Source: Candidatus Thalassospirochaeta sargassi (GTDB lineage Bacteria > Spirochaetota > Spirochaetia > UBA9216). From it: a DNA stretch of 64,000 nucleotides. The position numbers and the translations under genes are program-made. The stretch lies in the NCBI GenBank assembly GCA_028532855.1, contig JAQQAL010000011.1:310001-374000 (forward strand). The letters run 5' to 3'. The notes beneath the pieces are model-generated. The model worked only from the letters and a program-made list of their open reading frames with translations. It was not told the origin of the DNA and searched no databases. Below, in pieces: positions 1 through 64,000 of this stretch (positions within the stretch are counted from its first letter, which is position 1; each line of letters opens with the position of its first letter).

Positions 1-684
1 GGGTTTTTCAGAGCTGCACTGGAAGATTCCGCTTAATCTCTCTCCCCTGCGCAGGCGGCGACAGAGGCCTGCGATTATTTTTGCAATATCCTCCGAATGG
101 GTCGGAAAGCGCACCAGATTATTATCGAAGAACGACGGTTTGTCGGCAGATATTTCTTCCGCAATCAGGGTGACTGCACTTTCGCCGAGATATTCGCAAG
201 GGCCGTAAAGGATAGGTATTCGAAGAATGAAAGCGTCGGGACATTTTCCCACTACAGCTTTTTCACCTGCAAGTTTCATCTCTCCGTAGGTATTAAGCGG
301 ATTGGTTTCTGAATCCGGGTAGTAGGGTGGGGCGGTGCCGTCAAAGACGTAATTTGTAGAGATGTATAATAACGATGCGCCAACCCCCGCCGCCGCGGCT
401 GCAAGGGTTACTGTAGCGCCTACATTGACCCGGGCTGCCTTTTCAGGATCGGCTTTTACCTCATCGGGGCGCCTTTCAGCTGCGGCATGAATAATCATAT
501 CCGGGGAAAAATCGGTTACAAATGTATTAACAGCAGCTGAGTCGGTAATATCAAGTTTTTTAAGTTTTCCTGCGGAGCGGGAAAAAGCGGTGCCGATAAC
601 ATTAAAAGCAGTACCATTTGCACAGAGTTCTTTATAAAGAGGCCGGCCCAGCAGTCCTGAGGCCCCGGTCAGTAATATCTTCAT
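1..684 (-). CDS. RmlD-like NAD(P)-dependent sugar-nucleotide reductase/epimerase (3' part cut off)
   Basis: Reading from the ATG at 684, 228 codons are open to the window edge. The protein starts with a Rossmann fold carrying GASGLLG (residues 7-13). It continues with a TNYVFDG motif near 110-116 and a YxxxK pair (Y133, K137), the layout of extended short-chain dehydrogenases of the RmlD_sub_bind family. Members reduce dTDP-4-keto sugars or act as MAT2B-like regulatory subunits. No other rhamnose-pathway gene is visible, so the substrate is unknown. The C-terminus lies outside the window. Confidence 0.85.
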   Translation of the reverse strand, partial: MKILLTGASGLLGRPLYKELCANGTAFNVIGTAFSRSAGKLKKLDITDSAAVNTFVTDFSPDMIIHAAAERRPDEVKADPEKAARVNVGATVTLAAAAAGVGASLLYISTNYVFDGTAPPYYPDSETNPLNTYGEMKLAGEKAVVGKCPDAFILRIPILYGPCEYLGESAVTLIAEEISADKPSFFDNNLVRFPTHSEDIAKIIAGLCRRLRRGERLSGIFQCSSEKP

Positions 685-721
685 AGAGTGATTGTAGCAT
701 GATGTTTTTCATTGTGAAAGC

Positions 722-2215
722 TTAGGTGGATTTTTCTGTGAATTCGATCCTGTATCTTGTTCCGTCCGAGTTATCTATTGTCATTGTTCCGTCAAGCTGT
801 CTGCTCAGGTTACGGATTAGATTAATCCCCAGGCTTCCCTGTTTTCCCTGTATATATTCATCCGGCAGGCCGCTGCCGTTGTCGGTAATTGTAAAAATAA
901 GGCTCCCGGCTTTGTTATGCAGCCCAATGCTGACAATCCCGCTTTCATTTTCTTTGAATGCGTATTTTACTGAATTGGTCAGTGTTTCGTTAGTTATCAT
1001 ACCAATGGTTACCGCCTGATCAATCGAAAATTCCATGCTGTCAATCGAATACATGATATCAATCTTCTGATCAGCGCCGAAGCTGTGAATAATGTATTCA
1101 GCAAGATTTTTCAGGTAGGTTTCAGCTGAAACTGATGAATAGTTTTCATTTGAATAAAGCATGTTGTGTATGATGCTGATAGATTCAAGTCGGCTGATAA
1201 GTTCAAGAAAGGATTCTCTTGTTACAGGATCCTGATTTTCCGATAGCTCAAGTTTCAACAGCGATATGATTATCTGAAAATTGTTTTTGACCCTATGGTT
1301 GATTTCCTTCAGCATCATCTCTTTTTCCGATAAGGACTCTTCGATAATTCTGATGTGTTCTTCCCGTAAAGAGTCCCTTTCTTCCGAAGCAGCAATAATC
1401 TCTCGATTTCTTGCTGCAAGCCTTCGGACAATATCGTTAAAGCCTGATACGAGATAGTATGCGTCACTGTTCTTTTTGAATTTAATCGGTTTTGACACGG
1501 GGGCTTGAAGAAGCGGACTTTCATCAAGTTCTGTCATACTTGCTGTAATTGTTCTCACTGATGCGACAATAGGGTAGGTTATTAGAGCCGCCAATCCTAT
1601 TAATATTATGACTGTTATAGAGAATATGATGGAAAGAGTTAAAAAATAGTTTCTTGTTGCAGTTTGGATATCACCTGAATAAATACCTGTGCCTATATAG
1701 CAGTCAAATTCCTGTAGTCCCGTTATGTAGGATAGCTTTTCCTGCGCTTCTGCAACGCCTGGTGGATGATATCGGTAGCTCACCCAGCCGGGTTCACTTT
1801 TGGCTTGTTTTATCAATTCCCTGATAATGAAATTTCCATCCGCATCCCTTAGATTAAGTTGATTAGAGCCTTCAAGTTCGGGTTCGAAGGGCTGAACGAG
1901 CATTATCCCATCGTAAGTACTCATGAAAAGGTAGTTTGGCTGTGTTTCATCGTCAAAAGTAAGTAGCCGAACCTGTGATGCAATAAGCTCCAGCGCCTCT
2001 TCTCTGCTATATGTACCCTCTCTGTATCCCCTGCGTATCGGTTCAATTGAATTGAGACCAAGCTGAACAAGTCTCCGCAATTCGTTCTTTCTTAGTTCCA
2101 CGGTAGAAGCTTTAAACTGAACGTCCATTATGACAATAACACCGGAGATAAGGATGATATTTAATATGCCGACAAGAATGAAATTTCTAATCGTCCTTTT
2201 GAGAGGTATCTGCAT
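722..2215 (-). CDS. Membrane sensor histidine kinase, Cache domain plus HisKA_2-type kinase
   Basis: The 497-residue protein has a membrane segment at about 11-30, an extracytoplasmic region of about 40-185 that resembles a single Cache sensor domain, and a second membrane segment at about 190-213. A short linker follows, then a HisKA_2-type box with EINHRVKNN (His307), and a C-terminal HATPase with DNGSGLP and a late glycine box. HisKA_2 kinases usually pair with a stand-alone response regulator, but none is adjacent, so the partner is unknown. Cache domains typically bind small acids or amino acids, which suggests a nutrient or chemical sensor. It seems monocistronic, with the Zn-ribbon gene 16 bp upstream in the same direction. 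Confidence 0.9.
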   Translation of the reverse strand: MQIPLKRTIRNFILVGILNIILISGVIVIMDVQFKASTVELRKNELRRLVQLGLNSIEPIRRGYREGTYSREEALELIASQVRLLTFDDETQPNYLFMSTYDGIMLVQPFEPELEGSNQLNLRDADGNFIIRELIKQAKSEPGWVSYRYHPPGVAEAQEKLSYITGLQEFDCYIGTGIYSGDIQTATRNYFLTLSIIFSITVIILIGLAALITYPIVASVRTITASMTELDESPLLQAPVSKPIKFKKNSDAYYLVSGFNDIVRRLAARNREIIAASEERDSLREEHIRIIEESLSEKEMMLKEINHRVKNNFQIIISLLKLELSENQDPVTRESFLELISRLESISIIHNMLYSNENYSSVSAETYLKNLAEYIIHSFGADQKIDIMYSIDSMEFSIDQAVTIGMITNETLTNSVKYAFKENESGIVSIGLHNKAGSLIFTITDNGSGLPDEYIQGKQGSLGINLIRNLSRQLDGTMTIDNSDGTRYRIEFTEKST

Positions 2216-2231
2216 ATACTATATTAGTATG

Positions 2232-2471
2232 CTATCTTCCGAAAAGCAAATCCAGAATATTCATAAAATTATCTTTTCCTTCAAAAATTTCAGGATTATA
2301 AAACTCGGTATAGCCGCAGCGATTGCAGCTGACTGCCACAAACTGATTGTGCTGGATGTCCATCAGTTTTGATAATCCGGTTCCGCTCATTGAGACACGT
2401 TTCACGGAGCCTCCGGCATTCCCGCATTTTGGACAGACAAATTTATTCTGTAATTCGGCGTCAAATGTCAT
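2232..2471 (-). CDS. Small Zn-ribbon protein of the COG3478 type
   Basis: A 79-residue protein with two CxxC pairs (CPKCGN near residue 13 and CNRCGYTE near residue 50) separated by a GTGLSKLMDIQ-type stretch. This matches the predicted nucleic-acid-binding Zn-ribbon family COG3478, whose function is not established. The paired cysteines imply one structural zinc site. It lies between the aldo/keto reductase and the histidine kinase on the same strand with short gaps, so the three may share a transcript. Confidence 0.8.
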   Translation of the reverse strand: MTFDAELQNKFVCPKCGNAGGSVKRVSMSGTGLSKLMDIQHNQFVAVSCNRCGYTEFYNPEIFEGKDNFMNILDLLFGR

Positions 2472-2496
2472 AATCTACCTCCGGAAAAAGCTTGTT

Positions 2497-3318
2497 TTAA
2501 AAATCGAAATTTTCAGGATTAGGTCCTGAGCGTTTATTCTGATCGAATGAATCAATGATTGTAAGGTCGTCAGAATCTATGGAAAAATCAAAGATATTGA
2601 TGTTTTCCTCCATCCGTTCCCTGTGAACTGATTTTGGAATATTAATTACGCCGTTCTGATAGTTCCATCTCAGAATTATCTGTGCGGCACTCTTTCCATA
2701 TTTTTCAGCCAGCTTCAGAATCTGCCCGTTTTTCAGCAGTTCTCCTACCATAAAACCCGACCAGGCTGTAAGCGCTATCTCTCTTTTATCACAGTATTTT
2801 AAAAGCGGTTTCTGCGTCAGCATCGGGTGCAATTCAACCTGATTGATAACAGGTTTTATCTCGCAGACTGGAAGAAGATCATCAAGCATTCTCATGGTGA
2901 AATTCGAGACTCCTATGTTTCTGGTTAATCCTTCATTCTGCATTTCTTCGAAAGCCTTCCAGTATTCCTTGTAATCTCCCGTGGGCCAGTGTACAAGCAG
3001 GAGATCTACATAGTCGGTATCAAGTCTTTTCAGCGCTTCTTTGCAGGCTTCTTTTATTCTGGCGGAACCTGCGCGAAGATCTTCATTCCAAATCTTGGTT
3101 GTGAGAAAAATCTCTTCGCGAGCTACGCTGCTTTCCTTGATTCCGCGGCCTACACCTTCCTCGTTACCATAAATATATGCTGTATCAATATGCCGGTATC
3201 CGACATCGAGTGCCGTCTTCACTGTTTCGGCTGCGAGGTCATTGTCTTCTATTCTGAATGTGCCTAGGCCGACTGCCGGCATTAGATTTCCATTGTATAA
3301 GGTAACATCGGTTTTCAT
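2497..3318 (-). CDS. Aldo/keto reductase (NADPH-dependent carbonyl reductase)
   Basis: A 273-residue TIM-barrel aldo/keto reductase of normal length. The catalytic tetrad is visible as D45, Y50, K75 and H110, with the family signatures around DVGYRHIDTA and GVSNF, and a C-terminal cofactor region at IPKSVHRERM. It probably reduces small aldehydes or ketosugars such as 2,5-diketogluconate or methylglyoxal; the substrate cannot be read from sequence. The start has a good ribosome-binding site (AAGGAG about 8 bases upstream). It is divergent from the TetR regulator, which makes control by that regulator plausible. Confidence 0.93.
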   Translation of the reverse strand: MKTDVTLYNGNLMPAVGLGTFRIEDNDLAAETVKTALDVGYRHIDTAYIYGNEEGVGRGIKESSVAREEIFLTTKIWNEDLRAGSARIKEACKEALKRLDTDYVDLLLVHWPTGDYKEYWKAFEEMQNEGLTRNIGVSNFTMRMLDDLLPVCEIKPVINQVELHPMLTQKPLLKYCDKREIALTAWSGFMVGELLKNGQILKLAEKYGKSAAQIILRWNYQNGVINIPKSVHRERMEENINIFDFSIDSDDLTIIDSFDQNKRSGPNPENFDF

Positions 3319-3362
3319 TTATTCACTCCTTGTATATAATAGATTAATACGATAAACAATTC

Positions 3363-3391
3363 TTGACAATCGTTATAGACCGATTTATTAT
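3363..3391 (+). promoter_or_regulatory. Sigma-70-type promoter of the tetR gene, with repeated ACAATCGT
   Basis: TTGACA at 3363-3368, a 17-base spacer and TATTAT at 3386-3391 form a near-consensus promoter reading into the TetR gene at 3429. The octamer ACAATCGT occurs at 3366-3373 and again at 3399-3406, 33 bp apart, one copy in the -35 region and one at the expected transcription start. Such spacing on one helix face would suit autoregulation, but that is inference. Confidence 0.65.
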
Positions 3392-3428
3392 AAATTGAAC
3401 AATCGTACAATGTATTATTGCGGGTGAT

Positions 3429-4034
3429 ATGGGTAGAAAAAGCAAAGCAGACGAAAGAAGACCGGAAATACTGGAGCACGCTTATCAGGTTGTGAAGCGC
3501 GAAGGGCTGGAGAACACCACCCTTGCTAAAATAGCTGAAGACATGGGCGTTGCGACAAGCCTGCTCACCCATTACTATAAATCCAAGATCGATATTATTG
3601 AATCGCTTGGTGAGTATTTATCTGAAAAATATAATGCAACTGTGGAAGTCGATTTCAGCAAGATTGAGGATCCGCAGCAGCGTTTGAATGCGGTTCTTGA
3701 TGCAAGATTCTGGGAATATAAAAACGACGAGCCTGATGATAAGGTATGGTATGATGTTTATAATCTAAGCCTTAGAAATGATCGTATTAAAAAAAGCTTT
3801 ACAGAATTTTATGAAAATGACCTGAAGCTTGCCATGAATGATCTAGAAGCAGCTTTGAATGGTGCAACCGGTGGTGTTAACCGTGAGGATCTTGGCACTG
3901 CACTTTTAATGATGATGGAAGGTATCGGATATTATAATTCGATTATGAGTGAGAAGCAGGATATAAGCGGAGCTGCTGAAGTAATGAAAGATATGGTATT
4001 GACATATCTTGATAAACTGAAGGAAGAAAAATAG
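3429..4034 (+). CDS. TetR/AcrR family transcriptional regulator
   Basis: A 201-residue protein with a TetR helix-turn-helix at about residues 12-58 (ending in SLLTHYYKSKIDIIESL) and a helical ligand-binding C-terminal domain. The overall shape is like BetI-type regulators. It lies between a divergent aldo/keto reductase and, 70 bp downstream, a saccharopine-dehydrogenase-like gene preceded by a 16-bp perfect palindrome (4072-4087) of the kind TetR proteins bind. It may repress one or both neighbours. The inducer is unknown. Confidence 0.92.
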   Translation: MGRKSKADERRPEILEHAYQVVKREGLENTTLAKIAEDMGVATSLLTHYYKSKIDIIESLGEYLSEKYNATVEVDFSKIEDPQQRLNAVLDARFWEYKNDEPDDKVWYDVYNLSLRNDRIKKSFTEFYENDLKLAMNDLEAALNGATGGVNREDLGTALLMMMEGIGYYNSIMSEKQDISGAAEVMKDMVLTYLDKLKEEK

Positions 4035-4071
4035 ATCTATGAGTCAGGTCTTTTATTTTGGTTTAATATTG

Positions 4072-4087
4072 TTTGTATATACAAACT
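4072..4087. promoter_or_regulatory. 16-bp perfect palindrome, probable operator
   Basis: GTTTGTATATACAAAC reads the same on both strands and ends 17 bp before the start codon at 4105. It covers the region expected to hold the core promoter or transcription start of the next gene. The adjacent TetR-family regulator is the likeliest ligand; this is inference from position and symmetry. Confidence 0.6.
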
Positions 4088-4104
4088 AAATATAGGAGAA
4101 CAGG

Positions 4105-5379
4105 ATGAAGGTATTACTGGTTGGTTCCGGCGGGGTAGGAACTGCAATTGCGTCCATAGCGTCTAAAAATGACTCAAATGGAGAATGGCTGGAACAGATG
4201 GTGGTCTGCGACTATAACAAAGTGAGAGCGGAAGAGGTGGCAGCCGGTTTAAACGACAGGAGATTTACCGCAGAGCAGATTGACGCAGGCAACAAGACTG
4301 AAATCAAGGCTCTTGCAGATAAATACGGAGTGGACTTTATTATGAACGCATGTGATCCGGTGTTTAACATGTCGATTTTTGAAGCTGCCTATGAATGCGG
4401 ATGTACATACATGGATATGGCCATGAGTCTTTCGGTGCGTGATGAAAAAGATCCATACGGCACAATTGCCCTGAAACTTGGTGATTTGCAGTATGCGAAG
4501 GATGAGGATTGGAAGAAAAAAAATCTTCTTGCAGTCTGCGGTTCCGGAGTTGAGCCCGGGATGGTTAACGTTTTTGCACGCTATGCTGATGATAAACTCT
4601 TTGATGAGATACATGAGCTGAATGTGCGTGATGCGGACAACCTTGTTGTTGAGGGGCTCGATGTAGCATTCGGTTTTTCAATCTGGACTACAATTGAAGA
4701 ATGTCTTAATCCTCCTGTTATCTGGGAAAAGGATAAGGGCTGGTTTGTTACTGAATCGTTTTCTGAACCAGAGATATTCAGATTTCCGGAACCTGTAGGT
4801 GATCAGGAGGTAATAAACGTTGAACATGAAGAGGTTCTGATGCTGCCCCGCTATTTCAAGGATAAGGGGTTAAAGCGCGCAACCTTCAAATTCGGTGTTG
4901 ATCGTGATATGCGACGGGTGCTTAAAACCCTTGAAGCCCTGGGCTTGGATAAAACTGAAAAGGTGAATGTCAAAGGTGTTGAGGTTTCTCCGCGTGACGT
5001 AGTAGCAGCATGCTCTCCCGACCCTGCTTTGATCGGCGACAGGATGAAGGGGCAGCTGTCGGCTGGGCTCTGGGTGAAAGGGCTTAAAGACGGTAAGGAA
5101 CGATCAGTTTATATCTACCAGCTTGTTGATAATGAAGAATGTATGAAGCTATACGGCAGCCAGGCTATTGTGGCACAGACTGCATTCAATCCCGTGATAA
5201 TGATGGAGCTGATTGCCAAGGGAATATGGACAGGGACAGGAGTAAACGGTCCTGAAAACTTCCCTGCCGAGCCCTTTATGCAGAGGATGGAAGGATATAA
5301 TTTTCCTGCAGGAATGATGGAAATGGAATCCGAATATAAAAACGCTCTTGATGAGGAAAATCTTAAAGCAGGTTTCTGA
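4105..5379 (+). CDS. Saccharopine dehydrogenase family NAD(P)-dependent oxidoreductase
   Basis: The 424-residue protein opens with a Rossmann nucleotide-binding motif (GSGGVGTAI, residues 7-15). It follows the saccharopine dehydrogenase/carboxynorspermidine dehydrogenase pattern, including a GCTYMDMA segment near 95 and a CGSGVEPGMVN segment near 145-155. Family members form or cleave a secondary amine between an amino acid or polyamine and a keto acid. The specific substrate is not evident, and no lysine or polyamine genes lie nearby. Context is odd: the next genes are sugar-phosphate enzymes. A ribosome-binding site (AGGAGAA) supports the start. Confidence 0.85.
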   Translation: MKVLLVGSGGVGTAIASIASKNDSNGEWLEQMVVCDYNKVRAEEVAAGLNDRRFTAEQIDAGNKTEIKALADKYGVDFIMNACDPVFNMSIFEAAYECGCTYMDMAMSLSVRDEKDPYGTIALKLGDLQYAKDEDWKKKNLLAVCGSGVEPGMVNVFARYADDKLFDEIHELNVRDADNLVVEGLDVAFGFSIWTTIEECLNPPVIWEKDKGWFVTESFSEPEIFRFPEPVGDQEVINVEHEEVLMLPRYFKDKGLKRATFKFGVDRDMRRVLKTLEALGLDKTEKVNVKGVEVSPRDVVAACSPDPALIGDRMKGQLSAGLWVKGLKDGKERSVYIYQLVDNEECMKLYGSQAIVAQTAFNPVIMMELIAKGIWTGTGVNGPENFPAEPFMQRMEGYNFPAGMMEMESEYKNALDEENLKAGF

Positions 5380-5437
5380 TTCTCTTCTATGTTAAATATT
5401 GACAGCCCCCTGTAGCGGCGGATTTTTTATTGCTAAA

Positions 5438-5462
5438 TTGACAAACGTCAGGAAATATGTTA
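5438..5462 (+). promoter_or_regulatory. 25-bp conserved promoter element, copy 1 (contains TGAC-N4-GTCA)
   Basis: This element matches the one before the LyxK-type kinase (15549-15573) at 23 of 25 positions. Its core, 5439-5450, is the inverted repeat TGAC-AAAC-GTCA, followed by GGAAATATGTTA. It ends about 16 bp before a weak -10-like TAAATA (5478-5483), and no good -35 box is present, so it may be an activator site for the aldolase/epimerase and ulaE-like genes. Confidence 0.6.
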
Positions 5463-5503
5463 GTAATAAGATATCCCTAAATAATCTAAATACGGAGAGA
5501 ACT

Positions 5504-6148
5504 ATGTTTGAACAGGAAAAGAATGATTTAATTAAAACAGGTCAGGCTCTTAAAGAAAATAATCTCATCTCGCTTTCAGGCGGAAATGTAAGTTGCCGGG
5601 TAGACGGAGACAGATTTCTTGTAACACCTTCAGGTATGGCTTATGAAGGCATGGTTCCTGATGATATTGTTATACTTGATATTGACGGAAATGTCCTTGA
5701 AGGAACTAAACGCCCTTCTGTAGACTCAATTGCACTGCTGCATGTATACAAGAATATGAGCAGGGTTAATGCTATCATCCATACTCATCAGCCATATGCT
5801 ACTGCTGTAGGAATGGTATATGACAAAATTCCGCCTTGTGTAACAACTCTTGCTAACGCTGTCCAGGGTGTTGTACATGTTGCTCCTTTCAGCTCTGCTG
5901 CAAGCCTTGCAATGGGTGAAGAAACCGTTAACCATATCGGTGATGCAAATGCTGTTATTCTTAAGAACCACGGTGTTATCACAGTAGGTGCAACTATCAA
6001 GGAAGCACTTTATGCCGCTGTTTATATGGAAGATGCTCTTAAAACACTTTTTATTGCACAGTCAATGGGCACACCTCAACTTATGACAGACGCACAGTAT
6101 CAGGAAGCTATTGAAGTTTTCCAGGACTACGGCCAGAAAAAAGAATGA
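5504..6148 (+). CDS. Class II aldolase/epimerase (L-fuculose-phosphate aldolase / L-ribulose-5-phosphate 4-epimerase family)
   Basis: From the ATG at 5504, which has a GGAGAG ribosome-binding site, the protein has 214 residues, close to FucA. Zinc ligands H93, H95 (HTHQP) and H156 (NHGVI) are in place. The acidic residue after PSV is D74, as in AraD (Asp), where FucA has Glu; this leans toward a 4-epimerase, although the length is FucA-like. The ulaE-like gene overlaps its stop by 4 bases, and a LyxK-type kinase lies downstream. A role converting L-ribulose 5-phosphate to D-xylulose 5-phosphate would therefore complete a pathway. A longer open frame from 5399 starts at a TTG without support and is not used. 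Confidence 0.85.
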   Translation: MFEQEKNDLIKTGQALKENNLISLSGGNVSCRVDGDRFLVTPSGMAYEGMVPDDIVILDIDGNVLEGTKRPSVDSIALLHVYKNMSRVNAIIHTHQPYATAVGMVYDKIPPCVTTLANAVQGVVHVAPFSSAASLAMGEETVNHIGDANAVILKNHGVITVGATIKEALYAAVYMEDALKTLFIAQSMGTPQLMTDAQYQEAIEVFQDYGQKKE

Positions 6149-6996
6149 GCAATTTTGCAGATTTCTCAATAGGTCTTTATGAAAAAGCGCTCCCGACGGC
6201 TCTGAGCTGGCAGGAGCGTTTTGAACAGGCCGGGCGGGCGGGATATGACTTTGTTGAATTTTCAGTAGATGACAGCGACGCAAGGCTGGCCAAGCTTGAA
6301 TGGAGTGATGCCGAAAGAAGTGAGTTCAGAATTCAGGCCAAAGCCTCAGGGCTTTTTGTCCCTACAATGGCGCTCAGTGGTAATCATCGTTTTCCTATAG
6401 GCAGTGAAGATGAGGCTGTGCGAACCCATGCGATGGAGATTCTGGATAAGGCTATCGGTCTGGCCTCTGATCTTGGAATAAGGCTTATACAGGTAGCTGG
6501 CTACGATGAACTTGAAGATCGTCCGGGAACTGAACGGACAGCTGCAAGATATGCAGAAAATCTTGATAAAAGCCTCCGCATTGCACAAAAAAGAGGCGTG
6601 ATGCTTGCAATCGAGAACATGGGCGTGCCTTTTATGGATTCCATTCGAAAGGTAATGAACTATGTAGAGATGTTCAACACACCTTACCTCCAGGTCTATG
6701 CTGATATAGGCAACAGTTATGCGATGGGACAGGATGTTGAAGCGGATATTGAATCAGCTCGCGGTCATATTGCAGCAATGCATATAAAGGATACTAAACC
6801 CGGGATTGTCAGGAATATCCCATTCGGTGAGGGCACGGTGGACTTCCCGAAGTGTTTTCGAAAGATAGAGAATATAGGCTATACCGGACTTTTCGTTCTG
6901 GAAATGTGGGCTGGAGAAAGGGCGGATACTTTTGATGAGATTAAATCCTCGCTGGAATTCGTGAAAAACCACATGAAAACTGTCTGGTCTGATTAA
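6145..6996 (+). CDS. ulaE: L-ribulose/L-xylulose-5-phosphate 3-epimerase (UlaE/SgbU type)
   Basis: A 283-residue TIM-barrel isomerase, normal length for the family, opening with the family-typical LYEKALP segment. The metal-binding set E157, D187, H213 and E253 is visible in the ENMG, DIGNSY, HIKDT and LEMW motifs. Known members interconvert L-xylulose 5-phosphate and L-ribulose 5-phosphate in ascorbate and L-lyxose catabolism. Its ATGA overlap with the aldolase/epimerase gene implies translational coupling. With the kinase at 15.6 kb it would form a route from L-xylulose to the pentose phosphate pathway. Confidence 0.9.
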   Translation: MSNFADFSIGLYEKALPTALSWQERFEQAGRAGYDFVEFSVDDSDARLAKLEWSDAERSEFRIQAKASGLFVPTMALSGNHRFPIGSEDEAVRTHAMEILDKAIGLASDLGIRLIQVAGYDELEDRPGTERTAARYAENLDKSLRIAQKRGVMLAIENMGVPFMDSIRKVMNYVEMFNTPYLQVYADIGNSYAMGQDVEADIESARGHIAAMHIKDTKPGIVRNIPFGEGTVDFPKCFRKIENIGYTGLFVLEMWAGERADTFDEIKSSLEFVKNHMKTVWSD

Positions 6997-6999
6997 TTC

Positions 7000-7029
7000 T
7001 TGCAGTTAGACTCATAGCGGTATTATAAT
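7000..7029 (+). promoter_or_regulatory. Sigma-70-type promoter very close to the radical SAM start codon
   Basis: TTGCAG (7000-7005), an 18-base spacer and a perfect TATAAT (7024-7029) precede the ATG at 7039. Transcription would start about 7036, leaving almost no 5' leader. A four-codon mini-ORF (ATG at 7028) ends in a TGA that overlaps the ATG at 7039, but neither has a Shine-Dalgarno sequence. Confidence 0.55.
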
Positions 7030-7038
7030 GAACACTCA

Positions 7039-8088
7039 ATGAACTTATTTAATGATTTTAAACAAAGGATTCCGGAGCCGCAGTCATGCAGCGTTATGCT
7101 TTCTTACAAGTGTAATGCTGAGTGCGGGCATTGCATGTATGCATGTTCGTCCAAATGGAGCGCCGACTGGATGACGGAACAGCAGCTGGACTCTCTTTTC
7201 AGATACATCTCAAAATATACTGTGCCTGCGCCCTATGGGCCCGAGGATATAAGTCTTAATCATGGCATCCATCTCTCTGGAGGTGACCCCTTCCTTAACT
7301 ATGAACTTCTTTTGAAGGCTGTGGATTTGGCGAAAGAGTACGAAATACCATCCGTCTTCGTAGAAACAAACTGTTTCTGGTGTCTGGATGACCAAACAAC
7401 CCGGGAGCGGTTTCTTGAACTGAAGGCAGCTGGAATGCACGGCGTGATGATTTCGGTAAACCCCTTTTATCTTGAGTTTGTACCCTTTGAAAGGACAGAG
7501 CGTGCAATCCGGATTGCCCATGAGATTTTCGGTAATAATCTTGCCGTCTATCAGACAGAGTATTATCGCAGGTTTATCGAACTTGGAATCTCGGGAACCG
7601 TAAAATATAAGGACTATCTTAAGATAGAACCTGAGCAAGTTTTCATGTGTAATGTGGAATTCTTTCTTACCGGCAGACCCATCTGTGCCTTGTCCGGAAT
7701 TCTTGATAACTATTATCCGCGTTATGAGGCGGAAGTTCTACTGGAGCAGCCGTGCCGGCCTGATTTTGTCAGACCCTGGCATAATCATTTTGATAACTAC
7801 AGCAATTATATGCCGAGTTACTGCGCCGAATTGAGCTATGGAAACTGGAACGACCTTGATCATTTTGTTGGTACAGAACCGGACCCGGACGAAAAGCCGG
7901 TACTGTCAATGATAATTCAAAATGATTTTAAGACTCTACTTGAATTTTCCCGAAACGAAGGTTGTATAGATGACCCTGCCGGGTATTTTTCAAAATGCCA
8001 TCTTTGTGTTGATATCAGAAAATATCTTTCGGAAAACGGCGATTACAAGGAACTCAGCCCCCTAGAATATTATAAGCATTTCGGATAA
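7039..8088 (+). CDS. Radical SAM protein of unknown function in a two-component operon
   Basis: A 349-residue protein with the radical SAM cluster motif CNAECGHC (C25, C29, C32) and the glycine motif SGGDPF, so it should bind a 4Fe-4S cluster and S-adenosylmethionine. Further cysteines occur in the second half, including CHLCVD near the C-terminus, which could hold an auxiliary cluster. I do not recognise the subfamily. It is the first gene of a unit with a sensor kinase 14 bp downstream and an NtrC-type regulator after that, which then face a sigma-54-dependent sugar transporter. That placement suggests a role in the same sugar response, but no reaction can be assigned. Confidence 0.85.
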   Translation: MNLFNDFKQRIPEPQSCSVMLSYKCNAECGHCMYACSSKWSADWMTEQQLDSLFRYISKYTVPAPYGPEDISLNHGIHLSGGDPFLNYELLLKAVDLAKEYEIPSVFVETNCFWCLDDQTTRERFLELKAAGMHGVMISVNPFYLEFVPFERTERAIRIAHEIFGNNLAVYQTEYYRRFIELGISGTVKYKDYLKIEPEQVFMCNVEFFLTGRPICALSGILDNYYPRYEAEVLLEQPCRPDFVRPWHNHFDNYSNYMPSYCAELSYGNWNDLDHFVGTEPDPDEKPVLSMIIQNDFKTLLEFSRNEGCIDDPAGYFSKCHLCVDIRKYLSENGDYKELSPLEYYKHFG

Positions 8089-8102
8089 GCACGGAAAACA
8101 GA

Positions 8103-10304
8103 ATGAGACTCTTAACAAAACTTTTAATAATGTCGTTTTTTGTAATTCTCATTCCAATGCTGATAATACTGCTGTTTTCTGCCTTCATGCTCTACCAGAC
8201 CAGTGCTATTTCTCAGTGGGAATATCTTAAAAGCATAAGGGATAATTTTGAAAATGAAATTTTAAACTCGGAGGTAGAATACCTCAGGGTATGTAAAACT
8301 GCGGCAAATACTGATTTTATCAGTGACAAACTATATGTTTATGAAAAATACTGGACTCAGCTGACGGACAGTCTGATCGCCTATGATCTGAAGCCGGTTA
8401 ATAGTTATCTTAAGGATCTCTCTCAAAAAAACGATATAGAAACAATTGCTATTTACAGGCGGTTTCACGATAATTTCAATTTAGTTGCTCAATACGGTAA
8501 AAATGAGTATCTGCCAGACGTCCTCTATAAAGATGCTGTTCAGAAAGATTACAGCAGTGTTAAATACAGGAGGTATTCTGATGGTCTTTATCTTGATGTA
8601 GTCTACCCTGTTTTTTCTGATGGAAAGCTCGTGGGTTTAGTAAAACTGATGCGTAGTTATAACGAAAAATTTCTTATCAAATATTCTGAAACCTTTGAAG
8701 TAGACTATGCACTGATTTCAAAAAATGTAATGATGTTCAATTCAAACGAAATTACATCAAATGCCATCAGGCAGATTGTCGATGACGGAATACAAGATAA
8801 ACGAATCAGCTTCAGGGCAGGAAGCAGTACCTATAACGGGTTTCAGATCCCCTTTAGCTTGAGCGGAGAAGCCTACGGCGTGCTGATTATTTTTCTTGAG
8901 AGGATGAACCTATTCAGCAGTGATTTTTATCTCATGCAACGGCTGATTGTTGTGACTTTGCTCTGTATTATGATTCCGGTGTTAACTTTTTTTATTAAAG
9001 AAATTCGGCTTATTAAGACAATTAACTCCCTTCTTGCAGCGACGAATAATATTTCTTCCGGCAATTATAACAGCATGGTTGAGGTGCGATCCCGAGATGA
9101 AATGGGAGAGTTGATCAATAATTTCAATGAGATGATAGCGGTATTGAAAAAAAACCGGGAAGATCTTGAAAAGCAGAACACTGAACTATCAATGAAGAAC
9201 TCTTATATAGATGCTGTTTTTCAGAGTCTGAGGATTAACATTATTGTCCTCAATACTGATGGAAAGATAAAGGTAGTCAGTAAAAATGCATCCAGCCGTC
9301 TGGAGTTGACTGAAGAGCAGTACGGATACAGTCTGCTAGAAACAGAGCCTTTTGTACAGGAGCGCAGGCTGCTTGAGAAAACTCTGGAGGATGTGTTCTC
9401 TGCACGAAAATTTACCCGACTATATTCTGTTAAATTCGGTAATACATCGTATGAAATGGATTTTTATCCTGTGATGGAAAGTGATAAAAAACTAAGTGCA
9501 GTCGTTCTTATTCTTAATAATATTACCGAACGTATGAATATTGAGAGGGCTTTGATGCAGTCGGACAGGCTTGCATCGGTAGGTCAGATGGCAGCAGGTC
9601 TTGCTCATGAAATAAATAATCCTATGAGTATAATACTAAATCATGTACAGCTGCTTCAGACCGATAAATTGATCAAATCGGAAAAAGAACGTTTTGTCGG
9701 CAGGATTGAATCCGAGATAAAAAGGGTAAGCAAGCTGATTAATAACCTTTTAAAATTTTCCCGTGATGAACAGTATGTTCATGAGCGCAATGATCTAAGT
9801 GAGTTGTTCGCTGAGGTTATCGGCTTGTTTGATCCGAAGGCTTCAGCAGAGAAAGTTGATGAGTTTTACAGTGGGATTACTATCATAGACAAACCTGCAT
9901 CGATTTATAGAATCAATTTTAATAAAAAGATTATAAGTCTTTACGTTGAAGAACAGATTGAAACGGCGGAACTTGTGTGCAACCGGGACAGTCTAAAACA
10001 GGTGCTATTCAATATTATGAAGAATGCCTTTGAATCCTGTACTTCTGAGGCCGGTATTGTCTGGACCGGCGTTGAGTTTGTGAAGGAAGGGATCAGACTT
10101 ACCTTATCCGATAACGGTTGCGGAATATCGGATGAAGAACTGCTGAATGTGTTCGAACTCTTTTATACTCAGGGAAAACCCGGAACAGGTGTCGGCTTGG
10201 GGCTTCCTCTATGCAGGCGTCTAATGAATAATATGGGTGGAGAAATCGGCATAAGCAGCGAAAAAGGAAAGGGTACAAGAGTTTCTTTGTTGTTTCCTGC
10301 TTGA
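8103..10304 (+). CDS. Membrane sensor histidine kinase (extracytoplasmic sensor, HAMP, PAS, HisKA, HATPase)
   Basis: 733 residues. A membrane segment at about 7-32 and another at about 277-300 bracket an extracytoplasmic sensor region of about 240 residues. HAMP (about 300-355, with SRDEMGELINNFNEM), a PAS domain (about 370-475) and a HisKA box follow, with H502 in GLAHEINNP. The HATPase has DNGCGIS and GVGLGLPL. The partner is surely the NtrC-type regulator 10 bp downstream. The target is probably the sigma-54 promoter at 11787 before the sugar transporter. The NtrB-like HEINNP box is typical of kinases paired with sigma-54 activators. Confidence 0.93.
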   Translation: MRLLTKLLIMSFFVILIPMLIILLFSAFMLYQTSAISQWEYLKSIRDNFENEILNSEVEYLRVCKTAANTDFISDKLYVYEKYWTQLTDSLIAYDLKPVNSYLKDLSQKNDIETIAIYRRFHDNFNLVAQYGKNEYLPDVLYKDAVQKDYSSVKYRRYSDGLYLDVVYPVFSDGKLVGLVKLMRSYNEKFLIKYSETFEVDYALISKNVMMFNSNEITSNAIRQIVDDGIQDKRISFRAGSSTYNGFQIPFSLSGEAYGVLIIFLERMNLFSSDFYLMQRLIVVTLLCIMIPVLTFFIKEIRLIKTINSLLAATNNISSGNYNSMVEVRSRDEMGELINNFNEMIAVLKKNREDLEKQNTELSMKNSYIDAVFQSLRINIIVLNTDGKIKVVSKNASSRLELTEEQYGYSLLETEPFVQERRLLEKTLEDVFSARKFTRLYSVKFGNTSYEMDFYPVMESDKKLSAVVLILNNITERMNIERALMQSDRLASVGQMAAGLAHEINNPMSIILNHVQLLQTDKLIKSEKERFVGRIESEIKRVSKLINNLLKFSRDEQYVHERNDLSELFAEVIGLFDPKASAEKVDEFYSGITIIDKPASIYRINFNKKIISLYVEEQIETAELVCNRDSLKQVLFNIMKNAFESCTSEAGIVWTGVEFVKEGIRLTLSDNGCGISDEELLNVFELFYTQGKPGTGVGLGLPLCRRLMNNMGGEIGISSEKGKGTRVSLLFPA

Positions 10305-10314
10305 GAGGAATTTT

Positions 10315-11634
10315 ATGGATAAGAAGGATTTCAGGATATTACTGGCGGATGATGAAACGGGTCTTCTTGAAGGGCTATCGATCACCTTGAAGCTGGAAGG
10401 TTATTCAGTTGATACAGTAGCATGCGGTAAAGATGCGGTTTGTGCTTTAGGAAAAAATTGGTATGATTTGGCATTTCTAGATCTAAAGTTGGGTGATATG
10501 GACGGAATTGAAGTGGTTAAGTCTATTCAGCCTGCAATTACCCCGATTGTAATAATGACAGCCTACGCCAGTGTTGAATCTGCTGTGTCTTCTATGAAGA
10601 TGGGGGTTCTTGATTATATCCAGAAACCTTTTGACAACAGCGATATTATATCCATAGCGGACAGATTTTTTGACGAAAAATTGGATAAGGCTGCTGATGT
10701 TGAACTTTCTTCCGAAAAGTTTTCCAGAATTATTTTTAAAAGTAAAAAGAGTATTGAGGCCTATAAAACTGTTGATAAGGTTAAAAATTGTGATATCCCT
10801 GTTCTTTTACTTGGCGAGAGCGGAACTGGAAAAGAAGTTTTTGCGAGAATTATGCACGAAAACTGTGAGCGGAAGGATGAACCCTTTGTCGGGATAAACT
10901 GCAGCGCTATTCCTGCCGAATTACTCGAGTCTGAATTATTCGGCCATGAAAAAGGTGCTTTTTCAGGAGCGGCAGCAGAAAAACCCGGAAAAATCGAATC
11001 CGCAGGCGGTGGCACACTTTTTCTTGATGAAATTGGCGATATGGATTTCAAGCTGCAGTCAAAGCTGCTGCGCGTATTGGAAGAAAAAACCTTTGAGCGG
11101 ATAGGCGGTCTTAAACCTATTCTATTTAACGCACGGATAATTGCGTCTACGAACCGTGATATAAAAAAGATGATTAATGAAAAAGAGTTCCGCTCCGATC
11201 TCTATTTCAGGCTGCGCGGTATCGAAATAGAATTGCCGCCGCTCAGAGAGCGCCCTGAGGATCTTGAGGCTCTGATTCATCAATTTGTTGCCCGTTTTTC
11301 GGAGTCTTATAAAAAGAATGTTTCAGTGTCGTCTGAAGCTGTGGCTGCTCTGAAGGACTACAGCTGGCCCGGCAATATTCGTGAGCTTCGAAATGTTGTG
11401 GAAACAGCAGTACTGCTTGCAGAAGATCACTCGCTCCTGTTGTCCGATCATTTTCGCCTTGAAACGAAAAAAACTGCTGTTTCTGAGGATGCAGGCCATA
11501 TTGATGAGATGGAGAAGGATTTTATCATCAAGGCTCTCGAGAATAATCGATTTAACCGAACCCTTGCTGCAAAAGAACTGAATATATCACGAAAGACTCT
11601 ATATAATAAAATCAAAAAGTATTCTATCGAATAA
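10315..11634 (+). CDS. NtrC-type sigma-54 response regulator
   Basis: 439 residues: an N-terminal receiver with the phospho-acceptor Asp in FLDLKLGDMDG, a AAA+ sigma-54 interaction domain with Walker A GESGTGKE and Walker B GGTLFLDEIGD, and a C-terminal Fis-type helix-turn-helix (LAAKELNISRKTLYNKIKK). The sigma-54 contact loop is GAFSGA rather than the usual GAFTGA. It follows its kinase gene by 10 bp. The 200-bp region after its stop carries inverted repeats and a consensus -24/-12 promoter, making the downstream ABC transporter its likely target. Confidence 0.95.
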   Translation: MDKKDFRILLADDETGLLEGLSITLKLEGYSVDTVACGKDAVCALGKNWYDLAFLDLKLGDMDGIEVVKSIQPAITPIVIMTAYASVESAVSSMKMGVLDYIQKPFDNSDIISIADRFFDEKLDKAADVELSSEKFSRIIFKSKKSIEAYKTVDKVKNCDIPVLLLGESGTGKEVFARIMHENCERKDEPFVGINCSAIPAELLESELFGHEKGAFSGAAAEKPGKIESAGGGTLFLDEIGDMDFKLQSKLLRVLEEKTFERIGGLKPILFNARIIASTNRDIKKMINEKEFRSDLYFRLRGIEIELPPLRERPEDLEALIHQFVARFSESYKKNVSVSSEAVAALKDYSWPGNIRELRNVVETAVLLAEDHSLLLSDHFRLETKKTAVSEDAGHIDEMEKDFIIKALENNRFNRTLAAKELNISRKTLYNKIKKYSIE

Positions 11635-11650
11635 AACTTCTGTGAATATC

Positions 11651-11690
11651 CCGTTTTTACCCGTTTTTACTCATTATGTGAAAGTGAGTA
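11651..11690. promoter_or_regulatory. Tandem 10-bp repeat and inverted repeat, candidate activator site
   Basis: CCGTTTTTAC occurs twice head to tail at 11651-11670. Overlapping its end is a 23-bp imperfect inverted repeat, TACTCA at 11668-11673 against TGAGTA at 11685-11690. These lie 97-136 bp upstream of the -24 element, the usual place for an NtrC-type enhancer site. Confidence 0.45.
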
Positions 11691-11741
11691 TTGGGGGCAT
11701 TAATCCGGCTGTGTAAAAAGTATATTAAAAATTAACTAAAC

Positions 11742-11759
11742 TCTTACAAATCAGTAAGA
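11742..11759. promoter_or_regulatory. Perfect inverted repeat TCTTAC-N6-GTAAGA, candidate enhancer or operator
   Basis: The two hexamers at 11742-11747 and 11754-11759 are exact inverted copies. The site ends 28 bp before the -24 element of the transporter promoter. It is immediately followed by AAAACGTCAT (11763-11772), the same core seen in the conserved elements at 5438 and 15549. Confidence 0.45.
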
Positions 11760-11786
11760 TAGAAAACGTCATAAAAAAATCATAAT

Positions 11787-11803
11787 TTGGCACGAACATT
11801 GCA
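11787..11803 (+). promoter_or_regulatory. Sigma-54 (-24/-12) promoter of the first sugar ABC transporter
   Basis: TTGGCACG-AACA-TTGCA matches the sigma-54 consensus at every conserved position, with the GG and GC pairs correctly spaced. It sits 33 bp upstream of the binding-protein start codon and just after the gene for an NtrC-type activator. Confidence 0.88.
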
Positions 11804-11835
11804 TTGATATTATAAAATTAAATGGAGGTTTTTAC

Positions 11836-12783
11836 ATGAGTAAAAAACTTATAGCAGCGCTGCTGCTTATCGTACTTGTTATTGCTCCGGCAGTATTTTC
11901 AAATGGACAGCAGGAAGGTTCAGATCAGCCTACTTTCGTAATGGTTCCGAAACTTGTTCACCCGTTCTATGAACCCTGTATTGAAGGTTTCCAGGATGCA
12001 GCTGCAAAATACGGCGTAACCGCTGAAGTTGAAAGCCCCGCGAAGTTTGATATAGCTCTTCAGGTTAAGACTATTGAAGACCTCATTGCACGTGGTGTTG
12101 ATGGAATTGCAATATCTGCAGTAGATGACAAAGGTCTTGTCGCTGTTGTAAATGAAGCTATTGATGCTGGTATTGTTGTTCTTTGTTTTGACGGTGATGC
12201 ACCTTCAACTGCGAGAGCAGGTTTCATTGGAACTGTAAATGAAGCAGCAGGTGTTGCAGCAGGTGAATATATGTTTGATCTGATGGGCGGCGAAGGTAAT
12301 GTAGCCATTCTTCAGGGCGGTCTTGCTCCTAATCTGAATGCACGTCAGGTTGGTTTCAGAGATGCTGCTGCAAAAACTAATGTTGAAATCGTTGCTTTCG
12401 AAGATTTCCAGGCTGACCTTGCGATAGGTGTTAATACTACAGAAGCTCTTCTGGAAGCATATCCTGACCTTGATGCCATCTTCGGCGTATCAGCTTACGG
12501 TCCTGTAGCTCCCGCAACTGTTGTTAAGGAACAGGGAATTTCTGGAAGTATCATAATCGGTGGATTCGATGACCTTCCTGAAACAATTACTGGTATCAAA
12601 GACGGATCAATCAACTTTTGTCTCGTACAGAAAGCATACAAAATGGGCTGGTTGGCAATTGAACAGCTTCTGGATCTTAAAGCAGGTAAGACAATTCCTG
12701 AAACTACCGATACAGGTGTAATCATTGTAACAAAGGACAATGTAGATACTTACATGGCTGAGGTTAAAGCGGAAGTGCAGTAA
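11836..12783 (+). CDS. Sugar ABC transporter substrate-binding protein (CUT2, ribose-binding type)
   Basis: 315 residues with a signal peptide (hydrophobic stretch about 4-20, mature chain starting near SNGQQEG) and a periplasmic-binding fold of the Peripla_BP_4 type. It would deliver a sugar or sugar-like ligand to the permease and ATPase encoded next. A strong GGAGG ribosome-binding site and a consensus sigma-54 promoter suggest high, inducible expression. Two hairpins follow the stop, so transporter genes are probably transcribed less than this gene. The ligand is not defined by sequence; the linked L-xylulose kinase makes a ketopentose or related polyol possible. Confidence 0.93.
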   Translation: MSKKLIAALLLIVLVIAPAVFSNGQQEGSDQPTFVMVPKLVHPFYEPCIEGFQDAAAKYGVTAEVESPAKFDIALQVKTIEDLIARGVDGIAISAVDDKGLVAVVNEAIDAGIVVLCFDGDAPSTARAGFIGTVNEAAGVAAGEYMFDLMGGEGNVAILQGGLAPNLNARQVGFRDAAAKTNVEIVAFEDFQADLAIGVNTTEALLEAYPDLDAIFGVSAYGPVAPATVVKEQGISGSIIIGGFDDLPETITGIKDGSINFCLVQKAYKMGWLAIEQLLDLKAGKTIPETTDTGVIIVTKDNVDTYMAEVKAEVQ

Positions 12784-12805
12784 GATTTCGCTTACGCGAA
12801 ATCTT
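12782..12805 (+). other. 10-bp stem-loop directly after the binding-protein gene
   Basis: AAGATTTCGC (12782-12791) pairs with GCGAAATCTT (12796-12805) around a TTAC loop. No T-run follows, so this is more likely an mRNA 3'-end stabiliser than a terminator. Confidence 0.6.
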
Positions 12806-12807
12806 CA

Positions 12808-12861
12808 GGAGTATTTCCGACATCATAGAATACTGCCGGAAACACTCCAAGCATTTTTTTA
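12808..12861 (+). terminator. Stem-loop with T-run between binding protein and permease
   Basis: Arms 12808-12819 and 12837-12848 pair at 11 of 12 positions around a 17-base loop, and a run of seven T follows at about 12854-12860. It could act as a leaky intrinsic terminator that reduces transcription of the permease and ATPase genes relative to the binding protein. Confidence 0.6.
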
Positions 12862-12893
12862 AAAATTAAATGCGCTTTATAAAATGATTTTGT

Positions 12894-12921
12894 GGGGGAT
12901 GGGATTCTGTCCCCCCTTTTT
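12894..12921 (+). terminator. Second terminator-like hairpin ahead of the permease gene
   Basis: GGGGGA (12894-12899) pairs with TCCCCC (12910-12915), followed by a T-run at 12917-12921. A further hairpin (ACCCTG 12925-12930 with CAGGGT 12938-12943) lies just before the permease ribosome-binding site GAGGAA and might limit its translation. Confidence 0.6.
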
Positions 12922-12960
12922 ATAACCCTGTTTATCACAGGGTATTTCAGGAGGAAATAA

Positions 12961-13941
12961 ATGGCTGAGACGACTAAAGCCAGAGCAAATTTGCAGGTGA
13001 AAAGAGATAACCTGTTTATGAGATTTATTAGACAAAAGGAATCAGCAATTTTTCTGGCTTTAATTGGAATCATGCTGGTTATCACCATTATCGCACCAAA
13101 ATTTGCAACCCCGGGAAACCTCTATAGAGTAGCCCGTCAGATATCATTTGTTGCAATTGTTGCGTTCGGTGTATTCACAGTAATTCTTACAGGTGGAATT
13201 GATCTTTCCGTTGGTTCTATTATTGGAATCAGCGGTGTTACCTGTGGATTGGCAATGGCGGCAGGGGCAGGACCCTTCGTGGCTGTTATAGTTGGGCTGG
13301 TGACGGGTTTCGGTGTAGGTATGATAAACGGTATTCTCGTTTCATATGTCGGAATTACACCCTTTATTGTTACTCTTGGTATGCTAAGCATGGCAAGGGG
13401 CGCAATATGGATTATTACAAAGGGCTGGCCTGTAGAAGAAATACACGAAAAATTTCTGATAATCGGACAGGGTAAATTTCTTGGAATACCAGTGCCGGTA
13501 GTTATCGCAATTGTTGTTGCAGTGGCTATGCACTTATTTCTTAGATATACTATTTTTGGACGAAGGCTTTATGCTATAGGTGGAAATGAAGAAGCTACAA
13601 GGCTTTCAGGTATTAACGTTAAACAGATCAAATGTCTTGCATACGGTATTTCCGGGCTTATGTCTGCAATAACCGGTATTATTCTGGTCGCCAGATTCAG
13701 TTCTGCACAGACGAATGCAGGTGATGGATGGGAGCTTGATGCAATAGCTGCAGCAGTTATCGGTGGAACATCCCTCAGCGGAGGTTCCGGTTCGGTACTT
13801 GGCGTTATTATCGGTGCTGCTATTATGGGTGTAATCAGGAACGGACTTGTTCTCATGAAGGTTTCAGCTTACTGGCAGACAGCTATTATGGGTTTCATTA
13901 TTGTTCTGGCAGCGGTAATCGACAGAGTAAAAAACAGGTAG
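12961..13941 (+). CDS. Sugar ABC transporter permease (CUT2, RbsC family)
   Basis: A 326-residue, highly hydrophobic protein with about eight to ten membrane segments. It carries RbsC-family signatures such as LTGGIDLSVG near residue 76, GLVTGFGVGMINGILV near 116, and the late AIAAAVIGGTSLSGGSG segment near 262 that contacts the ATPase. It forms the membrane channel for the binding protein upstream and the ATPase 7 bp downstream. A GGAGGAAA ribosome-binding site supports the start. Confidence 0.95.
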   Translation: MAETTKARANLQVKRDNLFMRFIRQKESAIFLALIGIMLVITIIAPKFATPGNLYRVARQISFVAIVAFGVFTVILTGGIDLSVGSIIGISGVTCGLAMAAGAGPFVAVIVGLVTGFGVGMINGILVSYVGITPFIVTLGMLSMARGAIWIITKGWPVEEIHEKFLIIGQGKFLGIPVPVVIAIVVAVAMHLFLRYTIFGRRLYAIGGNEEATRLSGINVKQIKCLAYGISGLMSAITGIILVARFSSAQTNAGDGWELDAIAAAVIGGTSLSGGSGSVLGVIIGAAIMGVIRNGLVLMKVSAYWQTAIMGFIIVLAAVIDRVKNR

Positions 13942-13948
13942 GCGCATT

Positions 13949-15445
13949 ATGAGTGAATATCTTATTGAAATGAAGGGTATCAACAAAGAGTTTCCTGGCG
14001 TTAAAGCTCTAACTGATGTTGATCTTAATATAAAAAAAGGTGAGATAGTTTGTTTGCTCGGCGAGAATGGCGCTGGAAAGTCGACCCTGATGAAGATTCT
14101 CACAGGTGTATACAAACAGGACGGCGGCTGTATTTATTATGATGGCGGAATGCTTGATTTTCATTCTACTCGTGATGCCTATGAGCAGGGGATAAATATC
14201 ATTTTTCAGGAATTTAATCTTTGTCCAAACATGACTGCTATGGAGAATGTTTTTCTCGGCAACGAGAACAAGACAAAAAGCGGACTGCTGTCCTATAAGG
14301 AAACCCGGTCAAGGGCTGAGGAGTTTTTCAACCGGCTGAAGATAGACATTAAGCCGGATGATGTTGTAGAAAAACTGGGTGTTGCACAGCAGCAGATGAT
14401 TGAAATTGCAAAAGCCCTTGCATACGATACCAAGGTTCTTATTATGGATGAACCTACATCGGCTCTGGCTGAAAAAGAAATTGAAAACCTGTTTATCATC
14501 ATGCGTGAGCTTAAAGAGCGTGGTATTTCAATCATATTTATTTCTCATAAGCTTGATGAGGTTCTTGAGATAACAGATAGGGTTGTTATTCTACGTGACG
14601 GTGAAAATGCAGGAGAAGTACAGACGAAAGAAGCGACTGAAGAAACCCTTGTTTCGGTGATGGTTGGACGAGAAATGAGTGAATTTTATACAGCTAGAAA
14701 AAGTAAACCTTCAGATGAAATTATTTTTGAGGCAGAAGGTCTCTGTGGCCCGCCGCATATCAAAGATGCCTCTTTTAAGATCAAGAAGGGTGAAATCCTA
14801 GGTCTTGCAGGTCTTGTAGGTGCAGGACGAACAGAACTTGCAAAACTGATAATCGGTGCTGAAAAAAAGACGGCCGGTCGTATCATCATGAACGGCCAGG
14901 AGCTAAACATAAAAAGCCCGAAAGATTCGGTCGCTGCACGTATTGCGTATCTACCCGAAGACAGAAAAAATCTTGGATTGGTACTGCCGATGACGGTAAG
15001 GGAGAATACAACCCTTAGTATTCATAATAAGGTTTCAAATATGATGAATATTATCAACAGTGCTAAAGAAAAAGAAGTAACAGATAAATACATCAAGGGG
15101 ATGAAGACAAAGGTAAGCAGCCGGGAACAGGTTGTTGAAACCCTGTCGGGCGGTAACCAGCAGAAGGTTGTTATTGCGAAGTCTCTGGCGCTTGAACCGG
15201 AACTGCTTATCCTTGATGAACCAACCCGTGGGATTGATGTTGGAGCCAAAGCCGAGGTTCATAATATAATATCAGATCTTGCAGATGAAGGAATGGCTGT
15301 TATTGTTATTTCTTCCGAGCTGCCTGAGGTTTTTCATCTTGCAGACAGGATACTTGTTATGCATGAAGGTGAGATTACAGCAGATCTCATGAAAGATGAA
15401 GCTGATCAGGAAATGGTTATGCACGCTGCTATTGGAGCAGTATAG
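13949..15445 (+). CDS. Sugar ABC transporter ATP-binding protein (CUT2, two NBDs, RbsA/MglA type)
   Basis: 498 residues with two nucleotide-binding domains in one chain. NBD1 has Walker A GENGAGKST, a signature-like region before IEIAKAL, and Walker B LIMDEPTSAL. NBD2 has the degenerate GLVGAGRTE that is normal for this class, with signature LSGGNQQKV and LILDEPTRGID. It powers sugar uptake with the permease just upstream. A strong terminator follows at 15496, ending the operon. Confidence 0.95.
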   Translation: MSEYLIEMKGINKEFPGVKALTDVDLNIKKGEIVCLLGENGAGKSTLMKILTGVYKQDGGCIYYDGGMLDFHSTRDAYEQGINIIFQEFNLCPNMTAMENVFLGNENKTKSGLLSYKETRSRAEEFFNRLKIDIKPDDVVEKLGVAQQQMIEIAKALAYDTKVLIMDEPTSALAEKEIENLFIIMRELKERGISIIFISHKLDEVLEITDRVVILRDGENAGEVQTKEATEETLVSVMVGREMSEFYTARKSKPSDEIIFEAEGLCGPPHIKDASFKIKKGEILGLAGLVGAGRTELAKLIIGAEKKTAGRIIMNGQELNIKSPKDSVAARIAYLPEDRKNLGLVLPMTVRENTTLSIHNKVSNMMNIINSAKEKEVTDKYIKGMKTKVSSREQVVETLSGGNQQKVVIAKSLALEPELLILDEPTRGIDVGAKAEVHNIISDLADEGMAVIVISSELPEVFHLADRILVMHEGEITADLMKDEADQEMVMHAAIGAV

Positions 15446-15495
15446 CCGAAGCGGAAAAAACTAAGAAATCAACGTGATTTGTCTCCTAGTTTAGG

Positions 15496-15521
15496 CCGCT
15501 CCTACGGGGGCGGTTTTTTTT
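15496..15521 (+). terminator. Rho-independent terminator after the first ABC operon
   Basis: CCGCTCC (15496-15502) pairs with GGGGCGG-side bases 15507-15513 around a TACG loop to give a 7-bp stem with one G-T pair, followed by eight T. Confidence 0.88.
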
Positions 15522-15548
15522 GGGTGATAGTGTACAAAAATTATCAGC

Positions 15549-15573
15549 TTGAAAAACGTCATGAAATATGTTA
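15549..15573 (+). promoter_or_regulatory. 25-bp conserved promoter element, copy 2, upstream of the sugar kinase
   Basis: It differs from the element at 5438-5462 at only two of 25 positions. The core is TGAA-AAAC-GTCA (15550-15561). A perfect TATAAT lies at 15590-15595, 16 bp after the element, with no recognisable -35 box, which suits activation by a factor bound here. The SorC regulator encoded two genes downstream is one candidate; an FNR/CRP-type protein encoded elsewhere is another. Confidence 0.65.
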
Positions 15574-15610
15574 AAATTACAATAATAGTTATAATATCGT
15601 AGGAGTTGAA

Positions 15611-17077
15611 ATGAGCAAATATTTTATGGGTATTGATAACGGGGGAACTGTCTGTAAGGTTGCCCTTTATGATAATAAAGGAAATGCGCTTGCTCTTGCA
15701 AGCAGGAAGGTCGAAATGATATATCCGGAGCCGGGGCATACAGAAAAAGATATGGGTGAGTTCTGGGGTGCAAATGTAGAAGCTATTGCCGAGGTTGTAA
15801 AAATCAGTGGAGTTGATCCGAAGGACATTGCCGGAATTGCGGCAACTGGCCACGGCAACGGTATGTTTCTGGTTGATGCCGAAGGTGACGCGGTTGGTAA
15901 CGGTATAATCTCCACCGACAGCCGTGCAAAAGATATTGTGGATAACTGGTATTCGGACGGAACATTTGAAAAAATTAATAGGAAAACCCTTCAGTCAATC
16001 TGGGCTGCTCAGCCCGTTGCTTTGTTGAACTGGTTCCGTGAGAATAACCCCGCTGTTCTCGAGCAGTCAAGATGGGTTTTAATGTGCAAGGATTACATTC
16101 GCTTCAAGCTCACAGGTGAAGCCTATGCCGAGATAACCGACTATTCAGGCACAAATTTGGTAAATGTAGTTGAAGCCAATTATGATGATGAACTGTTGAA
16201 AGATTTCGACCTCCTCGATTACAAGGATATGTTTCCTCCGCTGAAACGATCAACCGACATCTGCGGTAGCGTTACAAAAGAAACTGCGGCGGCGACTGGA
16301 CTTGCTGAAGGAACTCCGGTTATGGGCGGCTTTTTTGATATTGATGCCTGCGCAATCGCAACCGGACTCACCGATGATAAGAATATCAGTCTTATAGCGG
16401 GCACCTGGAGCATCAACCAGTTTATCAGTAAAAAACCGGTTGGTTCGACCGAACTATTTATGACTAGCATATATGCCATTCCCGGTTACTGGCTCGTTAG
16501 TGAGGCCAGTGCAACATCAGCTTCAAACCTTGAATGGTTTATGAAAAATCTGATGGAATGTGAGGATTATGATGAAGTTAATACTTCGGTTGCTTCGATA
16601 AGACCCGAAGATTCCGATGTTTTGTTTGTTCCCTTCCTTTATGCAAGCAGTTTTGGCGATTTACCGGCTTCTTTCTTCGGCCTTCAGGGATGGCACACAA
16701 AGGCACACATGCTGCGTGCGGTGTATGAGGGTATTGTGTTCGGCCATAAACTTCATATAGATAGATTGATGAAATATCGCGAACCCGCGAAAAGTGTCAG
16801 AATATCCGGCGGCGCATCAAAATCTGAAGTATGGATACAAATGTTCGCGGATATCCTGCAGATGCCTATAGAAATAACTGAGGCTGAAGAGATCGGAACT
16901 CTCGGTGCAGCAATAGGTGCTGCAGTAGGTGTAGATGAATATGAAAATTTTGAAAACGCAACTGAAGCAATGGTGAGAGTTACAAGAACTGTTCAGCCGA
17001 ATAAAGATATGGCTGAAATCTATACTGAAAAATACGATAAATTCTACAGATATCTCGATGCTCTGAAGAATGTCTAA
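15611..17077 (+). CDS. lyxK: FGGY-family carbohydrate kinase, L-xylulose kinase (LyxK) type
   Basis: A 488-residue FGGY kinase of normal length. The N-terminal phosphate loop is GIDNGGTVCKVALYD. The order of motifs (PEPGHTEKDM, ISTDSRA, GTPVMGGFFDIDA, AGTWSINQ, EASATSASNLEWF) follows E. coli LyxK closely, as I recall it. D243 in GGFFD is the expected catalytic base. LyxK phosphorylates L-xylulose and can use 3-keto-L-gulonate. With the UlaE-type 3-epimerase and the aldolase/epimerase at 5.5-7 kb this gives L-xylulose catabolism. The SorC regulator gene follows after 9 bp. The AGGAG ribosome-binding site fits this start. Confidence 0.87.
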   Translation: MSKYFMGIDNGGTVCKVALYDNKGNALALASRKVEMIYPEPGHTEKDMGEFWGANVEAIAEVVKISGVDPKDIAGIAATGHGNGMFLVDAEGDAVGNGIISTDSRAKDIVDNWYSDGTFEKINRKTLQSIWAAQPVALLNWFRENNPAVLEQSRWVLMCKDYIRFKLTGEAYAEITDYSGTNLVNVVEANYDDELLKDFDLLDYKDMFPPLKRSTDICGSVTKETAAATGLAEGTPVMGGFFDIDACAIATGLTDDKNISLIAGTWSINQFISKKPVGSTELFMTSIYAIPGYWLVSEASATSASNLEWFMKNLMECEDYDEVNTSVASIRPEDSDVLFVPFLYASSFGDLPASFFGLQGWHTKAHMLRAVYEGIVFGHKLHIDRLMKYREPAKSVRISGGASKSEVWIQMFADILQMPIEITEAEEIGTLGAAIGAAVGVDEYENFENATEAMVRVTRTVQPNKDMAEIYTEKYDKFYRYLDALKNV

Positions 17078-17086
17078 GGAATCTAA

Positions 17087-18037
17087 ATGAGAAACAAGGT
17101 TGATAAGCAGCTGCTGTATAACGTCGCGAGAATGTATTATGCGGAGGGGAAGAAGCAGGATGAGATTGCCGCAATTGTTGAGCGGTCCCGCTCATCCATC
17201 TCAATGTTTCTGACTGAAGCCCGCAAAGAGGGTATTGTCGAGATTCGCCTGCGAAACCCTATGGGGAATAATGATGAACTAAGCAGCCTATTTGTGGAAA
17301 AATTTGCACTGAAGCAGTGTTATGTTGTTCCCACAGCTGTAAAAAATACCGAAATGCTTATCAGGCTTGTAGCTGAGAGGGCAATAGACGTTTTTAATGA
17401 TCTTCTAGAAGAGCAGGATACTGTCGGCGTAGCCTGGGGGCGAACCTGCTATGAGTTCATGTCCCAGTACTATAACGACAATGATTATATGAAAATCAAC
17501 CTTGCACCACTTATCGGCGGCAGCAACAGGCCCTTGAAAAGATACCAGATGAATGAGATAGTACGGGATTTCGCCGAGAAACTCAGCGCAACTCCCCATT
17601 TTATTCATGCTCCGGCTATTGCAGACTCCGAGGATGATTTAAATCTATATAAAAGCAGTGCAATGATGAAGCGTATCAGCAGTTTATGGAACGAGTTGAA
17701 TATAGCCGTGATTGCAATCGGGCTGAGTGCTTTCGACAGTGCCCTAGGTGAAACCGGTAATCTGACTTCCCGACTTGCACATGCTTCCGAATTTGAGGAT
17801 TCTGTCGGTGATATCTGCGGTTGGCCTATTTCCGAAGATGGAGAATTCATCTCAGGCCCGACTGCCGATCTGCTGCTTGGCTGTACGCCTGATCAACTAA
17901 GAGCAACAGAGAAGGTTTTGGGATTGGTTGCGGGAATTGAAAAGAAGTATTCAATAATTGCAGGGCTTAAAACCGGAATCTTGGATTATCTGGTTATAGA
18001 CGAGCAGACAGCAAAGGCTGTTGCCAAGTTGATATAG
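17087..18037 (+). CDS. SorC-family sugar-responsive transcriptional regulator
   Basis: 316 residues with an N-terminal helix-turn-helix (about 6-55, with YYAEGKKQDEIAAIVERSRSSISMFL) and a C-terminal sugar-phosphate-binding domain of about 260 residues related to the GlpR/RpiR-like isomerase fold. SorC proteins bind phosphorylated sugars made by their regulons. Its cotranscription with the kinase gene suggests it senses the kinase product and controls the catabolic promoters. Its stop lies only 7 bp from the end of the convergent IclR gene. Confidence 0.92.
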   Translation: MRNKVDKQLLYNVARMYYAEGKKQDEIAAIVERSRSSISMFLTEARKEGIVEIRLRNPMGNNDELSSLFVEKFALKQCYVVPTAVKNTEMLIRLVAERAIDVFNDLLEEQDTVGVAWGRTCYEFMSQYYNDNDYMKINLAPLIGGSNRPLKRYQMNEIVRDFAEKLSATPHFIHAPAIADSEDDLNLYKSSAMMKRISSLWNELNIAVIAIGLSAFDSALGETGNLTSRLAHASEFEDSVGDICGWPISEDGEFISGPTADLLLGCTPDQLRATEKVLGLVAGIEKKYSIIAGLKTGILDYLVIDEQTAKAVAKLI

Positions 18038-18044
18038 CCCTCTT

Positions 18045-18827
18045 TTAGTTTCTGGAAAATCCTATTGAACTGGAGAGTTCTCCGCATGCCTGCTTGAGTA
18101 TCTCAGCGTATTCACGGCAGATTTCCCTTGTCAATCTTGAAACCGGGCCTGTTATCCAGAGTGATGCAACCGGATAACCCCTAACGTTCATTATCGGTGC
18201 GCTGAGACATCGAACATCGTAATCAGCTTCTTCCATATCAAAGGCGAAACCGTCTCTTTTTACCTGACTAATCTCGACAATGAAATCCTGCTTGTTGATG
18301 ATTGTGTTCTCAGTAAATTTTTCAAAAGTACATTGTTCTATCATGTTCTTTTGTTCGGCTTCAGGGAGAAATGCAATGATTGCCTTGGCAGGCGCGGAGC
18401 AATGGAAAGGGAAATTGTATCCAACCTCTACAACGACCTTGACCGGATAGATGCCCTGCATCTGCTCGAGGATTACCCCCTGATCTCCTGATATCTTACC
18501 GAAAATTACCGTTTCCTTTAATTCGTCGCGAAGCTCACGCATAACAGGTATTACTTTCTCAAAGAGTGATTCCTCGGCAATAGCCTGAGCTCCAAGTGCG
18601 AAAAGACGGCTATTAATTTCATAGCGCTTATGTTTCTGGGTAATATAGCCTTTCGCAGAGAGGGTTCGCAGGATTCTAAATACTGAATTTGTAGGTAAAC
18701 TCAACGCTTCTGCAAGTTCTGAGATTGTCTGTCCCTCTGGTTTGCCGGACATGTATTCCAATAGTTCAATAGCACGCCAAAGGTTAGGGATGATGTATTT
18801 CCCGTTGATATCATTCTGCCTGTCCAT
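18045..18827 (-). CDS. IclR-family transcriptional regulator
   Basis: 260 residues with an N-terminal winged helix (about 12-75, LSELAEAL...SVFRILRTL) and a C-terminal GAF-like effector domain (about 85-255) that normally binds a small carbon compound. It is transcribed with or downstream of the SDR and lactonase genes on the same strand. A terminator separates it from the SDR. It is a second candidate regulator for the sugar-oxidation genes of the island. Confidence 0.93.
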   Translation of the reverse strand: MDRQNDINGKYIIPNLWRAIELLEYMSGKPEGQTISELAEALSLPTNSVFRILRTLSAKGYITQKHKRYEINSRLFALGAQAIAEESLFEKVIPVMRELRDELKETVIFGKISGDQGVILEQMQGIYPVKVVVEVGYNFPFHCSAPAKAIIAFLPEAEQKNMIEQCTFEKFTENTIINKQDFIVEISQVKRDGFAFDMEEADYDVRCLSAPIMNVRGYPVASLWITGPVSRLTREICREYAEILKQACGELSSSIGFSRN

Positions 18828-18840
18828 GTTTTTTCCTGTT

Positions 18841-18872
18841 AAAATAAAAAACCCGTCCCTGATAGGACGAGT
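18841..18872 (-). terminator. Terminator after the SDR gene
   Basis: Read on the minus strand, an 8-bp stem formed by 18865-18872 and 18851-18858 (one G-T pair) is followed by a T-rich tract (18841-18850). It would end SDR transcription ahead of iclR. Confidence 0.75.
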
Positions 18873-18906
18873 TTAGAATATCTTTTAAACAAAGATTTGA
18901 AAAGGC

Positions 18907-19653
18907 CTAGAAGCCGGAGATATCCTGAGCAAGGCCATAAACATGCATTTCAGAAACACATGCGCCCTGAGTAAGCTGACATGCCTGATAAACCATGTCC
19001 GCGAAATGCTCGGGTCTAACTGCCATAGCTTCATCCCACTCAAACTTATCAACGTTCTTTGCGTTCTGGAATCCGGTGTTTGATCCGCCGGGTACAAGCA
19101 GTGTAACGCCTATCCCTTCTGGTCGGAGCTCTGTGTAGAGACATTTGCTGAATGCGTTAACAGCAGCCTTTGCTGCTGAATAAACTGACCATGTGGGCCA
19201 TGAACGTCTATCGCATACTGAAGAAACATTAACAATTCTTCCGTATCCCTGTGCTTTCATCATAGGTGTGAAAGAACGGCATGACATTAGTGTGCTTTTC
19301 AGGTTAAGATCCATAACCTTTGTATAAATCTCATTTGTCATCGATTCAATCGGCTCAAGCTGAACAGCTCCGCCCGCGTAGTTGATAAGAGCATCGCATT
19401 TTCCGAATTTTGACTTTGTCTGTGCTGCAACATCTTCAAAGAAACCGTCTTTTGTTACGTCTCCGCAAATTGTGAGAACTTCTGAACCTGATTTCTTGCA
19501 GTTTTCAGCTGTTTCGTTGAGACCTGCTTCGTTGAAATCAATCAGTACCAGACTGCACTGATCTTTTGACGCAAATAATTCTGCAGTTGCTTTTCCGAAG
19601 CCGGATGCGACTCCGCTTATTACGGCTACTTTGCCTTTCATTGTATCACCCAT
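18907..19653 (-). CDS. Short-chain dehydrogenase/reductase (SDR)
   Basis: A classical SDR of 248 residues. It shows a glycine-rich cofactor motif (GVASGFGKA), NYAGG where NNAGG is usual, the catalytic Ser in NVSSVC and YSAAK. The ATG at 19653 has a GGAGGA ribosome-binding site. It probably oxidises a sugar or polyol with NAD(P). The lactonase gene lies just upstream, so the two may act in sequence (sugar to lactone to acid). The substrate is not defined. Confidence 0.9.
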   Translation of the reverse strand: MGDTMKGKVAVISGVASGFGKATAELFASKDQCSLVLIDFNEAGLNETAENCKKSGSEVLTICGDVTKDGFFEDVAAQTKSKFGKCDALINYAGGAVQLEPIESMTNEIYTKVMDLNLKSTLMSCRSFTPMMKAQGYGRIVNVSSVCDRRSWPTWSVYSAAKAAVNAFSKCLYTELRPEGIGVTLLVPGGSNTGFQNAKNVDKFEWDEAMAVRPEHFADMVYQACQLTQGACVSEMHVYGLAQDISGF

Positions 19654-19680
19654 TATTTTTCCTCCATAATCGGTATTAAA

Positions 19681-20568
19681 TTAATATTTGAACCGGTTTT
19701 CTTCTCGTCCGGTTGTTTCAAGTTTAATTTGAAAGATATCTCCAGCAAGATGGCCTTTCATTAGATCTTCTTCTCCTACTGCTTTTATTGCTGATGTAAT
19801 AAAAAGTTGATCCATCTTTTCTCCGACGAAAGCCATACAGGTGGGGGTTGTTACCGGTACGGAGATTTCTGCAAGTAGCTCACCCTCAGGGGAGAGCCTG
19901 GAAAGCTGCCATCCCCACCAGTGTGCGACCCATAGCATGCCTTCGGAATCCATAATCAGTCCGTCGGGAAGACCCTTCTTTTTCGGGATATCATATAATG
20001 ATTTCTGATTTGAAAGCTCACAGTCATCTTCATTCCAGTCGAATTCAAGTACCCTGCCCCCAAACTGTTCACTCATGTAGAATTTTTTATTGTTAGAGCT
20101 GAATACCATTCCGTTGCAGACTGAGAATCCAGTTGCTATTTGTCTGATGCTCAGATCATGATCTACCATATATATTGAACCGGTACCGCCTTCAAGATCC
20201 TCGAGATCATAGGATCCGAAAAAGAAGCGTCCCTGTTTGTCGACAGTGCCGTCGTTGAGAAAGAATGTACCCTTCCCTTTTTCCGGATTCCCAAGGAATC
20301 TGACTGTATTTTTCTCCTGGTTCCAGATTACAACACCATTTGTTACAGTTCCAATCCAGTTGCCGTTTTCACATTTTGCGATACACTGAAAGTTGTATGG
20401 AACATTGAAAACCTCAAGATCCTCTGTTGCGAGAGTGTATTTTGCGATCCGCGGATTTTCAGTATCTACAAAATAAACCGCAGCTTCTTCCTTAACCCAA
20501 TAGGGTACTTCTGCGCAGAGAAACCCTGTAGGCAGAATGTGTTCTAATTTATTATTGACAATATTCAT
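19681..20568 (-). CDS. SMP-30/gluconolactonase family lactone hydrolase
   Basis: A 295-residue six-bladed propeller of the SGL family. The N-terminal metal ligand is expected at the Glu in CAEVPYW (about residue 20). Later conserved features are FLNDGTVDKQGRFFFGS, FSVCNGMVFS and LPDGLIMDSEGMLWVAHW. Such enzymes open sugar lactones. Position next to an SDR suggests an oxidative sugar route. A promoter is visible at 20579-20607. Confidence 0.9.
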   Translation of the reverse strand: MNIVNNKLEHILPTGFLCAEVPYWVKEEAAVYFVDTENPRIAKYTLATEDLEVFNVPYNFQCIAKCENGNWIGTVTNGVVIWNQEKNTVRFLGNPEKGKGTFFLNDGTVDKQGRFFFGSYDLEDLEGGTGSIYMVDHDLSIRQIATGFSVCNGMVFSSNNKKFYMSEQFGGRVLEFDWNEDDCELSNQKSLYDIPKKKGLPDGLIMDSEGMLWVAHWWGWQLSRLSPEGELLAEISVPVTTPTCMAFVGEKMDQLFITSAIKAVGEEDLMKGHLAGDIFQIKLETTGREENRFKY

Positions 20569-20578
20569 GACTTAAATC

Positions 20579-20607
20579 AGTATACCTGATATTTGACTTA
20601 CCGTAAA
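20579..20607 (-). promoter_or_regulatory. Sigma-70-type promoter for the lactonase-SDR unit
   Basis: On the minus strand, TTTACG (20602-20607), a 17-base spacer and TATACT (20579-20584) lie shortly upstream of the lactonase start at 20568. The leader would be short, only a few bases. Confidence 0.55.
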
Positions 20608-20647
20608 GGGATTTTATATAACAAAAAAGATTCTATATTACAAAATA

Positions 20648-22480
20648 CTATTCGGGCAAACGAATCGTGAAAATACAGCCTCCTTCGGCATGGTTTTCAA
20701 CTGAAATTTTACCGTTCATTTTATTAATTATTCCATAGGATACAGAGAGCCCTAGCCCCATATTGATGCCGTTAGATGTTTTTTTTGAAAAAAACGGGAG
20801 GAAGATGTTCTTTTTATCTTCTTCACTTATTCCAGGACCGGTATCTCGAACAACAAGCTTAATCCAGCTTGTATTGATCATGGACTCTTTAGAAAGTTTA
20901 ATTTCCAGAGTTCCGTCGCTGTGTATTGCTTCAAAACTATTTTTTATCAGATTAAGGACTATCTGTTTGATTTCTGTCCTGTTGCAGCTGAGCATAACTG
21001 GTTCTTCAGGTGTGGAAAATTGTATGTCAATATTACGCTGGACTGCGTTGTATTTTACTAGGTTGATTATGTGTGAAAGTAAAGAATTTAGGTCTATCTC
21101 TTCCACCTTTGTCTGAGAATTATCAGAAAAAGCGGCAAGACTGCTTACTATTTGCTCTATGCTATCAACTTCTTCCTCGATATTGTTAAGAACTTTACGA
21201 TGTTTCTCTTCAGGAAGCAGCCGGCGAAGGTATTCAACTTCATTCATAATTATTTCGAGAGGATTGTTGATTTCATGTGAAACTCCGGCGGCCAATAGCC
21301 CTACAGAACCTAGGCGTTCGGAAAAATCAAGTTTCTGTCGAAGATTTTCTTCTTTGGTGATATCACTAATTATTATCATGCTTCCAATAAATAGAACTCC
21401 ATCATAGATCGGATACACGGTTATTACATTTATTGTTTCTTTCCCGTTTGGATGTGTAAGTCTGGTAGTGAAAGATTCTAACCGATGTTTTTCCATGGAT
21501 GAATATAGCTGTTCATAAAGACCCGCATTGTCTGTTAGTGCTTTAATATTCATTAATTTGCTGCCTAATAGTGGTGTATCTCCAATGCTGAAATAGGCTT
21601 TTGCATTATTATTCATCAATCGGATAATCTGGTTTTCATCAATAACTATCAGGTTAATCGGCAGGGTTTCCAGGATAGCCCTGTTGTATTTTAGCAACTG
21701 ATAAAACTCCTGGTTAGTAGTATTTAAGCTGCTTTCCTGTACAACCTGGGTGTATGCCAGCTTAATCAGATTGATTTTATCAATGTTTTTTACATATTCA
21801 GTTGTCAATATACGTCCATTTCTAATAACAGTGACTCTATCCGCAAAGGTGTACACATCGTCAATTCTATGAGTAATAAAGAGTATGCTGAGCCCTTCTG
21901 ATTTTCGCTGTTTCAGGATTGGAATTATCTTGTTTAAATCAACCGCAGTCATCTTTTCAAATGTCTCATCAAGTATTAGCAGCTTTGGTTCGGGCAGAAG
22001 ATGCTTTAAAAGTTCGATGAGCACTTTCTCAGTGTCTTTCAGATTGAAAATTCTCTGTTTTCCTGTAAACTCAAAACCCAGTGATTTAAAAAATTCATCT
22101 GTTTTGCTGTTTAATTCTTTGCGGGTGAAAAACTTTTTCTTAAAAAAATCCGGACTATTTCCGAAGAGGTTCTGTGCAAGAGACAGCCTTTCGTACTGTT
22201 CGATCTCCTGCATCACAATTTCTATTCCATTTTCTTTTGCATCAAACGGGTTTGAGGTATACAGTGGGCTGCCGTTTAATAAAATTCTCCCACTGTCGGG
22301 TTTTTTGTATCCGCTGATGACCTGAGCGAGCGATGATTTACCAGCGCCGTGCTCTCCTATCACGGCATGAATTTCGGCATTCCGGATTGAAAAGTCAACA
22401 TTTTGTAAGGCATGAAATTGTCCGTATTTCAGGGTAAGGTTCTTAAGTTCTATTCGGTTTTCGTTTCCTTTACTGCTCAT
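20648..22480 (-). CDS. Fusion of an ABC-transporter ATPase domain with a PAS-histidine kinase
   Basis: 610 residues, no membrane segment. Residues 1-245 form one nucleotide-binding domain of the sugar-ABC (RbsA NBD1) type. Walker A is GEHGAGKS (42-49), the Q-loop VMQE is at 89-92, Walker B is LLILDE (D171, E172) and the H-loop is ITHR (H204). The expected LSxxQ signature is replaced by LKDTEK (147-152), and the usual PT after DE is TF. A PAS domain follows (about 262-375), then HisKA with H402 in VSHEINNP, and a HATPase with an N-box (510-518), DTGPG (546-550) and GLGLSV. It overlaps its NtrC partner gene by 11 bp. An ABC domain that cannot complete its own composite sites, attached to a kinase, suggests sensing of a transporter ATPase or permease rather than transport. 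Confidence 0.92.
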   Translation of the reverse strand: MSSKGNENRIELKNLTLKYGQFHALQNVDFSIRNAEIHAVIGEHGAGKSSLAQVISGYKKPDSGRILLNGSPLYTSNPFDAKENGIEIVMQEIEQYERLSLAQNLFGNSPDFFKKKFFTRKELNSKTDEFFKSLGFEFTGKQRIFNLKDTEKVLIELLKHLLPEPKLLILDETFEKMTAVDLNKIIPILKQRKSEGLSILFITHRIDDVYTFADRVTVIRNGRILTTEYVKNIDKINLIKLAYTQVVQESSLNTTNQEFYQLLKYNRAILETLPINLIVIDENQIIRLMNNNAKAYFSIGDTPLLGSKLMNIKALTDNAGLYEQLYSSMEKHRLESFTTRLTHPNGKETINVITVYPIYDGVLFIGSMIIISDITKEENLRQKLDFSERLGSVGLLAAGVSHEINNPLEIIMNEVEYLRRLLPEEKHRKVLNNIEEEVDSIEQIVSSLAAFSDNSQTKVEEIDLNSLLSHIINLVKYNAVQRNIDIQFSTPEEPVMLSCNRTEIKQIVLNLIKNSFEAIHSDGTLEIKLSKESMINTSWIKLVVRDTGPGISEEDKKNIFLPFFSKKTSNGINMGLGLSVSYGIINKMNGKISVENHAEGGCIFTIRLPE

Positions 22481-23780
22481 TGATCCCGTATTTGCTCATT
22501 TTACTGTAGAGCGTTGTTCTTGATACTCCGAGTTCTTCAGCGGTTTTCTTCTTATTATAGTCGTGTTTTGCCAAAATTCTAAGATATAGCTCTTTTTCTA
22601 CAGCCTGCCGGGGGGAAAGCTTTGAAGCTGAAGGGGGCTGTGTTTCAGTGCTGCCGCTTTTTATCGGCAGATCATCGGGGTAAATCACATCGTCAGCGCA
22701 GATTGTTGCACCATAGGTGACGGCTGTTTTTAGTTCGCGTATATTTCCGGGCCAATCATAGGAGATTAGTTTTTCCATTGCTTCCGGTGCAATCTTTATA
22801 GGCCTTGAACCGTTTTGTATAGTTAATTGATTGATGAAATATTCTGCAAGTAGGGGGATATCTTCTTTTCGCTCGCGCAGAGGCGGCAGAGTGAGTGCGG
22901 CGCAATTAAGTCTGTAATAAAGATCACCTCGAAAAGTTTTATCAGCAACCATTTTTTCCAGGTCGTGGTTTGTCGCACCGATAAACCTGACATCAATATT
23001 TATTATGTCTTTCCCGCCGAGTCGACGTATCTCGTGCTCCTGTATTGCGCGTAGAATTTTAGCTTGGATAGGCAACGGCATGTCGCCGAGCTCATCCAGA
23101 AACAGGGTCCCTTTATCGGCGCGCTCGAAAACACCCTGAAAACGATCGGTGGCGCCGGTGTAGGCTCCTTTTTCATGGCCGAAAAGTTCATTATCGAGCA
23201 GAGTATCGGGGAAGGCGGCGCAATTTACACGGAGAAACTGTTTTTCGGAGCGTTGCGAATGATGATAAATTATATCCGCAAAAACTTCTTTTCCTGTGCC
23301 GCTTTCGCCAAGGATGAGAACTGAAAGATTCGATTGTGCAAGTTTTAATGCTTTTTTAATAAGCGATATCATGCGGGGATTACGGGTTTGCATGTTAGGA
23401 ATCGCGGGTACTTCAGCTGGTTTTTCCGCTATATATGGTGCTACCATCTCAAGAAGCTCGGAGAATTTTATCGGTTTTTTTATATATTCATTTGCACCGA
23501 TCTTAATTGCCTCGACAGCTGTCTCAATGGTTGCAAAACCTGTTATCATCATAACAGGAAGTTCAGGCGTCAGTTGTTTTATTTCTTTTAAGGCGTCTAT
23601 TCCATTCTCATCACCTATTCTTACATCAACAAGTGCCAGATCGATTGGGCAGCACTGCAGTGCGTCGAGGGCTTCTTTGATGTTGGAAGCAGTCCGGCAT
23701 TCGATTCCTTCAGTAGAAAAATTTCTGGAAAGAGTATCAAGAATCTTTTGATTATCATCAAGAATAAGTATTCTGCTCAT
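22470..23780 (-). CDS. NtrC-type sigma-54 response regulator partnered with the ABC-kinase fusion
   Basis: From the ATG at 23780 (MSRILILDDNQ) the protein has 436 residues: receiver with Asp in ALVDVRIGDENG, AAA+ domain with GESGTGKE and GTLFLDELGD, and a Fis-type helix-turn-helix (TAEELGVSRTTLYSKMSK). The sigma-54 contact loop is GAYTGA, a Phe-to-Tyr variant of GAFTGA. A longer frame reaching 23894 is open but its extra residues look non-coding. It is divergent from the second sugar transporter, whose sigma-54 promoter at 23958 it very likely activates. Confidence 0.93.
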   Translation of the reverse strand: MSRILILDDNQKILDTLSRNFSTEGIECRTASNIKEALDALQCCPIDLALVDVRIGDENGIDALKEIKQLTPELPVMMITGFATIETAVEAIKIGANEYIKKPIKFSELLEMVAPYIAEKPAEVPAIPNMQTRNPRMISLIKKALKLAQSNLSVLILGESGTGKEVFADIIYHHSQRSEKQFLRVNCAAFPDTLLDNELFGHEKGAYTGATDRFQGVFERADKGTLFLDELGDMPLPIQAKILRAIQEHEIRRLGGKDIINIDVRFIGATNHDLEKMVADKTFRGDLYYRLNCAALTLPPLRERKEDIPLLAEYFINQLTIQNGSRPIKIAPEAMEKLISYDWPGNIRELKTAVTYGATICADDVIYPDDLPIKSGSTETQPPSASKLSPRQAVEKELYLRILAKHDYNKKKTAEELGVSRTTLYSKMSKYGINEQ

Positions 23781-23828
23781 TGTATAAAACATATTATCAT
23801 GTTTGGGAAAAGCATGAAAGTATAAAGT

Positions 23829-23872
23829 GTTCGTGTCCGTGAACTGAACAGTGTACACCCCGGTTGTGTGCA
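23829..23872. promoter_or_regulatory. Inverted repeats upstream of the second transporter, candidate enhancer site
   Basis: TGTACAC (23852-23858) and GTGTGCA (23866-23872) are inverted copies with one mismatch around seven bases. Just before them TGTTC at 23829-23833 faces GAAC/GAACA segments ending near 23851. The group lies about 85-130 bp upstream of the -24 element, as expected for NtrC-type binding sites. Confidence 0.45.
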
Positions 23873-23957
23873 GAATTTGAACATAGTAAAACATTTTTAT
23901 ATATCAAAAAGAGTCTTAACTTGTTTCTAATATGTGACTTATGTGAAACTGTAAATG

Positions 23958-23974
23958 TTGGCACGATAATTGTA
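23958..23974 (+). promoter_or_regulatory. Sigma-54 (-24/-12) promoter of the second sugar ABC transporter
   Basis: TTGGCACG-ATAA-TTGTA fits the consensus except that the -12 GC is GT. It is 46 bp upstream of the binding-protein start codon. TGAC-GGAT-GTCA (23985-23996), a perfect match to the core of the conserved element at 5438, falls on the predicted transcription start. Confidence 0.8.
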
Positions 23975-24020
23975 TATATATGTGTGACGGATGTCATGAA
24001 AAAAATTATTAGGAGAGTTT

Positions 24021-25097
24021 ATGAAAACTAAATTCAAAAACATGATTGCAGTTCTTATTATGCTTGCACTTGTCGCAACCTTTGCTTTAACCGGTTGCGC
24101 AAAGGAAGAAGCTGCTACACCTGTTGCGGTTGCTGCAGATAGCACAGATTCACCCTTTGTAGGGGATCCTTCAGAAACATACTACATGTGTGTTATGGTT
24201 TCTGGAGTTGAATACTGGTTTCCGGTATATGAAATGATGAAACAGGCTGGTCAGCAGCTTGGTGTCAAGACTGTTTACACGGGAACGCCGGAATATGATG
24301 TTAATAAGCAGCTTGCTGTTTTTGAACAGATTCTTGCAAAGAAGCCTGCTGGTATCCTTCTTCACCCGATGAACCCGGATGCTTTTATCGAACCCATAAA
24401 CAGAGCCGCTGAAATGGGTATACCAGTTGTAACATTCGCGGCTGATTCCCCTAACTCAAAGAGAGTTTCGTACATAACTTCAGACAATGTTCGTGAAGGT
24501 GAATTTGCAGCTGATGCTATTGCCGCTGATATGGGTGAAAAAGGTGAAGTTGCCGTACTTGAAAATCCGGGCCAGGATAACCATGACCTGAGAATCAAAG
24601 CTTTTATAAACAGAATAGAAACTAAATACCCTGACATGGAAGTTGTCGCACGTGCAGCTACAAACCAGGATCCAAACAAAGCATATCAGGCTCTTATGAC
24701 AATCGCTCAGGCTCATCCGAATCTCGGCGGTGTCTTCATGCCGGAAGCCAGCTCTGGTATGGGTGCTGCTCAGGCTGCTGTAGAACTTGACACAGGCATC
24801 AGAGTTATGTGTTGTGATATAAACGCAAAGGTTCTTGATATGATTAAAGCAGGTGAATTCTTCGGTGCTATCAACCCTAATCAGGGAACACAGGGGTACT
24901 ATGGTATGCTGATGCTTTACCTTGCTGCTCATTCTGAGATGATTGACCCGATGAACGACTGGTCACAAGCCGGATTTAACCCGATGGGAATGCCTTTTGT
25001 AGACAATGGTCTTGCTGTTGTAACCGCTGAAAATGCAGACTTCTTTTACTGGGATAAATACCTCGAAAAAAGAGGTACTAAGGGAATTAACGAGTAG
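24021..25097 (+). CDS. Sugar ABC transporter substrate-binding lipoprotein (CUT2 type)
   Basis: 358 residues with a lipoprotein signal peptide (hydrophobic stretch about 9-24, lipobox ALTGC with Cys near 26) and a periplasmic-binding fold of the ribose/xylose type. It is distinct from the first binding protein at 11.8 kb, so the two transporters probably recognise different ligands. A GGAGAG ribosome-binding site is present. A strong terminator separates it from the ATPase gene, implying higher expression of this subunit. Confidence 0.93.
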   Translation: MKTKFKNMIAVLIMLALVATFALTGCAKEEAATPVAVAADSTDSPFVGDPSETYYMCVMVSGVEYWFPVYEMMKQAGQQLGVKTVYTGTPEYDVNKQLAVFEQILAKKPAGILLHPMNPDAFIEPINRAAEMGIPVVTFAADSPNSKRVSYITSDNVREGEFAADAIAADMGEKGEVAVLENPGQDNHDLRIKAFINRIETKYPDMEVVARAATNQDPNKAYQALMTIAQAHPNLGGVFMPEASSGMGAAQAAVELDTGIRVMCCDINAKVLDMIKAGEFFGAINPNQGTQGYYGMLMLYLAAHSEMIDPMNDWSQAGFNPMGMPFVDNGLAVVTAENADFFYWDKYLEKRGTKGINE

Positions 25098-25116
25098 TAT
25101 ATACTTTTGAAAGATG

Positions 25117-25146
25117 GGCCGCAGTGGTGTGCTGCGGCCTTTTTTT
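25117..25146 (+). terminator. Strong terminator between the binding protein and ATPase genes
   Basis: GGCCGCAG (25117-25124) and CTGCGGCC (25132-25139) form a perfect 8-bp G+C-rich stem, followed by seven T. Some readthrough must occur if the ATPase and permease share the promoter at 23958. Confidence 0.9.
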
Positions 25147-25177
25147 CGAGTGCGCTGCGAATATTCGGAGGAACAAT

Positions 25178-26686
25178 TTGAGTGATTATGCATTAGAGGT
25201 AAGAGGGATAGTGAAGGATTTCCCCGGAACTAGAGCGCTGGACAGGGTGGATCTTACCTTAAAAAAGGGTGAAATCCTTGCTCTTGTCGGCGAAAACGGT
25301 GCCGGAAAATCAACCCTTATGAATGTAATCGACGGAGTACATCTTCCCGATGAAGGTCAGATTTTTATTGACGGCAATGAAGTGAATATCCGGAATCCGC
25401 TTGATGCCCAGAAATACGGCATTGGCTTTGTTCACCAGGAGATAGCTCTCTGTCAGCACGTGAGTGTAGCTGAAAATGTTTTTATGTCTGAACTCAACAG
25501 TACGGACAGAAAATTTATAAATTACAGGGATCTTTATAGGAGGGCAAAAAAAGCGCTTGCACCTCTTGGCGATATTGATCCAAGAAAAAAAGTTAGCGAA
25601 TTGTCAATTTCCAATCAGCAGATTGTTGAAATAGCAAAGGCATTGTCCCTGAACTGTAAAATTCTTATTCTAGACGAACCTACAGCCGCGCTAACCGAGA
25701 GTGAAACTGATGCACTTTTTAATATCATGGAGGAGCTGAAGAAAAAAGGAATCAGCATGATCTATATCAGCCATAGAATGGCTGAAATTTTTTCACAGTG
25801 CGATAGAGTTTCAATACTCCGGGACGGAGAATATTGTGGAAGTCTTAATGTGGATGAGACGAATTCGCGTGAAGTTGTGACCAGAATGGTCGGTCGTGAA
25901 ATAAGCAATCTTTATCCGGCTAAATTCGACGGAAATTGTATAGAGCAGGATGAACTGCTTCGTGTTGAGGACTTCAGCGACAGCAAACGTTTTACTGATA
26001 TTTCTTTTACACTGCATGAAGGTGAAATTCTGGGTCTTTCGGGGCTTATCGGTGCCGGAAGAAGTGAGATTGTAAAAGCTGTCTGCGGATTATTTCCAAA
26101 AAAGAAAGGCGATGTATATTTCAGAGGTGAGAAGCTCGATATTCACCATTATGAAGATGCAATAAATAATGGTATCGTGTATTTGTCTGAAGACCGTAAG
26201 GTTGAGGGTGTATTTCTTGATATGTCTATTCAGAGGAATATTTCAGTACTGGATCTCAAAGCTGTATCGGTAAACGGCATAGTTAATATTAATAAAGAAA
26301 AGGGTCTTGCTGAAGAATATTCAAAGAAACTGAATGTAAAATGCAGTACATTAAGTCAGAATGTGTCTTCGCTATCGGGTGGTAATCAGCAAAAAGTTCT
26401 TATCAGTAAACTGCTTTCAATCAAACCGAAGGTAGTTATAATGGATGAACCGACACGCGGTATTGATGTTGGAGCGAAGTCCGAAATACATAAGCTTTTA
26501 AGAAATCTGACGCATGAAGGTATTGGTGTCATAATGATCTCTTCTGAGCTTCCTGAATTGATAGGAATGAGTGATCGGGTGCTTGTAATGCATGAAGGTG
26601 AAAGCTGCGGAATAATAAGCGGTGATGATATAAATGAAAAGAAAATTATCCACATGGCATCAGGCCTAGAAAAGGTCGGAGCATAA
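25178..26686 (+). CDS. Sugar ABC transporter ATP-binding protein (CUT2, two NBDs), TTG start
   Basis: 502 residues from a TTG at 25178 preceded by GGAGGA. The longer open frame from 25124 overlaps the terminator and has no ribosome-binding site. NBD1 has GENGAGKST, LSISNQQIVEIAKAL and LILDEPTAAL. NBD2 has GLIGAGRSE, LSGGNQQKV and VIMDEPTRGID. It should energise uptake with the permease 11 bp downstream. Its complete signature motifs contrast with the fused NBD encoded upstream on the other strand, with which it might pair. Confidence 0.93.
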   Translation: MSDYALEVRGIVKDFPGTRALDRVDLTLKKGEILALVGENGAGKSTLMNVIDGVHLPDEGQIFIDGNEVNIRNPLDAQKYGIGFVHQEIALCQHVSVAENVFMSELNSTDRKFINYRDLYRRAKKALAPLGDIDPRKKVSELSISNQQIVEIAKALSLNCKILILDEPTAALTESETDALFNIMEELKKKGISMIYISHRMAEIFSQCDRVSILRDGEYCGSLNVDETNSREVVTRMVGREISNLYPAKFDGNCIEQDELLRVEDFSDSKRFTDISFTLHEGEILGLSGLIGAGRSEIVKAVCGLFPKKKGDVYFRGEKLDIHHYEDAINNGIVYLSEDRKVEGVFLDMSIQRNISVLDLKAVSVNGIVNINKEKGLAEEYSKKLNVKCSTLSQNVSSLSGGNQQKVLISKLLSIKPKVVIMDEPTRGIDVGAKSEIHKLLRNLTHEGIGVIMISSELPELIGMSDRVLVMHEGESCGIISGDDINEKKIIHMASGLEKVGA

Positions 26687-26697
26687 GGGAGATATGA

Positions 26698-27690
26698 ATG
26701 ATAGAGAATATTAAAACAGGAAAAAACGGGTTTATAGACCTGTTCAATAAATTCAGAAACTTCAGGGAAGGTACCCTAATACTAATCATCGTTGCCGTAT
26801 GTGTTTTGATGAGTTTTCTTTCTCCCTATTTTATGACCTGGGCGAACTGGAAAGCAATTTTTCTGTCATTTTCGACTGAAGGAATTGTAGTAGTAGGTAT
26901 GACTGTAATGCTGGTTCTGGGGGGGATTGACCTTTCCGTAGGTGCGGTTATGTGTCTTGCAATGTGTATTGGTGGGAAGCTGTTTCTCCTGGGGGTTAAT
27001 CCCTGGCTTGCAAGTCTTATAGCTTTGGCAATATGTGCAGGAATCGGCTATATTCAGGGTCTGCTTGTAACCAAAGTAGGATTGGTTCACTTTATAACAA
27101 CACTGGCCTTCATGGGAATTGCCCGTGGTGCGTGCTTTGTTATTACTCAGGGTACGCCGCTTTCGTTGTTTACCCTCCCACAGTCATTTAAATTTATCGG
27201 TCAGGGAACTATAGGTCCGCTTCCGTTTGTAATAATAATCTTTCTTGTGATTGTTATCGTGAGTGATTATATGCTTAGAAACTCAACAGTGTTGCGTAAG
27301 GTTTTTTACTCTGGAAGCAATGAGAAAGCTGCTGTGTTTTCTGGAATCCGGGTAAGTAGGGTTAAAATAGGGGTGAGTGTCCTTTGCTGTACTTTGTCAG
27401 GTCTTGCTGGCATTATATATATGTCACGTTTTGGTGCATCAACTCCTGGCTTTGGTGTTGGTCTTGAAATGACGGCTATTTCAGCTGCAGTTATCGGGGG
27501 TGCTAGCCTGACCGGAGGTGAAGGAACTGTCTTTGGTTCAATTCTAGGCGCCGCTTTGCTTTCGATCATTACGAGTTCACTGATTCTGCTTGATGTCTCA
27601 GTTTACTGGCAGGATCTGATTAAGGGTTGTATCCTCCTCTTTGCTGTCTCAGTTGACCACATTCAGCATATGAGACGGCAAGCCGGATAA
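26698..27690 (+). CDS. Sugar ABC transporter permease (CUT2, RbsC family)
   Basis: 330 residues with about eight or more membrane segments and the RbsC-family signatures LVLGGIDLSVGAVM near residue 75 and MTAISAAVIGGASLTGGEG near 260. It completes the second sugar transporter. A GGAGA ribosome-binding site precedes the ATG. A terminator follows at 27713. Confidence 0.94.
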   Translation: MIENIKTGKNGFIDLFNKFRNFREGTLILIIVAVCVLMSFLSPYFMTWANWKAIFLSFSTEGIVVVGMTVMLVLGGIDLSVGAVMCLAMCIGGKLFLLGVNPWLASLIALAICAGIGYIQGLLVTKVGLVHFITTLAFMGIARGACFVITQGTPLSLFTLPQSFKFIGQGTIGPLPFVIIIFLVIVIVSDYMLRNSTVLRKVFYSGSNEKAAVFSGIRVSRVKIGVSVLCCTLSGLAGIIYMSRFGASTPGFGVGLEMTAISAAVIGGASLTGGEGTVFGSILGAALLSIITSSLILLDVSVYWQDLIKGCILLFAVSVDHIQHMRRQAG

Positions 27691-27712
27691 TCGAAAAAAA
27701 TTTTACATTTAC

Positions 27713-27745
27713 GGCATCTGCTAATTAGGGTAGATGCCTTTTTTT
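27713..27745 (+). terminator. Rho-independent terminator after the second ABC operon
   Basis: GGCATCT (27713-27719) pairs with AGATGCC (27732-27738), followed by seven T. Confidence 0.85.
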
Positions 27746-27747
27746 AT

Positions 27748-27776
27748 TTGCAATTCAATTGCTGATGATTGATAAT
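27748..27776 (+). promoter_or_regulatory. Sigma-70-type promoter for the downstream SDR gene
   Basis: TTGCAA (27748-27753), a 17-base spacer and GATAAT (27771-27776). The -35 region overlaps an inverted repeat GCAATT-C-AATTGC (27750-27762) that could be an operator. Confidence 0.6.
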
Positions 27777-27815
27777 GATAAAAGATAACAGTGAAGGTTG
27801 AGAAAGGAGATTTCT

Positions 27816-27869
27816 ATGGAAAGAGCCTTACGCCTGTATGTACAATTCCGAACTTCGCAGGCGGTGTAG
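27816..27869 (+). CDS. Possible 17-residue leader peptide
   Basis: An ATG at 27816 has an excellent AAAGGAGA ribosome-binding site and opens 17 codons ending at TAG 27867-27869, one base before the SDR start codon. The peptide is basic and has no family resemblance. It could couple translation to the SDR gene, whose own ribosome-binding site is weak. A real product is uncertain. Confidence 0.35.
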   Translation: MERALRLYVQFRTSQAV

Positions 27870-27870
27870 A

Positions 27871-28641
27871 ATGGTGGAAAGAAAGGTTGCTTTTATTACC
27901 GGAGCCTCCAGAGGAATCGGCCGGGCTGTTGCAGTCGCGGCAGCATCAATGGATTATGATTTCTTTTTAACCGGCCGTAATGAATCAGCTCTTGAAGAAA
28001 CTGTAAAAGTAGTGAGAAAGGCTGCTGCCAAAGCCGCTAATGACAATGATAAAAGCCGTTTTGGCTGCGGTGAAGGGCCGCTGATAGTGCTCCACACCGA
28101 AGATCTCTCCTGCCCTGAAGCTGCCGAAAGGCTCTTCGAAGCATTTAGCCGAAGTTTTGACAGGCTTGATTTACTTGTAAATAATGCCGGTATTGTCGGC
28201 GCAAAGCCGGTTGGAGATTATTCACCGGACGACTGGGAGCATATAATGAATATAAATGCACGCGCACCGTTCTTTCTGATGCAGTATTCGATTCCTCTGC
28301 TTAAGAAGGCGGACCCCGGCTTCATTATAAACATCGGCTCAGTTGTTGCGCATAAGGGTTATGAAAACCAGGCCTTGTATTCGGCATCAAAGCATGCTCT
28401 ATTGGGCTATACCAAGGCGACTGCACGTGAGTTTAAAGAGACAAATATCCGTATCCATGCAATAAATCCCGGCGGGGTCAACACTGATCTCGTTAAGAGT
28501 GTCAGGCCCGATATTGACACCACTGATATGATATCCCCTGAAGAGATAGCGGAGACTGTGAAGTTTCTTCTCCGAATGAAAGGCAATGCGATGATAGATG
28601 AAATATCAGTCAGACGCAGGACAAAAAAGCCCTGGGATTAG
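27871..28641 (+). CDS. Short-chain dehydrogenase/reductase (SDR)
   Basis: 256 residues from the ATG at 27871 (VERKVAFITGASRGIGRAV after the initiator). The cofactor motif GASRGIG, the NNAG motif (LVNNAGIVG), the catalytic Ser in NIGSVV and YSASK are all present, with PGGVNT after. An in-frame codon at 27838 would add 11 residues without support. A short insert after residue 50 (rich in Ala, Lys and Asn) is longer than usual. It has its own promoter and may act on the sugar imported by the adjacent transporter. The substrate is unknown. Confidence 0.9.
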   Translation: MVERKVAFITGASRGIGRAVAVAAASMDYDFFLTGRNESALEETVKVVRKAAAKAANDNDKSRFGCGEGPLIVLHTEDLSCPEAAERLFEAFSRSFDRLDLLVNNAGIVGAKPVGDYSPDDWEHIMNINARAPFFLMQYSIPLLKKADPGFIINIGSVVAHKGYENQALYSASKHALLGYTKATAREFKETNIRIHAINPGGVNTDLVKSVRPDIDTTDMISPEEIAETVKFLLRMKGNAMIDEISVRRRTKKPWD

Positions 28642-28692
28642 TACGGCAGCCGTAATTCAAATTTACAAGCCATTACTTTAACGGATGCCTTT

Positions 28693-28812
28693 TTATTTTA
28701 TCTGATATTCAAAAAAGCTGCCGAAAGAGCCGTTTTCTTCAGGTTTATGCAGGGGCCGGCAGGCGGTTGACAGCAGCATTGCAGCAGTGATTATCAAACA
28801 GGCTTTTTTCAT
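28693..28812 (-). CDS. 39-residue putative lipoprotein
   Basis: The reading frame from ATG 28812 to TAA 28693 encodes a basic start (MKKA), a hydrophobic stretch and a lipobox-like LLSTAC, then a short polar tail ending EYQIK. This is the layout of a tiny lipoprotein. It begins 9 bases after the psuG stop on the same strand, so it may be the last gene of the psuK-psuG unit, although no Shine-Dalgarno is visible. No homologue is known to me. Confidence 0.5.
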   Translation of the reverse strand: MKKACLIITAAMLLSTACRPLHKPEENGSFGSFFEYQIK

Positions 28813-28821
28813 ATATTAATA

Positions 28822-29739
28822 TTACAGATTTGCCAACTCGACAGCAATAGCAGTTCCGACTCGGGCGTTATTGTATACAAGCTCAATGTTTGATTCAAGT
28901 GAATCGCCGCCGGTCAGCTGTTTTACCCTGTCCAGAAGAAATGGGGTTGTCTCTTTGCCTTTTATGCCGCGGGCGTCGGCCTCATTGAGAGCCTGGTTTA
29001 TGGCCCCGTCAATCACTTTCGGATCCATTTCAAACTGCTCAGGGATGGGGTTTCCTATGACCATACCGCCGTGAAGGCCCAGGTCCCATTTTGTCTGCAG
29101 GCTGGCTGCAACTTCGGCGGCGGTATCGTATTGGTAATCGATATTGAATCCGCTGTGCCGGGTATAGAATGCGGGCAGCTCGTTTGTTCTGAACCCTGCC
29201 ACCGGAACGCCCATGGTTTCAAGGTATTCAAGCGTCAGGCCGATATCGAGGATCGATTTCGCGCCTGCGCATATTACAGCAACATCAGTATTAGACAGCT
29301 CCTGCAGGTCCGCGGAGATGTCAAAGCTGTTTTCAGCCCCGCGATGGACGCCGCCTATCCCGCCGGTTACAAAAACCCTGATGCCGGCGAGATTTGCCGC
29401 AATCATAGTTGCTGCGACAGTGGTGGCTCCGTTCAGGCCGTTTGCAACTATGTGTCCTAAATCACGCCGTGACGCCTTGAGGACATCTTCAGCAGTGCCC
29501 AGGTATTCAAGTTCATCGGGTTCAAGACCTATTTTGATTTTGCCGCCCAGGATGGCGATTGTTGCGGGCACTGCCCCACCGTCACGTACAATCCGTTCAA
29601 CAGTCTTTGCCGTCTCAACATTTTTAGGATAGGGCATCCCGTGTGATATTATTGTTGATTCAAGTGCGACAACCGCTTTGCCGGCGGCAAGAGCGTCGGC
29701 CACATCATCTTTAACTCTTATGTGTTTATTAAAATCCAT
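28822..29739 (-). CDS. psuG: Pseudouridine-5'-phosphate glycosidase
   Basis: 305 residues, normal family length. It carries the conserved VALESTIISHGMPYP start and the GGIGGVHRGAE and CAGAKSILDIGLTLEYLET motifs, the Lys of the last being the expected catalytic residue. It splits pseudouridine 5'-phosphate into ribose 5-phosphate and uracil. It overlaps the upstream kinase gene by 11 bases, giving a psuK-psuG pair for salvage of modified RNA nucleosides in the cytoplasm. Confidence 0.95.
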   Translation of the reverse strand: MDFNKHIRVKDDVADALAAGKAVVALESTIISHGMPYPKNVETAKTVERIVRDGGAVPATIAILGGKIKIGLEPDELEYLGTAEDVLKASRRDLGHIVANGLNGATTVAATMIAANLAGIRVFVTGGIGGVHRGAENSFDISADLQELSNTDVAVICAGAKSILDIGLTLEYLETMGVPVAGFRTNELPAFYTRHSGFNIDYQYDTAAEVAASLQTKWDLGLHGGMVIGNPIPEQFEMDPKVIDGAINQALNEADARGIKGKETTPFLLDRVKQLTGGDSLESNIELVYNNARVGTAIAVELANL

Positions 29740-30664
29740 TTATATCTCCATTTATAATCTTATCGATAATTGCCGGATTCATATCTTTCGGCACGGTTTT
29801 TACTGATGCGGCGGCCAGTGCTGCACAGGCCGCTCCGTATTCAAGCAGCTCAAGTCCTTCAAGGCTATGAAACTGTCCGCATGCTATGCCTGCCAGAAAG
29901 GCGTCTCCGGCTCCGGTTGTGTTTCTAACCGGAAGAGTTGATGCGGCAATATTAAAACAGCCGCAGGTGCTTCGGTAATGAGCACCCTCGGCCCCCATTG
30001 TAATAAAGACGTTGTGAATCCCTCTCTCCGCTATAATTTCAGATGCTTTCTCTGCTTCTTTCAGGCCGGATATTGATGTTACTGATAGAAGTTCCGCCTC
30101 AAGCCTGTTGAGTTTCACTGTGTCGATGTTCCGGATGCTGTTCATGGAGCGCTGTAGCTTTTTTCCTGATACAGCGTCGAATAAAATTCTCCTGCAGCCG
30201 GTTCTTTTTACCGCATCAATTGTTTCCGGGCTTATGTTGTTGTCTATTACTACTGATGAAGCTTCTGCTATCATGCATGAGTGCTGACGAATCAAGTCAG
30301 GACCTATGCATGTAATTATTTCCATATCAGATACAGCTGCAATCATCTCGTGTTCGGTATCGTTTATACACAGATAAGATGATGTCCGCATTTTGTCCGA
30401 TGTAATCAGAGCTGTTATATCGATTCCCGCACTTATGCATTCATGCTTCAGGAAATTGCCAAAGTGATCGTTTCCTACTGCTGATAAAAGCTTTACGGGG
30501 CAATCAAGCCTAGCAATGTTTTCAGCAATATTGCGTCCTACACCGCCGGCAGCAATGTTTACAAATCCCGGATTCGAATCACCCGGGACAAACTTTGTTT
30601 GAGGTATTCCGCTTATATCAGCATTGCTTCCGCCAATAACAAGAATGTATTCCTGTCTCTTCAC
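29729..30664 (-). CDS. psuK: PfkB-family kinase, probable pseudouridine kinase
   Basis: 311 residues of the ribokinase/PfkB fold, with the N-terminal GG in AAGGVGRNIAENIARL (about 39-53) and the C-terminal signature RNTTGAGDAFLAGIA carrying the catalytic Asp. It phosphorylates pseudouridine for PsuG, an assignment that rests on the 11-base overlap with psuG. The start is a GTG at 30664 with no clear ribosome-binding site. A perfect 8-bp stem-loop (30718-30742) stands in the upstream region and could be regulatory. Confidence 0.88.
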   Translation of the reverse strand: MKRQEYILVIGGSNADISGIPQTKFVPGDSNPGFVNIAAGGVGRNIAENIARLDCPVKLLSAVGNDHFGNFLKHECISAGIDITALITSDKMRTSSYLCINDTEHEMIAAVSDMEIITCIGPDLIRQHSCMIAEASSVVIDNNISPETIDAVKRTGCRRILFDAVSGKKLQRSMNSIRNIDTVKLNRLEAELLSVTSISGLKEAEKASEIIAERGIHNVFITMGAEGAHYRSTCGCFNIAASTLPVRNTTGAGDAFLAGIACGQFHSLEGLELLEYGAACAALAAASVKTVPKDMNPAIIDKIINGDINGF

Positions 30665-30717
30665 AATTTTTTACTTTATACACAGTTTTTGTAAATGTAA
30701 AGATAAAAACCGACACC

Positions 30718-30742
30718 TTCCTGATGCATCATCGTCAGGAAG
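30718..30742. repeat. Perfect inverted repeat upstream of psuK
   Basis: Arms CTTCCTGA and TCAGGAAG, 8 bp each around a 10-base loop, lie about 55-80 bp upstream of the psuK start. On the minus strand a T-run follows after seven bases. It could be a weak terminator of tRNA readthrough or an operator. Confidence 0.4.
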
Positions 30743-30748
30743 ACTGTA

Positions 30749-30787
30749 AAAAAAAGAGGTCAAAAACCATCGGTTTTCAACCTCTTT
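30749..30787 (-). terminator. Terminator after the tRNA-Arg gene
   Basis: On the minus strand, GAGGT-TGAAAACC pairs with GGTTTTTG-ACCTC across a GAT loop, with one mismatch region, and is followed by eight T (complement of the A-run near 30750). Confidence 0.82.
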
Positions 30788-30790
30788 TCT

Positions 30791-30864
<74 letters not shown>

Positions 30865-30866
30865 AA

Positions 30867-30902
30867 ATTGTTTGAAAAACAATAATTGTCACTTTGGACA
30901 AT
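30867..30902. repeat. Two perfect inverted repeats in the tRNA-Arg upstream region
   Basis: ATTGTT-N5-AACAAT (30867-30883) and ATTGTC-N6-GACAAT (30885-30902) stand side by side just upstream of the tRNA. They may be part of its promoter control; no protein can be named. Confidence 0.4.
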
Positions 30903-30962
30903 CTCGATTAACTTGACGCTAATCGTAGAAAACATACTAATGGAAACCGCTCTTGGTGTCAA

Positions 30963-31796
30963 TTAACTGACTACGGAGACTATCATATCCATATTCAGTA
31001 GTGATTCAAAAGATTGGATTTTCTGAAGCATAAAATCATCAAGTATAACACCCTTGGGGATCAGCAGCATGCCATTTTCGAGGTTGATGTCCTCGGCGAT
31101 ATACATACCTGTAGACAGTTCGCTGAGTTTAATCCCCGAAGGTTCAGATGAGTGATCCTGCTTTTCCACATTGGTTTTTATAAATTTGATGAAGTAGGTT
31201 GCCAGTTTTGGATCATAAATGTACCCGGACCGTTCTTTGATTCTGCCTGCGGCCTCAGCTGCCTTAATCTTGTCCTTGTATATAAAGTTGTCATAATCAT
31301 TTGCCAGTCTTGTTATTCTCGCGCCGAGTGGAATCTCTGAGCCTGCAAGCCCGTCGGGAAATCCGTCGCCGCTGAACTCTTCGTGATGACTTCTGATTAT
31401 CTGCGCGGTTTGTCTTAAGTCGTAGGCGGATGAAATCATTTTTTCGCCGATTAATGGATGTTTCTTAAACAGTGCAAGATCAGATTCGGAAAACCCGGAG
31501 GCAGAAGAGCTTATCAGCTTTCCAGGATATCCTACCATCCCGATATCGTGCAGCAGTGCACCGTAGTATATTCTATAGATCGTATCTTTATCATAACGCA
31601 TGTAACCTGAAAAAGATTTTGCAAGAATTGAAACCCGCTTTATATGACCGCCTAAAAAATTATTTGTCTGTGATATTGTTGTCGTTAGCAGACCGACCAT
31701 ATCCTGAAAATTCCTTCTGAGGGTTTTTTTCAGTCCTCGGAGTCTCTTGATTTCCAGCTGCAGCGATTCTACCTGTTTCTTTTCTTCATCAGTCAT
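30963..31796 (-). CDS. HD-GYP-like domain protein (divergent cyclic-di-GMP phosphodiesterase or sensor)
   Basis: 277 residues. A short coiled N-terminus (1-30) precedes an HD-GYP-like domain: H83-D84 in HDIGMVGY, H113 in KKHPLIGE, HHEEFSGDGF at 137-146, then GFPDGLAGSEIPLGARI. The metal-binding His and Asp are kept, but the classical HDIGK Lys is Met and GYP is GFP. Activity on cyclic-di-GMP is therefore plausible but unproven. The C-terminal 60 residues form a separate small domain. It follows the PHP gene by 15 bp on the same strand. Confidence 0.82.
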   Translation of the reverse strand: MTDEEKKQVESLQLEIKRLRGLKKTLRRNFQDMVGLLTTTISQTNNFLGGHIKRVSILAKSFSGYMRYDKDTIYRIYYGALLHDIGMVGYPGKLISSSASGFSESDLALFKKHPLIGEKMISSAYDLRQTAQIIRSHHEEFSGDGFPDGLAGSEIPLGARITRLANDYDNFIYKDKIKAAEAAGRIKERSGYIYDPKLATYFIKFIKTNVEKQDHSSEPSGIKLSELSTGMYIAEDINLENGMLLIPKGVILDDFMLQKIQSFESLLNMDMIVSVVS

Positions 31797-31811
31797 TGCA
31801 CCTTTCCTTAT

Positions 31812-32657
31812 CTATAGAATCGGCTGAGATCTCCATTGACCCTTTGAAAAAAAATAAATTTCGCCGTATCCGACAGATTTTAATAAATTAATCGATTCCT
31901 GAAAGTAATAATCGATATGATCCGGATTATGAGCGTCGGATGACAATGTAATGGGAATCTTCAGTTCATAACAGTGTTCCAGCATCCATCTCGAGGGATA
32001 TACCTCCACAGTTGCTCCACGCGACAGCCCTCCGGTGTTAACCTCTACTACTACATCCTTTTTTGAAGCAAGCTGGAGCATTTGAAGGGCTTCATTTCGA
32101 TACCATTTTTCATCCTGGTTGAAGAACCGGTTATCGATGTTTCGCTTTTTTACAAGATCACAATGTCCGAGAATATCGAATCCGCCGAGTTCAAGCATTT
32201 CCATCTCAAGTTCAAAATAACGGCGAACCAGCGCTTTAATATCCCCGCCGAAGGTCTCCTGAAGAAGCAGTTCCATCTCGGCCAGCGGACCGTCTACTGA
32301 TAGATGCTCCCCCCTGCTTGTGTCCTCTATTGAATGTACAGAGCCTATCCTGTAATCAAGTCCAAGACTATGATATCTGACATCTGCAGGACCCATACCT
32401 CCGGGGATGAAGTCCACCTCCAGTCCTCCGTATATCTCCAGCCGGTCTTCGTAATCAGCTTTAAAGCCGGGGATAGAGGCTGCGTATGCGTCCAGATTGG
32501 CTTCGCTGAGGGTCCAGTCGTTAAGGTAGCAGAGCGGTGCATGAGGTGAAACACCGATAATGCTCAGGCCCCGTTCTATAGCTGATTCGGCGTAATCGGA
32601 TAGTTCTCCGTATCCGTCATCAAGGTTAAAATGTGAGTGGTAGTTGCTTAATATCAT
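31812..32657 (-). CDS. PHP-family phosphatase, histidinol-phosphatase (HisK/HisJ) type
   Basis: 281 residues. The PHP metal motifs are visible as NYHSHFNLDDG at the start, GVSPHAP, EVDFIPG, GHCDLVKKR and SSDAHNPDHI. The arrangement, with SVHSI in the middle, resembles the PHP-type histidinol-phosphate phosphatase that ends histidine synthesis, but no other his gene is near. Its promoter lies so close that the mRNA should be leaderless. Confidence 0.85.
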   Translation of the reverse strand: MILSNYHSHFNLDDGYGELSDYAESAIERGLSIIGVSPHAPLCYLNDWTLSEANLDAYAASIPGFKADYEDRLEIYGGLEVDFIPGGMGPADVRYHSLGLDYRIGSVHSIEDTSRGEHLSVDGPLAEMELLLQETFGGDIKALVRRYFELEMEMLELGGFDILGHCDLVKKRNIDNRFFNQDEKWYRNEALQMLQLASKKDVVVEVNTGGLSRGATVEVYPSRWMLEHCYELKIPITLSSDAHNPDHIDYYFQESINLLKSVGYGEIYFFSKGQWRSQPIL

Positions 32658-32663
32658 ATTTGA

Positions 32664-32692
32664 ATGATAGACGTCAGCGCCGGCTTATTCAA
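32664..32692 (-). promoter_or_regulatory. Promoter predicted to give a leaderless PHP-phosphatase mRNA
   Basis: On the minus strand TTGAAT (32687-32692), a 17-base spacer and TATCAT (32664-32669) are followed after only six bases by the ATG at 32657. Transcription should start at or next to the A of the start codon. Confidence 0.65.
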
Positions 32693-32767
32693 GACCGCAG
32701 GTTTTACAATAATGTTTGTTATCCAACTGATGAGTTCGATCCATTACCTAAAGGATTCGACATCGTG

Positions 32768-32796
32768 TTGAGTTTTATTGATATACGATATATAAA
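32768..32796 (+). promoter_or_regulatory. Promoter predicted to give a leaderless argJ mRNA
   Basis: TTGAGT (32768-32773), a 17-base spacer and TATAAA (32791-32796) are followed after six bases by the ATG at 32803. There is no Shine-Dalgarno. The geometry is the same as for the divergent PHP gene. Confidence 0.65.
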
Positions 32797-32802
32797 TAAG
32801 TG

Positions 32803-34092
32803 ATGCAGAAAATCAAGTCAGCTACAGATTATAGAAATGAACTGGAGAGCAGAGGGGCTCTGCCCGAGGGGTTTTCGACCGGCTTTACAGGTCTGACTTT
32901 CAGCCCGACTGAACTCGGCAGCGACCAGGTCATGGAAATGAATCTGTCGATGCTTATGCTCGATAAACCTACGACGGTTTTTGCAGGTACCTTTACGAAG
33001 AATTTATTCCCCGGAGCTCCGGTTCTGCTTTGTAGAAAACGCCTTGAAAACGACAGATTCCGGGGCATTATTATCAATAATAAAATTGCTAATGTATGTA
33101 TAGAAACCGGTGTAGAAGACTCAGAAGAGCTCCTAAAGGCTGCGGCTGTTCAGCTTGGCTGCAGTCCGGATGAACTCATGGCCTCGTCTACAGGTGTTAT
33201 CGGCTGGCGTCTCCCTGTAAATGAAATGATTAATGCCCTTCCGTCTGCGGTTGAATCTTTGAGAAGTAACAGCCGCCGAAATGCTGTAGAGCTGGCCGAG
33301 CGAATAATGACAACAGACAGCTTTCCGAAGCTCAGAAGCCGCAGTGTCTGCGGCGGCAGAATAACCGCCGTCGCAAAGGGTGCAGGTATGATAGAACCTA
33401 ATATGGCCACGATGCTCTGCTTCATTATAACTGATTTAAGCATCAGCCGCGATGAGCTTCGCGAAATGCTTCCTCCGATTGTTGGTGAAACATTCAACCG
33501 TATATCCGTAGACAGCGACCAGAGCACCAGCGATATGGTAATAGCAGCAAGCTCGGATAGAAAACCCTGTGCGGATAAGGCTGAATTCAGAAAGGCTCTA
33601 TATGAGGTCTGTTCTGAGCTCGCTGAAGACATTGTCCGTAACGGTGAGGGTACGGGGCATGTAATCCGTGTGACAGTAGACGGTGCAGCCAGTGTAGAAG
33701 AAGCCTCTGCAATAGGCAAAGCTCTGGTTAATTCGCCGCTGGTAAAAACGGCGATAGCGGGCAATGATCCCAATGTCGGACGTTTTGCATCATCCATAGG
33801 AGACTATTGCGGAAACAATGGGATAAAGCTGCCGGTGGACAAAATGGAGATAAGCCTTGGCGGTGAGCTGATTTTTTCAGGCGGAGGTTTTTGTATGACC
33901 CCCGCTAAAGAATTCCGGCTTGCAGCATATCTTTCTGAATGTGGAACAATTCCTGAACATAAAGGCTGGCCTGTTCATGAAAAAACCGTAAACATTGATA
34001 TTAATATAGGGATGGGAAATTCCCGATCAACAATACTGGGCAGTGATCTGACTCACGAATACGTCAGGGAAAACGCCGATTACAGAACCTAA
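32803..34092 (+). CDS. argJ: Glutamate N-acetyltransferase / amino-acid N-acetyltransferase
   Basis: 429 residues from ATG 32803 (a GTG directly before it is also in frame). The autoprocessing site is visible in AKGAGMIEPNMATMLCFI, where the chain is cut before the Thr that becomes the catalytic nucleophile; the flanking GNDPNVGR and GRF segments also fit. ArgJ transfers the acetyl group from N-acetylornithine to glutamate in the cyclic arginine pathway. No other arg gene is in the window. Ends 9 bp before the MoxR gene. Confidence 0.95.
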   Translation: MQKIKSATDYRNELESRGALPEGFSTGFTGLTFSPTELGSDQVMEMNLSMLMLDKPTTVFAGTFTKNLFPGAPVLLCRKRLENDRFRGIIINNKIANVCIETGVEDSEELLKAAAVQLGCSPDELMASSTGVIGWRLPVNEMINALPSAVESLRSNSRRNAVELAERIMTTDSFPKLRSRSVCGGRITAVAKGAGMIEPNMATMLCFIITDLSISRDELREMLPPIVGETFNRISVDSDQSTSDMVIAASSDRKPCADKAEFRKALYEVCSELAEDIVRNGEGTGHVIRVTVDGAASVEEASAIGKALVNSPLVKTAIAGNDPNVGRFASSIGDYCGNNGIKLPVDKMEISLGGELIFSGGGFCMTPAKEFRLAAYLSECGTIPEHKGWPVHEKTVNIDINIGMGNSRSTILGSDLTHEYVRENADYRT

Positions 34093-34101
34093 GGACTTGA
34101 A

Positions 34102-35079
34102 ATGACAGATAATATAGACGTACTTATAGAAAAAGCTCATACACAGCTGGAAAAATGCAGAACGGAAATAGCCTCAAGAGTAATTGGGCAGAGCCCGATG
34201 ATAGACGGAATCCTCATGGGGCTGCTTGCCGGCGGTCATGTACTTATTGAAGGTGTACCGGGGCTTGCTAAAACCCTGGCAGTTAAAACCGTTTCCGAGG
34301 TTATTGATGCAACCTTTTCCAGGATCCAGTTTACTCCCGATCTCTTGCCTGCTGATATTGTCGGTACAATGATCTACAAACAGCAGGGGGGTGAGTTTGT
34401 TGTGCGCAAAGGACCGGTTTTCGCCAATATCGTTCTTGCGGATGAAATTAACCGGGCTCCCGCCAAGGTCCAGTCGGCTCTTCTTGAGGCGATGCAGGAG
34501 AGGCAGGTAACAATCGGAAGCAACACCCATAGACTCCCGGATCCGTTTTTTGTACTCGCTACACAGAATCCGATTGAGAGTGAGGGTACATATCCCCTGC
34601 CCGAAGCACAGCTGGACAGATTTATTCTTAAGCTCAAGATAGATTATCCCACTCCCGATGAAGAACTTGAGATCCTCAGACGAATGGGTGTTGATACGGA
34701 TATTCCTGTTAAGAGGACGCTTTCCCCTTCTGTACTGCGGGACCTTAGAAAAACCGCTGAAAAAATCAAAATCGATGATCGAATTGAAGAATATATTGTA
34801 ACCATAGTTGCGGCGACGCGTGAAACAGACAAGATCTCCGTTCCCTATGCGAAATTCATTGAATTCGGTGCGTCGCCTAGAGCCAGCATATATCTTTACA
34901 GATGCGCAAAAATTCAGGCTATGTTTGAGGGGCGCAGCTATGTTATTCCCGACGATGTAAAGACGGTTGTGCATGATGTTATGCGTCATAGGATAGTTCT
35001 CTCTTATGAGGCGGAATCAGAAGAACTGACAACCGACGACGTGATCGACAGAATCCTTAAAATAATACCGGTTCCCTGA
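34102..35079 (+). CDS. MoxR-family AAA+ ATPase, first gene of the Bat operon
   Basis: 325 residues with Walker A GVPGLAKT, Walker B LADEINRAPAKVQSALLEAMQERQVT, a TQNPIESEGTYPLPEAQLDRF sensor-1 stretch and a lid domain after about 215. MoxR proteins act as chaperone-like ATPases together with VWA proteins. It is joined by a one-base stop/start overlap to the DUF58 gene and begins the set MoxR-DUF58-membrane protein-BatA-BatB-BatC-BatD, a layout known from spirochaetes and Bacteroidetes and tied to oxygen or stress tolerance. Confidence 0.95.
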   Translation: MTDNIDVLIEKAHTQLEKCRTEIASRVIGQSPMIDGILMGLLAGGHVLIEGVPGLAKTLAVKTVSEVIDATFSRIQFTPDLLPADIVGTMIYKQQGGEFVVRKGPVFANIVLADEINRAPAKVQSALLEAMQERQVTIGSNTHRLPDPFFVLATQNPIESEGTYPLPEAQLDRFILKLKIDYPTPDEELEILRRMGVDTDIPVKRTLSPSVLRDLRKTAEKIKIDDRIEEYIVTIVAATRETDKISVPYAKFIEFGASPRASIYLYRCAKIQAMFEGRSYVIPDDVKTVVHDVMRHRIVLSYEAESEELTTDDVIDRILKIIPVP

Positions 35080-35951
35080 TGGATAGTCTCCAGCTGCTTT
35101 CTCGAATCCGGAACATTCCTCTTGTATCGGCCCGACTTGTAGAAGGTTTTCTTTCGGGTAATTACCGATCCGTTTTTAAGGGGCCGGGTCTTGAATTTGA
35201 TGAAGTCCGCGAATACAGCACGGGCGACGATGTCAGATCTATCGACTGGAACGTTACATCTCGGATGGGTTCGCCATATGTTAAAACCTTCCGTGAAGAG
35301 CGTGAGATGGCTCTGCTTCTTCTGATAGATGTATCAGCCTCTTTGCAGACAGGCAGCGGTACTTACAGGAAAGCTGATACAGCCGCAATTATTTCCGCCC
35401 TGTTGGCACATTCTGCAGTACACAATAACGATAGAGTAGGGGCTGTGTTTTATACGGATCGTATAGAAAAATGGGTGCCGCCCATGAAGGGGCGAAATCA
35501 CCTGATGAGGCTTGTACAGGATATGGCTTCTATAGAACCGGTAGGTAAGGGCTCGGACCTTTCGAATGCTATTGCCTGCGTGGAACAGTCAATGAAGCGG
35601 CGGGGAATATGTATAATTGTATCGGACTTCAGAATTCCTCCGGCTTACAGGCAGATGTCAATGCTTTCCCGGAAGCACGATCTTATTGCGGTTAAGATCA
35701 CTGATCCCGCTGATAAAAAAACCCCTTCAACAGGTTTGATGGAACTCCAGGATCCTGAATCCGGCCGTATTTCAGGTTCATACGGTTTTTCTTCAAGATA
35801 TCGAAAGGATCTTGAAGAGTTCTGGTTGGCCGAGCATATTTTCTGGCAGCGCGAATGTAGAAGGCGCGGAATTGATTCTCTGGTTATTGATACCGAGGAA
35901 GACCCCGCCAAAGCTCTACTATCCTTTTTCAGGAGGCGGAAGGGTAAGTGA
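35079..35951 (+). CDS. DUF58 protein with a degenerate VWA domain (Bat operon)
   Basis: 290 residues. The N-terminus carries the DUF58 hallmark GPGLEFDEVREYSTGDDVRSIDWNVTS (described from about residues 37-63), and a VWA-like metal site with DVSAS follows near 87. No membrane segment. It overlaps the MoxR stop and the next start (GTGA), so translation is coupled. DUF58 proteins work with MoxR ATPases in assembly or stress functions at the cell envelope. Confidence 0.93.
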   Translation: MDSLQLLSRIRNIPLVSARLVEGFLSGNYRSVFKGPGLEFDEVREYSTGDDVRSIDWNVTSRMGSPYVKTFREEREMALLLLIDVSASLQTGSGTYRKADTAAIISALLAHSAVHNNDRVGAVFYTDRIEKWVPPMKGRNHLMRLVQDMASIEPVGKGSDLSNAIACVEQSMKRRGICIIVSDFRIPPAYRQMSMLSRKHDLIAVKITDPADKKTPSTGLMELQDPESGRISGSYGFSSRYRKDLEEFWLAEHIFWQRECRRRGIDSLVIDTEEDPAKALLSFFRRRKGK

Positions 35952-36832
35952 AAAAAACTATTCTGTTCCTGCTTATTATTCCGCTCTCCGCTTTTTCTCT
36001 TTTTGCTGAAAAGAATTACAGCAGTGAAAAGGTTGTATTTCTGCCTCAGGAGTTTTATGTGGGCGATCTTGTGGAAATGCGAGTTGTTATTATTCCCGAG
36101 CCCGGTGTAAAAGTCGACAAGCCCGAAAAATTTCCTGATTCCTACTGGGTAAAGATTGAAGATGCCGAGATATTTGAGGTTGACGAGGGTTATGAACTGC
36201 GTGTTTTTCTGCGCCCGTATGCCCCGGGGATAAGAACCCTGCCTGCTATACAGTTCGGGGATGTCCTGCTTCGTGATATAAGAATCCAAACAGTTTCTGT
36301 TCTGTCCAGCGAGACCTTGCCGCTCGCGCCGCCGGCTGAACAGCTAATGCTGCCCGGAACAAAATATTATATAGCCCTGGTTGTCGGACTTGTCTTTCTG
36401 CTTCCACTGTTCCTGATTATTTTCTGGACAAGGCTCAGGCGTGGAATTCATGCCTATGTGATTGAAAGAAAACAGCGAAGGCCTTACAGGCGTCTTATGC
36501 ATGTACTTGCTGAACTGCGTCAGGATCTGCATGAGATGAAGGGTAAGGATTTTTATACACGGCTTATTGAAGAACTCCGCATCTATCTTACAGCAAGGGG
36601 CAGCATTGATTATGTCTCCGCAACCGTCCGGGAAGCCTCTGCTAAAATCCTGTCTGATTTTTACGGTATTCCTGATAATGACAAACTTACGATCCTGTTG
36701 AAACAGGGGGATGAAGTGAAATTTGGCGGAAAGAGGGTTGTGGCTAGCAGACGTGAAGATGATATATTGCTTGTGCAGAATGCGGTGTCTGAGATAGAAG
36801 AGGCTGCGGGAGGTCAACGTGTGGATCTTTGA
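35948..36832 (+). CDS. Bat-operon membrane protein of unknown function
   Basis: 294 residues from a GTG start overlapping the previous stop. It has a signal peptide (about 1-20, ending SLFAEK), an extracytoplasmic beta-rich domain (about 25-125), one membrane segment (about 140-162) and a cytoplasmic helical domain rich in Arg and Lys. The shape resembles DUF4381-type partners of BatA/BatB. Its position between DUF58 and BatA places it in the same envelope complex. The gene after it starts 14 bases before its stop. Confidence 0.75.
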   Translation: MKKTILFLLIIPLSAFSLFAEKNYSSEKVVFLPQEFYVGDLVEMRVVIIPEPGVKVDKPEKFPDSYWVKIEDAEIFEVDEGYELRVFLRPYAPGIRTLPAIQFGDVLLRDIRIQTVSVLSSETLPLAPPAEQLMLPGTKYYIALVVGLVFLLPLFLIIFWTRLRRGIHAYVIERKQRRPYRRLMHVLAELRQDLHEMKGKDFYTRLIEELRIYLTARGSIDYVSATVREASAKILSDFYGIPDNDKLTILLKQGDEVKFGGKRVVASRREDDILLVQNAVSEIEEAAGGQRVDL

Positions 36833-37820
36833 GAATCCTGAATATCTGCTGCTTCTGACTCTGATGTTTCCTTCTATCTTTTTCAGTCATTTTTACAGGG
36901 GGCGCGGCGGTCTTGTCCCGGCTTCAACCGGTCTGTGGAAAAGCAGCAGCTTCAAACCTAAGAATTATTTCATCAGGCTGATTCTTTTTCTGTCTACCGT
37001 TTCATTCTGGCTGGGCGTTGCATTTATTATTGTAGCCCTTGCCGGGCCGTCCTACGTAGAAAAAGAAAAGATTTATCTGTCGCGCGGAATAGACATAATG
37101 TTTGTTCTTGATGAATCGCCGAGTATGGCTGCCCTGGATTTTCCTCCGACAAACAGGTTTGATGCCTCCAAGAATGTAATCAGGAAATTTGTGAAGGCGC
37201 GGGAACATGACCCTGTAGGGCTTGTTACATTTGCGGCAGAGGCCGCACTGCGTATTCCGCCGACCCTGGACACCGATGGATTCCTGGATGAGCTGGAGGA
37301 TCTGGAATTGATGGAACTCGGCAATGGAACAGCTGTAGGTCTCGGTATTGCAATTGCCGCGCTGCACCTGCAGGATTCGACAGCGGAAGAAAAGGTTATT
37401 ATACTGATTACCGACGGTGAAAATAATGCTGGAGAAATTGTCCCGGAATCGGCTGCTGAGATAGCCGCAGGGATGGGCATAAGAATATATACAATCGGTA
37501 TCGGTACAAGGGGCGAAGTGGCTATAGAATATGAAGATCCTGAAACCGGGAAGATTATTACAGGCCGTTATGACAGTGATTTTGACGAAGATCTTTTAAC
37601 AGAAATTGCAGAAACAACAAACGGTAAATACTATTTTGCGTCGAGTACAAATGCACTTGATGGAATAATAGACATAATAGATTCTCTTGAAAGCAGTGAG
37701 AAGAGGATAAAAATTAAGACTACATCGCGCTCTGGCCACAGGCCGCTGATTATTATGGCTCTATGCCTGATATTTTTTGACTTTTTTATCCGAAAGCTTA
37801 TTTTCAGGGAGGTATTATGA
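36819..37820 (+). CDS. batA: VWA-domain protein BatA
   Basis: 333 residues from a GTG with GGAGG upstream. Two N-terminal membrane segments (about 8-25 and 55-80) and one at the C-terminus (about 308-327) enclose a von Willebrand A domain with a complete MIDAS motif (DESPS near residue 92) and the later TDGENNAGE. BatA acts at the inner membrane with BatB and the MoxR ATPase. The next gene overlaps by 4 bases. Confidence 0.93.
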   Translation: MWIFENPEYLLLLTLMFPSIFFSHFYRGRGGLVPASTGLWKSSSFKPKNYFIRLILFLSTVSFWLGVAFIIVALAGPSYVEKEKIYLSRGIDIMFVLDESPSMAALDFPPTNRFDASKNVIRKFVKAREHDPVGLVTFAAEAALRIPPTLDTDGFLDELEDLELMELGNGTAVGLGIAIAALHLQDSTAEEKVIILITDGENNAGEIVPESAAEIAAGMGIRIYTIGIGTRGEVAIEYEDPETGKIITGRYDSDFDEDLLTEIAETTNGKYYFASSTNALDGIIDIIDSLESSEKRIKIKTTSRSGHRPLIIMALCLIFFDFFIRKLIFREVL

Positions 37821-38803
37821 TGGCATCCCGGCCTGAATTTTTCTGGCTGCTGGGACTTCTGCTTCCGGTCGTTATAATAATGATCAGTCGATATTATTCC
37901 GGGAGAAAGAGTCTTTCCCGAATTGCCGGTCTTTGGCGGACCGACAGCTTTTTTGATCTATACATGGTTAAGAGCTTTTTTATATCGCTCGGACTGCTTG
38001 TTTTTTTCATCTTTGCAATTTTATCCCTCGCAGGGTTTCCCGGGAAGGAATATCCTGTCAGTTATGAACCGGCCGGTACGGATATAATTTTTACTGTAGA
38101 TGTTTCAGAGAGTATGAAGGCGCAGGACATACCTCCTTCACGACTGGCCGCAGCTTCAAGGATTATTAAAACAGTCTGTGAGAACACCCCTGACGGAAGA
38201 TTCGGAGTAGTTGTGTTTAAGGGCAGCGGGATCAAGATGATACCTTCGACTGAGGATGTTGAATCCGTTTATAGCTTTCTGGAATATCTGAGCACTGATC
38301 TGCTTACCAGTCCCGGGAGTAATATCCGCAGCGGTGTTGAAACTGCAATTTCAGCATTTCCCGAAGCGGAGGAACGCAATAAATATATTATTCTGATTAC
38401 TGACGGTGAACTGCACGAAGGAGATATGACAGAAATTGCATCGCAGGCTGTTGATGCGGATGTTCAGGTGTACTGCATCGGAACCGGTACTCCTGAAGGT
38501 GCAAGGATTCCGCTGGCTGAAGGCGGATTTCTGAAGGATTCAGCGGGCGATACGGTTGTAACCAGGCTTAAAGAAGAAGGGCTTCGTCAACTTTCCGAAT
38601 CAACAGGCGGAAAATATTATGATGCTGCGGACAGTGGTCTGCTTCCCGAATTGCTGAAGGTTGCGGCCGGCACAGTCGATGAAAATGAAAGTAGGTACAG
38701 GATAGAAGTCAAGGACCGATACAGGTTTTTCCTTGTAATTGCGTTATTAGGACTGTTCGTTTCGAGAGCTGTAAAGGTTGTGAAATGGAAAAAAGAATTT
38801 TAA
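37817..38803 (+). CDS. batB: VWA-domain protein BatB
   Basis: 328 residues, ATG overlapping the batA stop. It has the same plan as BatA: N-terminal membrane segments, a VWA domain with DVSES near 95 and TDGELHEGD near 195, and a C-terminal membrane segment (about 304-320). It probably arose by duplication of batA. The batC start lies 19 bases before its stop. Confidence 0.93.
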   Translation: MMASRPEFFWLLGLLLPVVIIMISRYYSGRKSLSRIAGLWRTDSFFDLYMVKSFFISLGLLVFFIFAILSLAGFPGKEYPVSYEPAGTDIIFTVDVSESMKAQDIPPSRLAAASRIIKTVCENTPDGRFGVVVFKGSGIKMIPSTEDVESVYSFLEYLSTDLLTSPGSNIRSGVETAISAFPEAEERNKYIILITDGELHEGDMTEIASQAVDADVQVYCIGTGTPEGARIPLAEGGFLKDSAGDTVVTRLKEEGLRQLSESTGGKYYDAADSGLLPELLKVAAGTVDENESRYRIEVKDRYRFFLVIALLGLFVSRAVKVVKWKKEF

Positions 38804-39378
38804 TTGCCGCTGCAGCAGCGGCTGTAGTACTGAGTGCGTGCTCTAACCCGGCAGTTTATTTCTCGGTCTGGCAGGGCAATAATGCTTTTGCCGGCGGCGA
38901 TTATCAGACCGCCAATACTGAATATCTAGCCTCAATGGAAAAAGATGTATATACCGATTATCTCAGTTATAACCTGGCCAATGTATATTATGCCCTTGGA
39001 GAAGGTGAGGCTGCATCTGCAGAATGGAAGGAAGCCGCTTTTACCAGCAGCCGTGAACTCCTGTACCGGACTATGTATAATCGCGGTCTGTTTGAATTTG
39101 AAAGCGGTAATTATGAGACTGCTTTTGATCTTTTCAGAAAGGCTCTTGAAATAAACCCTGAGAGTCTCGATGCAAAGATCAACCTTGAATACAGTCTTAG
39201 ACGAATGAATGCAGGTGCGAACAGCAGCGAGGCTTCAGCTGCGGGGGCTCAGAATTCAGGTTCTGATGAAGTCTCCGATGAGATAATGCGGGTTTTGGAA
39301 TTTATTAAACAGAAAGATGCCGGGATATGGACCGCGAACGAAGAAGAGAACGTTGTAACCGGAGGCAAGGACTGGTGA
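38785..39378 (+). CDS. batC: TPR lipoprotein BatC
   Basis: 197 residues with a lipoprotein signal (MEKRILIAAAAAAVVLSACS, Cys near residue 19) and at least three TPR-type helix pairs (about 30-135) containing YNLANVYYALGEG and ALEINPESLDAKINLEY. The tail is charged. BatC-type TPR proteins bridge the VWA proteins and other envelope parts. The stop overlaps the batD GTG. Confidence 0.9.
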   Translation: MEKRILIAAAAAAVVLSACSNPAVYFSVWQGNNAFAGGDYQTANTEYLASMEKDVYTDYLSYNLANVYYALGEGEAASAEWKEAAFTSSRELLYRTMYNRGLFEFESGNYETAFDLFRKALEINPESLDAKINLEYSLRRMNAGANSSEASAAGAQNSGSDEVSDEIMRVLEFIKQKDAGIWTANEEENVVTGGKDW

Positions 39379-41333
39379 TTAAAAGATGTCTTTTGTCTTT
39401 ACTCCTTATTTTTTCCGCACTACTGATTTTTGCCGAAGAGAAAAAGCACGATTTACAGACAACAAAATATCCTGTTATCGAGAGTGTTGAACTTACCCCG
39501 AACCCAGTAGGGCGGGGAGATCTTTTTTCCATGACTATAATTGTTAATCATGATAATTCCGCCGAGGTGGATTTTCCACTTAAAGATCTGCCGGAAGACA
39601 TCCTGCTGTGGAGAGGCCCCTATATCAGAAGTTTCGTAGATTCCGACAGGGATGGCAATGCCGTTAGAAAGGTGCGGATAACTACAACCTTCAAAGCGCA
39701 GTCTTCAGGTCGGATGATTTTTCCATCAATGAGCGTAATAGCGGAAAGGCATGAATTAAAAACAGATCCGATACTTTTAAGGGTCGGCCTTTACAAGAAT
39801 AGGAAGCTGTACATGCCGCTTGAGGTTGAATGGCAGGCCGGCTTTGATAAAATATATGCGGGAGAAGCTGTTCCTGTTTCACTCATAGTACTGAATCAGG
39901 AAGTTGTAGTAATTTTCGACCGGGTCAGGGTTGCGCATCCCCGTGACGGGTTTTTTGAAGAAGCCGGCGGCACGGCTGATATTGTTGAAAAAACTGAAGG
40001 CGGTATAGTCCTTTATGATATACCTGCTGCAACATATATACTTACATCTCCGGTTTCGGGAGAGGTTATGATACCGTCTTCCGGGGTAGAATACGAAGGA
40101 ATTACAGGCTGGACTGATAACCAATATCTGAAGATAACGCGGGTACCCGAAGCTGTTAAGGAAAGCGGTGCAGTAGGGGATTTCACGTTTTCTTCTTCCA
40201 TAAGCAGAGACGAGGTGAGGATAGGTGAGAATGTTGAACTAATTGTAAGTGTCAGCGGAGACGGTAACCTTAATTATCTGAAACTGCCTGAACCGGAAGC
40301 TGAGGGCTGCATTCTAATTTCTTCAGAAGAGATTGAGGATTATGAGCCGAGCCCATTCGGGTTTTCGGGGTCAAAAGCGGTTAAATGGACTTATTCTGCG
40401 GAAAATTCCGGCCTGTCTAAAATTAATGTTCCGGATTTCATATATCTTGAGAAGTCTACAGATTCGATTGCTATTGAGAACGGTTCACTCCACAAGGTTA
40501 ATATACTGGAAGTTGCTGCGATTGAGGAGGGTTTTGAAGCTGAGGAGCTGGTACTTGAAAAGCTTGTTGTCGGGGATGATTCCGGGCCGGCCTGGAGAAA
40601 CTATTATCTTTCGGCTCTGAGATATGCATGGGTCCTTCCCGGCTTTGTTTTCTTCATCATGGCCCTGATAATGCGGGGTAAGCGACTGCCGCTTGCAGCC
40701 CTTCTGAGTTTGATTATTCTTGTCGCAGCGTTCTCAACCACCAGGTTTGTTGTGGGTGTTGATGTTTCAGATAATGCCGGCGAAAGAGCTGATCTTCTAT
40801 ATAATGCTGCTGTAGATGCATATGGAAATGATGAGATTACGAAAAGTCTTCACAATCTAAGGGCTGCAATATACTATAACCCTGTTAAGGGCACTTATCG
40901 GGAAACGCTGAATCTCATAGAAGAGGAGGCAGGGGTTGTTAATTCCGTGTCGCCTTCTATCAGTCTTCATCCTGATGTTTTTTACTATATTTTAATGTGC
41001 GCGGTGAACCTGCTGTTTTTCTCAGGTGTTTACAGGATGGTGAAGCCGGGTGGCGGTGCGAGTGTTTTGATAATTTTATTCACTTTTATTATTGTATTTT
41101 CATCAGCTATGATTTTTTATACTCATAACTCGCGCCTGAACATGACCGCTATTGTCTGCGAAAAAGGTGTTCATATGAAGAAAATTCCCAGTGAAACTGC
41201 TGCTGACTGGATTCCTATGGAAGCCGGAACCGCTCTGAGTATTCTGAATAAATCAGATGGTTTTCTTCTTGTTGAAACCGGTTTGGGTGTGCAGGGCTGG
41301 GTAACGGAAAACTGTTTAATCTTTGACAGGTAG
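39375..41333 (+). CDS. batD: BatD-family protein with C-terminal SH3-like domain
   Basis: 652 residues from a GTG at 39375 with GGAGG 14 bases upstream; the longer frame from 39327 lies inside batC and is not supported. A signal peptide (about 1-20) leads to large BatD-type beta-sandwich repeats (about 25-410), a membrane segment (about 425-445), another near 455-475, TPR-like helices (about 490-540), two more membrane segments, and an SH3-like end domain (about 590-652, GWVTENC). The SH3 end may bind peptidoglycan or peptides. Confidence 0.9.
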   Translation: MIKRCLLSLLLIFSALLIFAEEKKHDLQTTKYPVIESVELTPNPVGRGDLFSMTIIVNHDNSAEVDFPLKDLPEDILLWRGPYIRSFVDSDRDGNAVRKVRITTTFKAQSSGRMIFPSMSVIAERHELKTDPILLRVGLYKNRKLYMPLEVEWQAGFDKIYAGEAVPVSLIVLNQEVVVIFDRVRVAHPRDGFFEEAGGTADIVEKTEGGIVLYDIPAATYILTSPVSGEVMIPSSGVEYEGITGWTDNQYLKITRVPEAVKESGAVGDFTFSSSISRDEVRIGENVELIVSVSGDGNLNYLKLPEPEAEGCILISSEEIEDYEPSPFGFSGSKAVKWTYSAENSGLSKINVPDFIYLEKSTDSIAIENGSLHKVNILEVAAIEEGFEAEELVLEKLVVGDDSGPAWRNYYLSALRYAWVLPGFVFFIMALIMRGKRLPLAALLSLIILVAAFSTTRFVVGVDVSDNAGERADLLYNAAVDAYGNDEITKSLHNLRAAIYYNPVKGTYRETLNLIEEEAGVVNSVSPSISLHPDVFYYILMCAVNLLFFSGVYRMVKPGGGASVLIILFTFIIVFSSAMIFYTHNSRLNMTAIVCEKGVHMKKIPSETAADWIPMEAGTALSILNKSDGFLLVETGLGVQGWVTENCLIFDR

Positions 41334-41341
41334 GCGTAGCG

Positions 41342-41713
41342 ATGGGTATGGAAGAGTGGTTATCCAAATATCCTCCTGAGGATAAGGATAGGGGCCTATC
41401 TGCAGAACGAAATGCCGGGCCCCCTGTAAGCCGGAAAAAACTGATGAAACAACCCTCTCAAAAAAGCCTTGATCTGCATGGTTTGACTGCGGAACAGGCT
41501 GGTCGTGAGGTTGAACAGTTTCTTTCTGAATCAAAACGACGGGGACTGAAAAAGGTCCTGATCATACACGGTAAGGGTTACCATTCCAATGGTCGTCCAG
41601 TTTTGAAAAAAGAGGTAATTAAAATACTTGAAAGAAATTCGATTGCTGGTGAGTTCGGCACTGCCGACCGTAAAGAGGGCGGCAGCGGCGCTGTGTGGGT
41701 ACTGCTCAAATAA
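41342..41713 (+). CDS. Smr-domain protein (MutS2 C-terminal-like nuclease domain)
   Basis: 123 residues. The basic N-terminus (1-40) is unstructured, then the Smr domain shows LDLHGLT near 43 and the HGKG motif (IIHGKG) near 77, ending with the family-typical GAVWVLL. Stand-alone Smr proteins can nick DNA or act on RNA and stalled ribosomes. It follows batD by 8 bp and is probably cotranscribed, but its function need not relate to Bat. Confidence 0.9.
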   Translation: MGMEEWLSKYPPEDKDRGLSAERNAGPPVSRKKLMKQPSQKSLDLHGLTAEQAGREVEQFLSESKRRGLKKVLIIHGKGYHSNGRPVLKKEVIKILERNSIAGEFGTADRKEGGSGAVWVLLK

Positions 41714-41719
41714 GCAGGC

Positions 41720-41938
41720 TTATCGTTCCCTGTAAATGATACGTCCGCGGGTCAAGTCGTAGGGGGAAAGTGCAACTCTTACTTTATCTCCCGGTACAAT
41801 TCTGATATAGTGTTTGCGCATTTTCCCTGAAAGGTGCGCAAGAATAACATGCCCATTCTGAAGCTCTACCCTGAACATGGTGTTAGGCAGAGATTCTTTA
41901 ACAATTCCTTCTACTTCAATAGCTTCTTCTTTAGCCAC
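41720..41938 (-). CDS. infA: Translation initiation factor IF-1
   Basis: 72 residues when begun at the GTG at 41938, which has GGAGG four bases upstream. This is exactly the family length, and the residues ([12 protein letters not shown]...[20 protein letters not shown]) match IF-1. A longer frame starting at 42013 adds unsupported residues. IF-1 is an OB-fold protein that binds the ribosomal A site during initiation. Confidence 0.97.
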
Positions 41939-42055
41939 ATTGCCTCCAAAATAATTTAAAAGAATACTAAGTGAATAAGAATCCTTTGTCAACCAGTTGA
42001 CTTTTTTGCGCATTTCATAGATATTTCGGCGTAAATAGTTTAAAACGAGGGTAGT

Positions 42056-42412
42056 ATGGATAAAGCATTTGTTGAGCAGATGAGATTAGATCTTATTGCG
42101 CAGAAAGAAGAGATTATGAAGAGTCTCATGTCAGAAAGTGACGATTTCAACGCAATTGTTACTGCAAAACAGCCCAAAGATCTGGCGGATATCGCATCAG
42201 ATGATATTGACAGAAATACACTAGAAACCCTCAGTGCAAATGATGTCAGAAGACTGCGCTTGATTGATTCAGCATTATCCCGAATTGAAAATGAGCGCTA
42301 TGGGCTGTGTATGAGATGTAATAAGAAGATACCGAAAGAACGGCTTGAGGCAATCCCTTATGCGTTGATGTGTATCGACTGCAAATCCACGGACGAACGA
42401 AAAAACAGATAA
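42056..42412 (+). CDS. DksA/TraR-family zinc-finger protein
   Basis: 118 residues. A coiled N-terminal half with a [13 protein letters not shown] acidic turn leads into a C4 zinc finger (CMRCNKKI near 84 and CIDC near 107). The layout is that of DksA-type proteins, which enter the RNA polymerase secondary channel and help the stringent response. It is divergent from infA. A GAGGG ribosome-binding site supports the start. Confidence 0.9.
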
Positions 42413-42448
42413 ACTCCTGCCCTGTTAAACCGATAAATTTAACAGGGT

Positions 42449-42829
42449 ATGGAACTTCAAAGTATATCAAAACAATCATTAACAGTCTCTCAGCTTGTCA
42501 GGGCACAGGTTGGAAGCGGCCGGATAGCACTGCCTGTACGAAGTAATAGAATTTATGCGAATCTAAAACATATAACCGGTATAGGCGGCATCGGTAACCA
42601 GCCTGCTTTTTCTTTAAGTCAGCTTCGAAACCTAGATAATCTTATTGATCGTTTAAAGATGCTGAAGGGGGAAGCGATGAAATCAGTTAATCTGGAGAAT
42701 GCATCTGAAAATGATGTTACTCAGATGATTGAAGACTTTCGTCGTGAGCTGTATACGGAACTTCATAAAAAAAATCCATATATGGGCAGTTTGAACGCAT
42801 CCGGCCTCTCTCTGGAACTTTTTGCCTGA
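42449..42829 (+). CDS. Conserved-looking hypothetical protein (126 aa)
   Basis: I do not recognise this protein. It is soluble and lacks a signal peptide. The first 60 residues include SGRIALPVRSNRIYANLKHITG and a glycine-rich GIGGIGNQ. The second half is helical and charged. An AGGG ribosome-binding site precedes the ATG. The next gene starts at or before its stop, so the two are coupled. Its smooth codon use and tight fit suggest a real gene. A small cytoplasmic partner of the following membrane protein is possible. Confidence 0.7.
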   Translation: MELQSISKQSLTVSQLVRAQVGSGRIALPVRSNRIYANLKHITGIGGIGNQPAFSLSQLRNLDNLIDRLKMLKGEAMKSVNLENASENDVTQMIEDFRRELYTELHKKNPYMGSLNASGLSLELFA

Positions 42830-42833
42830 ACCT

Positions 42834-43964
42834 ATGCAGGTACCGATTCTTATTTATATAGTATTCATCGCTTTCGTTTTTTACGCATTTCTGCCGCTTG
42901 TCGGAGCTTTTTCGGTCAGACAGAAATGGCGTGTTTTCCGCAGCCGGGTAGCTGAAGCAGGATTATCAAAAGAGGTCTCCTATTCAGATCCGCCGAGAAA
43001 CAGCAGCGGTCAGGCCGGAATGTATTGTTTCACAGGCGAACTGCAGGCAATCCAGGACGACAGTTCAATCTGGCTGAACAATGGACGGGTGAGTGTCCGG
43101 GCTGAGATGAAGGGGCTTAAGCTGTACCTGCTGCCGTCCAACCGGTCAATTGATAACGAGGGGCGTAACGAGCAGAATAAGGCTCTTTTGCCACAGGACA
43201 TGCCTAAACGGTTGAGCTGGGAGAGGGTTTATTCATTGACTCAGGGCACCGGTGTGCTGCTTTCCGGGGAAGTATTTATTGAGAACGGAACGCCTGTTTT
43301 CAGGAATACTGAAGACTCCCCCCTTCTTGTAATTATTTATGACGGCAAAAAAGAAACCATCCTGCGCAGATCAATATGGAGCGGCAGGCAGCTGAATGAA
43401 TACTGGAATAATTTCACACCATTGTCGCTTATAGCAGGCTCCTTTTTTCTGTTTGTAATAACATTCTTTCTTCTGCGCGGATCGGTCCCGGATAATGTCT
43501 CAATTTTATCAGGGCTTATGATATTTCTTCCTCTTATGCCTTTTCTGCCTCCGGGTATATTCTTCTACTTTTTTTTCAGACGGCTGTGGCGGAGTGGGCG
43601 ATATCTGCGCGGAGAAAGGGATTTGCTTAGATTAGTTTTAAGTTATCCTGATTATATAGAATTCGAATCATGTGATGATGCAATAGCAGAATATCCTGAT
43701 GCTAAACTCAGAAGCTGCGGAATTATCGATGAAACTAAGGTCTTGTCCATGCCTTGCAGGGTCTATGTTTCTGCTGATTTAGAAGCGGAAAGGCGTTCGT
43801 CCCATTTTTACGAAGATCTTATTGTTCCCGGTGATCCGGAGGACCTGGCTTCAAAATGCAGAAGCCGTGCGAGAATTATGGAAATCCTCGCAGCGGCTTC
43901 GATTGCTGTCGGTTTTATAATAAATGTCGTTCTCTTTTATCTTATTTTACTGTGGCTAATCTGA
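42834..43964 (+). CDS. Hypothetical membrane protein with a large cytoplasmic or periplasmic loop
   Basis: 376 residues from ATG 42834; a TTG at 42822 is an alternative in frame. It has an N-terminal membrane segment (about 5-28), a soluble domain of about 160 residues (35-195), two close membrane segments (about 203-222 and 229-255), a second soluble part, and a last segment at the C-terminus (about 350-372). Family unknown. It is coupled to the small protein upstream and convergent with the DEAD-box-like gene, with no spacer. Confidence 0.75.
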   Translation: MQVPILIYIVFIAFVFYAFLPLVGAFSVRQKWRVFRSRVAEAGLSKEVSYSDPPRNSSGQAGMYCFTGELQAIQDDSSIWLNNGRVSVRAEMKGLKLYLLPSNRSIDNEGRNEQNKALLPQDMPKRLSWERVYSLTQGTGVLLSGEVFIENGTPVFRNTEDSPLLVIIYDGKKETILRRSIWSGRQLNEYWNNFTPLSLIAGSFFLFVITFFLLRGSVPDNVSILSGLMIFLPLMPFLPPGIFFYFFFRRLWRSGRYLRGERDLLRLVLSYPDYIEFESCDDAIAEYPDAKLRSCGIIDETKVLSMPCRVYVSADLEAERRSSHFYEDLIVPGDPEDLASKCRSRARIMEILAAASIAVGFIINVVLFYLILLWLI

Positions 43965-45104
43965 TTAATTAGCCGGTGAACCCGAGCGCTTTCTTGCATG
44001 GTTCACAGTCAGTTTACGGCCCTTGAATTCCTCGCCATCGAGAAGTTCAATTGCTCTTTCCGCGTGTTCTTTTGATATATCCATAAAAGAGTAACTATCG
44101 AGAACCTTTATTGCTCCGATGTCAGCCGGTTCAAGATCGAGCCTGGACTGGAAAAGTCTGGCTAAATCTTTAGGGAAAACCCTGCGGTTTTTTCCGACGC
44201 TGATGAATAGTGTAGTTTTGTTCGGATCAGAATCCCTTTTACGGGGGGTGCGCCTGGGAGCTTTTCCGCCGGTGACGGCCATTTTCAGAAGGTAGGCGCT
44301 TAAATATCCTCTCCTGGAGAAGGGTGTGTGTTTCTTGAAAAGTTTTCGATAAACATTGAGGATATCCGGATCTTCTTCTTCTACAATGTTTTTAATAAAA
44401 TCTTTAATGCTGTTCTCTACTAATGTGAGATCTACTGTCTCGTCATTTTTTTTCATTTCTGAACTCTCCTGTGAATGTTCTTCCTTCATGGTTAAGATAA
44501 CCGGTTTTTTTACCATGGTTTCAATAAGACTGACTGAATTAAGATTGTCAGTGTAAAAAAGGTTTTGACGCCTTTCGGGCATCTTCGAAAAAATAAAAAT
44601 AAGATCCTGGTTGAATCCGTTTTCTTCCAGGTTGGAGGGAGCATCAACAACGGCCGTCTCAATTCTTGATAAATCAATGTTTTCACGGCGGATGTGGTCA
44701 ATAATCCTTGAGGGGGTTCCGATAATGATATCAGGTGTATTGGATAGAGATTTGAGTTCCTGTTTAATCATTGTGTCTGATATCAGTTCGGATACTGTTA
44801 AATTGGAGGAGGATTTTGTAATAAACCGGGAAAATTCCCTTCCGGCCTTTCGGACGTTTTCCGGTTGTGATACGATTACAATGTTTCTGGTGTAATTTTT
44901 ACGGTTCCCCAGGTTCACGAGAATCGGAACGACATAGGATGTTCGCTTACCCTTTGCACCGTTAACACCGGCGATTATGTCTTTTTTCTGGAAAAAAACA
45001 GGAAAAACCTTATTCTGGAGTGGGGTTGGATTGTTGAATCCGGCATTTTTCATTAGTTTGTGAATTTCATCGTCGATTTGAGTAGTGGTAATCTTCTGAT
45101 GCAT
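43965..45104 (-). CDS. Degenerate DEAD-box protein: one RecA-like domain plus DbpA-type RNA-binding domain
   Basis: 379 residues from ATG 45104. Residues 20-40 hold a good Q-motif (AGFNNPTPLQ), and GTPSR (129-133) keeps motif Ib. Motif I is scrambled (GVNGAKGKRT, 46-55), the DEAD box is VDAPS (153-157), and SAT is replaced by YTDN (184-187). After about 205 there is no second RecA domain; an acidic linker and helices (about 225-275) lead straight to a DbpA-type RNA-binding domain (about 297-370). It should bind RNA without ATP-driven unwinding. The open frame is continuous, so it does not look like a decaying pseudogene. Residues added by a longer frame (to 45221) overlap the divergent gene and are not used. 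Confidence 0.85.
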   Translation of the reverse strand: MHQKITTTQIDDEIHKLMKNAGFNNPTPLQNKVFPVFFQKKDIIAGVNGAKGKRTSYVVPILVNLGNRKNYTRNIVIVSQPENVRKAGREFSRFITKSSSNLTVSELISDTMIKQELKSLSNTPDIIIGTPSRIIDHIRRENIDLSRIETAVVDAPSNLEENGFNQDLIFIFSKMPERRQNLFYTDNLNSVSLIETMVKKPVILTMKEEHSQESSEMKKNDETVDLTLVENSIKDFIKNIVEEEDPDILNVYRKLFKKHTPFSRRGYLSAYLLKMAVTGGKAPRRTPRKRDSDPNKTTLFISVGKNRRVFPKDLARLFQSRLDLEPADIGAIKVLDSYSFMDISKEHAERAIELLDGEEFKGRKLTVNHARKRSGSPAN

Positions 45105-45147
45105 GCCGGCTACAATACTGATATTTTTTACCTTATAAGGATTTATT

Positions 45148-46350
45148 ATGAGAAAAAGAGTAGTTTTATTAATCTCTTTTACCCTGCTGTCTATTTTAAC
45201 TCTATATTCTGAAACTTTCAAGTTCAGTTATGAACCCGATGATCGCTATCGTATTCTGTCGCGGGTTGATGAATATGTGTACATCAACGGTGTATATTCT
45301 CATCGGGCTGATATCATGAACAAGATCACTGTTTATGTTAAATCTGTTGAAGACGGTGCAGGAATGATTGAATCCGGGTTCCAGACTTCAGAACGAACTT
45401 CCGGCAGCAGCGGAGCTTATCAATGGGCTACTGAATATGAATCGGAATTTATTCGTGATGAATACGGTAAGTATCAGATTGAGCCCCAGTATTTCATGCC
45501 TGTCGTCAGGGATGTTCCGGTTTTTCCCGACAGAGATTTAGAGCCGGGCGACACCTGGTCCTGGAAGGGGGAGGAAGTGCATGATTTCCGGAAGAATTTT
45601 GGAATAAGCGATGCATATCATATCCCTATTTACGTGAATTACACTTATCTCGGCAAGGGTGAGTATGAAGGATATGAATTTGATAAAATATCTGTGAAGT
45701 ACAATATTTTTTTCAGGCCGTCGGAAGTTCCTTATGGTGCTGAACTTTATCCTGTTAGAATATCAGGAAGCTCGGATCAGATTATCTACTGGGATTCCAG
45801 TGCCGGTCGTCCGCATATATATGAAGAGAGTTTTGAGTTTGTCTTTGAGTTGTCCACCGGTGACACTGTTGAATACAGGGGTATCTCCGATGCTTACATT
45901 GTAGAAAGCCCTAAAATGGATAAAAAAGCCGTTGCTGAAGATATCCGAAAGATTATTGATGATGAAGGTTTGAATGATACTGATGTTTCAATCAGCGAGG
46001 AAGGTGTCAAAATTACGCTCAGTAATATCCAGTTTTCTCCGAATTCATCAAGGCTGCTGAACTCTGAACTGGAAAAGCTTGATCAAATCAGTGAAATAAT
46101 TTCTGAATATCCGGAACGGGATATTCTTGTAGCAGGGCATACAGCCCTGGCGGGCACAGCCGCTGGACGACAGCAGCTTTCTGAACAGCGGGCAAAGGTT
46201 GTTGCCGATTATCTATTGAAAAAAGGCGGACGTCTGCCTGAGCAGATTATTATGAAGGGAATGGGTGCTGAACAGCCTGTCGCTGACAATTCAACAGAAG
46301 AAGGTATGAGAAAAAATCGCAGGGTTGAAATTATTATATTGGAAAATTAA
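45148..46350 (+). CDS. OmpA-family outer-membrane or periplasmic protein
   Basis: 400 residues with a signal peptide (about 1-20, ending LYSETF). The first 260 residues form a beta-rich domain of unknown type. After a linker comes an OmpA-like peptidoglycan-binding domain (about 285-400) with FSPNSSRLL, VAGHTALAGT, LSEQRAKVVADYLL and NRRVEIIIL. It probably links the envelope to peptidoglycan. AAGGA precedes the start. Two hairpins follow the stop. Confidence 0.92.
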   Translation: MRKRVVLLISFTLLSILTLYSETFKFSYEPDDRYRILSRVDEYVYINGVYSHRADIMNKITVYVKSVEDGAGMIESGFQTSERTSGSSGAYQWATEYESEFIRDEYGKYQIEPQYFMPVVRDVPVFPDRDLEPGDTWSWKGEEVHDFRKNFGISDAYHIPIYVNYTYLGKGEYEGYEFDKISVKYNIFFRPSEVPYGAELYPVRISGSSDQIIYWDSSAGRPHIYEESFEFVFELSTGDTVEYRGISDAYIVESPKMDKKAVAEDIRKIIDDEGLNDTDVSISEEGVKITLSNIQFSPNSSRLLNSELEKLDQISEIISEYPERDILVAGHTALAGTAAGRQQLSEQRAKVVADYLLKKGGRLPEQIIMKGMGAEQPVADNSTEEGMRKNRRVEIIILEN

Positions 46351-46351
46351 T

Positions 46352-46402
46352 CAAAACCGTTGGTTTTGGTTCTGGAGGTTTTGCAGTAGACTGCAAAACT
46401 CC
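46352..46402. terminator. Two adjacent stem-loops between convergent genes
   Basis: CAAAACC-GTT-GGTTTTG (46352-46368) is a perfect 7-bp stem. GGAG-g-TTTTGCAG pairs with CTGCAAAACTCC (46374-46402) with a one-base bulge. Neither has a strong T-run, but between two convergent genes they may terminate or stabilise both transcripts. Confidence 0.55.
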
Positions 46403-46419
46403 ACAGATCCAATATTGGT

Positions 46420-47139
46420 TTAATAATGCTCGGCTCTGCGTGCTTTTCGGGATTCTATCCAGTTCATGGCTGATTCGTATGTACGGTTTACAACCATATC
46501 CATCGGGAATCCTGTATCTTTCAGCAACTCTTCAATCGCCCCGTGATCAGCCACCTCATTAAGAGCGTGCGCATCGGTATTAACAGCAACATAGCATCCT
46601 GACGCCTTACAGGTCTCGATAAGTTCTATCGTCTCTTCTGCGCTGGATCGACCCAGTCGTGTTTTCGCGTTATTAAATTCAATAGCAGTCCCTGATTCTG
46701 CCGCGATATCAGCTATCATTCCGAAATCAAGTCTGTAACCGGGAACGTTAGGATGAACAATTATATCAACACAGGGATTTTTCGTTATAGCTTTTGCCAT
46801 TAACCGCGAATAATATTCCGGTTCTGCACCCTTTGCCTTGAAATTGTGGAATCCAAGCAGCACAAGATCGTACCATTTCATGAATTTTTCTATAACATCG
46901 ATAGTACCGTCTTCGTCGACAACATTACATTCAATTCCCTTCAAGAGTATTATCCCGTCTACAGGGTTATCAAGCCGCTCAAAGAATGTGCTGCTGGTTT
47001 TTCTTCCGAGATAGGGGCCGTGATCGGTTATTGCCTGAGCCTTAATTCCTGAATCTCGAGCCTTTGTCAGCATCTCAATAATTGAATGAAGCCCGCAGCT
47101 GCTGAACAGGCTGTGAGCATGAAAATCAGTTTCAAACAT
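46420..47139 (-). CDS. PHP-domain metal-dependent phosphatase (YcdX type)
   Basis: 239 residues with the PHP metal motifs DFHAHSLFS at the start, ITDHGPYLG, GIECNVVDEDG, VLLGFHNF, IVHPNVPG and NTDAHALNE. It is closest in layout to YcdX-type PHP phosphatases, whose natural substrate is uncertain. tRNA-Leu lies upstream on the same strand with no terminator between them, so the two may share a transcript; a TATAAT on the minus strand near 47196 could also serve it. Confidence 0.88.
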   Translation of the reverse strand: MFETDFHAHSLFSSCGLHSIIEMLTKARDSGIKAQAITDHGPYLGRKTSSTFFERLDNPVDGIILLKGIECNVVDEDGTIDVIEKFMKWYDLVLLGFHNFKAKGAEPEYYSRLMAKAITKNPCVDIIVHPNVPGYRLDFGMIADIAAESGTAIEFNNAKTRLGRSSAEETIELIETCKASGCYVAVNTDAHALNEVADHGAIEELLKDTGFPMDMVVNRTYESAMNWIESRKARRAEHY

Positions 47140-47226
47140 AGATTGATTATATAAAAGAATGAATAAAGATTAAATACATGTGATGGGGCGTGTAATTATA
47201 ACGCATTAGATTTTGTGAAGATGTTT

Positions 47227-47310
47227 TACCGGCGATCGGACTTGAACCGATACAGGGTTGCCCCCGGCAGATTTTGAGTCTGCTGTGTCTACCAATTTCA
47301 CCACGCCGGC
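47227..47310 (-). tRNA. tRNA-Leu (anticodon CAA)
   Basis: The minus strand folds as an 84-base class II tRNA. The acceptor is GCCGGCG with CGCCGGT, the anticodon stem is GCAGA/TCTGC with loop CTCAAAA (anticodon CAA), and it has a long variable arm and a T-arm ATCGG-TTCAAGT-CCGAT. No CCA is encoded. Confidence 0.94.
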
Positions 47311-47438
47311 AGATTAACTGAAATGATAACGAACGGTTTTAACCGTTTAAAAGAAAATACATTAAAATCGAGTCTTTTGCAAGCATTCCGTCGGGACTTA
47401 TAGAATGACAAAACTATTGGGGCGGGGTATTATTGACT

Positions 47439-48401
47439 ATGCGAAAATTATCCGGTTTGTATGAAAATTGTCGCCTTTGTCCGAAAGCCTGCGGAACCGA
47501 CCGCCTTCACGGTCAACATGGAATATGTGGAATGCCCGGCGGTGTCGTTGCTGCATCCGCAGTTCTTCACAAGGGAGAAGAACCGCCGCTGATTGGCGAG
47601 AAGGGATCCGGTGCGGTATTTTTCAGCGGCTGTACATTAGGCTGCCCCTTTTGCCAGAATGAACAGATAAGTATAGATTCGATGGGTGCGGATATCACCG
47701 ACAACGAACTTGCTGCGGTTTTTCTGGCGCTGGAGGCTGAGGGTGCTTCGAATATCAATCTGGTCACGGCTACACAGTTTACACCTTCTGTAATAGCTGC
47801 TGTCGGAGAAGCGCGGGCAAAAGGCCTGCAGATTCCCATTATGTGGAATTCCTCGGGTTATGAAACGAACCGCACGGTAAAATTACTGAGTGAGACCATA
47901 GATATCTGGCTGCCTGATATTAAAACCCTGGACCCTATGGTGTCGGAGAGGCTCTTTGGAGCCCGTGACTATCCTGCCGCAGCCAGGGCTTCAATAAAGA
48001 TGATGGCGTCACAGCTTGAAAAGCGCGGCGGCGAGTTGATTGAAGATAATGTGATGAAGCGGGGTATGATAGTTCGGCATCTTGTAATGCCCGGCGAGCT
48101 TGATTCCAGCAGGGCTGTGCTTGAGTGGTATGCTGAGAATCTGATAGACAGGGCAATGCTTTCGCTGATGGTTCAGTATACACCGGTCAATGAGTCCGGG
48201 AGACAGATTGCCGGGCCGGATTACATCATGCAGGATAACGAATATAATCAGCTGCTTGAATGGCTGGATGAATTCGGAATAGAGGAAGGGTTTTTGCAGT
48301 CGCCTGAGGCTGCATCAAAAGAATGGATTCCTGATTTCAGCCGCCTCAACCCTTTTCCCGAGAAATACTCCAAACCTGTTTGGCATTGGAAATTTAAATA
48401 A
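47439..48401 (+). CDS. PflX-like radical SAM protein (COG1313)
   Basis: 320 residues from ATG 47439 (a TTG two codons earlier is the alternative). N-terminal cysteines (CRLCPKACGTDR, then GICGMP) precede the radical SAM motif CTLGCPFC and the family-typical FFSGC stretch. The family resembles pyruvate-formate-lyase activating enzymes but is not known to activate PFL; its substrate is open. It stands alone between tRNA-Leu and the convergent rsmE, whose stop overlaps by 8 bases. Confidence 0.87.
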   Translation: MRKLSGLYENCRLCPKACGTDRLHGQHGICGMPGGVVAASAVLHKGEEPPLIGEKGSGAVFFSGCTLGCPFCQNEQISIDSMGADITDNELAAVFLALEAEGASNINLVTATQFTPSVIAAVGEARAKGLQIPIMWNSSGYETNRTVKLLSETIDIWLPDIKTLDPMVSERLFGARDYPAAARASIKMMASQLEKRGGELIEDNVMKRGMIVRHLVMPGELDSSRAVLEWYAENLIDRAMLSLMVQYTPVNESGRQIAGPDYIMQDNEYNQLLEWLDEFGIEEGFLQSPEAASKEWIPDFSRLNPFPEKYSKPVWHWKFK

Positions 48402-49140
48402 TACCCATTCCGGAAAGGCAGAGCGCCGTGCCTGCAATTGAGGCCGTCTCGGTTCGGAGAACACGGGGCCCCAGGCTGCAGAGAGTGAAGCCTGAATTGC
48501 GCAGACGAACGCGTTCACGGTCGGTCCAGCCGCGTTCTGACCCCACCGCTAGGATTGTGTGGGGTGCCCCCGGGGCAGCGTTCCTCCAGTACTCGCTCAG
48601 CGACATAACAGCCTCGTAATTATCAAGCGCCTGCATCAGGGTCCCCTGCGGTGCGGCAAGGGCTTCGATTGCGCATCTGAGGCTGTGTTCTATGCTGACC
48701 TCAGGTATCTGTGTGCAGACAGCCTGTTGAACCCCCTCTATCAGGACGTCCAGAATCTTATCGGGTTTCAGTGCGTTGCTGTTTTTATAGCTTTTTTCTC
48801 CGTTTTCAGTTCCGAATAGGATAAATCGACTGACACCGAGAGCGGTTGCTTCTTTCAAAACCTTTTTGACAGTCGGCGGACGTGAAAGTCCGAGTAATAA
48901 TGTGATGGGGTGCAGACCGACAGGGTCTGATTCAGGGATAAAGTTGAGAGTAAGCTCACCGTCTTTAATTGCCGACACCGTGGCACGGCCTTGTTTGCCG
49001 TTGATTATTCCGGCTTCAAAACTGAAGCCGATATCAGCCTTGAGTATCTTTTTCATATGAACTGTCCGGGGATCCCTTTCGGTCAGTTTTATCCGGCCGC
49101 TGTTGTCAATTTCATCCGTATTAAAAAGTATAAGGTTCAT
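48394..49140 (-). CDS. rsmE: 16S rRNA (uracil1498-N3)-methyltransferase
   Basis: 248 residues from ATG 49140. An N-terminal PUA-like part (1-70) is followed by a SPOUT methyltransferase fold. LLGLSRPPTVKKVLKEATALGV and the knot region AVGSERGWTDRE followed by LGPRVLRTETA match RsmE. It methylates U1498 in the decoding centre. A TTG codon directly upstream is in frame but less likely. Confidence 0.93.
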   Translation of the reverse strand: MNLILFNTDEIDNSGRIKLTERDPRTVHMKKILKADIGFSFEAGIINGKQGRATVSAIKDGELTLNFIPESDPVGLHPITLLLGLSRPPTVKKVLKEATALGVSRFILFGTENGEKSYKNSNALKPDKILDVLIEGVQQAVCTQIPEVSIEHSLRCAIEALAAPQGTLMQALDNYEAVMSLSEYWRNAAPGAPHTILAVGSERGWTDRERVRLRNSGFTLCSLGPRVLRTETASIAGTALCLSGMGII

Positions 49141-49204
49141 CAACTGAAGAGTATCATGCCTCTATCGGACTGGTCAAACTCACGTGCTGGTAGTAAACTG
49201 ACTT

Positions 49205-51298
49205 ATGCTTTCAAATGTTTTTCTGGTGGTTTTATTTGTATTTGATTTCGCTCTGATCTACTCTATTTATTTCTACAATCCTTCGGGTACTATCAATAGA
49301 TTTCTAAGCCTTCTTATTATTCCGATAATGCTTTCCAACCTGGAGATTCTCCTGCTTGTAACAGTTGCAAGCAGTACCACAATTGATATTGCATTGAATA
49401 TGGCCCTTCTCGGCGGCCTGTCATTTTTTCCTTTGTTTTATCATTTTTCGTTTTATTATCCGAGAAATGTAATGACTGATAGAACTCGGCGCAGGGTGAC
49501 TTTTGTATATCTTGAAACTGTGGGCTTAGGATCTGCACTGTTTCTGGCATATCTCAATAAACCTGAAGCTGTAAGCGAGACAGATGTTTTTCATATACTG
49601 ACTTTTTTTAAGATTAATCCCACCTTCTTTATTCTTTATATTCTGATGTTTATCTATGCCTCATGGCTGCTGACAGTAACAATCAGCAGGTTTCTGGGTT
49701 CGTATCATATGAATCTTATGACTGCCGAAAAACGGAATATTTTAATGATACTTGCCGGATTTATTCCAACCTCGATATTATTAATTTTCGGTTACTTCCT
49801 TTTTCTGCCTCTTCGCAGCGGAATCTGGGTCTATTTAGGCATCTCTGCTTTTTACACAATCTATTTCATAATACTGCTTCTTTCATTCGGTTATCTTGAT
49901 AGAAGAGCTATTGTCAGAACCCTGTTTACTTACCCGCTGGCAATTTTTATCGTGTTCTTTCTATTTAATTTTCTTCTGGCTGATATGAACGAGATTCTTT
50001 GCAGTCTTCTAGGGATTGATATATCCATAGTTCTTGTAGCTGAAATCCTGATTTTGATTTTTATTTTACTTCCTGTTTTTCGGATATTTGAGCGGCGGCT
50101 CTTCATCGGTAGTGGTAACCGGACAGGTGGATTTCATAATCAGCTTAAGAATTCCGCTATAGATTTATCCGGGATAATTACGCTTTCGGAATTAAATGTA
50201 TTCCTAAATGATCTTTTTTTCGAAAAGTTGAAGATTTCAGGATTCCGGCTTCTTATCAAATCAGATCATAGCGGTGATTTTACAGATATTGGCGATGGTG
50301 ATTTCAGTTTTTCCGGATATGGAGAACTTGCCGGTAAGCTGGAAGGATACAGACAAATCATGAATATCCAGCAGATGTCGCTAGCTTGGCATGAGGGTAA
50401 TGAGCTGCAGACGCTGTATGATGAAAAGATAGTTCTAATCGCCCCCTTGTTTGAACGACAGGAACTTATTGGATTCTTTCTTTTTGGAGAACCGGGGCTG
50501 GCCCGGGCCTGGTATCCGTCTGAGGTAGAAGAGCTTGAGCTCTTTCTTTCAGGGGTTCCGGTTGTAATTGCCCGTTGTTCTACGCATGAGCGTGCTATAG
50601 CACTTGAAAAAAAACAGGCTTCTATAGAAAAAATGGCTGTTTTAAGTGAGATTTCATCCGGTATTGCCCATGAAATAAGAAATCCACTTTCGATTATATC
50701 GGCTTCCGCGGAAACAATGGCAGTAAGAGATCTTTCAAGTGATGAGGTTAAAAGATTTGCCTCCTACATACAGGATGAAACCAATCGGATGTCGGGGCTT
50801 CTCAACAGGATTTTATCTGTTTCCGTTAAGAATCAGACCAAGCATCAACCTGCAAATATCGTTCTTGTAATTCGCAGATCTCTTGATCTGGTTTCCACTA
50901 AGCTGAGAAAGAAAAATCTGATGATCGATTTCAATGTGGACAGAAAAAGTATAATCGCAGTGATTGATAATGAGGTTTTGATGCAGGTCTGTCTGAATTT
51001 AATTCTGAACGCGATTGATGCCATGAGTCCCGGCATGAGGTTGAGGGTCTCTGCTGAATATAATGATTCTTCAACTGTTAAAATAATATTTGCGAATCAG
51101 GGAGCCCGGATTCCGGATGATGTGAGAGGCAGAATCTTTGATCCGTTTTTTACAACCAAAGAAACCGGGACTGGGCTCGGTCTTTCAATAACACAGCGGC
51201 TGATTAGGGAAGCCGGAGGTGAAATAAGCCTGATTAGCTCGGAAGAGGAAACCGTTTTTCAAATTCTGCTTCCTGCAGCGGCCGATTCTATGCGATAA
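49205..51298 (+). CDS. Membrane histidine kinase with N-terminal 7TM-type sensor, GAF-like domain and NtrB-type kinase
   Basis: 697 residues. The first 300 residues hold about seven or eight membrane segments, like the HisKA_7TM sensor type. A GAF-like region spans about 325-465, followed by HisKA with H489 in SGIAHEIRNP and a HATPase with TKETGTGLGLSITQRL near the end. It forms a pair with the NtrC-type regulator 26 bp downstream. No clear ribosome-binding site precedes the ATG. The probable target is the sigma-54 promoter of the convergent radical SAM gene. Confidence 0.92.
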   Translation: MLSNVFLVVLFVFDFALIYSIYFYNPSGTINRFLSLLIIPIMLSNLEILLLVTVASSTTIDIALNMALLGGLSFFPLFYHFSFYYPRNVMTDRTRRRVTFVYLETVGLGSALFLAYLNKPEAVSETDVFHILTFFKINPTFFILYILMFIYASWLLTVTISRFLGSYHMNLMTAEKRNILMILAGFIPTSILLIFGYFLFLPLRSGIWVYLGISAFYTIYFIILLLSFGYLDRRAIVRTLFTYPLAIFIVFFLFNFLLADMNEILCSLLGIDISIVLVAEILILIFILLPVFRIFERRLFIGSGNRTGGFHNQLKNSAIDLSGIITLSELNVFLNDLFFEKLKISGFRLLIKSDHSGDFTDIGDGDFSFSGYGELAGKLEGYRQIMNIQQMSLAWHEGNELQTLYDEKIVLIAPLFERQELIGFFLFGEPGLARAWYPSEVEELELFLSGVPVVIARCSTHERAIALEKKQASIEKMAVLSEISSGIAHEIRNPLSIISASAETMAVRDLSSDEVKRFASYIQDETNRMSGLLNRILSVSVKNQTKHQPANIVLVIRRSLDLVSTKLRKKNLMIDFNVDRKSIIAVIDNEVLMQVCLNLILNAIDAMSPGMRLRVSAEYNDSSTVKIIFANQGARIPDDVRGRIFDPFFTTKETGTGLGLSITQRLIREAGGEISLISSEEETVFQILLPAAADSMR

Positions 51299-51324
51299 TC
51301 ATATTTGCGAAACAGAGAAAGACG

Positions 51325-52698
51325 ATGAATGAAAATAAAAAAATCATAATTATTGAAGATGAACAGCGGCTTCTTGATCTTTTTTTGTTCAATTTGAGGG
51401 ATAAATACCGGGTTGAGGGCTATCCTTCCGCTGAACAATTTTTAGATATTTATGTTCCTGAAGAGACCCTGATGGTAATAACCGATGTCCGCCTTCCGCA
51501 GAAAAGCGGGATTGATGTGCTTAAGGCTGTTAAACTGGTTTCTGCCGAGGTTCCGGTTGTAATAATGACCGCCTACGGTTCAATTGATCAGGCTGTTTCA
51601 GCGGTTAAGCTGGGTGCCTATGACTATCTTACCAAACCGGTTTCTTTTACACAGATTGAAGAGGTAATTGAAAGGGCTTTAACCCTGAGGGATAATATTA
51701 CTGAAGAAGCGCCCCTGTTTCCCTCGGATTCGGGGTTTATAACCGCCGATAAAATTACAGTTGATCAACTCAACCTTGCAGCGCAGGTTGCGCCCCAGAA
51801 AATACCGGTGCTTATTCTTGGAGAAACGGGAACCGGAAAAGAGATAGTCTCTGAGCTGGTGCATAAGGCGAGCGGACGCAAGGGTGAGTTTGTAAAAATA
51901 AACTGTGCGGCGATTCCTGCGGAACTGCTTGAAGGAGAACTCTTCGGCTACAAAAAAGGTGCCTTTACCGGGGCTTCAGAGTCCTATGAAGGCAAGATTA
52001 AATTGTCGGATGGCGGAACCCTTTTTCTGGACGAGATAGGAGATCTATCAGAGTCGCTTCAAGCGACACTGCTCAGGGTCCTTGAGGATCAGAGTTTCTA
52101 TCCCCTTGGCGATAATAATCTTGTATCGGTAGATCTGCGTGTTATAGCGGCAACAAATAGTGATTTAAAGGCTGAGGTTGAGGCCGGCCGGTTCAGATCA
52201 GATTTATACTACAGGCTTGCTGTGGTTCCCGTTAGAATTCCACCGTTGCGTGACCGACCGGGAGATGCTGTTCTTATAGCAAGAAGGTTTTTTGAAGAAC
52301 TTGTTTCTGAAGGTGATATCAAGGCCAAATCGATTGATGACAATGTCTATGATGCTTTCTCCTTTTACACCTGGCCCGGTAACGTTCGGGAATTGCGAAA
52401 CACTGTTACACAGATGGCCCTGCTTTCTCAGGATGAGGTGGTAGGTATTGAACGCCTGCCTTCTGAAATAATGCAGGAAAATAGCAATGCGGAGGGCATA
52501 CCGGCAACCTATGAAGAGCTTAAGGAAATGAAAAAAATACTTAAGAATGAGACGGTGTCAAAGATTGAGAAGCGTTTTCTGATTTCTGTGCTATCTAAGA
52601 ATAACTGGAATGTTTCGAGAACAGCTGCTGCTGCCGGAATAGACAGACGCTACCTGCAGAATCTTATGAAAAAATACGGTATAAAAAAACAGGCCTGA
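51325..52698 (+). CDS. NtrC-type sigma-54 response regulator
   Basis: 457 residues. The receiver has Asp in VITDVRLPQKSG and the MTAYGS switch region. The AAA+ domain has GETGTGKE, the canonical GAFTGA contact loop and GGTLFLDEIGD. The C-terminal Fis-type helix-turn-helix (RTAAAAGIDRRYLQNLMKK) resembles PrsR/PEP-CTERM-type regulators. It is cotranscribed with the 7TM kinase. The convergent radical SAM gene carries a sigma-54 promoter (54278-54294), the only other one found near this pair. Confidence 0.94.
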   Translation: MNENKKIIIIEDEQRLLDLFLFNLRDKYRVEGYPSAEQFLDIYVPEETLMVITDVRLPQKSGIDVLKAVKLVSAEVPVVIMTAYGSIDQAVSAVKLGAYDYLTKPVSFTQIEEVIERALTLRDNITEEAPLFPSDSGFITADKITVDQLNLAAQVAPQKIPVLILGETGTGKEIVSELVHKASGRKGEFVKINCAAIPAELLEGELFGYKKGAFTGASESYEGKIKLSDGGTLFLDEIGDLSESLQATLLRVLEDQSFYPLGDNNLVSVDLRVIAATNSDLKAEVEAGRFRSDLYYRLAVVPVRIPPLRDRPGDAVLIARRFFEELVSEGDIKAKSIDDNVYDAFSFYTWPGNVRELRNTVTQMALLSQDEVVGIERLPSEIMQENSNAEGIPATYEELKEMKKILKNETVSKIEKRFLISVLSKNNWNVSRTAAAAGIDRRYLQNLMKKYGIKKQA

Positions 52699-52726
52699 AC
52701 CAGGCGGCTCAGACCTGTGTCCCGGT

Positions 52727-54226
52727 TTATACTTCTACCGGTTCTCCTTTCTGGTCTTTCTTGGCATCAGCTGAATCATTATCAACAGTTGCCGGAATCT
52801 CTTTGCCGGACTGGAATTCCCAGAGCTTTTTATATCTCGCTTCTTCCTTGTACCAGCGGAAGCCCGGAGTGTTTATATCTTTCTCCCATTCATCGTCTAT
52901 CAGCTCTTTTACTCTTGCAGAATAATTATCGATGTGTTTCATGACCTTCTCGTCGTTTACTATATCCTCAGAGCCGACATGTGCCTCTTTTGCCACATGT
53001 TTGTGAACTGCATTTCGAAGGACATGGGGGTTATCGATGATCATGCAGGGTCTTCTGAGGTTCGCATTCTCATTATACGGGAAGGAGCTCCTGATTTCTT
53101 TGAAAAACGGACTGTTGAAGATATCAATGAGCGGTTTATCCCTGATGTTATCCACTCCGAAGTGGGCGAATACGCATGCTTCTACATTACCTGAGTTCAG
53201 GATGTGCAGATACTGTCTGCCGCCGGCAAGGCAACCGGAAACAAGCTCTCCATCATTCCAGAAGTCAGCAAGAAAAAGCGGATATTTTGCTCTGAATTCC
53301 TTGACCTTTTTACCTGTCATTACGCGCTGTTCCGGTGTAGGCATTAGTTCAAGCATCGGATCCTTACCGACAGGCATGAATTGGAAGAACCATCCGAAAA
53401 TCGCACCCAGGTCAAGAAAATGCTCCATGAGTTTTTCATCGGTAATTACATCAAAATTCTGTTTTGTGACAGTGACGGATATGCCGAAAAGGACGCCCTC
53501 TTTTCTAAGATTGGCCATTGCTGTGTGGATTTTATTCCACATACCCTTTCCGCGTCTTGCATCGGTCTGTTCCTCCCAGCCTTCGACTGAAATAGCTGCC
53601 GCTACATTTCCTAGTTTGGCAAGCTTTTTACAGGTTTCCTTGTCAAGCAGGGTGCTGTTTGTGTATGTGAGGAAGAACATATCGCTGTGTTTTTTAAACA
53701 GACGAAGCAGAATATCCTTCATGATCCAGGGCTCTCCGCCGGATATGACAACGAAATATGAACCGTTTTCCTTGAGCTGAGTCAGGATGCTGTCAAGTTC
53801 AGATTCAGATAATTCTCCGTCTTTCAGATAGAGGCCGGAGTAGCAGCCGGTGCAATGGAGGTTGCATCGCATTGTCGGGCTGATTGTGACAAAGTTCGGC
53901 ATCCACTTCTCCTGTGGATCTTTTCTTATTTCGTTTCTGATCGCAGCGCCCTTGTAAAAGTGGTTATATACGAGGTTTGTCAGAATCCTCTTTTTATAAC
54001 GGTTGCTGAGCTCTTTTCCGACACGCAGGAAGATCTCATGAAATGGTGTATTTTCTTTAAGTGATTTATCCAGACCGATTATAAAAAACGAAAGACTGTC
54101 GTCTGCGTCAAGATACTTGTTTGAGTATTCTACAAGTCTTTCCAGATCTCTCCTTTTTCCGGAGAACCCCTTTACCATTCTGTTGAACAGGATTCTCCTC
54201 AGAATTGGATTATCCATTTTTCCCAT
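52727..54226 (-). CDS. Radical SAM protein with SPASM-like C-terminus, sigma-54 controlled
   Basis: 499 residues. A helical N-terminal region (1-108) precedes the radical SAM motif CNLHCTGC (C121, C125, C128) and the ISGGEPW motif. A SPASM-like region follows near 310-350 (GCLAGGRQYLHI, then VEACVFAH). The last 130 residues are charged and helical. I cannot assign a substrate; both peptide-modifying and lipid-modifying radical SAM enzymes are possible. A GAGGAGA ribosome-binding site and an upstream -24/-12 promoter are clear. It ends 28 bp from the convergent NtrC-type regulator. Confidence 0.87.
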   Translation of the reverse strand: MGKMDNPILRRILFNRMVKGFSGKRRDLERLVEYSNKYLDADDSLSFFIIGLDKSLKENTPFHEIFLRVGKELSNRYKKRILTNLVYNHFYKGAAIRNEIRKDPQEKWMPNFVTISPTMRCNLHCTGCYSGLYLKDGELSESELDSILTQLKENGSYFVVISGGEPWIMKDILLRLFKKHSDMFFLTYTNSTLLDKETCKKLAKLGNVAAAISVEGWEEQTDARRGKGMWNKIHTAMANLRKEGVLFGISVTVTKQNFDVITDEKLMEHFLDLGAIFGWFFQFMPVGKDPMLELMPTPEQRVMTGKKVKEFRAKYPLFLADFWNDGELVSGCLAGGRQYLHILNSGNVEACVFAHFGVDNIRDKPLIDIFNSPFFKEIRSSFPYNENANLRRPCMIIDNPHVLRNAVHKHVAKEAHVGSEDIVNDEKVMKHIDNYSARVKELIDDEWEKDINTPGFRWYKEEARYKKLWEFQSGKEIPATVDNDSADAKKDQKGEPVEV

Positions 54227-54277
54227 ATTTCTTTCTCCTCTAATAAGAACATTATTGTGTTTGTTTTCTTATTCGGA

Positions 54278-54294
54278 TGCAGGAATTGTGCCAA
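54278..54294 (-). promoter_or_regulatory. Sigma-54 (-24/-12) promoter of the radical SAM gene
   Basis: On the minus strand, TTGGCACA-ATTC-CTGCA has the invariant GG and GC at the right spacing and differs from consensus only at two flexible positions. It would give a leader of about 40 bases before the ATG at 54226. Confidence 0.8.
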
Positions 54295-54404
54295 AATGAA
54301 TCAGAGAATAGTTTTGGAGTCCTAAATTGTTGTCCTGTATAGAAATATTATTTTTATTGTCAATTTGTTAAAATAACGTGAAGGAGTAAATTGCGAAGTT
54401 TTTG

Positions 54405-54432
54405 ATGAAAAAGAAGCCCCTGAGAAGGGGCT
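54405..54432 (-). terminator. Rho-independent terminator after the UMP kinase gene
   Basis: AGCCCCT (54415-54421) and AGGGGCT (54426-54432) form a 7-bp stem around four bases. On the minus strand it is followed by a T-rich tract. A separate perfect stem-loop (GGTGCGAA 54469-54476, TTCGCACC 54484-54491) lies between it and the gene stop. Confidence 0.85.
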
Positions 54433-54510
54433 GATGCATGTAATTCTTTAATTTATATGGATTTATGCGGTGCGAAGTGAAAATTCGCACCATTTGTATT
54501 TCTGTTGAAG

Positions 54511-55206
54511 TTATCGGGGACCGATTACTGTGCCCTCAAACTCTTCGTTTTCAAGCAGTTTTGACATGTTTTTTATGTCTTTTCCTGCTGCAGTTATAAC
54601 AGTCAGGTTCAGTTCTGCGGCTTTTTTTGTTGCAACCGGATCAAATGGGACATTTTTTCCGGGTACCCATTTATCCCCGACAAGCTCCTTGAGTTCGTCC
54701 CAGCTCATTTTATCGAGAGGGACAGCATCAGGATCCAGTTTCGGATCAGCTGAATATACCTTTGATATATTCGAGAGGTTGATTACTGTATCTGCTCCAA
54801 AGCGCTCAGCAAGTACTACCGCGTCAAAATCAGTTGACCATCCCGGTTTCCAGCCTGCAGCAACCATTATGCGGCCGTCAAAGCTTCCTGGGGCGCTTGG
54901 GTCTGTAACAACCTCGTTTTTACACAGTTCTCCGAAGATTCCTTTAACAAGCTGGCCGTTAAGTCGTGTCGCCATAATTCCAATCCAGTCCTGCAAATCA
55001 GTGTCTGCTGCACTTGATATCTCTCTGTATGCCGTCTGATATGCCCTTGCAGGTCCTCCGCCGCCGGTAACGAAGATAAGCTTGCGTTTCGGGTTGCGGT
55101 TCAGGTAAGCGGTGATTTCAGAATGAAATTCCTTTAAAAACTCAGTATCGACTTTGTCCGGCGCAATGATTGATCCGCCGAGTGATATAACCTTGATATT
55201 TTCCAT
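54511..55206 (-). CDS. pyrH: UMP kinase, archaeal-type branch of the amino-acid kinase family
   Basis: 231 residues. The N-terminal SLGGSII and TGGGGPAR motifs, an ATRLNGQLV segment near 82, the SNISKVYSADP nucleotide segment and FDPVATKKA near 190 are those of the compact archaeal UMP kinase type rather than the usual bacterial PyrH. It makes UDP from UMP. It appears monocistronic. Confidence 0.87.
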   Translation of the reverse strand: MENIKVISLGGSIIAPDKVDTEFLKEFHSEITAYLNRNPKRKLIFVTGGGGPARAYQTAYREISSAADTDLQDWIGIMATRLNGQLVKGIFGELCKNEVVTDPSAPGSFDGRIMVAAGWKPGWSTDFDAVVLAERFGADTVINLSNISKVYSADPKLDPDAVPLDKMSWDELKELVGDKWVPGKNVPFDPVATKKAAELNLTVITAAGKDIKNMSKLLENEEFEGTVIGPR

Positions 55207-55270
55207 ACCCCTACTATATGGATATAAAGCTCTTGAAACAAGGCTGAATTGAGGCTTATACTAACGATAG

Positions 55271-57673
55271 ATGAGGCTTTTCAAAAAAAAAGAGACACCA
55301 GAACAGACTGATATTGTACATGAAAAATGGAACACATCTTTTTCGATGTTTCAGGATCACAGATTTAACCCTGAATCGTCCGAGGCCTATTCTTCGACGG
55401 TGGGGCGCGGCAATCTCAGGCTTAAACTAAGCAGGAAGAACCTCTTTGCCTGGACTGATGATCCACTCTACAGATATGATGATTTTCTTCTTAACGCTGA
55501 AGTGGGGATAGACCCGTCAAACGGATATTCTTCTGCAGGTTTTCTTTTCAGGCGCACCGATGATCTCAGTTATTACTATTTTTTAGTTTCAAACAAAGGG
55601 CATTACAGGCTTGACCTGGTGTTGAACGGTACGCCCCGGATTCTCATTGACTGGACCAAAGGTCCGGAATTCAATTCTGAAAAATTCAACATTATGATCT
55701 CAGCCGAGGGTTCACGTCTAAGCTTTTATATAGATGGAAAATGGGTTGGTAATGTTTCAGATGACAGCCTTGTTGCAGGAGGTTTTTCCTTCGCTGGGCA
55801 GAACTATGATGAGTCTGATCAGGCTGCTTTTTATCTGACGAGGGTTGAGCTTGAATCACGTCCGGTACAGCTTGAGTCCCGACGGAAGAGGTTGCTGCCG
55901 GAAACGGTACCTGCAGAGACACGCCTCGCATTCGCCGAAAGCCATATGCGCAGCGGTAACTATGCGGCTGCACTGGTTGAGATAAGAAAGCTGCTCCCGG
56001 AAGTGGGAAATAATGCCGCGGCTCTTATGACGGCAGCTGACTGCTGCATGAATCTGGAAATGTATACCGAGGCGTCGCGCCTTCTGGACAAGGTCACTAC
56101 TGAGGAGCGGGGCGAAAGGTTTTTTCTTCAGAAAGCCGGACTCCTGTATCTTATGAACGACTTTATAGCCCTGCGCGATCTCCTTTCTCAACAGGATGAC
56201 TTAATCAACAGAAACGCGGCTGCCAGCAATCTGCTCGGCAATGCCGAATATTCTCTGGGCAACTGGTCTGGGGCTGCAAAACACTATACTATAGCCTGGG
56301 AAATTGACGACAGCCAACCGCTGTTCGCCTTCAATGCCGCCCGCGCTTATGAACGCAGTCGTCAGGCTGAGAAGGCTGCTGAAATGTATGGAAATGCCGC
56401 CCGGCAATATTTTCGCTCCGGAGAGTATGATGAACTGGCAGGAATTCTGCCTTTCCTTGAGGCTATTGATGAATCAAACCCTGAAACCAGGAGCCTTAAG
56501 GCCAAACTGTTGTTTCAGGATAACGATTTTAATGCTGCGGGAAAAATATTCAATGCCCTGATAAAAGAGGGCAGCGTCGACAGTACTGTTTATTATTTGA
56601 ATGCTTTGATTGAAGCACGAAACAGCCGGCCCCGAAAAGCCTCCGAATACTTCAGGAAGGCTATTGAGCTGGAGCCGGATTACTATCTTTATCATTTTAA
56701 ATTTGCTGAATACCTCTTTCTCACAGATGGACCTTATGAAGAACCGCTTGAGCGTGCAAGGGAACTTGCCCCGAATGACCCCTGGGTTCTGAACCTTTCC
56801 GGGCAGGTGCTGGTTGAGAAAGCTGATTATGATTCAGCCGCGGCATGTTTTAAGGATGCAATTGAGGCTGCCGGTGATGAAGATGAAATAAGGGTGAATT
56901 ATTCTGAGGCGCTTTTTCTCGCTGGTAGGACAGAAGATTCTCTGAATCTGCTTACAGGCGACAGCCCTGATGTGCTTAATCAGCGCGGAAACATCCAGTC
57001 CAGACTGAATAACTTTGACGCTGCAGTGGATGAGTATGAAGCTGCCTACAGGGCGGACAGAAGCCGTGCAGATATAATCCTGAATCTGGCTGCTGCGTGC
57101 ATCGAAATCGACTCTTTCAGCCGCTCTGAAGAACTGCTTGTGAGAATTCTCGATGCCGGAGAGAATGCTCAGGCCTATAACCTTATGGGAAATCTTGCCC
57201 TGCTGAAAGGTGAATACAGCCGGGCTGAGGCAGCATACAAAAAAGCTGTGGATCTTGATCCGGAATTTGTTGATGCTGTCTGTAATCTGGCGGAGCTGCA
57301 TATAAGCAGAGAACAGCTTGCTGAAGCTGATATAGTGCTTTCTGCTCTAAAGGTGAAAAATCCCGGAGAGAGGACTTTGTCGTTGAAAGAATCCATATTC
57401 AGAAAGCGGATGAATATTTACAGATGCAGCCTCTGTGGTGAGGAATGGATAGTGCCGAAAAAACTCCCTGAACAGCCTGCGCTGCAGCTTGTAGGTGAAC
57501 CGCCGGATAATATGCCGGCCGGAAAATGCGGCGGATGCGGAAAGCTATACTGCATCGGCTGTGCGAAAGAACATCTGCATGAAGGCCGACTGGTCTGTGC
57601 CGAATGCGGGGAGCGGTTGAAGCTTTCTGAAGACTGGATGCGTTACCTCTACCATGAAAGTGATTTGACTTGA
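55271..57673 (+). CDS. Multidomain TPR protein with N-terminal LamG-like and C-terminal zinc-binding region
   Basis: 800 residues, no signal peptide. Residues about 15-195 form a beta-rich concanavalin/LamG-like or DUF1080-like domain (with GFLFRRTDDLSYYYFLVSNK, given from about 93-112). About 215-715 is a long array of TPR repeats. The last 80 residues hold several cysteine pairs (CSLCGEEW, CGGCGKLYCIGC, CAEC), one or two zinc sites. No family is known to me for the whole. A scaffold role is likely. It starts the unit with the LolA-like, RodZ-like and rimO genes. Confidence 0.8.
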   Translation: MRLFKKKETPEQTDIVHEKWNTSFSMFQDHRFNPESSEAYSSTVGRGNLRLKLSRKNLFAWTDDPLYRYDDFLLNAEVGIDPSNGYSSAGFLFRRTDDLSYYYFLVSNKGHYRLDLVLNGTPRILIDWTKGPEFNSEKFNIMISAEGSRLSFYIDGKWVGNVSDDSLVAGGFSFAGQNYDESDQAAFYLTRVELESRPVQLESRRKRLLPETVPAETRLAFAESHMRSGNYAAALVEIRKLLPEVGNNAAALMTAADCCMNLEMYTEASRLLDKVTTEERGERFFLQKAGLLYLMNDFIALRDLLSQQDDLINRNAAASNLLGNAEYSLGNWSGAAKHYTIAWEIDDSQPLFAFNAARAYERSRQAEKAAEMYGNAARQYFRSGEYDELAGILPFLEAIDESNPETRSLKAKLLFQDNDFNAAGKIFNALIKEGSVDSTVYYLNALIEARNSRPRKASEYFRKAIELEPDYYLYHFKFAEYLFLTDGPYEEPLERARELAPNDPWVLNLSGQVLVEKADYDSAAACFKDAIEAAGDEDEIRVNYSEALFLAGRTEDSLNLLTGDSPDVLNQRGNIQSRLNNFDAAVDEYEAAYRADRSRADIILNLAAACIEIDSFSRSEELLVRILDAGENAQAYNLMGNLALLKGEYSRAEAAYKKAVDLDPEFVDAVCNLAELHISREQLAEADIVLSALKVKNPGERTLSLKESIFRKRMNIYRCSLCGEEWIVPKKLPEQPALQLVGEPPDNMPAGKCGGCGKLYCIGCAKEHLHEGRLVCAECGERLKLSEDWMRYLYHESDLT

Positions 57674-57695
57674 CAAATAGCTGTGCATCAGTAAT

Positions 57696-58409
57696 ATGAA
57701 ACATAATATCATGGACAAAATCAAACGAATTATATTCAGCATAACATTTTTAATCCTGTCGTCGGAAGTTCTTTTTGCACAGGAAATAGTAACGGCGGTG
57801 AGCTTTTTTGAAAACATCTCTACGTATTATGGGGATGTCTTTGATTATGAAGCGGAGATTTCGATTACCCAGGGAACAGGTGCAGACGCATCTGTGTCTT
57901 CCGGTGTGATTTACTATAAAAGCCCGAACCTGCTTCGGATTGATTTCACTGAACCTAATGAGCAGGTAATCTGTGCTACCGGGAGTGATCTTCTAATTTA
58001 TCTTCCCAAACAGGTTGTAGTAATGACTCAGAAACTCAAAAGGCACAGTGACGCAACGCTCGCAACCATGGCAAGCAGCCAGGGGCTTGATCTGCTTGAG
58101 AAGGGGTACAGTATAAGTTATCTGGACGGACCTGATCCTGTACCGCTGGAAGAAGGCTCAAATGAGCTTGTTACAAAACTGAAACTCGAATGGCGTACTA
58201 CTGAGCAGGGGTTCAGACAGATCGAGATGTCTATTGGAAAGGATAATCTGATTCGAAGGATGAAGGCTGTTACTCCTGAAATGGAAGAGGTTCAGTTTGA
58301 TTTTGTAGGTATAGAGATTAATCAAAATATCCCCGATATTCGATTTGAATACGAAGTTCCGGCTTCAGCATACGAAATTAAAAACTTTCTTTTTGAACCT
58401 GAAGGATGA
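57696..58409 (+). CDS. LolA-like outer-membrane lipoprotein carrier
   Basis: 237 residues with a signal peptide (about 1-25, ending LFAQEI) and a LolA-like open beta-barrel half-fold: YYKSPNLLRIDFTEPNEQVICATGSDLLIYLP is the typical core (about 66-97). It should carry lipoproteins across the periplasm. Spirochaetes have many lipoproteins, so a LolA-type carrier fits. The RodZ-like gene follows after 4 bp. Confidence 0.83.
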   Translation: MKHNIMDKIKRIIFSITFLILSSEVLFAQEIVTAVSFFENISTYYGDVFDYEAEISITQGTGADASVSSGVIYYKSPNLLRIDFTEPNEQVICATGSDLLIYLPKQVVVMTQKLKRHSDATLATMASSQGLDLLEKGYSISYLDGPDPVPLEEGSNELVTKLKLEWRTTEQGFRQIEMSIGKDNLIRRMKAVTPEMEEVQFDFVGIEINQNIPDIRFEYEVPASAYEIKNFLFEPEG

Positions 58410-58413
58410 TCGA

Positions 58414-59574
58414 ATGGAATCAATAAGTCAGAAGTTAGTAACAGCCAGAGAATCTCTCGGTTATTCTATTGAGCAGATTGCCCGGGAAACCAATATTGCC
58501 AAGAGTTATCTGACGGCTCTTGAAGCAGAGAATTTTGATGCTTTCCCCGGAGAGACATATCTGCTCGGATTTTTGAGGAATTATTCTGAATACCTCGGTC
58601 TTGATCCTGAAGAGATGATAAGTCTGTATCGGAATATGATTATTCAGGAACAGCCGGCACCTATAGAAGAGCTGCTTGATACGAGAAAGCCTCTACCTAA
58701 AGGATTGCCCGCTGTAATTATAATCCTTATTGTTCTGGGTCTGGCAGCAGCAGGGTATTTCTATGTATACCCGAATTTCATAGCCGGACGCCCGGACAAT
58801 GAAAGGGTCAGGGTTCAGGAAACGGCGGAAGAAACTCCTGCTGAAAAGCTCAATATAAAGAATACTTATGAATTTTCAGACGAGGTCCTTGAGAAACGAT
58901 TTAGAAAGGATGATGCTGTCTCAATCGGTCTTAACGGAGATAAATATCTTGTTGTTATTGCAGATATAGCTGAGTCGGTGAAATTTGTACATCCGCAGGG
59001 TGAGCTGCTCATGAAAGCCGGAGATGAGGCTATGATTGATCTGGATGGTGATGAATCCGCTGATGTGCGAATGCTGCTGCGAACCTCGGACCCTGATAAC
59101 AGTTCAATTGTTCTTCATGTAGACCGTTTTGTACAGTCATCAGCACCCGGGAAGATCGAGGTTGCGGGCGAAGTGCCCGAAGCAGCTGTTCCGCCTTCTA
59201 ATACGGGAACAGGCGCAAGTACTGCGGGACGCCCCGGCGCTCCGTCCAGGGCTGTTGATCCTGTTATTATCAGGGAAGCCGATACGATGGAGTCATTTAC
59301 TCTAAACATCATTTTCAGAGGCTACTGTCTGCTTAGATACGATGCAGATTCCACTATCCGTGAGGAACGATATTTTCATAAGAGTGAGACATTCAGGCTG
59401 GATGTCAATTCCAGCGTCAGATTGTGGGCTTCAAATGCCGGTGCTTTGTCCGCCAAGGTAAACGGTGTTGATATAGACCTTGGCGGTTCAGGTGAAATTA
59501 CAGCGCGATCACTTCAGTGGGCTTATAACACTGACAGTTCGAAATATGAATTGAAGATGATTCCGCTCTACTAG
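58414..59574 (+). CDS. RodZ-like helix-turn-helix membrane protein
   Basis: 386 residues from ATG 58414 with AAGGATG upstream; a longer frame from 58345 lies inside the LolA-like gene and is rejected. The N-terminal HTH_25 domain (about 5-75, LVTARESLGYSIEQIARETNI given in part) is followed by a membrane segment (about 94-114) and an extracytoplasmic part with a DUF4115-like end domain (about 300-385). RodZ proteins tie MreB filaments to the cell wall machinery and set cell shape. Confidence 0.88.
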   Translation: MESISQKLVTARESLGYSIEQIARETNIAKSYLTALEAENFDAFPGETYLLGFLRNYSEYLGLDPEEMISLYRNMIIQEQPAPIEELLDTRKPLPKGLPAVIIILIVLGLAAAGYFYVYPNFIAGRPDNERVRVQETAEETPAEKLNIKNTYEFSDEVLEKRFRKDDAVSIGLNGDKYLVVIADIAESVKFVHPQGELLMKAGDEAMIDLDGDESADVRMLLRTSDPDNSSIVLHVDRFVQSSAPGKIEVAGEVPEAAVPPSNTGTGASTAGRPGAPSRAVDPVIIREADTMESFTLNIIFRGYCLLRYDADSTIREERYFHKSETFRLDVNSSVRLWASNAGALSAKVNGVDIDLGGSGEITARSLQWAYNTDSSKYELKMIPLY

Positions 59575-59603
59575 AGTTGATAAAGCCTTCTACAGGAAGA
59601 AAT

Positions 59604-60983
59604 TTGGATAAAAAAAGAATATATTACCTGGAAAATCTCGGATGCGCCAAGAATCAGGTAGATGCCGAGGTTATGATTGCCGCTCTTGACGATAGGGGCT
59701 GGACACGCACGATGGAGCCGGTGCATGCAGGCCTTATAATCATCAATACCTGCGGATTTATTGAGCCGGCTAAAGAAGAATCAGTCGACGTACTTATATC
59801 CTTTCGTGACGCATTCCCCGATGCGGCTGTTATTGCAGCCGGTTGTTTATCGCAGCGATATGCTGAAGATTTGGCGGAGTCGATGCCTGAACTTGACGGT
59901 ATTTTCGGAAACAATTCTGTATCAATGATCGCGGATTACGCTGATCGACTTGTTTCAGGTGAGCCGCAGATTGTCAGGGCTCCGGCATTAAGCGAGATAG
60001 AGCCGAAGTTTATTGAAAGGGACGATGTACTTGCCGTCGGCAGAACGACCCTTCTTTCCGGTTCTTCAACTGCTTATGTGAAACTTGCTGAAGGCTGCAG
60101 TAATAACTGCAGTTTCTGTGCTATACCTATAATCCGCGGCACCCTGCGCAGCAGGAAGCCAGAAAGCATACTTGATGAAATTAAAAACCTTGCCGGTTCC
60201 GGAATCCGTGAAATAAACCTGATTGCTCAGGACCTTGGATCATACGGAATTGATATTGATAAAAAAGGCAGATGCCTGCTGCCGCAGCTCCTGAAGGATA
60301 TTGAAAAAATTTCCGGAGATTTTTTCGTTAGAATGCTCTACATCCATCCGGATAATTTTCCGCTGGATATTCTTGATATCTGCAGTGAAAGCGATCGTAT
60401 TGTTTCCTATTTCGATATTCCGTTTCAGCATGCATCGGCACCTGTTCTTTATTCAATGAATCGAAGCGGCGACGCCGAGATTTATATGGAGCTGCTGCAA
60501 AAGATAAGAGCTAAACTTCCCGATGCAGTGATAAGGACCACCTTTCTGCTTGGTTTTCCCGGTGAGAAGAAGAAAGATGTTGAAGTCCTTGAACGCTTCA
60601 TCAGGGCTGCAGAAATTGAATGGGCCGGTTTCTTCGCCTTTTCGAGGGAAGAAGATACAGCAGCCTATGAGATGGAAGGTCCGCGAAAGCATAAACGCCG
60701 ATTTAGGGAGGCCGAAAAGAATGTTGAACAGCTGCAGGAAATACAAACGGCAATAACGGCGAAGAGCCTTAGCCGTTTTGTCGGCCGAAGTTTCAGTCTA
60801 CTGGTTGAGGAAGGGGTGGAAGAAGAAGACCTATATCTCTGCCGTGCCTGGTTTCAGGCCCCTGAGGTAGATGGGCTTGTTGTTCTTCATGCAGAAGAGA
60901 ATTATCTCAATCCGGGAGATTTTGTTGAGGCTGAGATAACAGGCATTAACGGGATTGATCTTGAAGCCCGCCTGAAAAAATAA
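59604..60983 (+). CDS. rimO: Ribosomal protein S12 methylthiotransferase
   Basis: 459 residues from a TTG at 59604 with AGGAAG upstream; the TTG at 59577 is an alternative. The UPF0004 domain has cysteines in LGCAKN, NTCGFI and GCLSQRY. The radical SAM motif is CSNNCSFC, followed by the RimO-type IRGTLRSR. A TRAM domain closes the protein. RimO adds a methylthio group to an aspartate of ribosomal protein S12. Confidence 0.94.
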   Translation: MDKKRIYYLENLGCAKNQVDAEVMIAALDDRGWTRTMEPVHAGLIIINTCGFIEPAKEESVDVLISFRDAFPDAAVIAAGCLSQRYAEDLAESMPELDGIFGNNSVSMIADYADRLVSGEPQIVRAPALSEIEPKFIERDDVLAVGRTTLLSGSSTAYVKLAEGCSNNCSFCAIPIIRGTLRSRKPESILDEIKNLAGSGIREINLIAQDLGSYGIDIDKKGRCLLPQLLKDIEKISGDFFVRMLYIHPDNFPLDILDICSESDRIVSYFDIPFQHASAPVLYSMNRSGDAEIYMELLQKIRAKLPDAVIRTTFLLGFPGEKKKDVEVLERFIRAAEIEWAGFFAFSREEDTAAYEMEGPRKHKRRFREAEKNVEQLQEIQTAITAKSLSRFVGRSFSLLVEEGVEEEDLYLCRAWFQAPEVDGLVVLHAEENYLNPGDFVEAEITGINGIDLEARLKK

Positions 60984-61106
60984 CAAAAGAAATTTTTTTG
61001 CTGATGAAGCAATTCCGGAGTATAATTCACACAATTCTTTTTTTATGATAGTCTAATGAGGCAAATTAGCTGAAATCCCGCATTAATTTAACAGGAGACT
61101 ATTTTT

Positions 61107-62792
61107 ATGTCCGATGCCGAAAAAAAAGCACCGTCGAACTTTATTCGCGAGATTATAGATTCAGATCTGGAATCAGGAAAACGAACCGGGGTCGTAACCC
61201 GGTTCCCGCCGGAACCGAACGGCTACCTGCATATAGGACACGCAAAATCAATTTGTCTGAATTTTGGCCTTGCTCAGGATTACAATGGAAAATGTAATCT
61301 CCGTTTTGACGACACAAACCCAGCCAAGGAAGAACAGGAATACATAGATTCAATTCAAAATGACGTATCATGGCTCGGCTTTAACTGGGGCGGCGCAGCC
61401 ATGTATGCCTCCGACTATTTTGAACAGATGTATGAATGGGCAAAAAAACTCATAAAAGCCGGCAAGGCCTATGTAGATGATTTGAATGCTGAAGAGATTC
61501 GTGAATATCGCGGAACCCTCAAGACTCCCGGCAAACCGAGCCCATACCGTGAGCGAACAGTGGAAGAAAATCTTGACCTTTTTGAAAAGATGAAAGACGG
61601 AGAGTTTGAGGACGGTTCAAAGACCCTGCGCGCTAAGATAGATCTGGAATCGGGCAACCTTAATATGCGTGACCCGGTTATGTACCGGATTGTCCGTGCT
61701 GAGCATCCCCGCCAGGGTATCAGCTGGTGTATTTATCCAATGTACGACTGGGCTCACGGACTTGAAGACTCTATCGAAGGTATTACGCATTCTATATGCA
61801 CCCTCGAGTTTGAAGATCATCGCCCGCTGTATAACTGGTTTATCGAGCAGATAGGAGATATTCACCATCCGCAGCAGATTGAGTTTGCACGGCTGAATAT
61901 CAACTATACAGTAATGAGCAAGCGAAAACTGATGCAGCTTGTGAAGGAAAAACATGTAAACGGCTGGGACGACCCCCGTATGCCCACTATCAGCGGTATG
62001 AAGCGCCGCGGTTATACACCTGAGTCTATCCGGGATTTCTGTTCCAGAATAGGTGTTGCCAAGGTGGACAGCACTGTCGATATCGCCCTTCTTGAGCATT
62101 GTCTACGCGAGGACCTGAACAAGCGAGCTCTGCGCAGAATGGCGGTTCTGAAACCTCTCAAACTGATTATAGATAACTACCCCGAGGGTCAGGAAGAATG
62201 GTTCGACGGCGAGAACAACCCGGAAGATCCTGACGGAGGGACGCGAAAGGTGCCATTCAGCCGTGAACTGTGGATTGAGCAGGAAGACTTCCGCGAAGAA
62301 GCGCCGAACCGCAAATATTTCAGGCTTGCACCCGGCAAAGAGATAAGACTCAAACACGCATATTACGTGACATGCGTTGATTATAAAAAAGATGAAGCTA
62401 CAGGTGAAATCATTGAGGTACACTGTACCTACGACCCCGATTCGCGAGGCGGCTGGACTGAGGATGGTCGCAAGGTCAAGGGCACAAGCCACTGGGTTTC
62501 AGCAGCTCATGCGGTCAAGGCCGAGGTCCGCCAGTACGGACATCTATTTAAGGCTGAAAATCCGGGTAAAGAGACTGGTAATTTCCTGGATGATATTGAT
62601 CCGGATTCACTTGAGATTCTGACCGACTGCTGGGTAGAGCCGGCACTCGCTGAAATGGCGCCTTTCTCGAATGTTCAGTTTCTACGACAGGGATACTTCA
62701 CTGTAGACCCTGATTCCAGCCCGGAGAAGCCTGTATTCAACCGCACGGTTGGTCTGCGCGACACCTGGGCGAAGATTCAGAAGAAGGGCTGA
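61107..62792 (+). CDS. glnS: Glutaminyl-tRNA synthetase
   Basis: 561 residues, normal length. The class I HIGH motif appears as [15 protein letters not shown] (about 33-47), and the KMSKS-equivalent as VMSKRKL (about 270-276). The anticodon-binding beta-barrels fill the C-terminal part. A GGAG ribosome-binding site precedes the ATG. A direct GlnRS means glutaminyl-tRNA need not be made through an amidotransferase. Confidence 0.96.
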
Positions 62793-62801
62793 TTAGGCTA
62801 T

Positions 62802-63560
62802 ATGCTGGAATTTATAGCCTCCTTTGAGCTTGCGCCTGTTTCATGGTTTCTACTAATAGGCGCTTCTGCCTTAATCGGCATGAACAAGACAGGGTTGGCA
62901 GGGTTGTCTCTAATAGCAGTTCCGATACTGGCTGCGGCATTTGGGGGTAAAGCCTCGACCGGACTGATTCTTCCTCTTCTTATTGCGGCTGACAGTCTGG
63001 CAATTTTTTCATACCGAAAATCAATATGCTGGAAAGCTATGCTCAGACTCATCCCATGGACTCTTCCCGGTTTAGCTATTGCGCTCTACGTAGGTGACCA
63101 TGTTTCTGATCATATCTTCAAAATATGTATAGCGGCAGTAGTTTTCATTGTTTTGATGATCATGGTGATCAGGGAAATTCGAGGCGGGACCGAAGAACTC
63201 GAGCCCCGATGGTATTTGACGGCCGGTGTCGGCCTGATTGGTGGATTTGCAGCAATGATCGGCAATGTTGCAGGACCGATAGTCGGTGTATATTTTTTAT
63301 CGATGAGCCTGAACAAGAATGAATTTATCGCCACACGTGCATGGTTTTTCTGGATCATCAACATTATAAAATTACCTCTGCAAATATTTATCTGGAGGGA
63401 AATATCGGTTGAGAGCCTTGAACTGAACCTTATCATGCTTCCCGCTATTTTTATCGGGGCAGCTGCAGGGGTGATTATAGTGAAGAGGATAGCCGATCGT
63501 CCGTACAGGATTTTTCTTATTACTATAACAGCTGTTTCGGCGGTGCTGCTGTTATTCTGA
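62802..63560 (+). CDS. TauE/SafE (TSUP) family membrane permease
   Basis: 252 residues with about eight membrane segments in two repeats. The start IGASALIGMNKTGLAGLSL and the middle GLIGGFAAMIGNVAGPIVGVYFL are the two TSUP repeat motifs (each described in part). Members export or import sulfonates, sulfite or organic acids. A paralogue begins at 63854, with an araD remnant between them. It follows glnS by 9 bp. Confidence 0.88.
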   Translation: MLEFIASFELAPVSWFLLIGASALIGMNKTGLAGLSLIAVPILAAAFGGKASTGLILPLLIAADSLAIFSYRKSICWKAMLRLIPWTLPGLAIALYVGDHVSDHIFKICIAAVVFIVLMIMVIREIRGGTEELEPRWYLTAGVGLIGGFAAMIGNVAGPIVGVYFLSMSLNKNEFIATRAWFFWIINIIKLPLQIFIWREISVESLELNLIMLPAIFIGAAAGVIIVKRIADRPYRIFLITITAVSAVLLLF

Positions 63561-63598
63561 CCAAAAGTTTACGTGGAAGAAAGAGGGGTATATAAATT

Positions 63599-63844
63599 AT
63601 GCTGGTACAATTAAAAGAAGAAGTCCTCGAAGCCAACCTGGCTTTGCCGGAATACGGGCTTGTAACCTTTACCTGGGGTGCTGACGCGCACAATGCCGGA
63701 CATAACTACGTAGTGTTTGAAGAGGTTGCTCAAATGGCCTGCCGCTTAATGACGCTTTCTCCCGGACAGGTAAGGATGCGGGATGAGCTTCTTGATAAGC
63801 ATTTTCTGCGTAAGCAAGGTGCGCATGCCTGCTATTTGCAGTAG
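63599..63844 (+). pseudogene. araD: araD-derived gene with a large in-frame internal deletion
   Basis: The 81 residues match the two ends of L-ribulose-5-phosphate 4-epimerase. Residues 1-27 (LKEEVLEANLALPEYG, then LVTFTWG) equal the AraD N-terminus. Residues 28-81 (HNYVVFEEVAQMA, then LLDKHFLRKQGAHACYLQ) equal its C-terminus. About 147 middle residues, including all zinc ligands, are missing. AraD has FTWG-like sequence both near residue 25 and near 172, so the deletion probably ran between these two. A ribosome-binding site and open frame remain. It cannot be an active epimerase. Confidence 0.83.
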
Positions 63845-63853
63845 GTGACCGGC

Positions 63854-64000
63854 ATGCAGGAGTTTTTATCAGCCTTTGGCCTAAGCACCGTGCAGTGGCT
63901 TATTCTAGCTGGTTCAGCCGCACTTATCGGCCTTAACAAAGCCGGTTTTATAGGAATCTCTCTGATTGCTATTCCTGCGGTGGCTATGGTATTCGGAGGC
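63854..64000 (+). CDS. TauE/SafE (TSUP) family permease, 5' part
   Basis: 49 codons are visible from ATG 63854 (a GTG at 63845 is also in frame) to the window edge. The sequence, with AALIGLNKAGFIGISLIAIP, is a close relative of the protein encoded at 62802 (ALIGMNKTGLAGLSLIAVP), aligning over its first 50 residues without gaps of note. The pair looks like an old tandem duplication. Confidence 0.85.
   Translation, partial: MQEFLSAFGLSTVQWLILAGSAALIGLNKAGFIGISLIAIPAVAMVFGG

Follow-up and report, generated by a model that had tools for sequence, protein, structure and literature searches.

Genes and features at the locus

The window, by which we mean the whole 64-kb stretch of DNA analysed here, contains a kinase gene and an overlapping regulator gene that diverge from an operon encoding a sugar-binding protein (SBP), a CUT2 ATPase and a CUT2 permease (Table 1). 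The regulator has the full domain set of an NtrC-type protein, including the GA[FY]TGA loop in its AAA+ domain, and the recognition helix of its HTH reads SRTTLYSK. A ribosome-binding site is not evident for the regulator gene (23778-23830, minus strand); several relatives have a TATAAT-like box no more than about 15 bp from the regulator start codon, which suggests that the leader is very short. Among solved structures, the best relative of the SBP is the arabinose-binding protein 6sw4 (E = 6e-54).

The window also has a second, conventional system at 8103-11803. Its proteins are a HAMP-containing membrane histidine kinase (8103-10304) and an NtrC-type regulator (10315-11634); a perfect -24/-12 site (11787-11803) precedes the SBP gene of the first transporter (11836) by 32 bp. 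This system lacks the GAACA half-sites described below, and is therefore probably under separate control.

Table 1. Positions of genes and sequence elements in the window.
Feature	Position	Strand	Basis or comment
ABC-ATPase/PAS/HisKA/HATPase fusion kinase, 610 aa	20648-22480	-	Pfam
NtrC-type response regulator	22470-23780	-	Receiver, AAA+ with GAYTGA loop, Fis-type HTH (Pfam)
Probable upstream activator sequence	23828-23883	.	Three GAACA/TGTTC half-sites
Half-site TGTTC	23828-23832
Half-site GAACA	23846-23850
Half-site GAACA	23879-23883
Predicted sigma-54 -24/-12 promoter element, TTGGCACGATAATTGTA	23958-23974	+	Predicted start near 23985
TGAC-N4-GTCA palindrome on predicted start point	23985-23996	+	Not conserved, not enriched
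AGGAG ribosome-binding site of SBP gene	24011-24015	+	Sequence
Sugar-binding protein (SBP, Peripla_BP_4)	24021-25097	+	Pfam
CUT2 (RbsA/XylG-like) double ATPase	25124-26686	+	Pfam, NCBIfam
CUT2 permease (BPD_transp_2)	26698-27690	+	Pfam

A predicted sigma-54 promoter recurs ahead of the transporter operon

The -24/-12 element ends 47 bp ahead of the SBP start codon. It scored 15.3 bits with a fixed weight matrix, built on consensus frequencies, and none of 200 shuffles of the region matched this score. Written as TTGGCACG-N4-TTGTA, the element has exact -24/-12 spacing and qualifies as a sigma-54 GG/GC promoter despite one change; this sole departure from the consensus, GT for GC at -12, is also found in the sigma-54 sites of several other family loci, including L126, L128 and L111. 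The 3.8-Mb genome has one rpoN gene, and a stricter pattern, TTGGCAY-N5-TTGYW, occurs 16 times across the whole genome versus six times for a reversed control, with several of the 16 sites adjoining NtrC-type genes and sugar-binding-protein genes. Separately, we note that TATGTGA occurs twice, at 23931 and 23940 (a 9-bp period), and that a similar TATGTGTGA lies near the start point, within the stretch 23931-23988.

A search of 60 relatives returned about 33 full-length ABC-kinase fusions, besides ordinary ABC matches. Searching more widely, we found fusions in 58 of 395 genomes of the class and in three genomes outside the class in the same phylum, and the module recurs at about 85-90 loci: some 85 of these are in a single bacterial class and the others elsewhere in the phylum. 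Of the loci that yielded the 86 near-full-length fusion kinases, most have the regulator gene adjacent and those that do not are mostly at contig ends, and the layout at fetched loci is constant: regulator and kinase genes overlap or adjoin each other, and a CUT2 transporter operon is divergent or downstream. In the search for fusions outside the phylum, none was found in the nine genomes to which the first named loci belong or in a sample of 249 Bacillota genomes (0/249; a sample without a positive control), and a plasmid search gave no fusion match covering most of the query.

Sigma-54 sites were scored at the 68 loci with a visible transporter, comprising 24 loci from the first set and 44 held-out loci, the latter taken from 54 new loci and scored with the weight matrix unchanged. 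A transporter-facing site of at least 12 bits is present at 62 of the 68 loci (24/24 in the first set, 38/44 in the held-out set), compared with 0/68 on the opposite strand and 12/365 upstream of control genes; at 13 bits, the corresponding counts are 24/24, 35/44, 0/68 and 11/365, all to be read with the loci being phylogenetically related, such that they are not independent trials. Base composition does not account for such a difference between strands that share a region. The consensus from 59 family sites is TTGGCAYGNNNNTTGCW.

Judged from its score, the shuffles and this recurrence, the -24/-12 element, which an earlier note on this DNA had pointed out, is real and very probably a sigma-54 promoter. 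That note described a divergent sigma-54 control region, a description that holds only for the transporter side; sigma-54 control of the regulator and kinase genes was rejected, since opposite-strand scores are low and reach 12 bits at none of the 68 loci. The proposed link between the kinase, the regulator and the transporter is strongly supported by recurrence, with the ABC-kinase, NtrC-type regulator, CUT2 transporter and transporter-facing site found together at 62/68 loci. We suggest that this conserved module is a regulatory system that has apparently not been described.

Several loci differ in their surroundings. The genome that contains the window has two further ABC-kinase/regulator pairs (L057 and L082, at G000:C11:72135-89913 and on G000:C53), each with its own sigma-54 site pointing outward from the regulator gene. 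At L063, L065 and L067, there are sigma-54 sites on both sides of the ABC-kinase pair. Both L063 and L067 have Zn-dehydrogenase and glycyl-radical-enzyme genes as neighbours, and a transporter gene is in view at neither; in L063, the sites face Zn-alcohol dehydrogenases and a glycyl radical enzyme to one side and a DJ-1/PfpI protein to the other. In L160 (9152-14126), which is in the same phylum but outside the class, the ABC-kinase pair lies beside a LacI-type regulator, and its neighbours also include a carbohydrate kinase-like gene and L-arabinose isomerase.

Half-sites accompany one recognition helix

Inverted repeats had been noted 85-130 bp upstream. They are present, but the best in the window do not exceed chance (p=0.35 and p=0.89), and generic inverted repeats were rejected there. 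The stretch that had been pointed out also contains the three GAACA/TGTTC half-sites of Table 1. Across the family, inverted repeats do exceed chance, reaching p<=0.05 in 11 of 51 regions and p<=0.01 in seven of 51; those with low p-values mostly have their centres about 60-140 bp upstream of the -24 box, and several relatives have strong palindromes at a similar distance.

We chose a half-site word from the three loci that share the SRTTLYSK recognition helix of the window's regulator, namely the window itself, L061 and L062. GAACA/TGTTC is the top 5-mer across these three (nine copies versus 1.8 expected), and L127, a fourth SRTTLYSK locus that took no part in the choice, has five copies versus 0.3 expected. 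At least three half-sites are present at 4/4 SRTTLYSK loci, compared with at most two at each of the other ~58 loci tested, such that the support comes from four loci, three of which were used in choosing the word. Further regulators with other helices have no GAACA/TGTTC copies before their transporter-facing sites, and only the window's site has three half-sites among the 16 sigma-54-like sites of the genome. The 64-kb window has four or five clusters of three half-sites within 60 bp, and hence a cluster alone is not rare; its weight derives from the helix match rather than from the cluster itself. We found no regulators with the SRTTLYSK helix beyond these four, and no gapped dyads common to the window, L061 and L062 beyond chance. 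Since the half-sites are found at all four loci with the same helix and at none of the others tested in such number, those at 23828-23883 are the likely enhancer.

The fusion kinase and its ABC ATPase domain

The kinase has no clear transmembrane segment and is probably cytoplasmic. It has no SLC5 domain (Pfam) either, and so does not class with CbrA-type transceptors. An AlphaFold model (mean pLDDT 80.7, pTM 0.43) has mostly confident domains in an uncertain arrangement, and in the PDB it matches LOV/PAS histidine kinases and ABC ATPases. The kinase half is of the NtrB/AtoS type, with a HisKA domain that has a HEINNP-type H box, and with N, G1 and G2 boxes; H402, E403, N510, D546 and G575 are invariant in the 86 fusions. 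Against curated cut-offs, the nearest families are AtoS for the kinase half (212 of 646 bits) and AtoC for the regulator (419 of 714 bits), and we rejected the two proteins as AtoS/AtoC equivalogs because both are far under these cut-offs.

The ABC domain retains some motifs of its family and has lost others. The Walker A lysine (K48) and the Walker B aspartate (D171) are invariant in the 86 fusions, the Q-loop glutamine (Q91) is found in 85, the catalytic glutamate in 79 and the H-loop histidine in 53, and the asparagine of the transporters' GENGAGKS is replaced by histidine in 74. VxENxF, which follows the Q-loop, is partly retained. There is a single ATPase half, with a degenerate signature region and D-loop, unlike a functional CUT2 ATPase. 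The domain is thus one in which the ATP-binding motifs are intact and the transport motifs are lost.

The earlier note had also called this domain a copy of a transporter ATPase domain, but it is not a copy of the ATPase of the neighbouring transporter. In a FastTree tree, the 86 kinase ATPase domains group as one clade (support 1.0), and no kinase ATPase has the adjacent transporter as its best match (median rank of that transporter, 17 of 56); recent copying from the neighbouring transporter was rejected on these grounds. Distances for the kinase ATPase, the kinase core and the regulator correlate at 0.79-0.86 among themselves, and at 0.31-0.48 with the transporter parts. The kinase core and the regulator track the transporter at least as well as the kinase ATPase does (r 0.36-0.43, partial r 0.11-0.22). 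The tree thus places the domain as an old, single clade from the CUT2 transporter ATPase family; because there is one clade and none of its members is nearest to its own transporter, the pattern is most simply read as a single capture, followed by diversification together with the kinase and the regulator.

Proposed mechanism and alternatives

Gene architecture, the promoter, its recurrence and one-sidedness, the helix-matched half-sites, and the retained and lost motifs were all computed directly. Around them, we infer a mechanism in which a conserved sigma-54 two-component module drives the SBP-ABC-permease operon, and the region is, very probably, its enhancer-promoter unit. The ABC-PAS-histidine kinase would phosphorylate the NtrC-type regulator, which would bind the half-sites about 106-157 bp upstream of the start. 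By looping, its AAA+ domain would then activate sigma-54 RNA polymerase at the -24/-12 element, turning on the operon (24021-27690). The regulator-kinase operon would have its own, divergent promoter of a type other than sigma-54. We propose that the kinase ATPase domain binds ATP, is no longer a transport motor and, as a descendant of the CUT2 ATPase family, now has a sensory role. The closed loop suggested in the earlier note, in which transport or an intracellular substrate would feed back to the kinase, is plausible.

Two readings of the signal are compatible with the promoter part of this mechanism. The ATPase domain may be a cytoplasmic sensor of ATP/energy or of a small molecule that makes no contact with the transporter, to which we give slightly less than an even chance. 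Such a sensor would fit a kinase without a clear transmembrane segment, in which the ATP/Mg-binding residues are (near-)invariant while the signature and D-loop have degenerated and some family members lack the H-loop, and it would also fit the family members that lie beside metabolic enzymes only. However, the recurrent association with CUT2 transporters does not follow from it alone, and the sensor could be the PAS domain rather than the ATPase. Alternatively, the kinase ATPase might read transport, by docking on the CUT2 permease or by pairing with the transporter ATPase. The CUT2 descent of the domain, its position beside CUT2 transporters at most loci, its (near-)invariant Walker A, Q-loop and Walker B, and its partly retained VxENxF are all consistent with docking, and transporter-kinase fusions with a sigma-54 regulator partner do exist (CbrA/CbrB; PMC13022988). 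Nonetheless, we consider this reading rather unlikely, given the weak specific co-variation of the kinase ATPase with the transporter and the family members without an adjacent transporter gene (L063, L067).

A second layer of control is improbable. TGAC-N4-GTCA, which had been pointed out at the start point, is indeed there, and its position on the predicted start and its resemblance by eye to a CRP/FNR-type site (TGTGA-N6-TCATG) would suit a repressor site. However, it is not significant: there are two copies in the 64-kb window versus 0.55 expected, none near the sigma-54 sites of relatives, and start-point palindromes are not enriched in the family (9/62 versus 13.3 expected). We therefore rejected it as a conserved start-point operator, and it is probably a chance occurrence. 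Lastly, it is hardly credible that the -24/-12 match is itself due to chance and the operon is transcribed from a sigma-70 promoter, since sigma-70-like matches in the region (four found versus 2.2 expected) have to be set against a site in the same orientation at 62/68 homologous loci.

Comparison with known systems and significance

The nearest known analogue of the module that we propose is the CbrA/CbrB transceptor of Pseudomonas, in which an SLC5 transporter-STAC-PAS-histidine kinase is paired with the sigma-54 regulator CbrB (PMC7096432, PMC13022988, PMC8871633). Both combine a transport-protein domain and a PAS histidine kinase in one protein, which signals, or here would signal, to a sigma-54-dependent regulator of nutrient use. 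The extra domain of CbrA is a whole membrane symporter, whereas the module here has an ABC ATPase domain without a membrane part, is found in another phylum, and apparently exerts local control over the adjoining sugar operon. The logic of an enhancer plus a -24/-12 promoter is that of NtrB/NtrC, AtoS/AtoC and ZraS/ZraR, none of which has the N-terminal ABC ATPase domain. Geobacillus AraPST is an example of three-component sugar sensing with a binding protein, and kinases of that kind sense outside the membrane. Like AraPST, the module would be a two-component system adjoining and controlling a sugar ABC transporter, with an SBP nearest in the PDB to an arabinose-binding protein, but its kinase has no clear transmembrane segment. 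In BceAB-BceS, an ABC transporter interplays with a kinase (PMC3023708). There too, a two-component system and an ABC transporter are linked in genome and function, but the transporter and the intramembrane-sensing kinase are separate proteins. Sigma-54 is not known to take part in it.

Two-component control through sigma-54 is well established, whereas a kinase with an N-terminal former ABC transporter ATPase is apparently undescribed. A literature search for ABC-ATPase/histidine-kinase fusions found no description, which is weak evidence of novelty, as most subscription journals were beyond its reach. The fusion kinase offers a tractable case of a motor domain becoming a sensor, the module predicts regulators for many sugar operons of the group, and the match between half-sites and helix may point to an operator code for paralogous regulators. 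If docking is true, an ABC motor would have been turned into a sensor, in a sigma-54 flux-sensing loop reused many times in one phylum.

Follow-up and report, generated by a model that had tools for sequence, protein, structure and literature searches.

A spirochaete DEAD-box family without its catalytic motifs and a predicted RNA-binding protein nested in its gene

Family models label a minus-strand gene of Candidatus Thalassospirochaeta sargassi as a DEAD-box helicase. Our analysis of this gene, within the window (the whole stretch of DNA studied, 64,000 nucleotides) and across its relatives, indicates with good confidence that it belongs to a class-wide family of dead DEAD-box proteins in which the linker and the RNA-binding domain (RBD) have been kept, and that two nested proteins are most likely made from the gene. 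Judging from sequence, the gene in the spirochaete class appears to encode no ATPase and more than one protein.

Protein architecture and helicase motifs

The frame runs without interruption for 379 codons, as a preliminary description of the gene had stated, and contains three predicted domains.

43965..45104, minus strand: pseudo-DEAD-box long product, 379 aa (ATG at 45104, stop codon at 43965-43967; open frame, with orthologous frames in four congeners)
44478..45104, minus strand: degenerate RecA1-like domain, aa 1-209 (AlphaFold2 pLDDT mostly >90; Foldseek matches to DEAD-box RecA1; Pfam DEAD, 65.8 bits)
44274..44429, minus strand: three-helix linker domain, aa 226-277 (AlphaFold2 models; family alignment)
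43998..44219, minus strand: DbpA-type RBD with an RRM fold, aa 296-369 (Pfam PF03880; Foldseek matches to DbpA and RRMs)

In Pfam, the DEAD match is confined to aa 27-184, and the PF03880 DbpA domain covers aa 298-368 with 67.5 bits against a cut-off of 25.6. No helicase C-terminal domain was found by Pfam in the 379-aa protein, nor any RecA2 match to a profile of intact helicases, and the NCBIfam DbpA equivalog NF008744 gave 131 bits, well under its cut-off of 524. Both the kept DbpA-type domain and the missing second RecA domain had been read correctly in the preliminary description. The structure prediction that it called for was carried out with AlphaFold2 on an alignment of 35 family proteins (mean pLDDT 87.9, pTM 0.56), and the model comprises a confident RecA1 fold at aa 1-209, a disordered joint at aa 210-221, the linker helices at aa 226-277 and an RRM-type RBD at aa 296-369. 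The closest Foldseek structures were DbpA and single DEAD-box RecA1 domains for the whole model, and the DbpA RBD and ordinary RRMs for the C-terminal part, with DbpA chains as the top matches for both. Elsewhere in the genome, an 88-aa frame (G000:C8:62626-62844, plus strand) matches the RBD profile weakly (E 1.8e-6) and is probably a separate bacterial RRM protein.

The motif columns were read by mapping the protein onto the profile of ten intact helicases, all ten of which carry the canonical motifs.

45015..45044, minus strand: Q motif, kept (AGFNNPTPLQ), by profile mapping
44940..44969, minus strand: motif I, degenerate (GVNGAKGKRT; Gly-Lys kept, Thr to Arg), by profile mapping
44634..44645, minus strand: motif II, DAPS replacing DEAD, by profile mapping
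44544..44555, minus strand: motif III, YTDN replacing SAT, by profile mapping

Motif Ia (SQPENV) is lost, motif Ib (TPSR) is largely kept, and motifs IV-VI have no counterpart when the protein is mapped onto the intact-helicase profile. The earlier calls of the Q motif and of DAPS and TDN hold, but motif I is not wholly lost as had been claimed: it reads VNGAKGKR against AxxGxGKT, a degenerate form in which the Walker Gly-Lys is present and the Thr is gone.

The replacements extend across Spirochaetia. DEAD occurs in 0/54 members with RecA1 in which the motif column aligns and SAT in 0/37 in which its column aligns, and motifs V and VI are recognizable in no member of the Spirochaetia family. 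The Walker Lys is retained in 25/41 family members, with GKT in 15/41. A search for intact orthologues in the same class yielded none; the members of about 500-560 aa appear intact by length, but their motifs are dead. The counts without DEAD and SAT include the members of 465-621 aa, which extend over a RecA2 remnant or the place of one. DEAD is likewise found in none of 25 further named members, and SAT in one of 21 new ones, which carries HEPD instead of DEAD; the related named loci L129 and L131 both combine HEPD with SAT. Two other loci, L071 and L085, show FLDEDE and FIDEEE at motif II with GKT at motif I, and are perhaps nearest to the ancestral active enzyme.

With a fold kept by prediction, catalytic motifs lost and the gene under selection (see below), we regard the window gene as a putative pseudohelicase. 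The class-wide loss of motifs and the internal start described later both go beyond the preliminary description.

Family distribution, synteny and domain loss

Searches of 98 genomes of the class and 149 across the phylum gave 74 class members readable at the locus, including full-length open orthologous frames with 65-81% identity in four congeners. All 80 loci kept from a scan of named genomes were spirochaete; 41 remained after removal of those with at least 85% identity to earlier loci or among themselves, 26 of the 41 with RecA1. Group f20/g22 gave no match in five genomes in the class search and none in 4/4 in the phylum search.

Three genes recur around the locus. The names of the first two are those of the families to which we take them to belong.

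41720..42013, minus strand: presumed infA (IF1), near 20/24 dead full-length (FULLdead), 14/18 RecA1-only and 8/18 RBD-only loci
42056..42412, plus strand: presumed DksA/TraR-type protein, near 22/24 FULLdead, 18/18 RecA1-only and 9/18 RBD-only loci
45148..46350, plus strand: divergent OmpA-domain protein (Pfam OmpA), near 10/24 FULLdead, 15/18 RecA1-only and 9/18 RBD-only loci

The infA, DksA/TraR-type and divergent OmpA genes, together with a membrane protein gene, are common to long, RecA1-only and RBD-only loci, and this synteny shows the family within the class to be orthologous. The loci of the Treponema family (L074, L077, L211 and L212) are without the neighbourhood; only their sequences and their place in the tree tie them to the family. 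The infA-dksA-ompA neighbourhood surrounds 0/8 RBD-only proteins from outside the class; other classes of the phylum have free-standing linker-RBD proteins of about 162-177 aa (L193-L199), in another neighbourhood. In the window, the 43 nt that separate the gene from the divergent OmpA gene (45105-45147) are highly conserved in five congeners and hold no clear Shine-Dalgarno for the long product.

A tree of the linker and RBD (92 rows, 166 columns, built without L003, L078 and L082) is short, with many deep branches unresolved. It places the class members under one branch with support of 99/95, which also holds the long-branched out-of-class L200. The architectures on this tree need 11 changes for dead full-length, 11 for RecA1-only and 6 for RBD-only proteins, and at least three of each are forced by well-supported branches, showing on this phylogeny repeated loss of RecA2 followed by RecA1, with RBD-only proteins of 150-300 aa as the end point. 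Other classes of the phylum do have intact helicases that carry this linker and RBD (L201 and L203-L210; L202 was left out of the intact set because its contig cuts the gene), so the ancestor of the family was very likely an active enzyme. Together these proteins form a natural series from enzyme to binding protein: intact outgroup, dead two-domain form, dead one-domain form and RBD alone.

The same genome also encodes an intact 579-aa DEAD-box helicase, L003 (G000:C35), with all canonical motifs and its own PF03880 domain, raising the possibility that the dead copy is a dominant-negative or decoy that competes with this paralogue for the same RNA and so tunes the active helicase. The pairing recurs in G136 and G167, two of the L193-L199 genomes, each of which holds an intact helicase with an RBD as well as an RBD-only protein. 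However, on the family profile the L003 RBD reaches only 15 bits, compared with about 200 for the window gene, so the targets of the two proteins probably differ, and we consider competition between them unlikely, if worth keeping in mind.

Selection and the internal start

In comparisons of five congeners, the whole gene has a pN/pS of 0.18-0.32 and the RBD one of 0.09-0.20, showing at the codon level that the window gene is under purifying selection; within RecA1 it is 0.23-0.40, with no frameshift. The comparison of orthologues proposed in the preliminary description therefore found open congener frames under purifying selection, none of them an intact helicase, with neither the relaxed selection nor the frameshift that would mark a decaying copy. 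Its view of a pseudo-helicase turned RNA-binding protein is supported by this conservation, the dead motifs and the selection on the gene.

The features of the second start are as follows.

44466..44470, minus strand: internal Shine-Dalgarno AGGAG (codons CAG GAG), conserved; codon-usage test
44454..44456, minus strand: internal in-frame start ATG, codon 217, conserved, within the disordered joint aa 210-221 of the AlphaFold2 model
43965..44456, minus strand: predicted short product, linker and RBD, 163 aa, with the extent of free-standing orthologues at the same locus
44454..44744, minus strand: synonymous-site conservation block, codons 121-217, identical-codon ratio 1.81, ending at the internal start

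The site reads CAG GAG AGT TCA GAA ATG and lies where synonymous constraint drops. We scored an internal start as an ATG or GTG at the beginning of the linker after a Shine-Dalgarno match of at least 5 bases, a criterion defined on the first set before its use on new members. It was present in 28/33 members with RecA2 remnants and 19/24 RecA1-only members (47/57), and in 1/9 intact helicases. The corresponding frequencies were 2.3%, 0.4% and 1.9% in other windows of the same genes, and 23.5%, 16.4% and 1.5% after synonymous codons were shuffled. Among the new members, the internal start was found in 24/26 against 1.5% in the control; by this criterion the signal is absent from 10/57 members of the first set and 2/26 of the new ones.

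Codon choice at the site points the same way. Every Gln-Glu dipeptide there is written CAG GAG (29/29), where 8.3 would be expected from each gene's own usage, and the new members repeat the pattern in 10/11 cases with 5.1 expected; the exception, L153, is a member without a start by the criterion. With sites taken as independent, multiplying the codon frequencies of the genes themselves gives 1.8e-18 for the 29 sites and 2.1e-13 for the 21 left after close relatives were dropped. These data show, at the level of codon usage, selection on the internal Shine-Dalgarno. Several RBD-only genes have (AC)AGGAG ahead of their own start, for example ACAGGAG in L049, L052 and L054. The primary start is mostly GTG in the family and follows a Shine-Dalgarno match of at least 5 bases in only 3 of 44 members (13 near-duplicates dropped), none of them in the window's genus; for comparison, 20/52 long frames of the window carry such a match.

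Shine-Dalgarno-like codons can pause ribosomes without initiating translation. The gene might, in line with the preliminary description, have a single product, the long pseudo-helicase, acting alone as an RNA-binding or RNA-chaperone factor, with the internal AGGAG as an accident of amino acids and codons or a pause site. The protein-level constraint on RecA1, the intact frame and the confident fold do indicate that the long product matters. An accident or a pause site fits poorly, however, with a codon choice that departs from the genes' own usage, with a start codon at a workable spacing after the AGGAG, with free-standing proteins of the same extent at the same locus and with the replication in new members, and we judge a single product improbable. 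The evidence instead suggests that a second, shorter RBD protein starts inside the pseudo-helicase gene.

The codons upstream of the internal start are themselves unusually conserved. Synonymous divergence is saturated in the RBD and neighbouring genes (pS mostly 0.70-0.80) and low in parts of RecA1, with lowest 60-codon values of 0.21, 0.29, 0.43 and 0.41 against the four congeners; only infA and the DksA-type gene, both short and highly conserved, approach these values. The ratio of observed to expected codon identity reaches 1.81 over codons 121-217, against 1.32 over codons 1-120 and 1.15 over codons 218-379. The value of the block was reached by 0/5000 column permutations, with the block boundary picked after the data were seen and five species of one genus compared, and the best single 30-codon window is merely marginal (p 0.043). 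Codon comparison thus shows, for the window's genus, a synonymous constraint that ends at the internal start. Class-wide, a scan of 44 of the 57 members (13 near-duplicates dropped) found the excess mainly at two starts, the primary and the internal. A second short block at 44970-45029 (codons 26-45), rich in T and A runs, also has near-identical codons among the congeners, with a ratio of up to 1.78.

Other sources of this conservation were considered. A structured RNA was set aside: RNAalifold folded the block into small hairpins with 64 predicted pairs, 2 of them with a compensatory change (covariation term +0.84), which is almost no covariation. Recombination was judged unlikely as the source of low RecA1 pS because the low stretches are interspersed. 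We do not claim a class-wide cis element at the repeated ATT GTC GGC in RecA1, since window ratios there are modest (about 1.2-1.3, with single columns such as codon 128 up to 1.75) and the scan has its peaks at the primary and internal starts. Codons could also be preserved by an overlapping gene or RNA on the antisense strand instead of by a leader for the short form, and an open frame on the plus strand at 44569-44892 has counterparts in 3/4 congeners. That frame spans codons 71-179, whereas constraint is lower at codons 71-120 (mostly 1.0-1.6) than at 121-217; promoter-like sites were not in excess of shuffles, and Rfam returned nothing above its curated scores. The misfit between frame and block led us to reject the antisense gene as the cause, an explanation that we hold to be very improbable. 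Finally, the absence of catalytic motifs and RecA2 could suggest a recently decayed helicase pseudogene, which is ruled out for practical purposes by class-wide conservation, open frames, synteny and pN/pS.

RNA binding, the proposed two-product gene and known systems

The guanine-reading I-G-x-I loop is common to YxiN and Hera, and a base contact of YxiN is made by K427, as described in PMC3695512. The family keeps the loop (I in 61/75, G in 63/75 and I in 65/75 rows). At the K427 position the window gene has Ser, and Lys is found in 7/75 family rows; the G423 position of YxiN is Arg or Lys in 39/75. A near-invariant Tyr-Ser-Phe (Tyr in 74/75) stands where YxiN has Ala-Ser-Tyr. Of the hairpin 92 contacts in the RBD, the I436/G437/I439 loop is thus kept and K427 is not. 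The earlier proposal that the protein targets 23S rRNA as DbpA does is therefore not established. That infA and a DksA-type gene lie nearby gives, at best, a hint of a role in translation.

The family has an apparent RBD-only orthologue in Treponema pallidum, TPANIC_1029/TP1029, with a linker and RBD in a 234-aa frame in G079, presumably a genome of this species. It is called a putative helicase in a passage of PMC7864442. TPANIC_1029 is listed in Table 3 of PMC8525777 among the genes with the highest transcript levels in rabbit infection and culture, and TP1029 appears in the proteome abundance table of PMC5015957, indicating that the RBD-only form is made. The family membership proposed here would supply an ancestry for this abundant, unexplained gene.

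We propose that the family lost ATPase and unwinding chemistry while keeping the helical linker and the DbpA-type RBD. A long form, RecA1-linker-RBD, would be made from a start with a weak Shine-Dalgarno or none, whereas initiation at the ATG in the flexible joint, behind the internal Shine-Dalgarno, would give a 163-aa linker-RBD form. This short form would equal the free-standing linker-RBD proteins found at the same locus in other spirochaetes. It is presumably translated and may be the main, core product, with the long form as an added pseudo-helicase version. Both forms would bind ribosomal or messenger RNA; what is left of RecA1 may serve as a non-cycling accessory surface, and the constrained coding stretch may act in cis as a leader for the short form. 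More tentatively, the dead RecA1 half could be at once a protein domain and, over about 290 nt of synonymously conserved coding sequence, a cis-acting RNA leader that governs the internal start and to which the RBD product possibly binds, autoregulating the ratio of long to short form; the helicase half would then have been lost repeatedly, leaving the nested gene alone in Treponema and other lineages. We offer this extension as a speculative possibility. The arrangement suggests that an internal start may pre-adapt a gene to domain loss.

Nested in-frame starts that give a long product and a C-terminal short product through an internal Shine-Dalgarno are known from infB and cas10d/cas11d. In the open-licence literature, we found no case of a nested internal start in a bacterial DEAD-box gene, and no paper that describes this family as dead or nested under the topics of bacterial pseudohelicases, DbpA in spirochaetes and DEAD-box internal starts. 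DbpA and YxiN, DEAD-box helicases specific for hairpin 92 of 23S rRNA, share RecA1, the C-terminal PF03880 RBD and the I-G-x-I guanine loop with the window gene. Unlike them, the window gene has no RecA2, no DEAD or SAT and no K427-type contact, and it has an extra helical linker domain and an internal start. Hera of Thermus, with its helicase core, dimerization domain and RBD, resembles the window gene in the order of core, helical domain and RBD and in the guanine-reading loop, but is described in PMC3695512 as an active helicase that has an RBD sub-domain of its own and an Arg-rich tail. Utp25 of the yeast SSU processome, presented in PMC9539457 as a DEAD-box-like pseudohelicase in ribosome assembly, offers a likeness; it is eukaryotic, whereas the window gene has an RRM-type RBD and a predicted nested short product. 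The free-standing DbpA-RBD proteins of Treponema (TPANIC_1029/TP1029) have the linker and RBD of that predicted short product and no helicase remnant.
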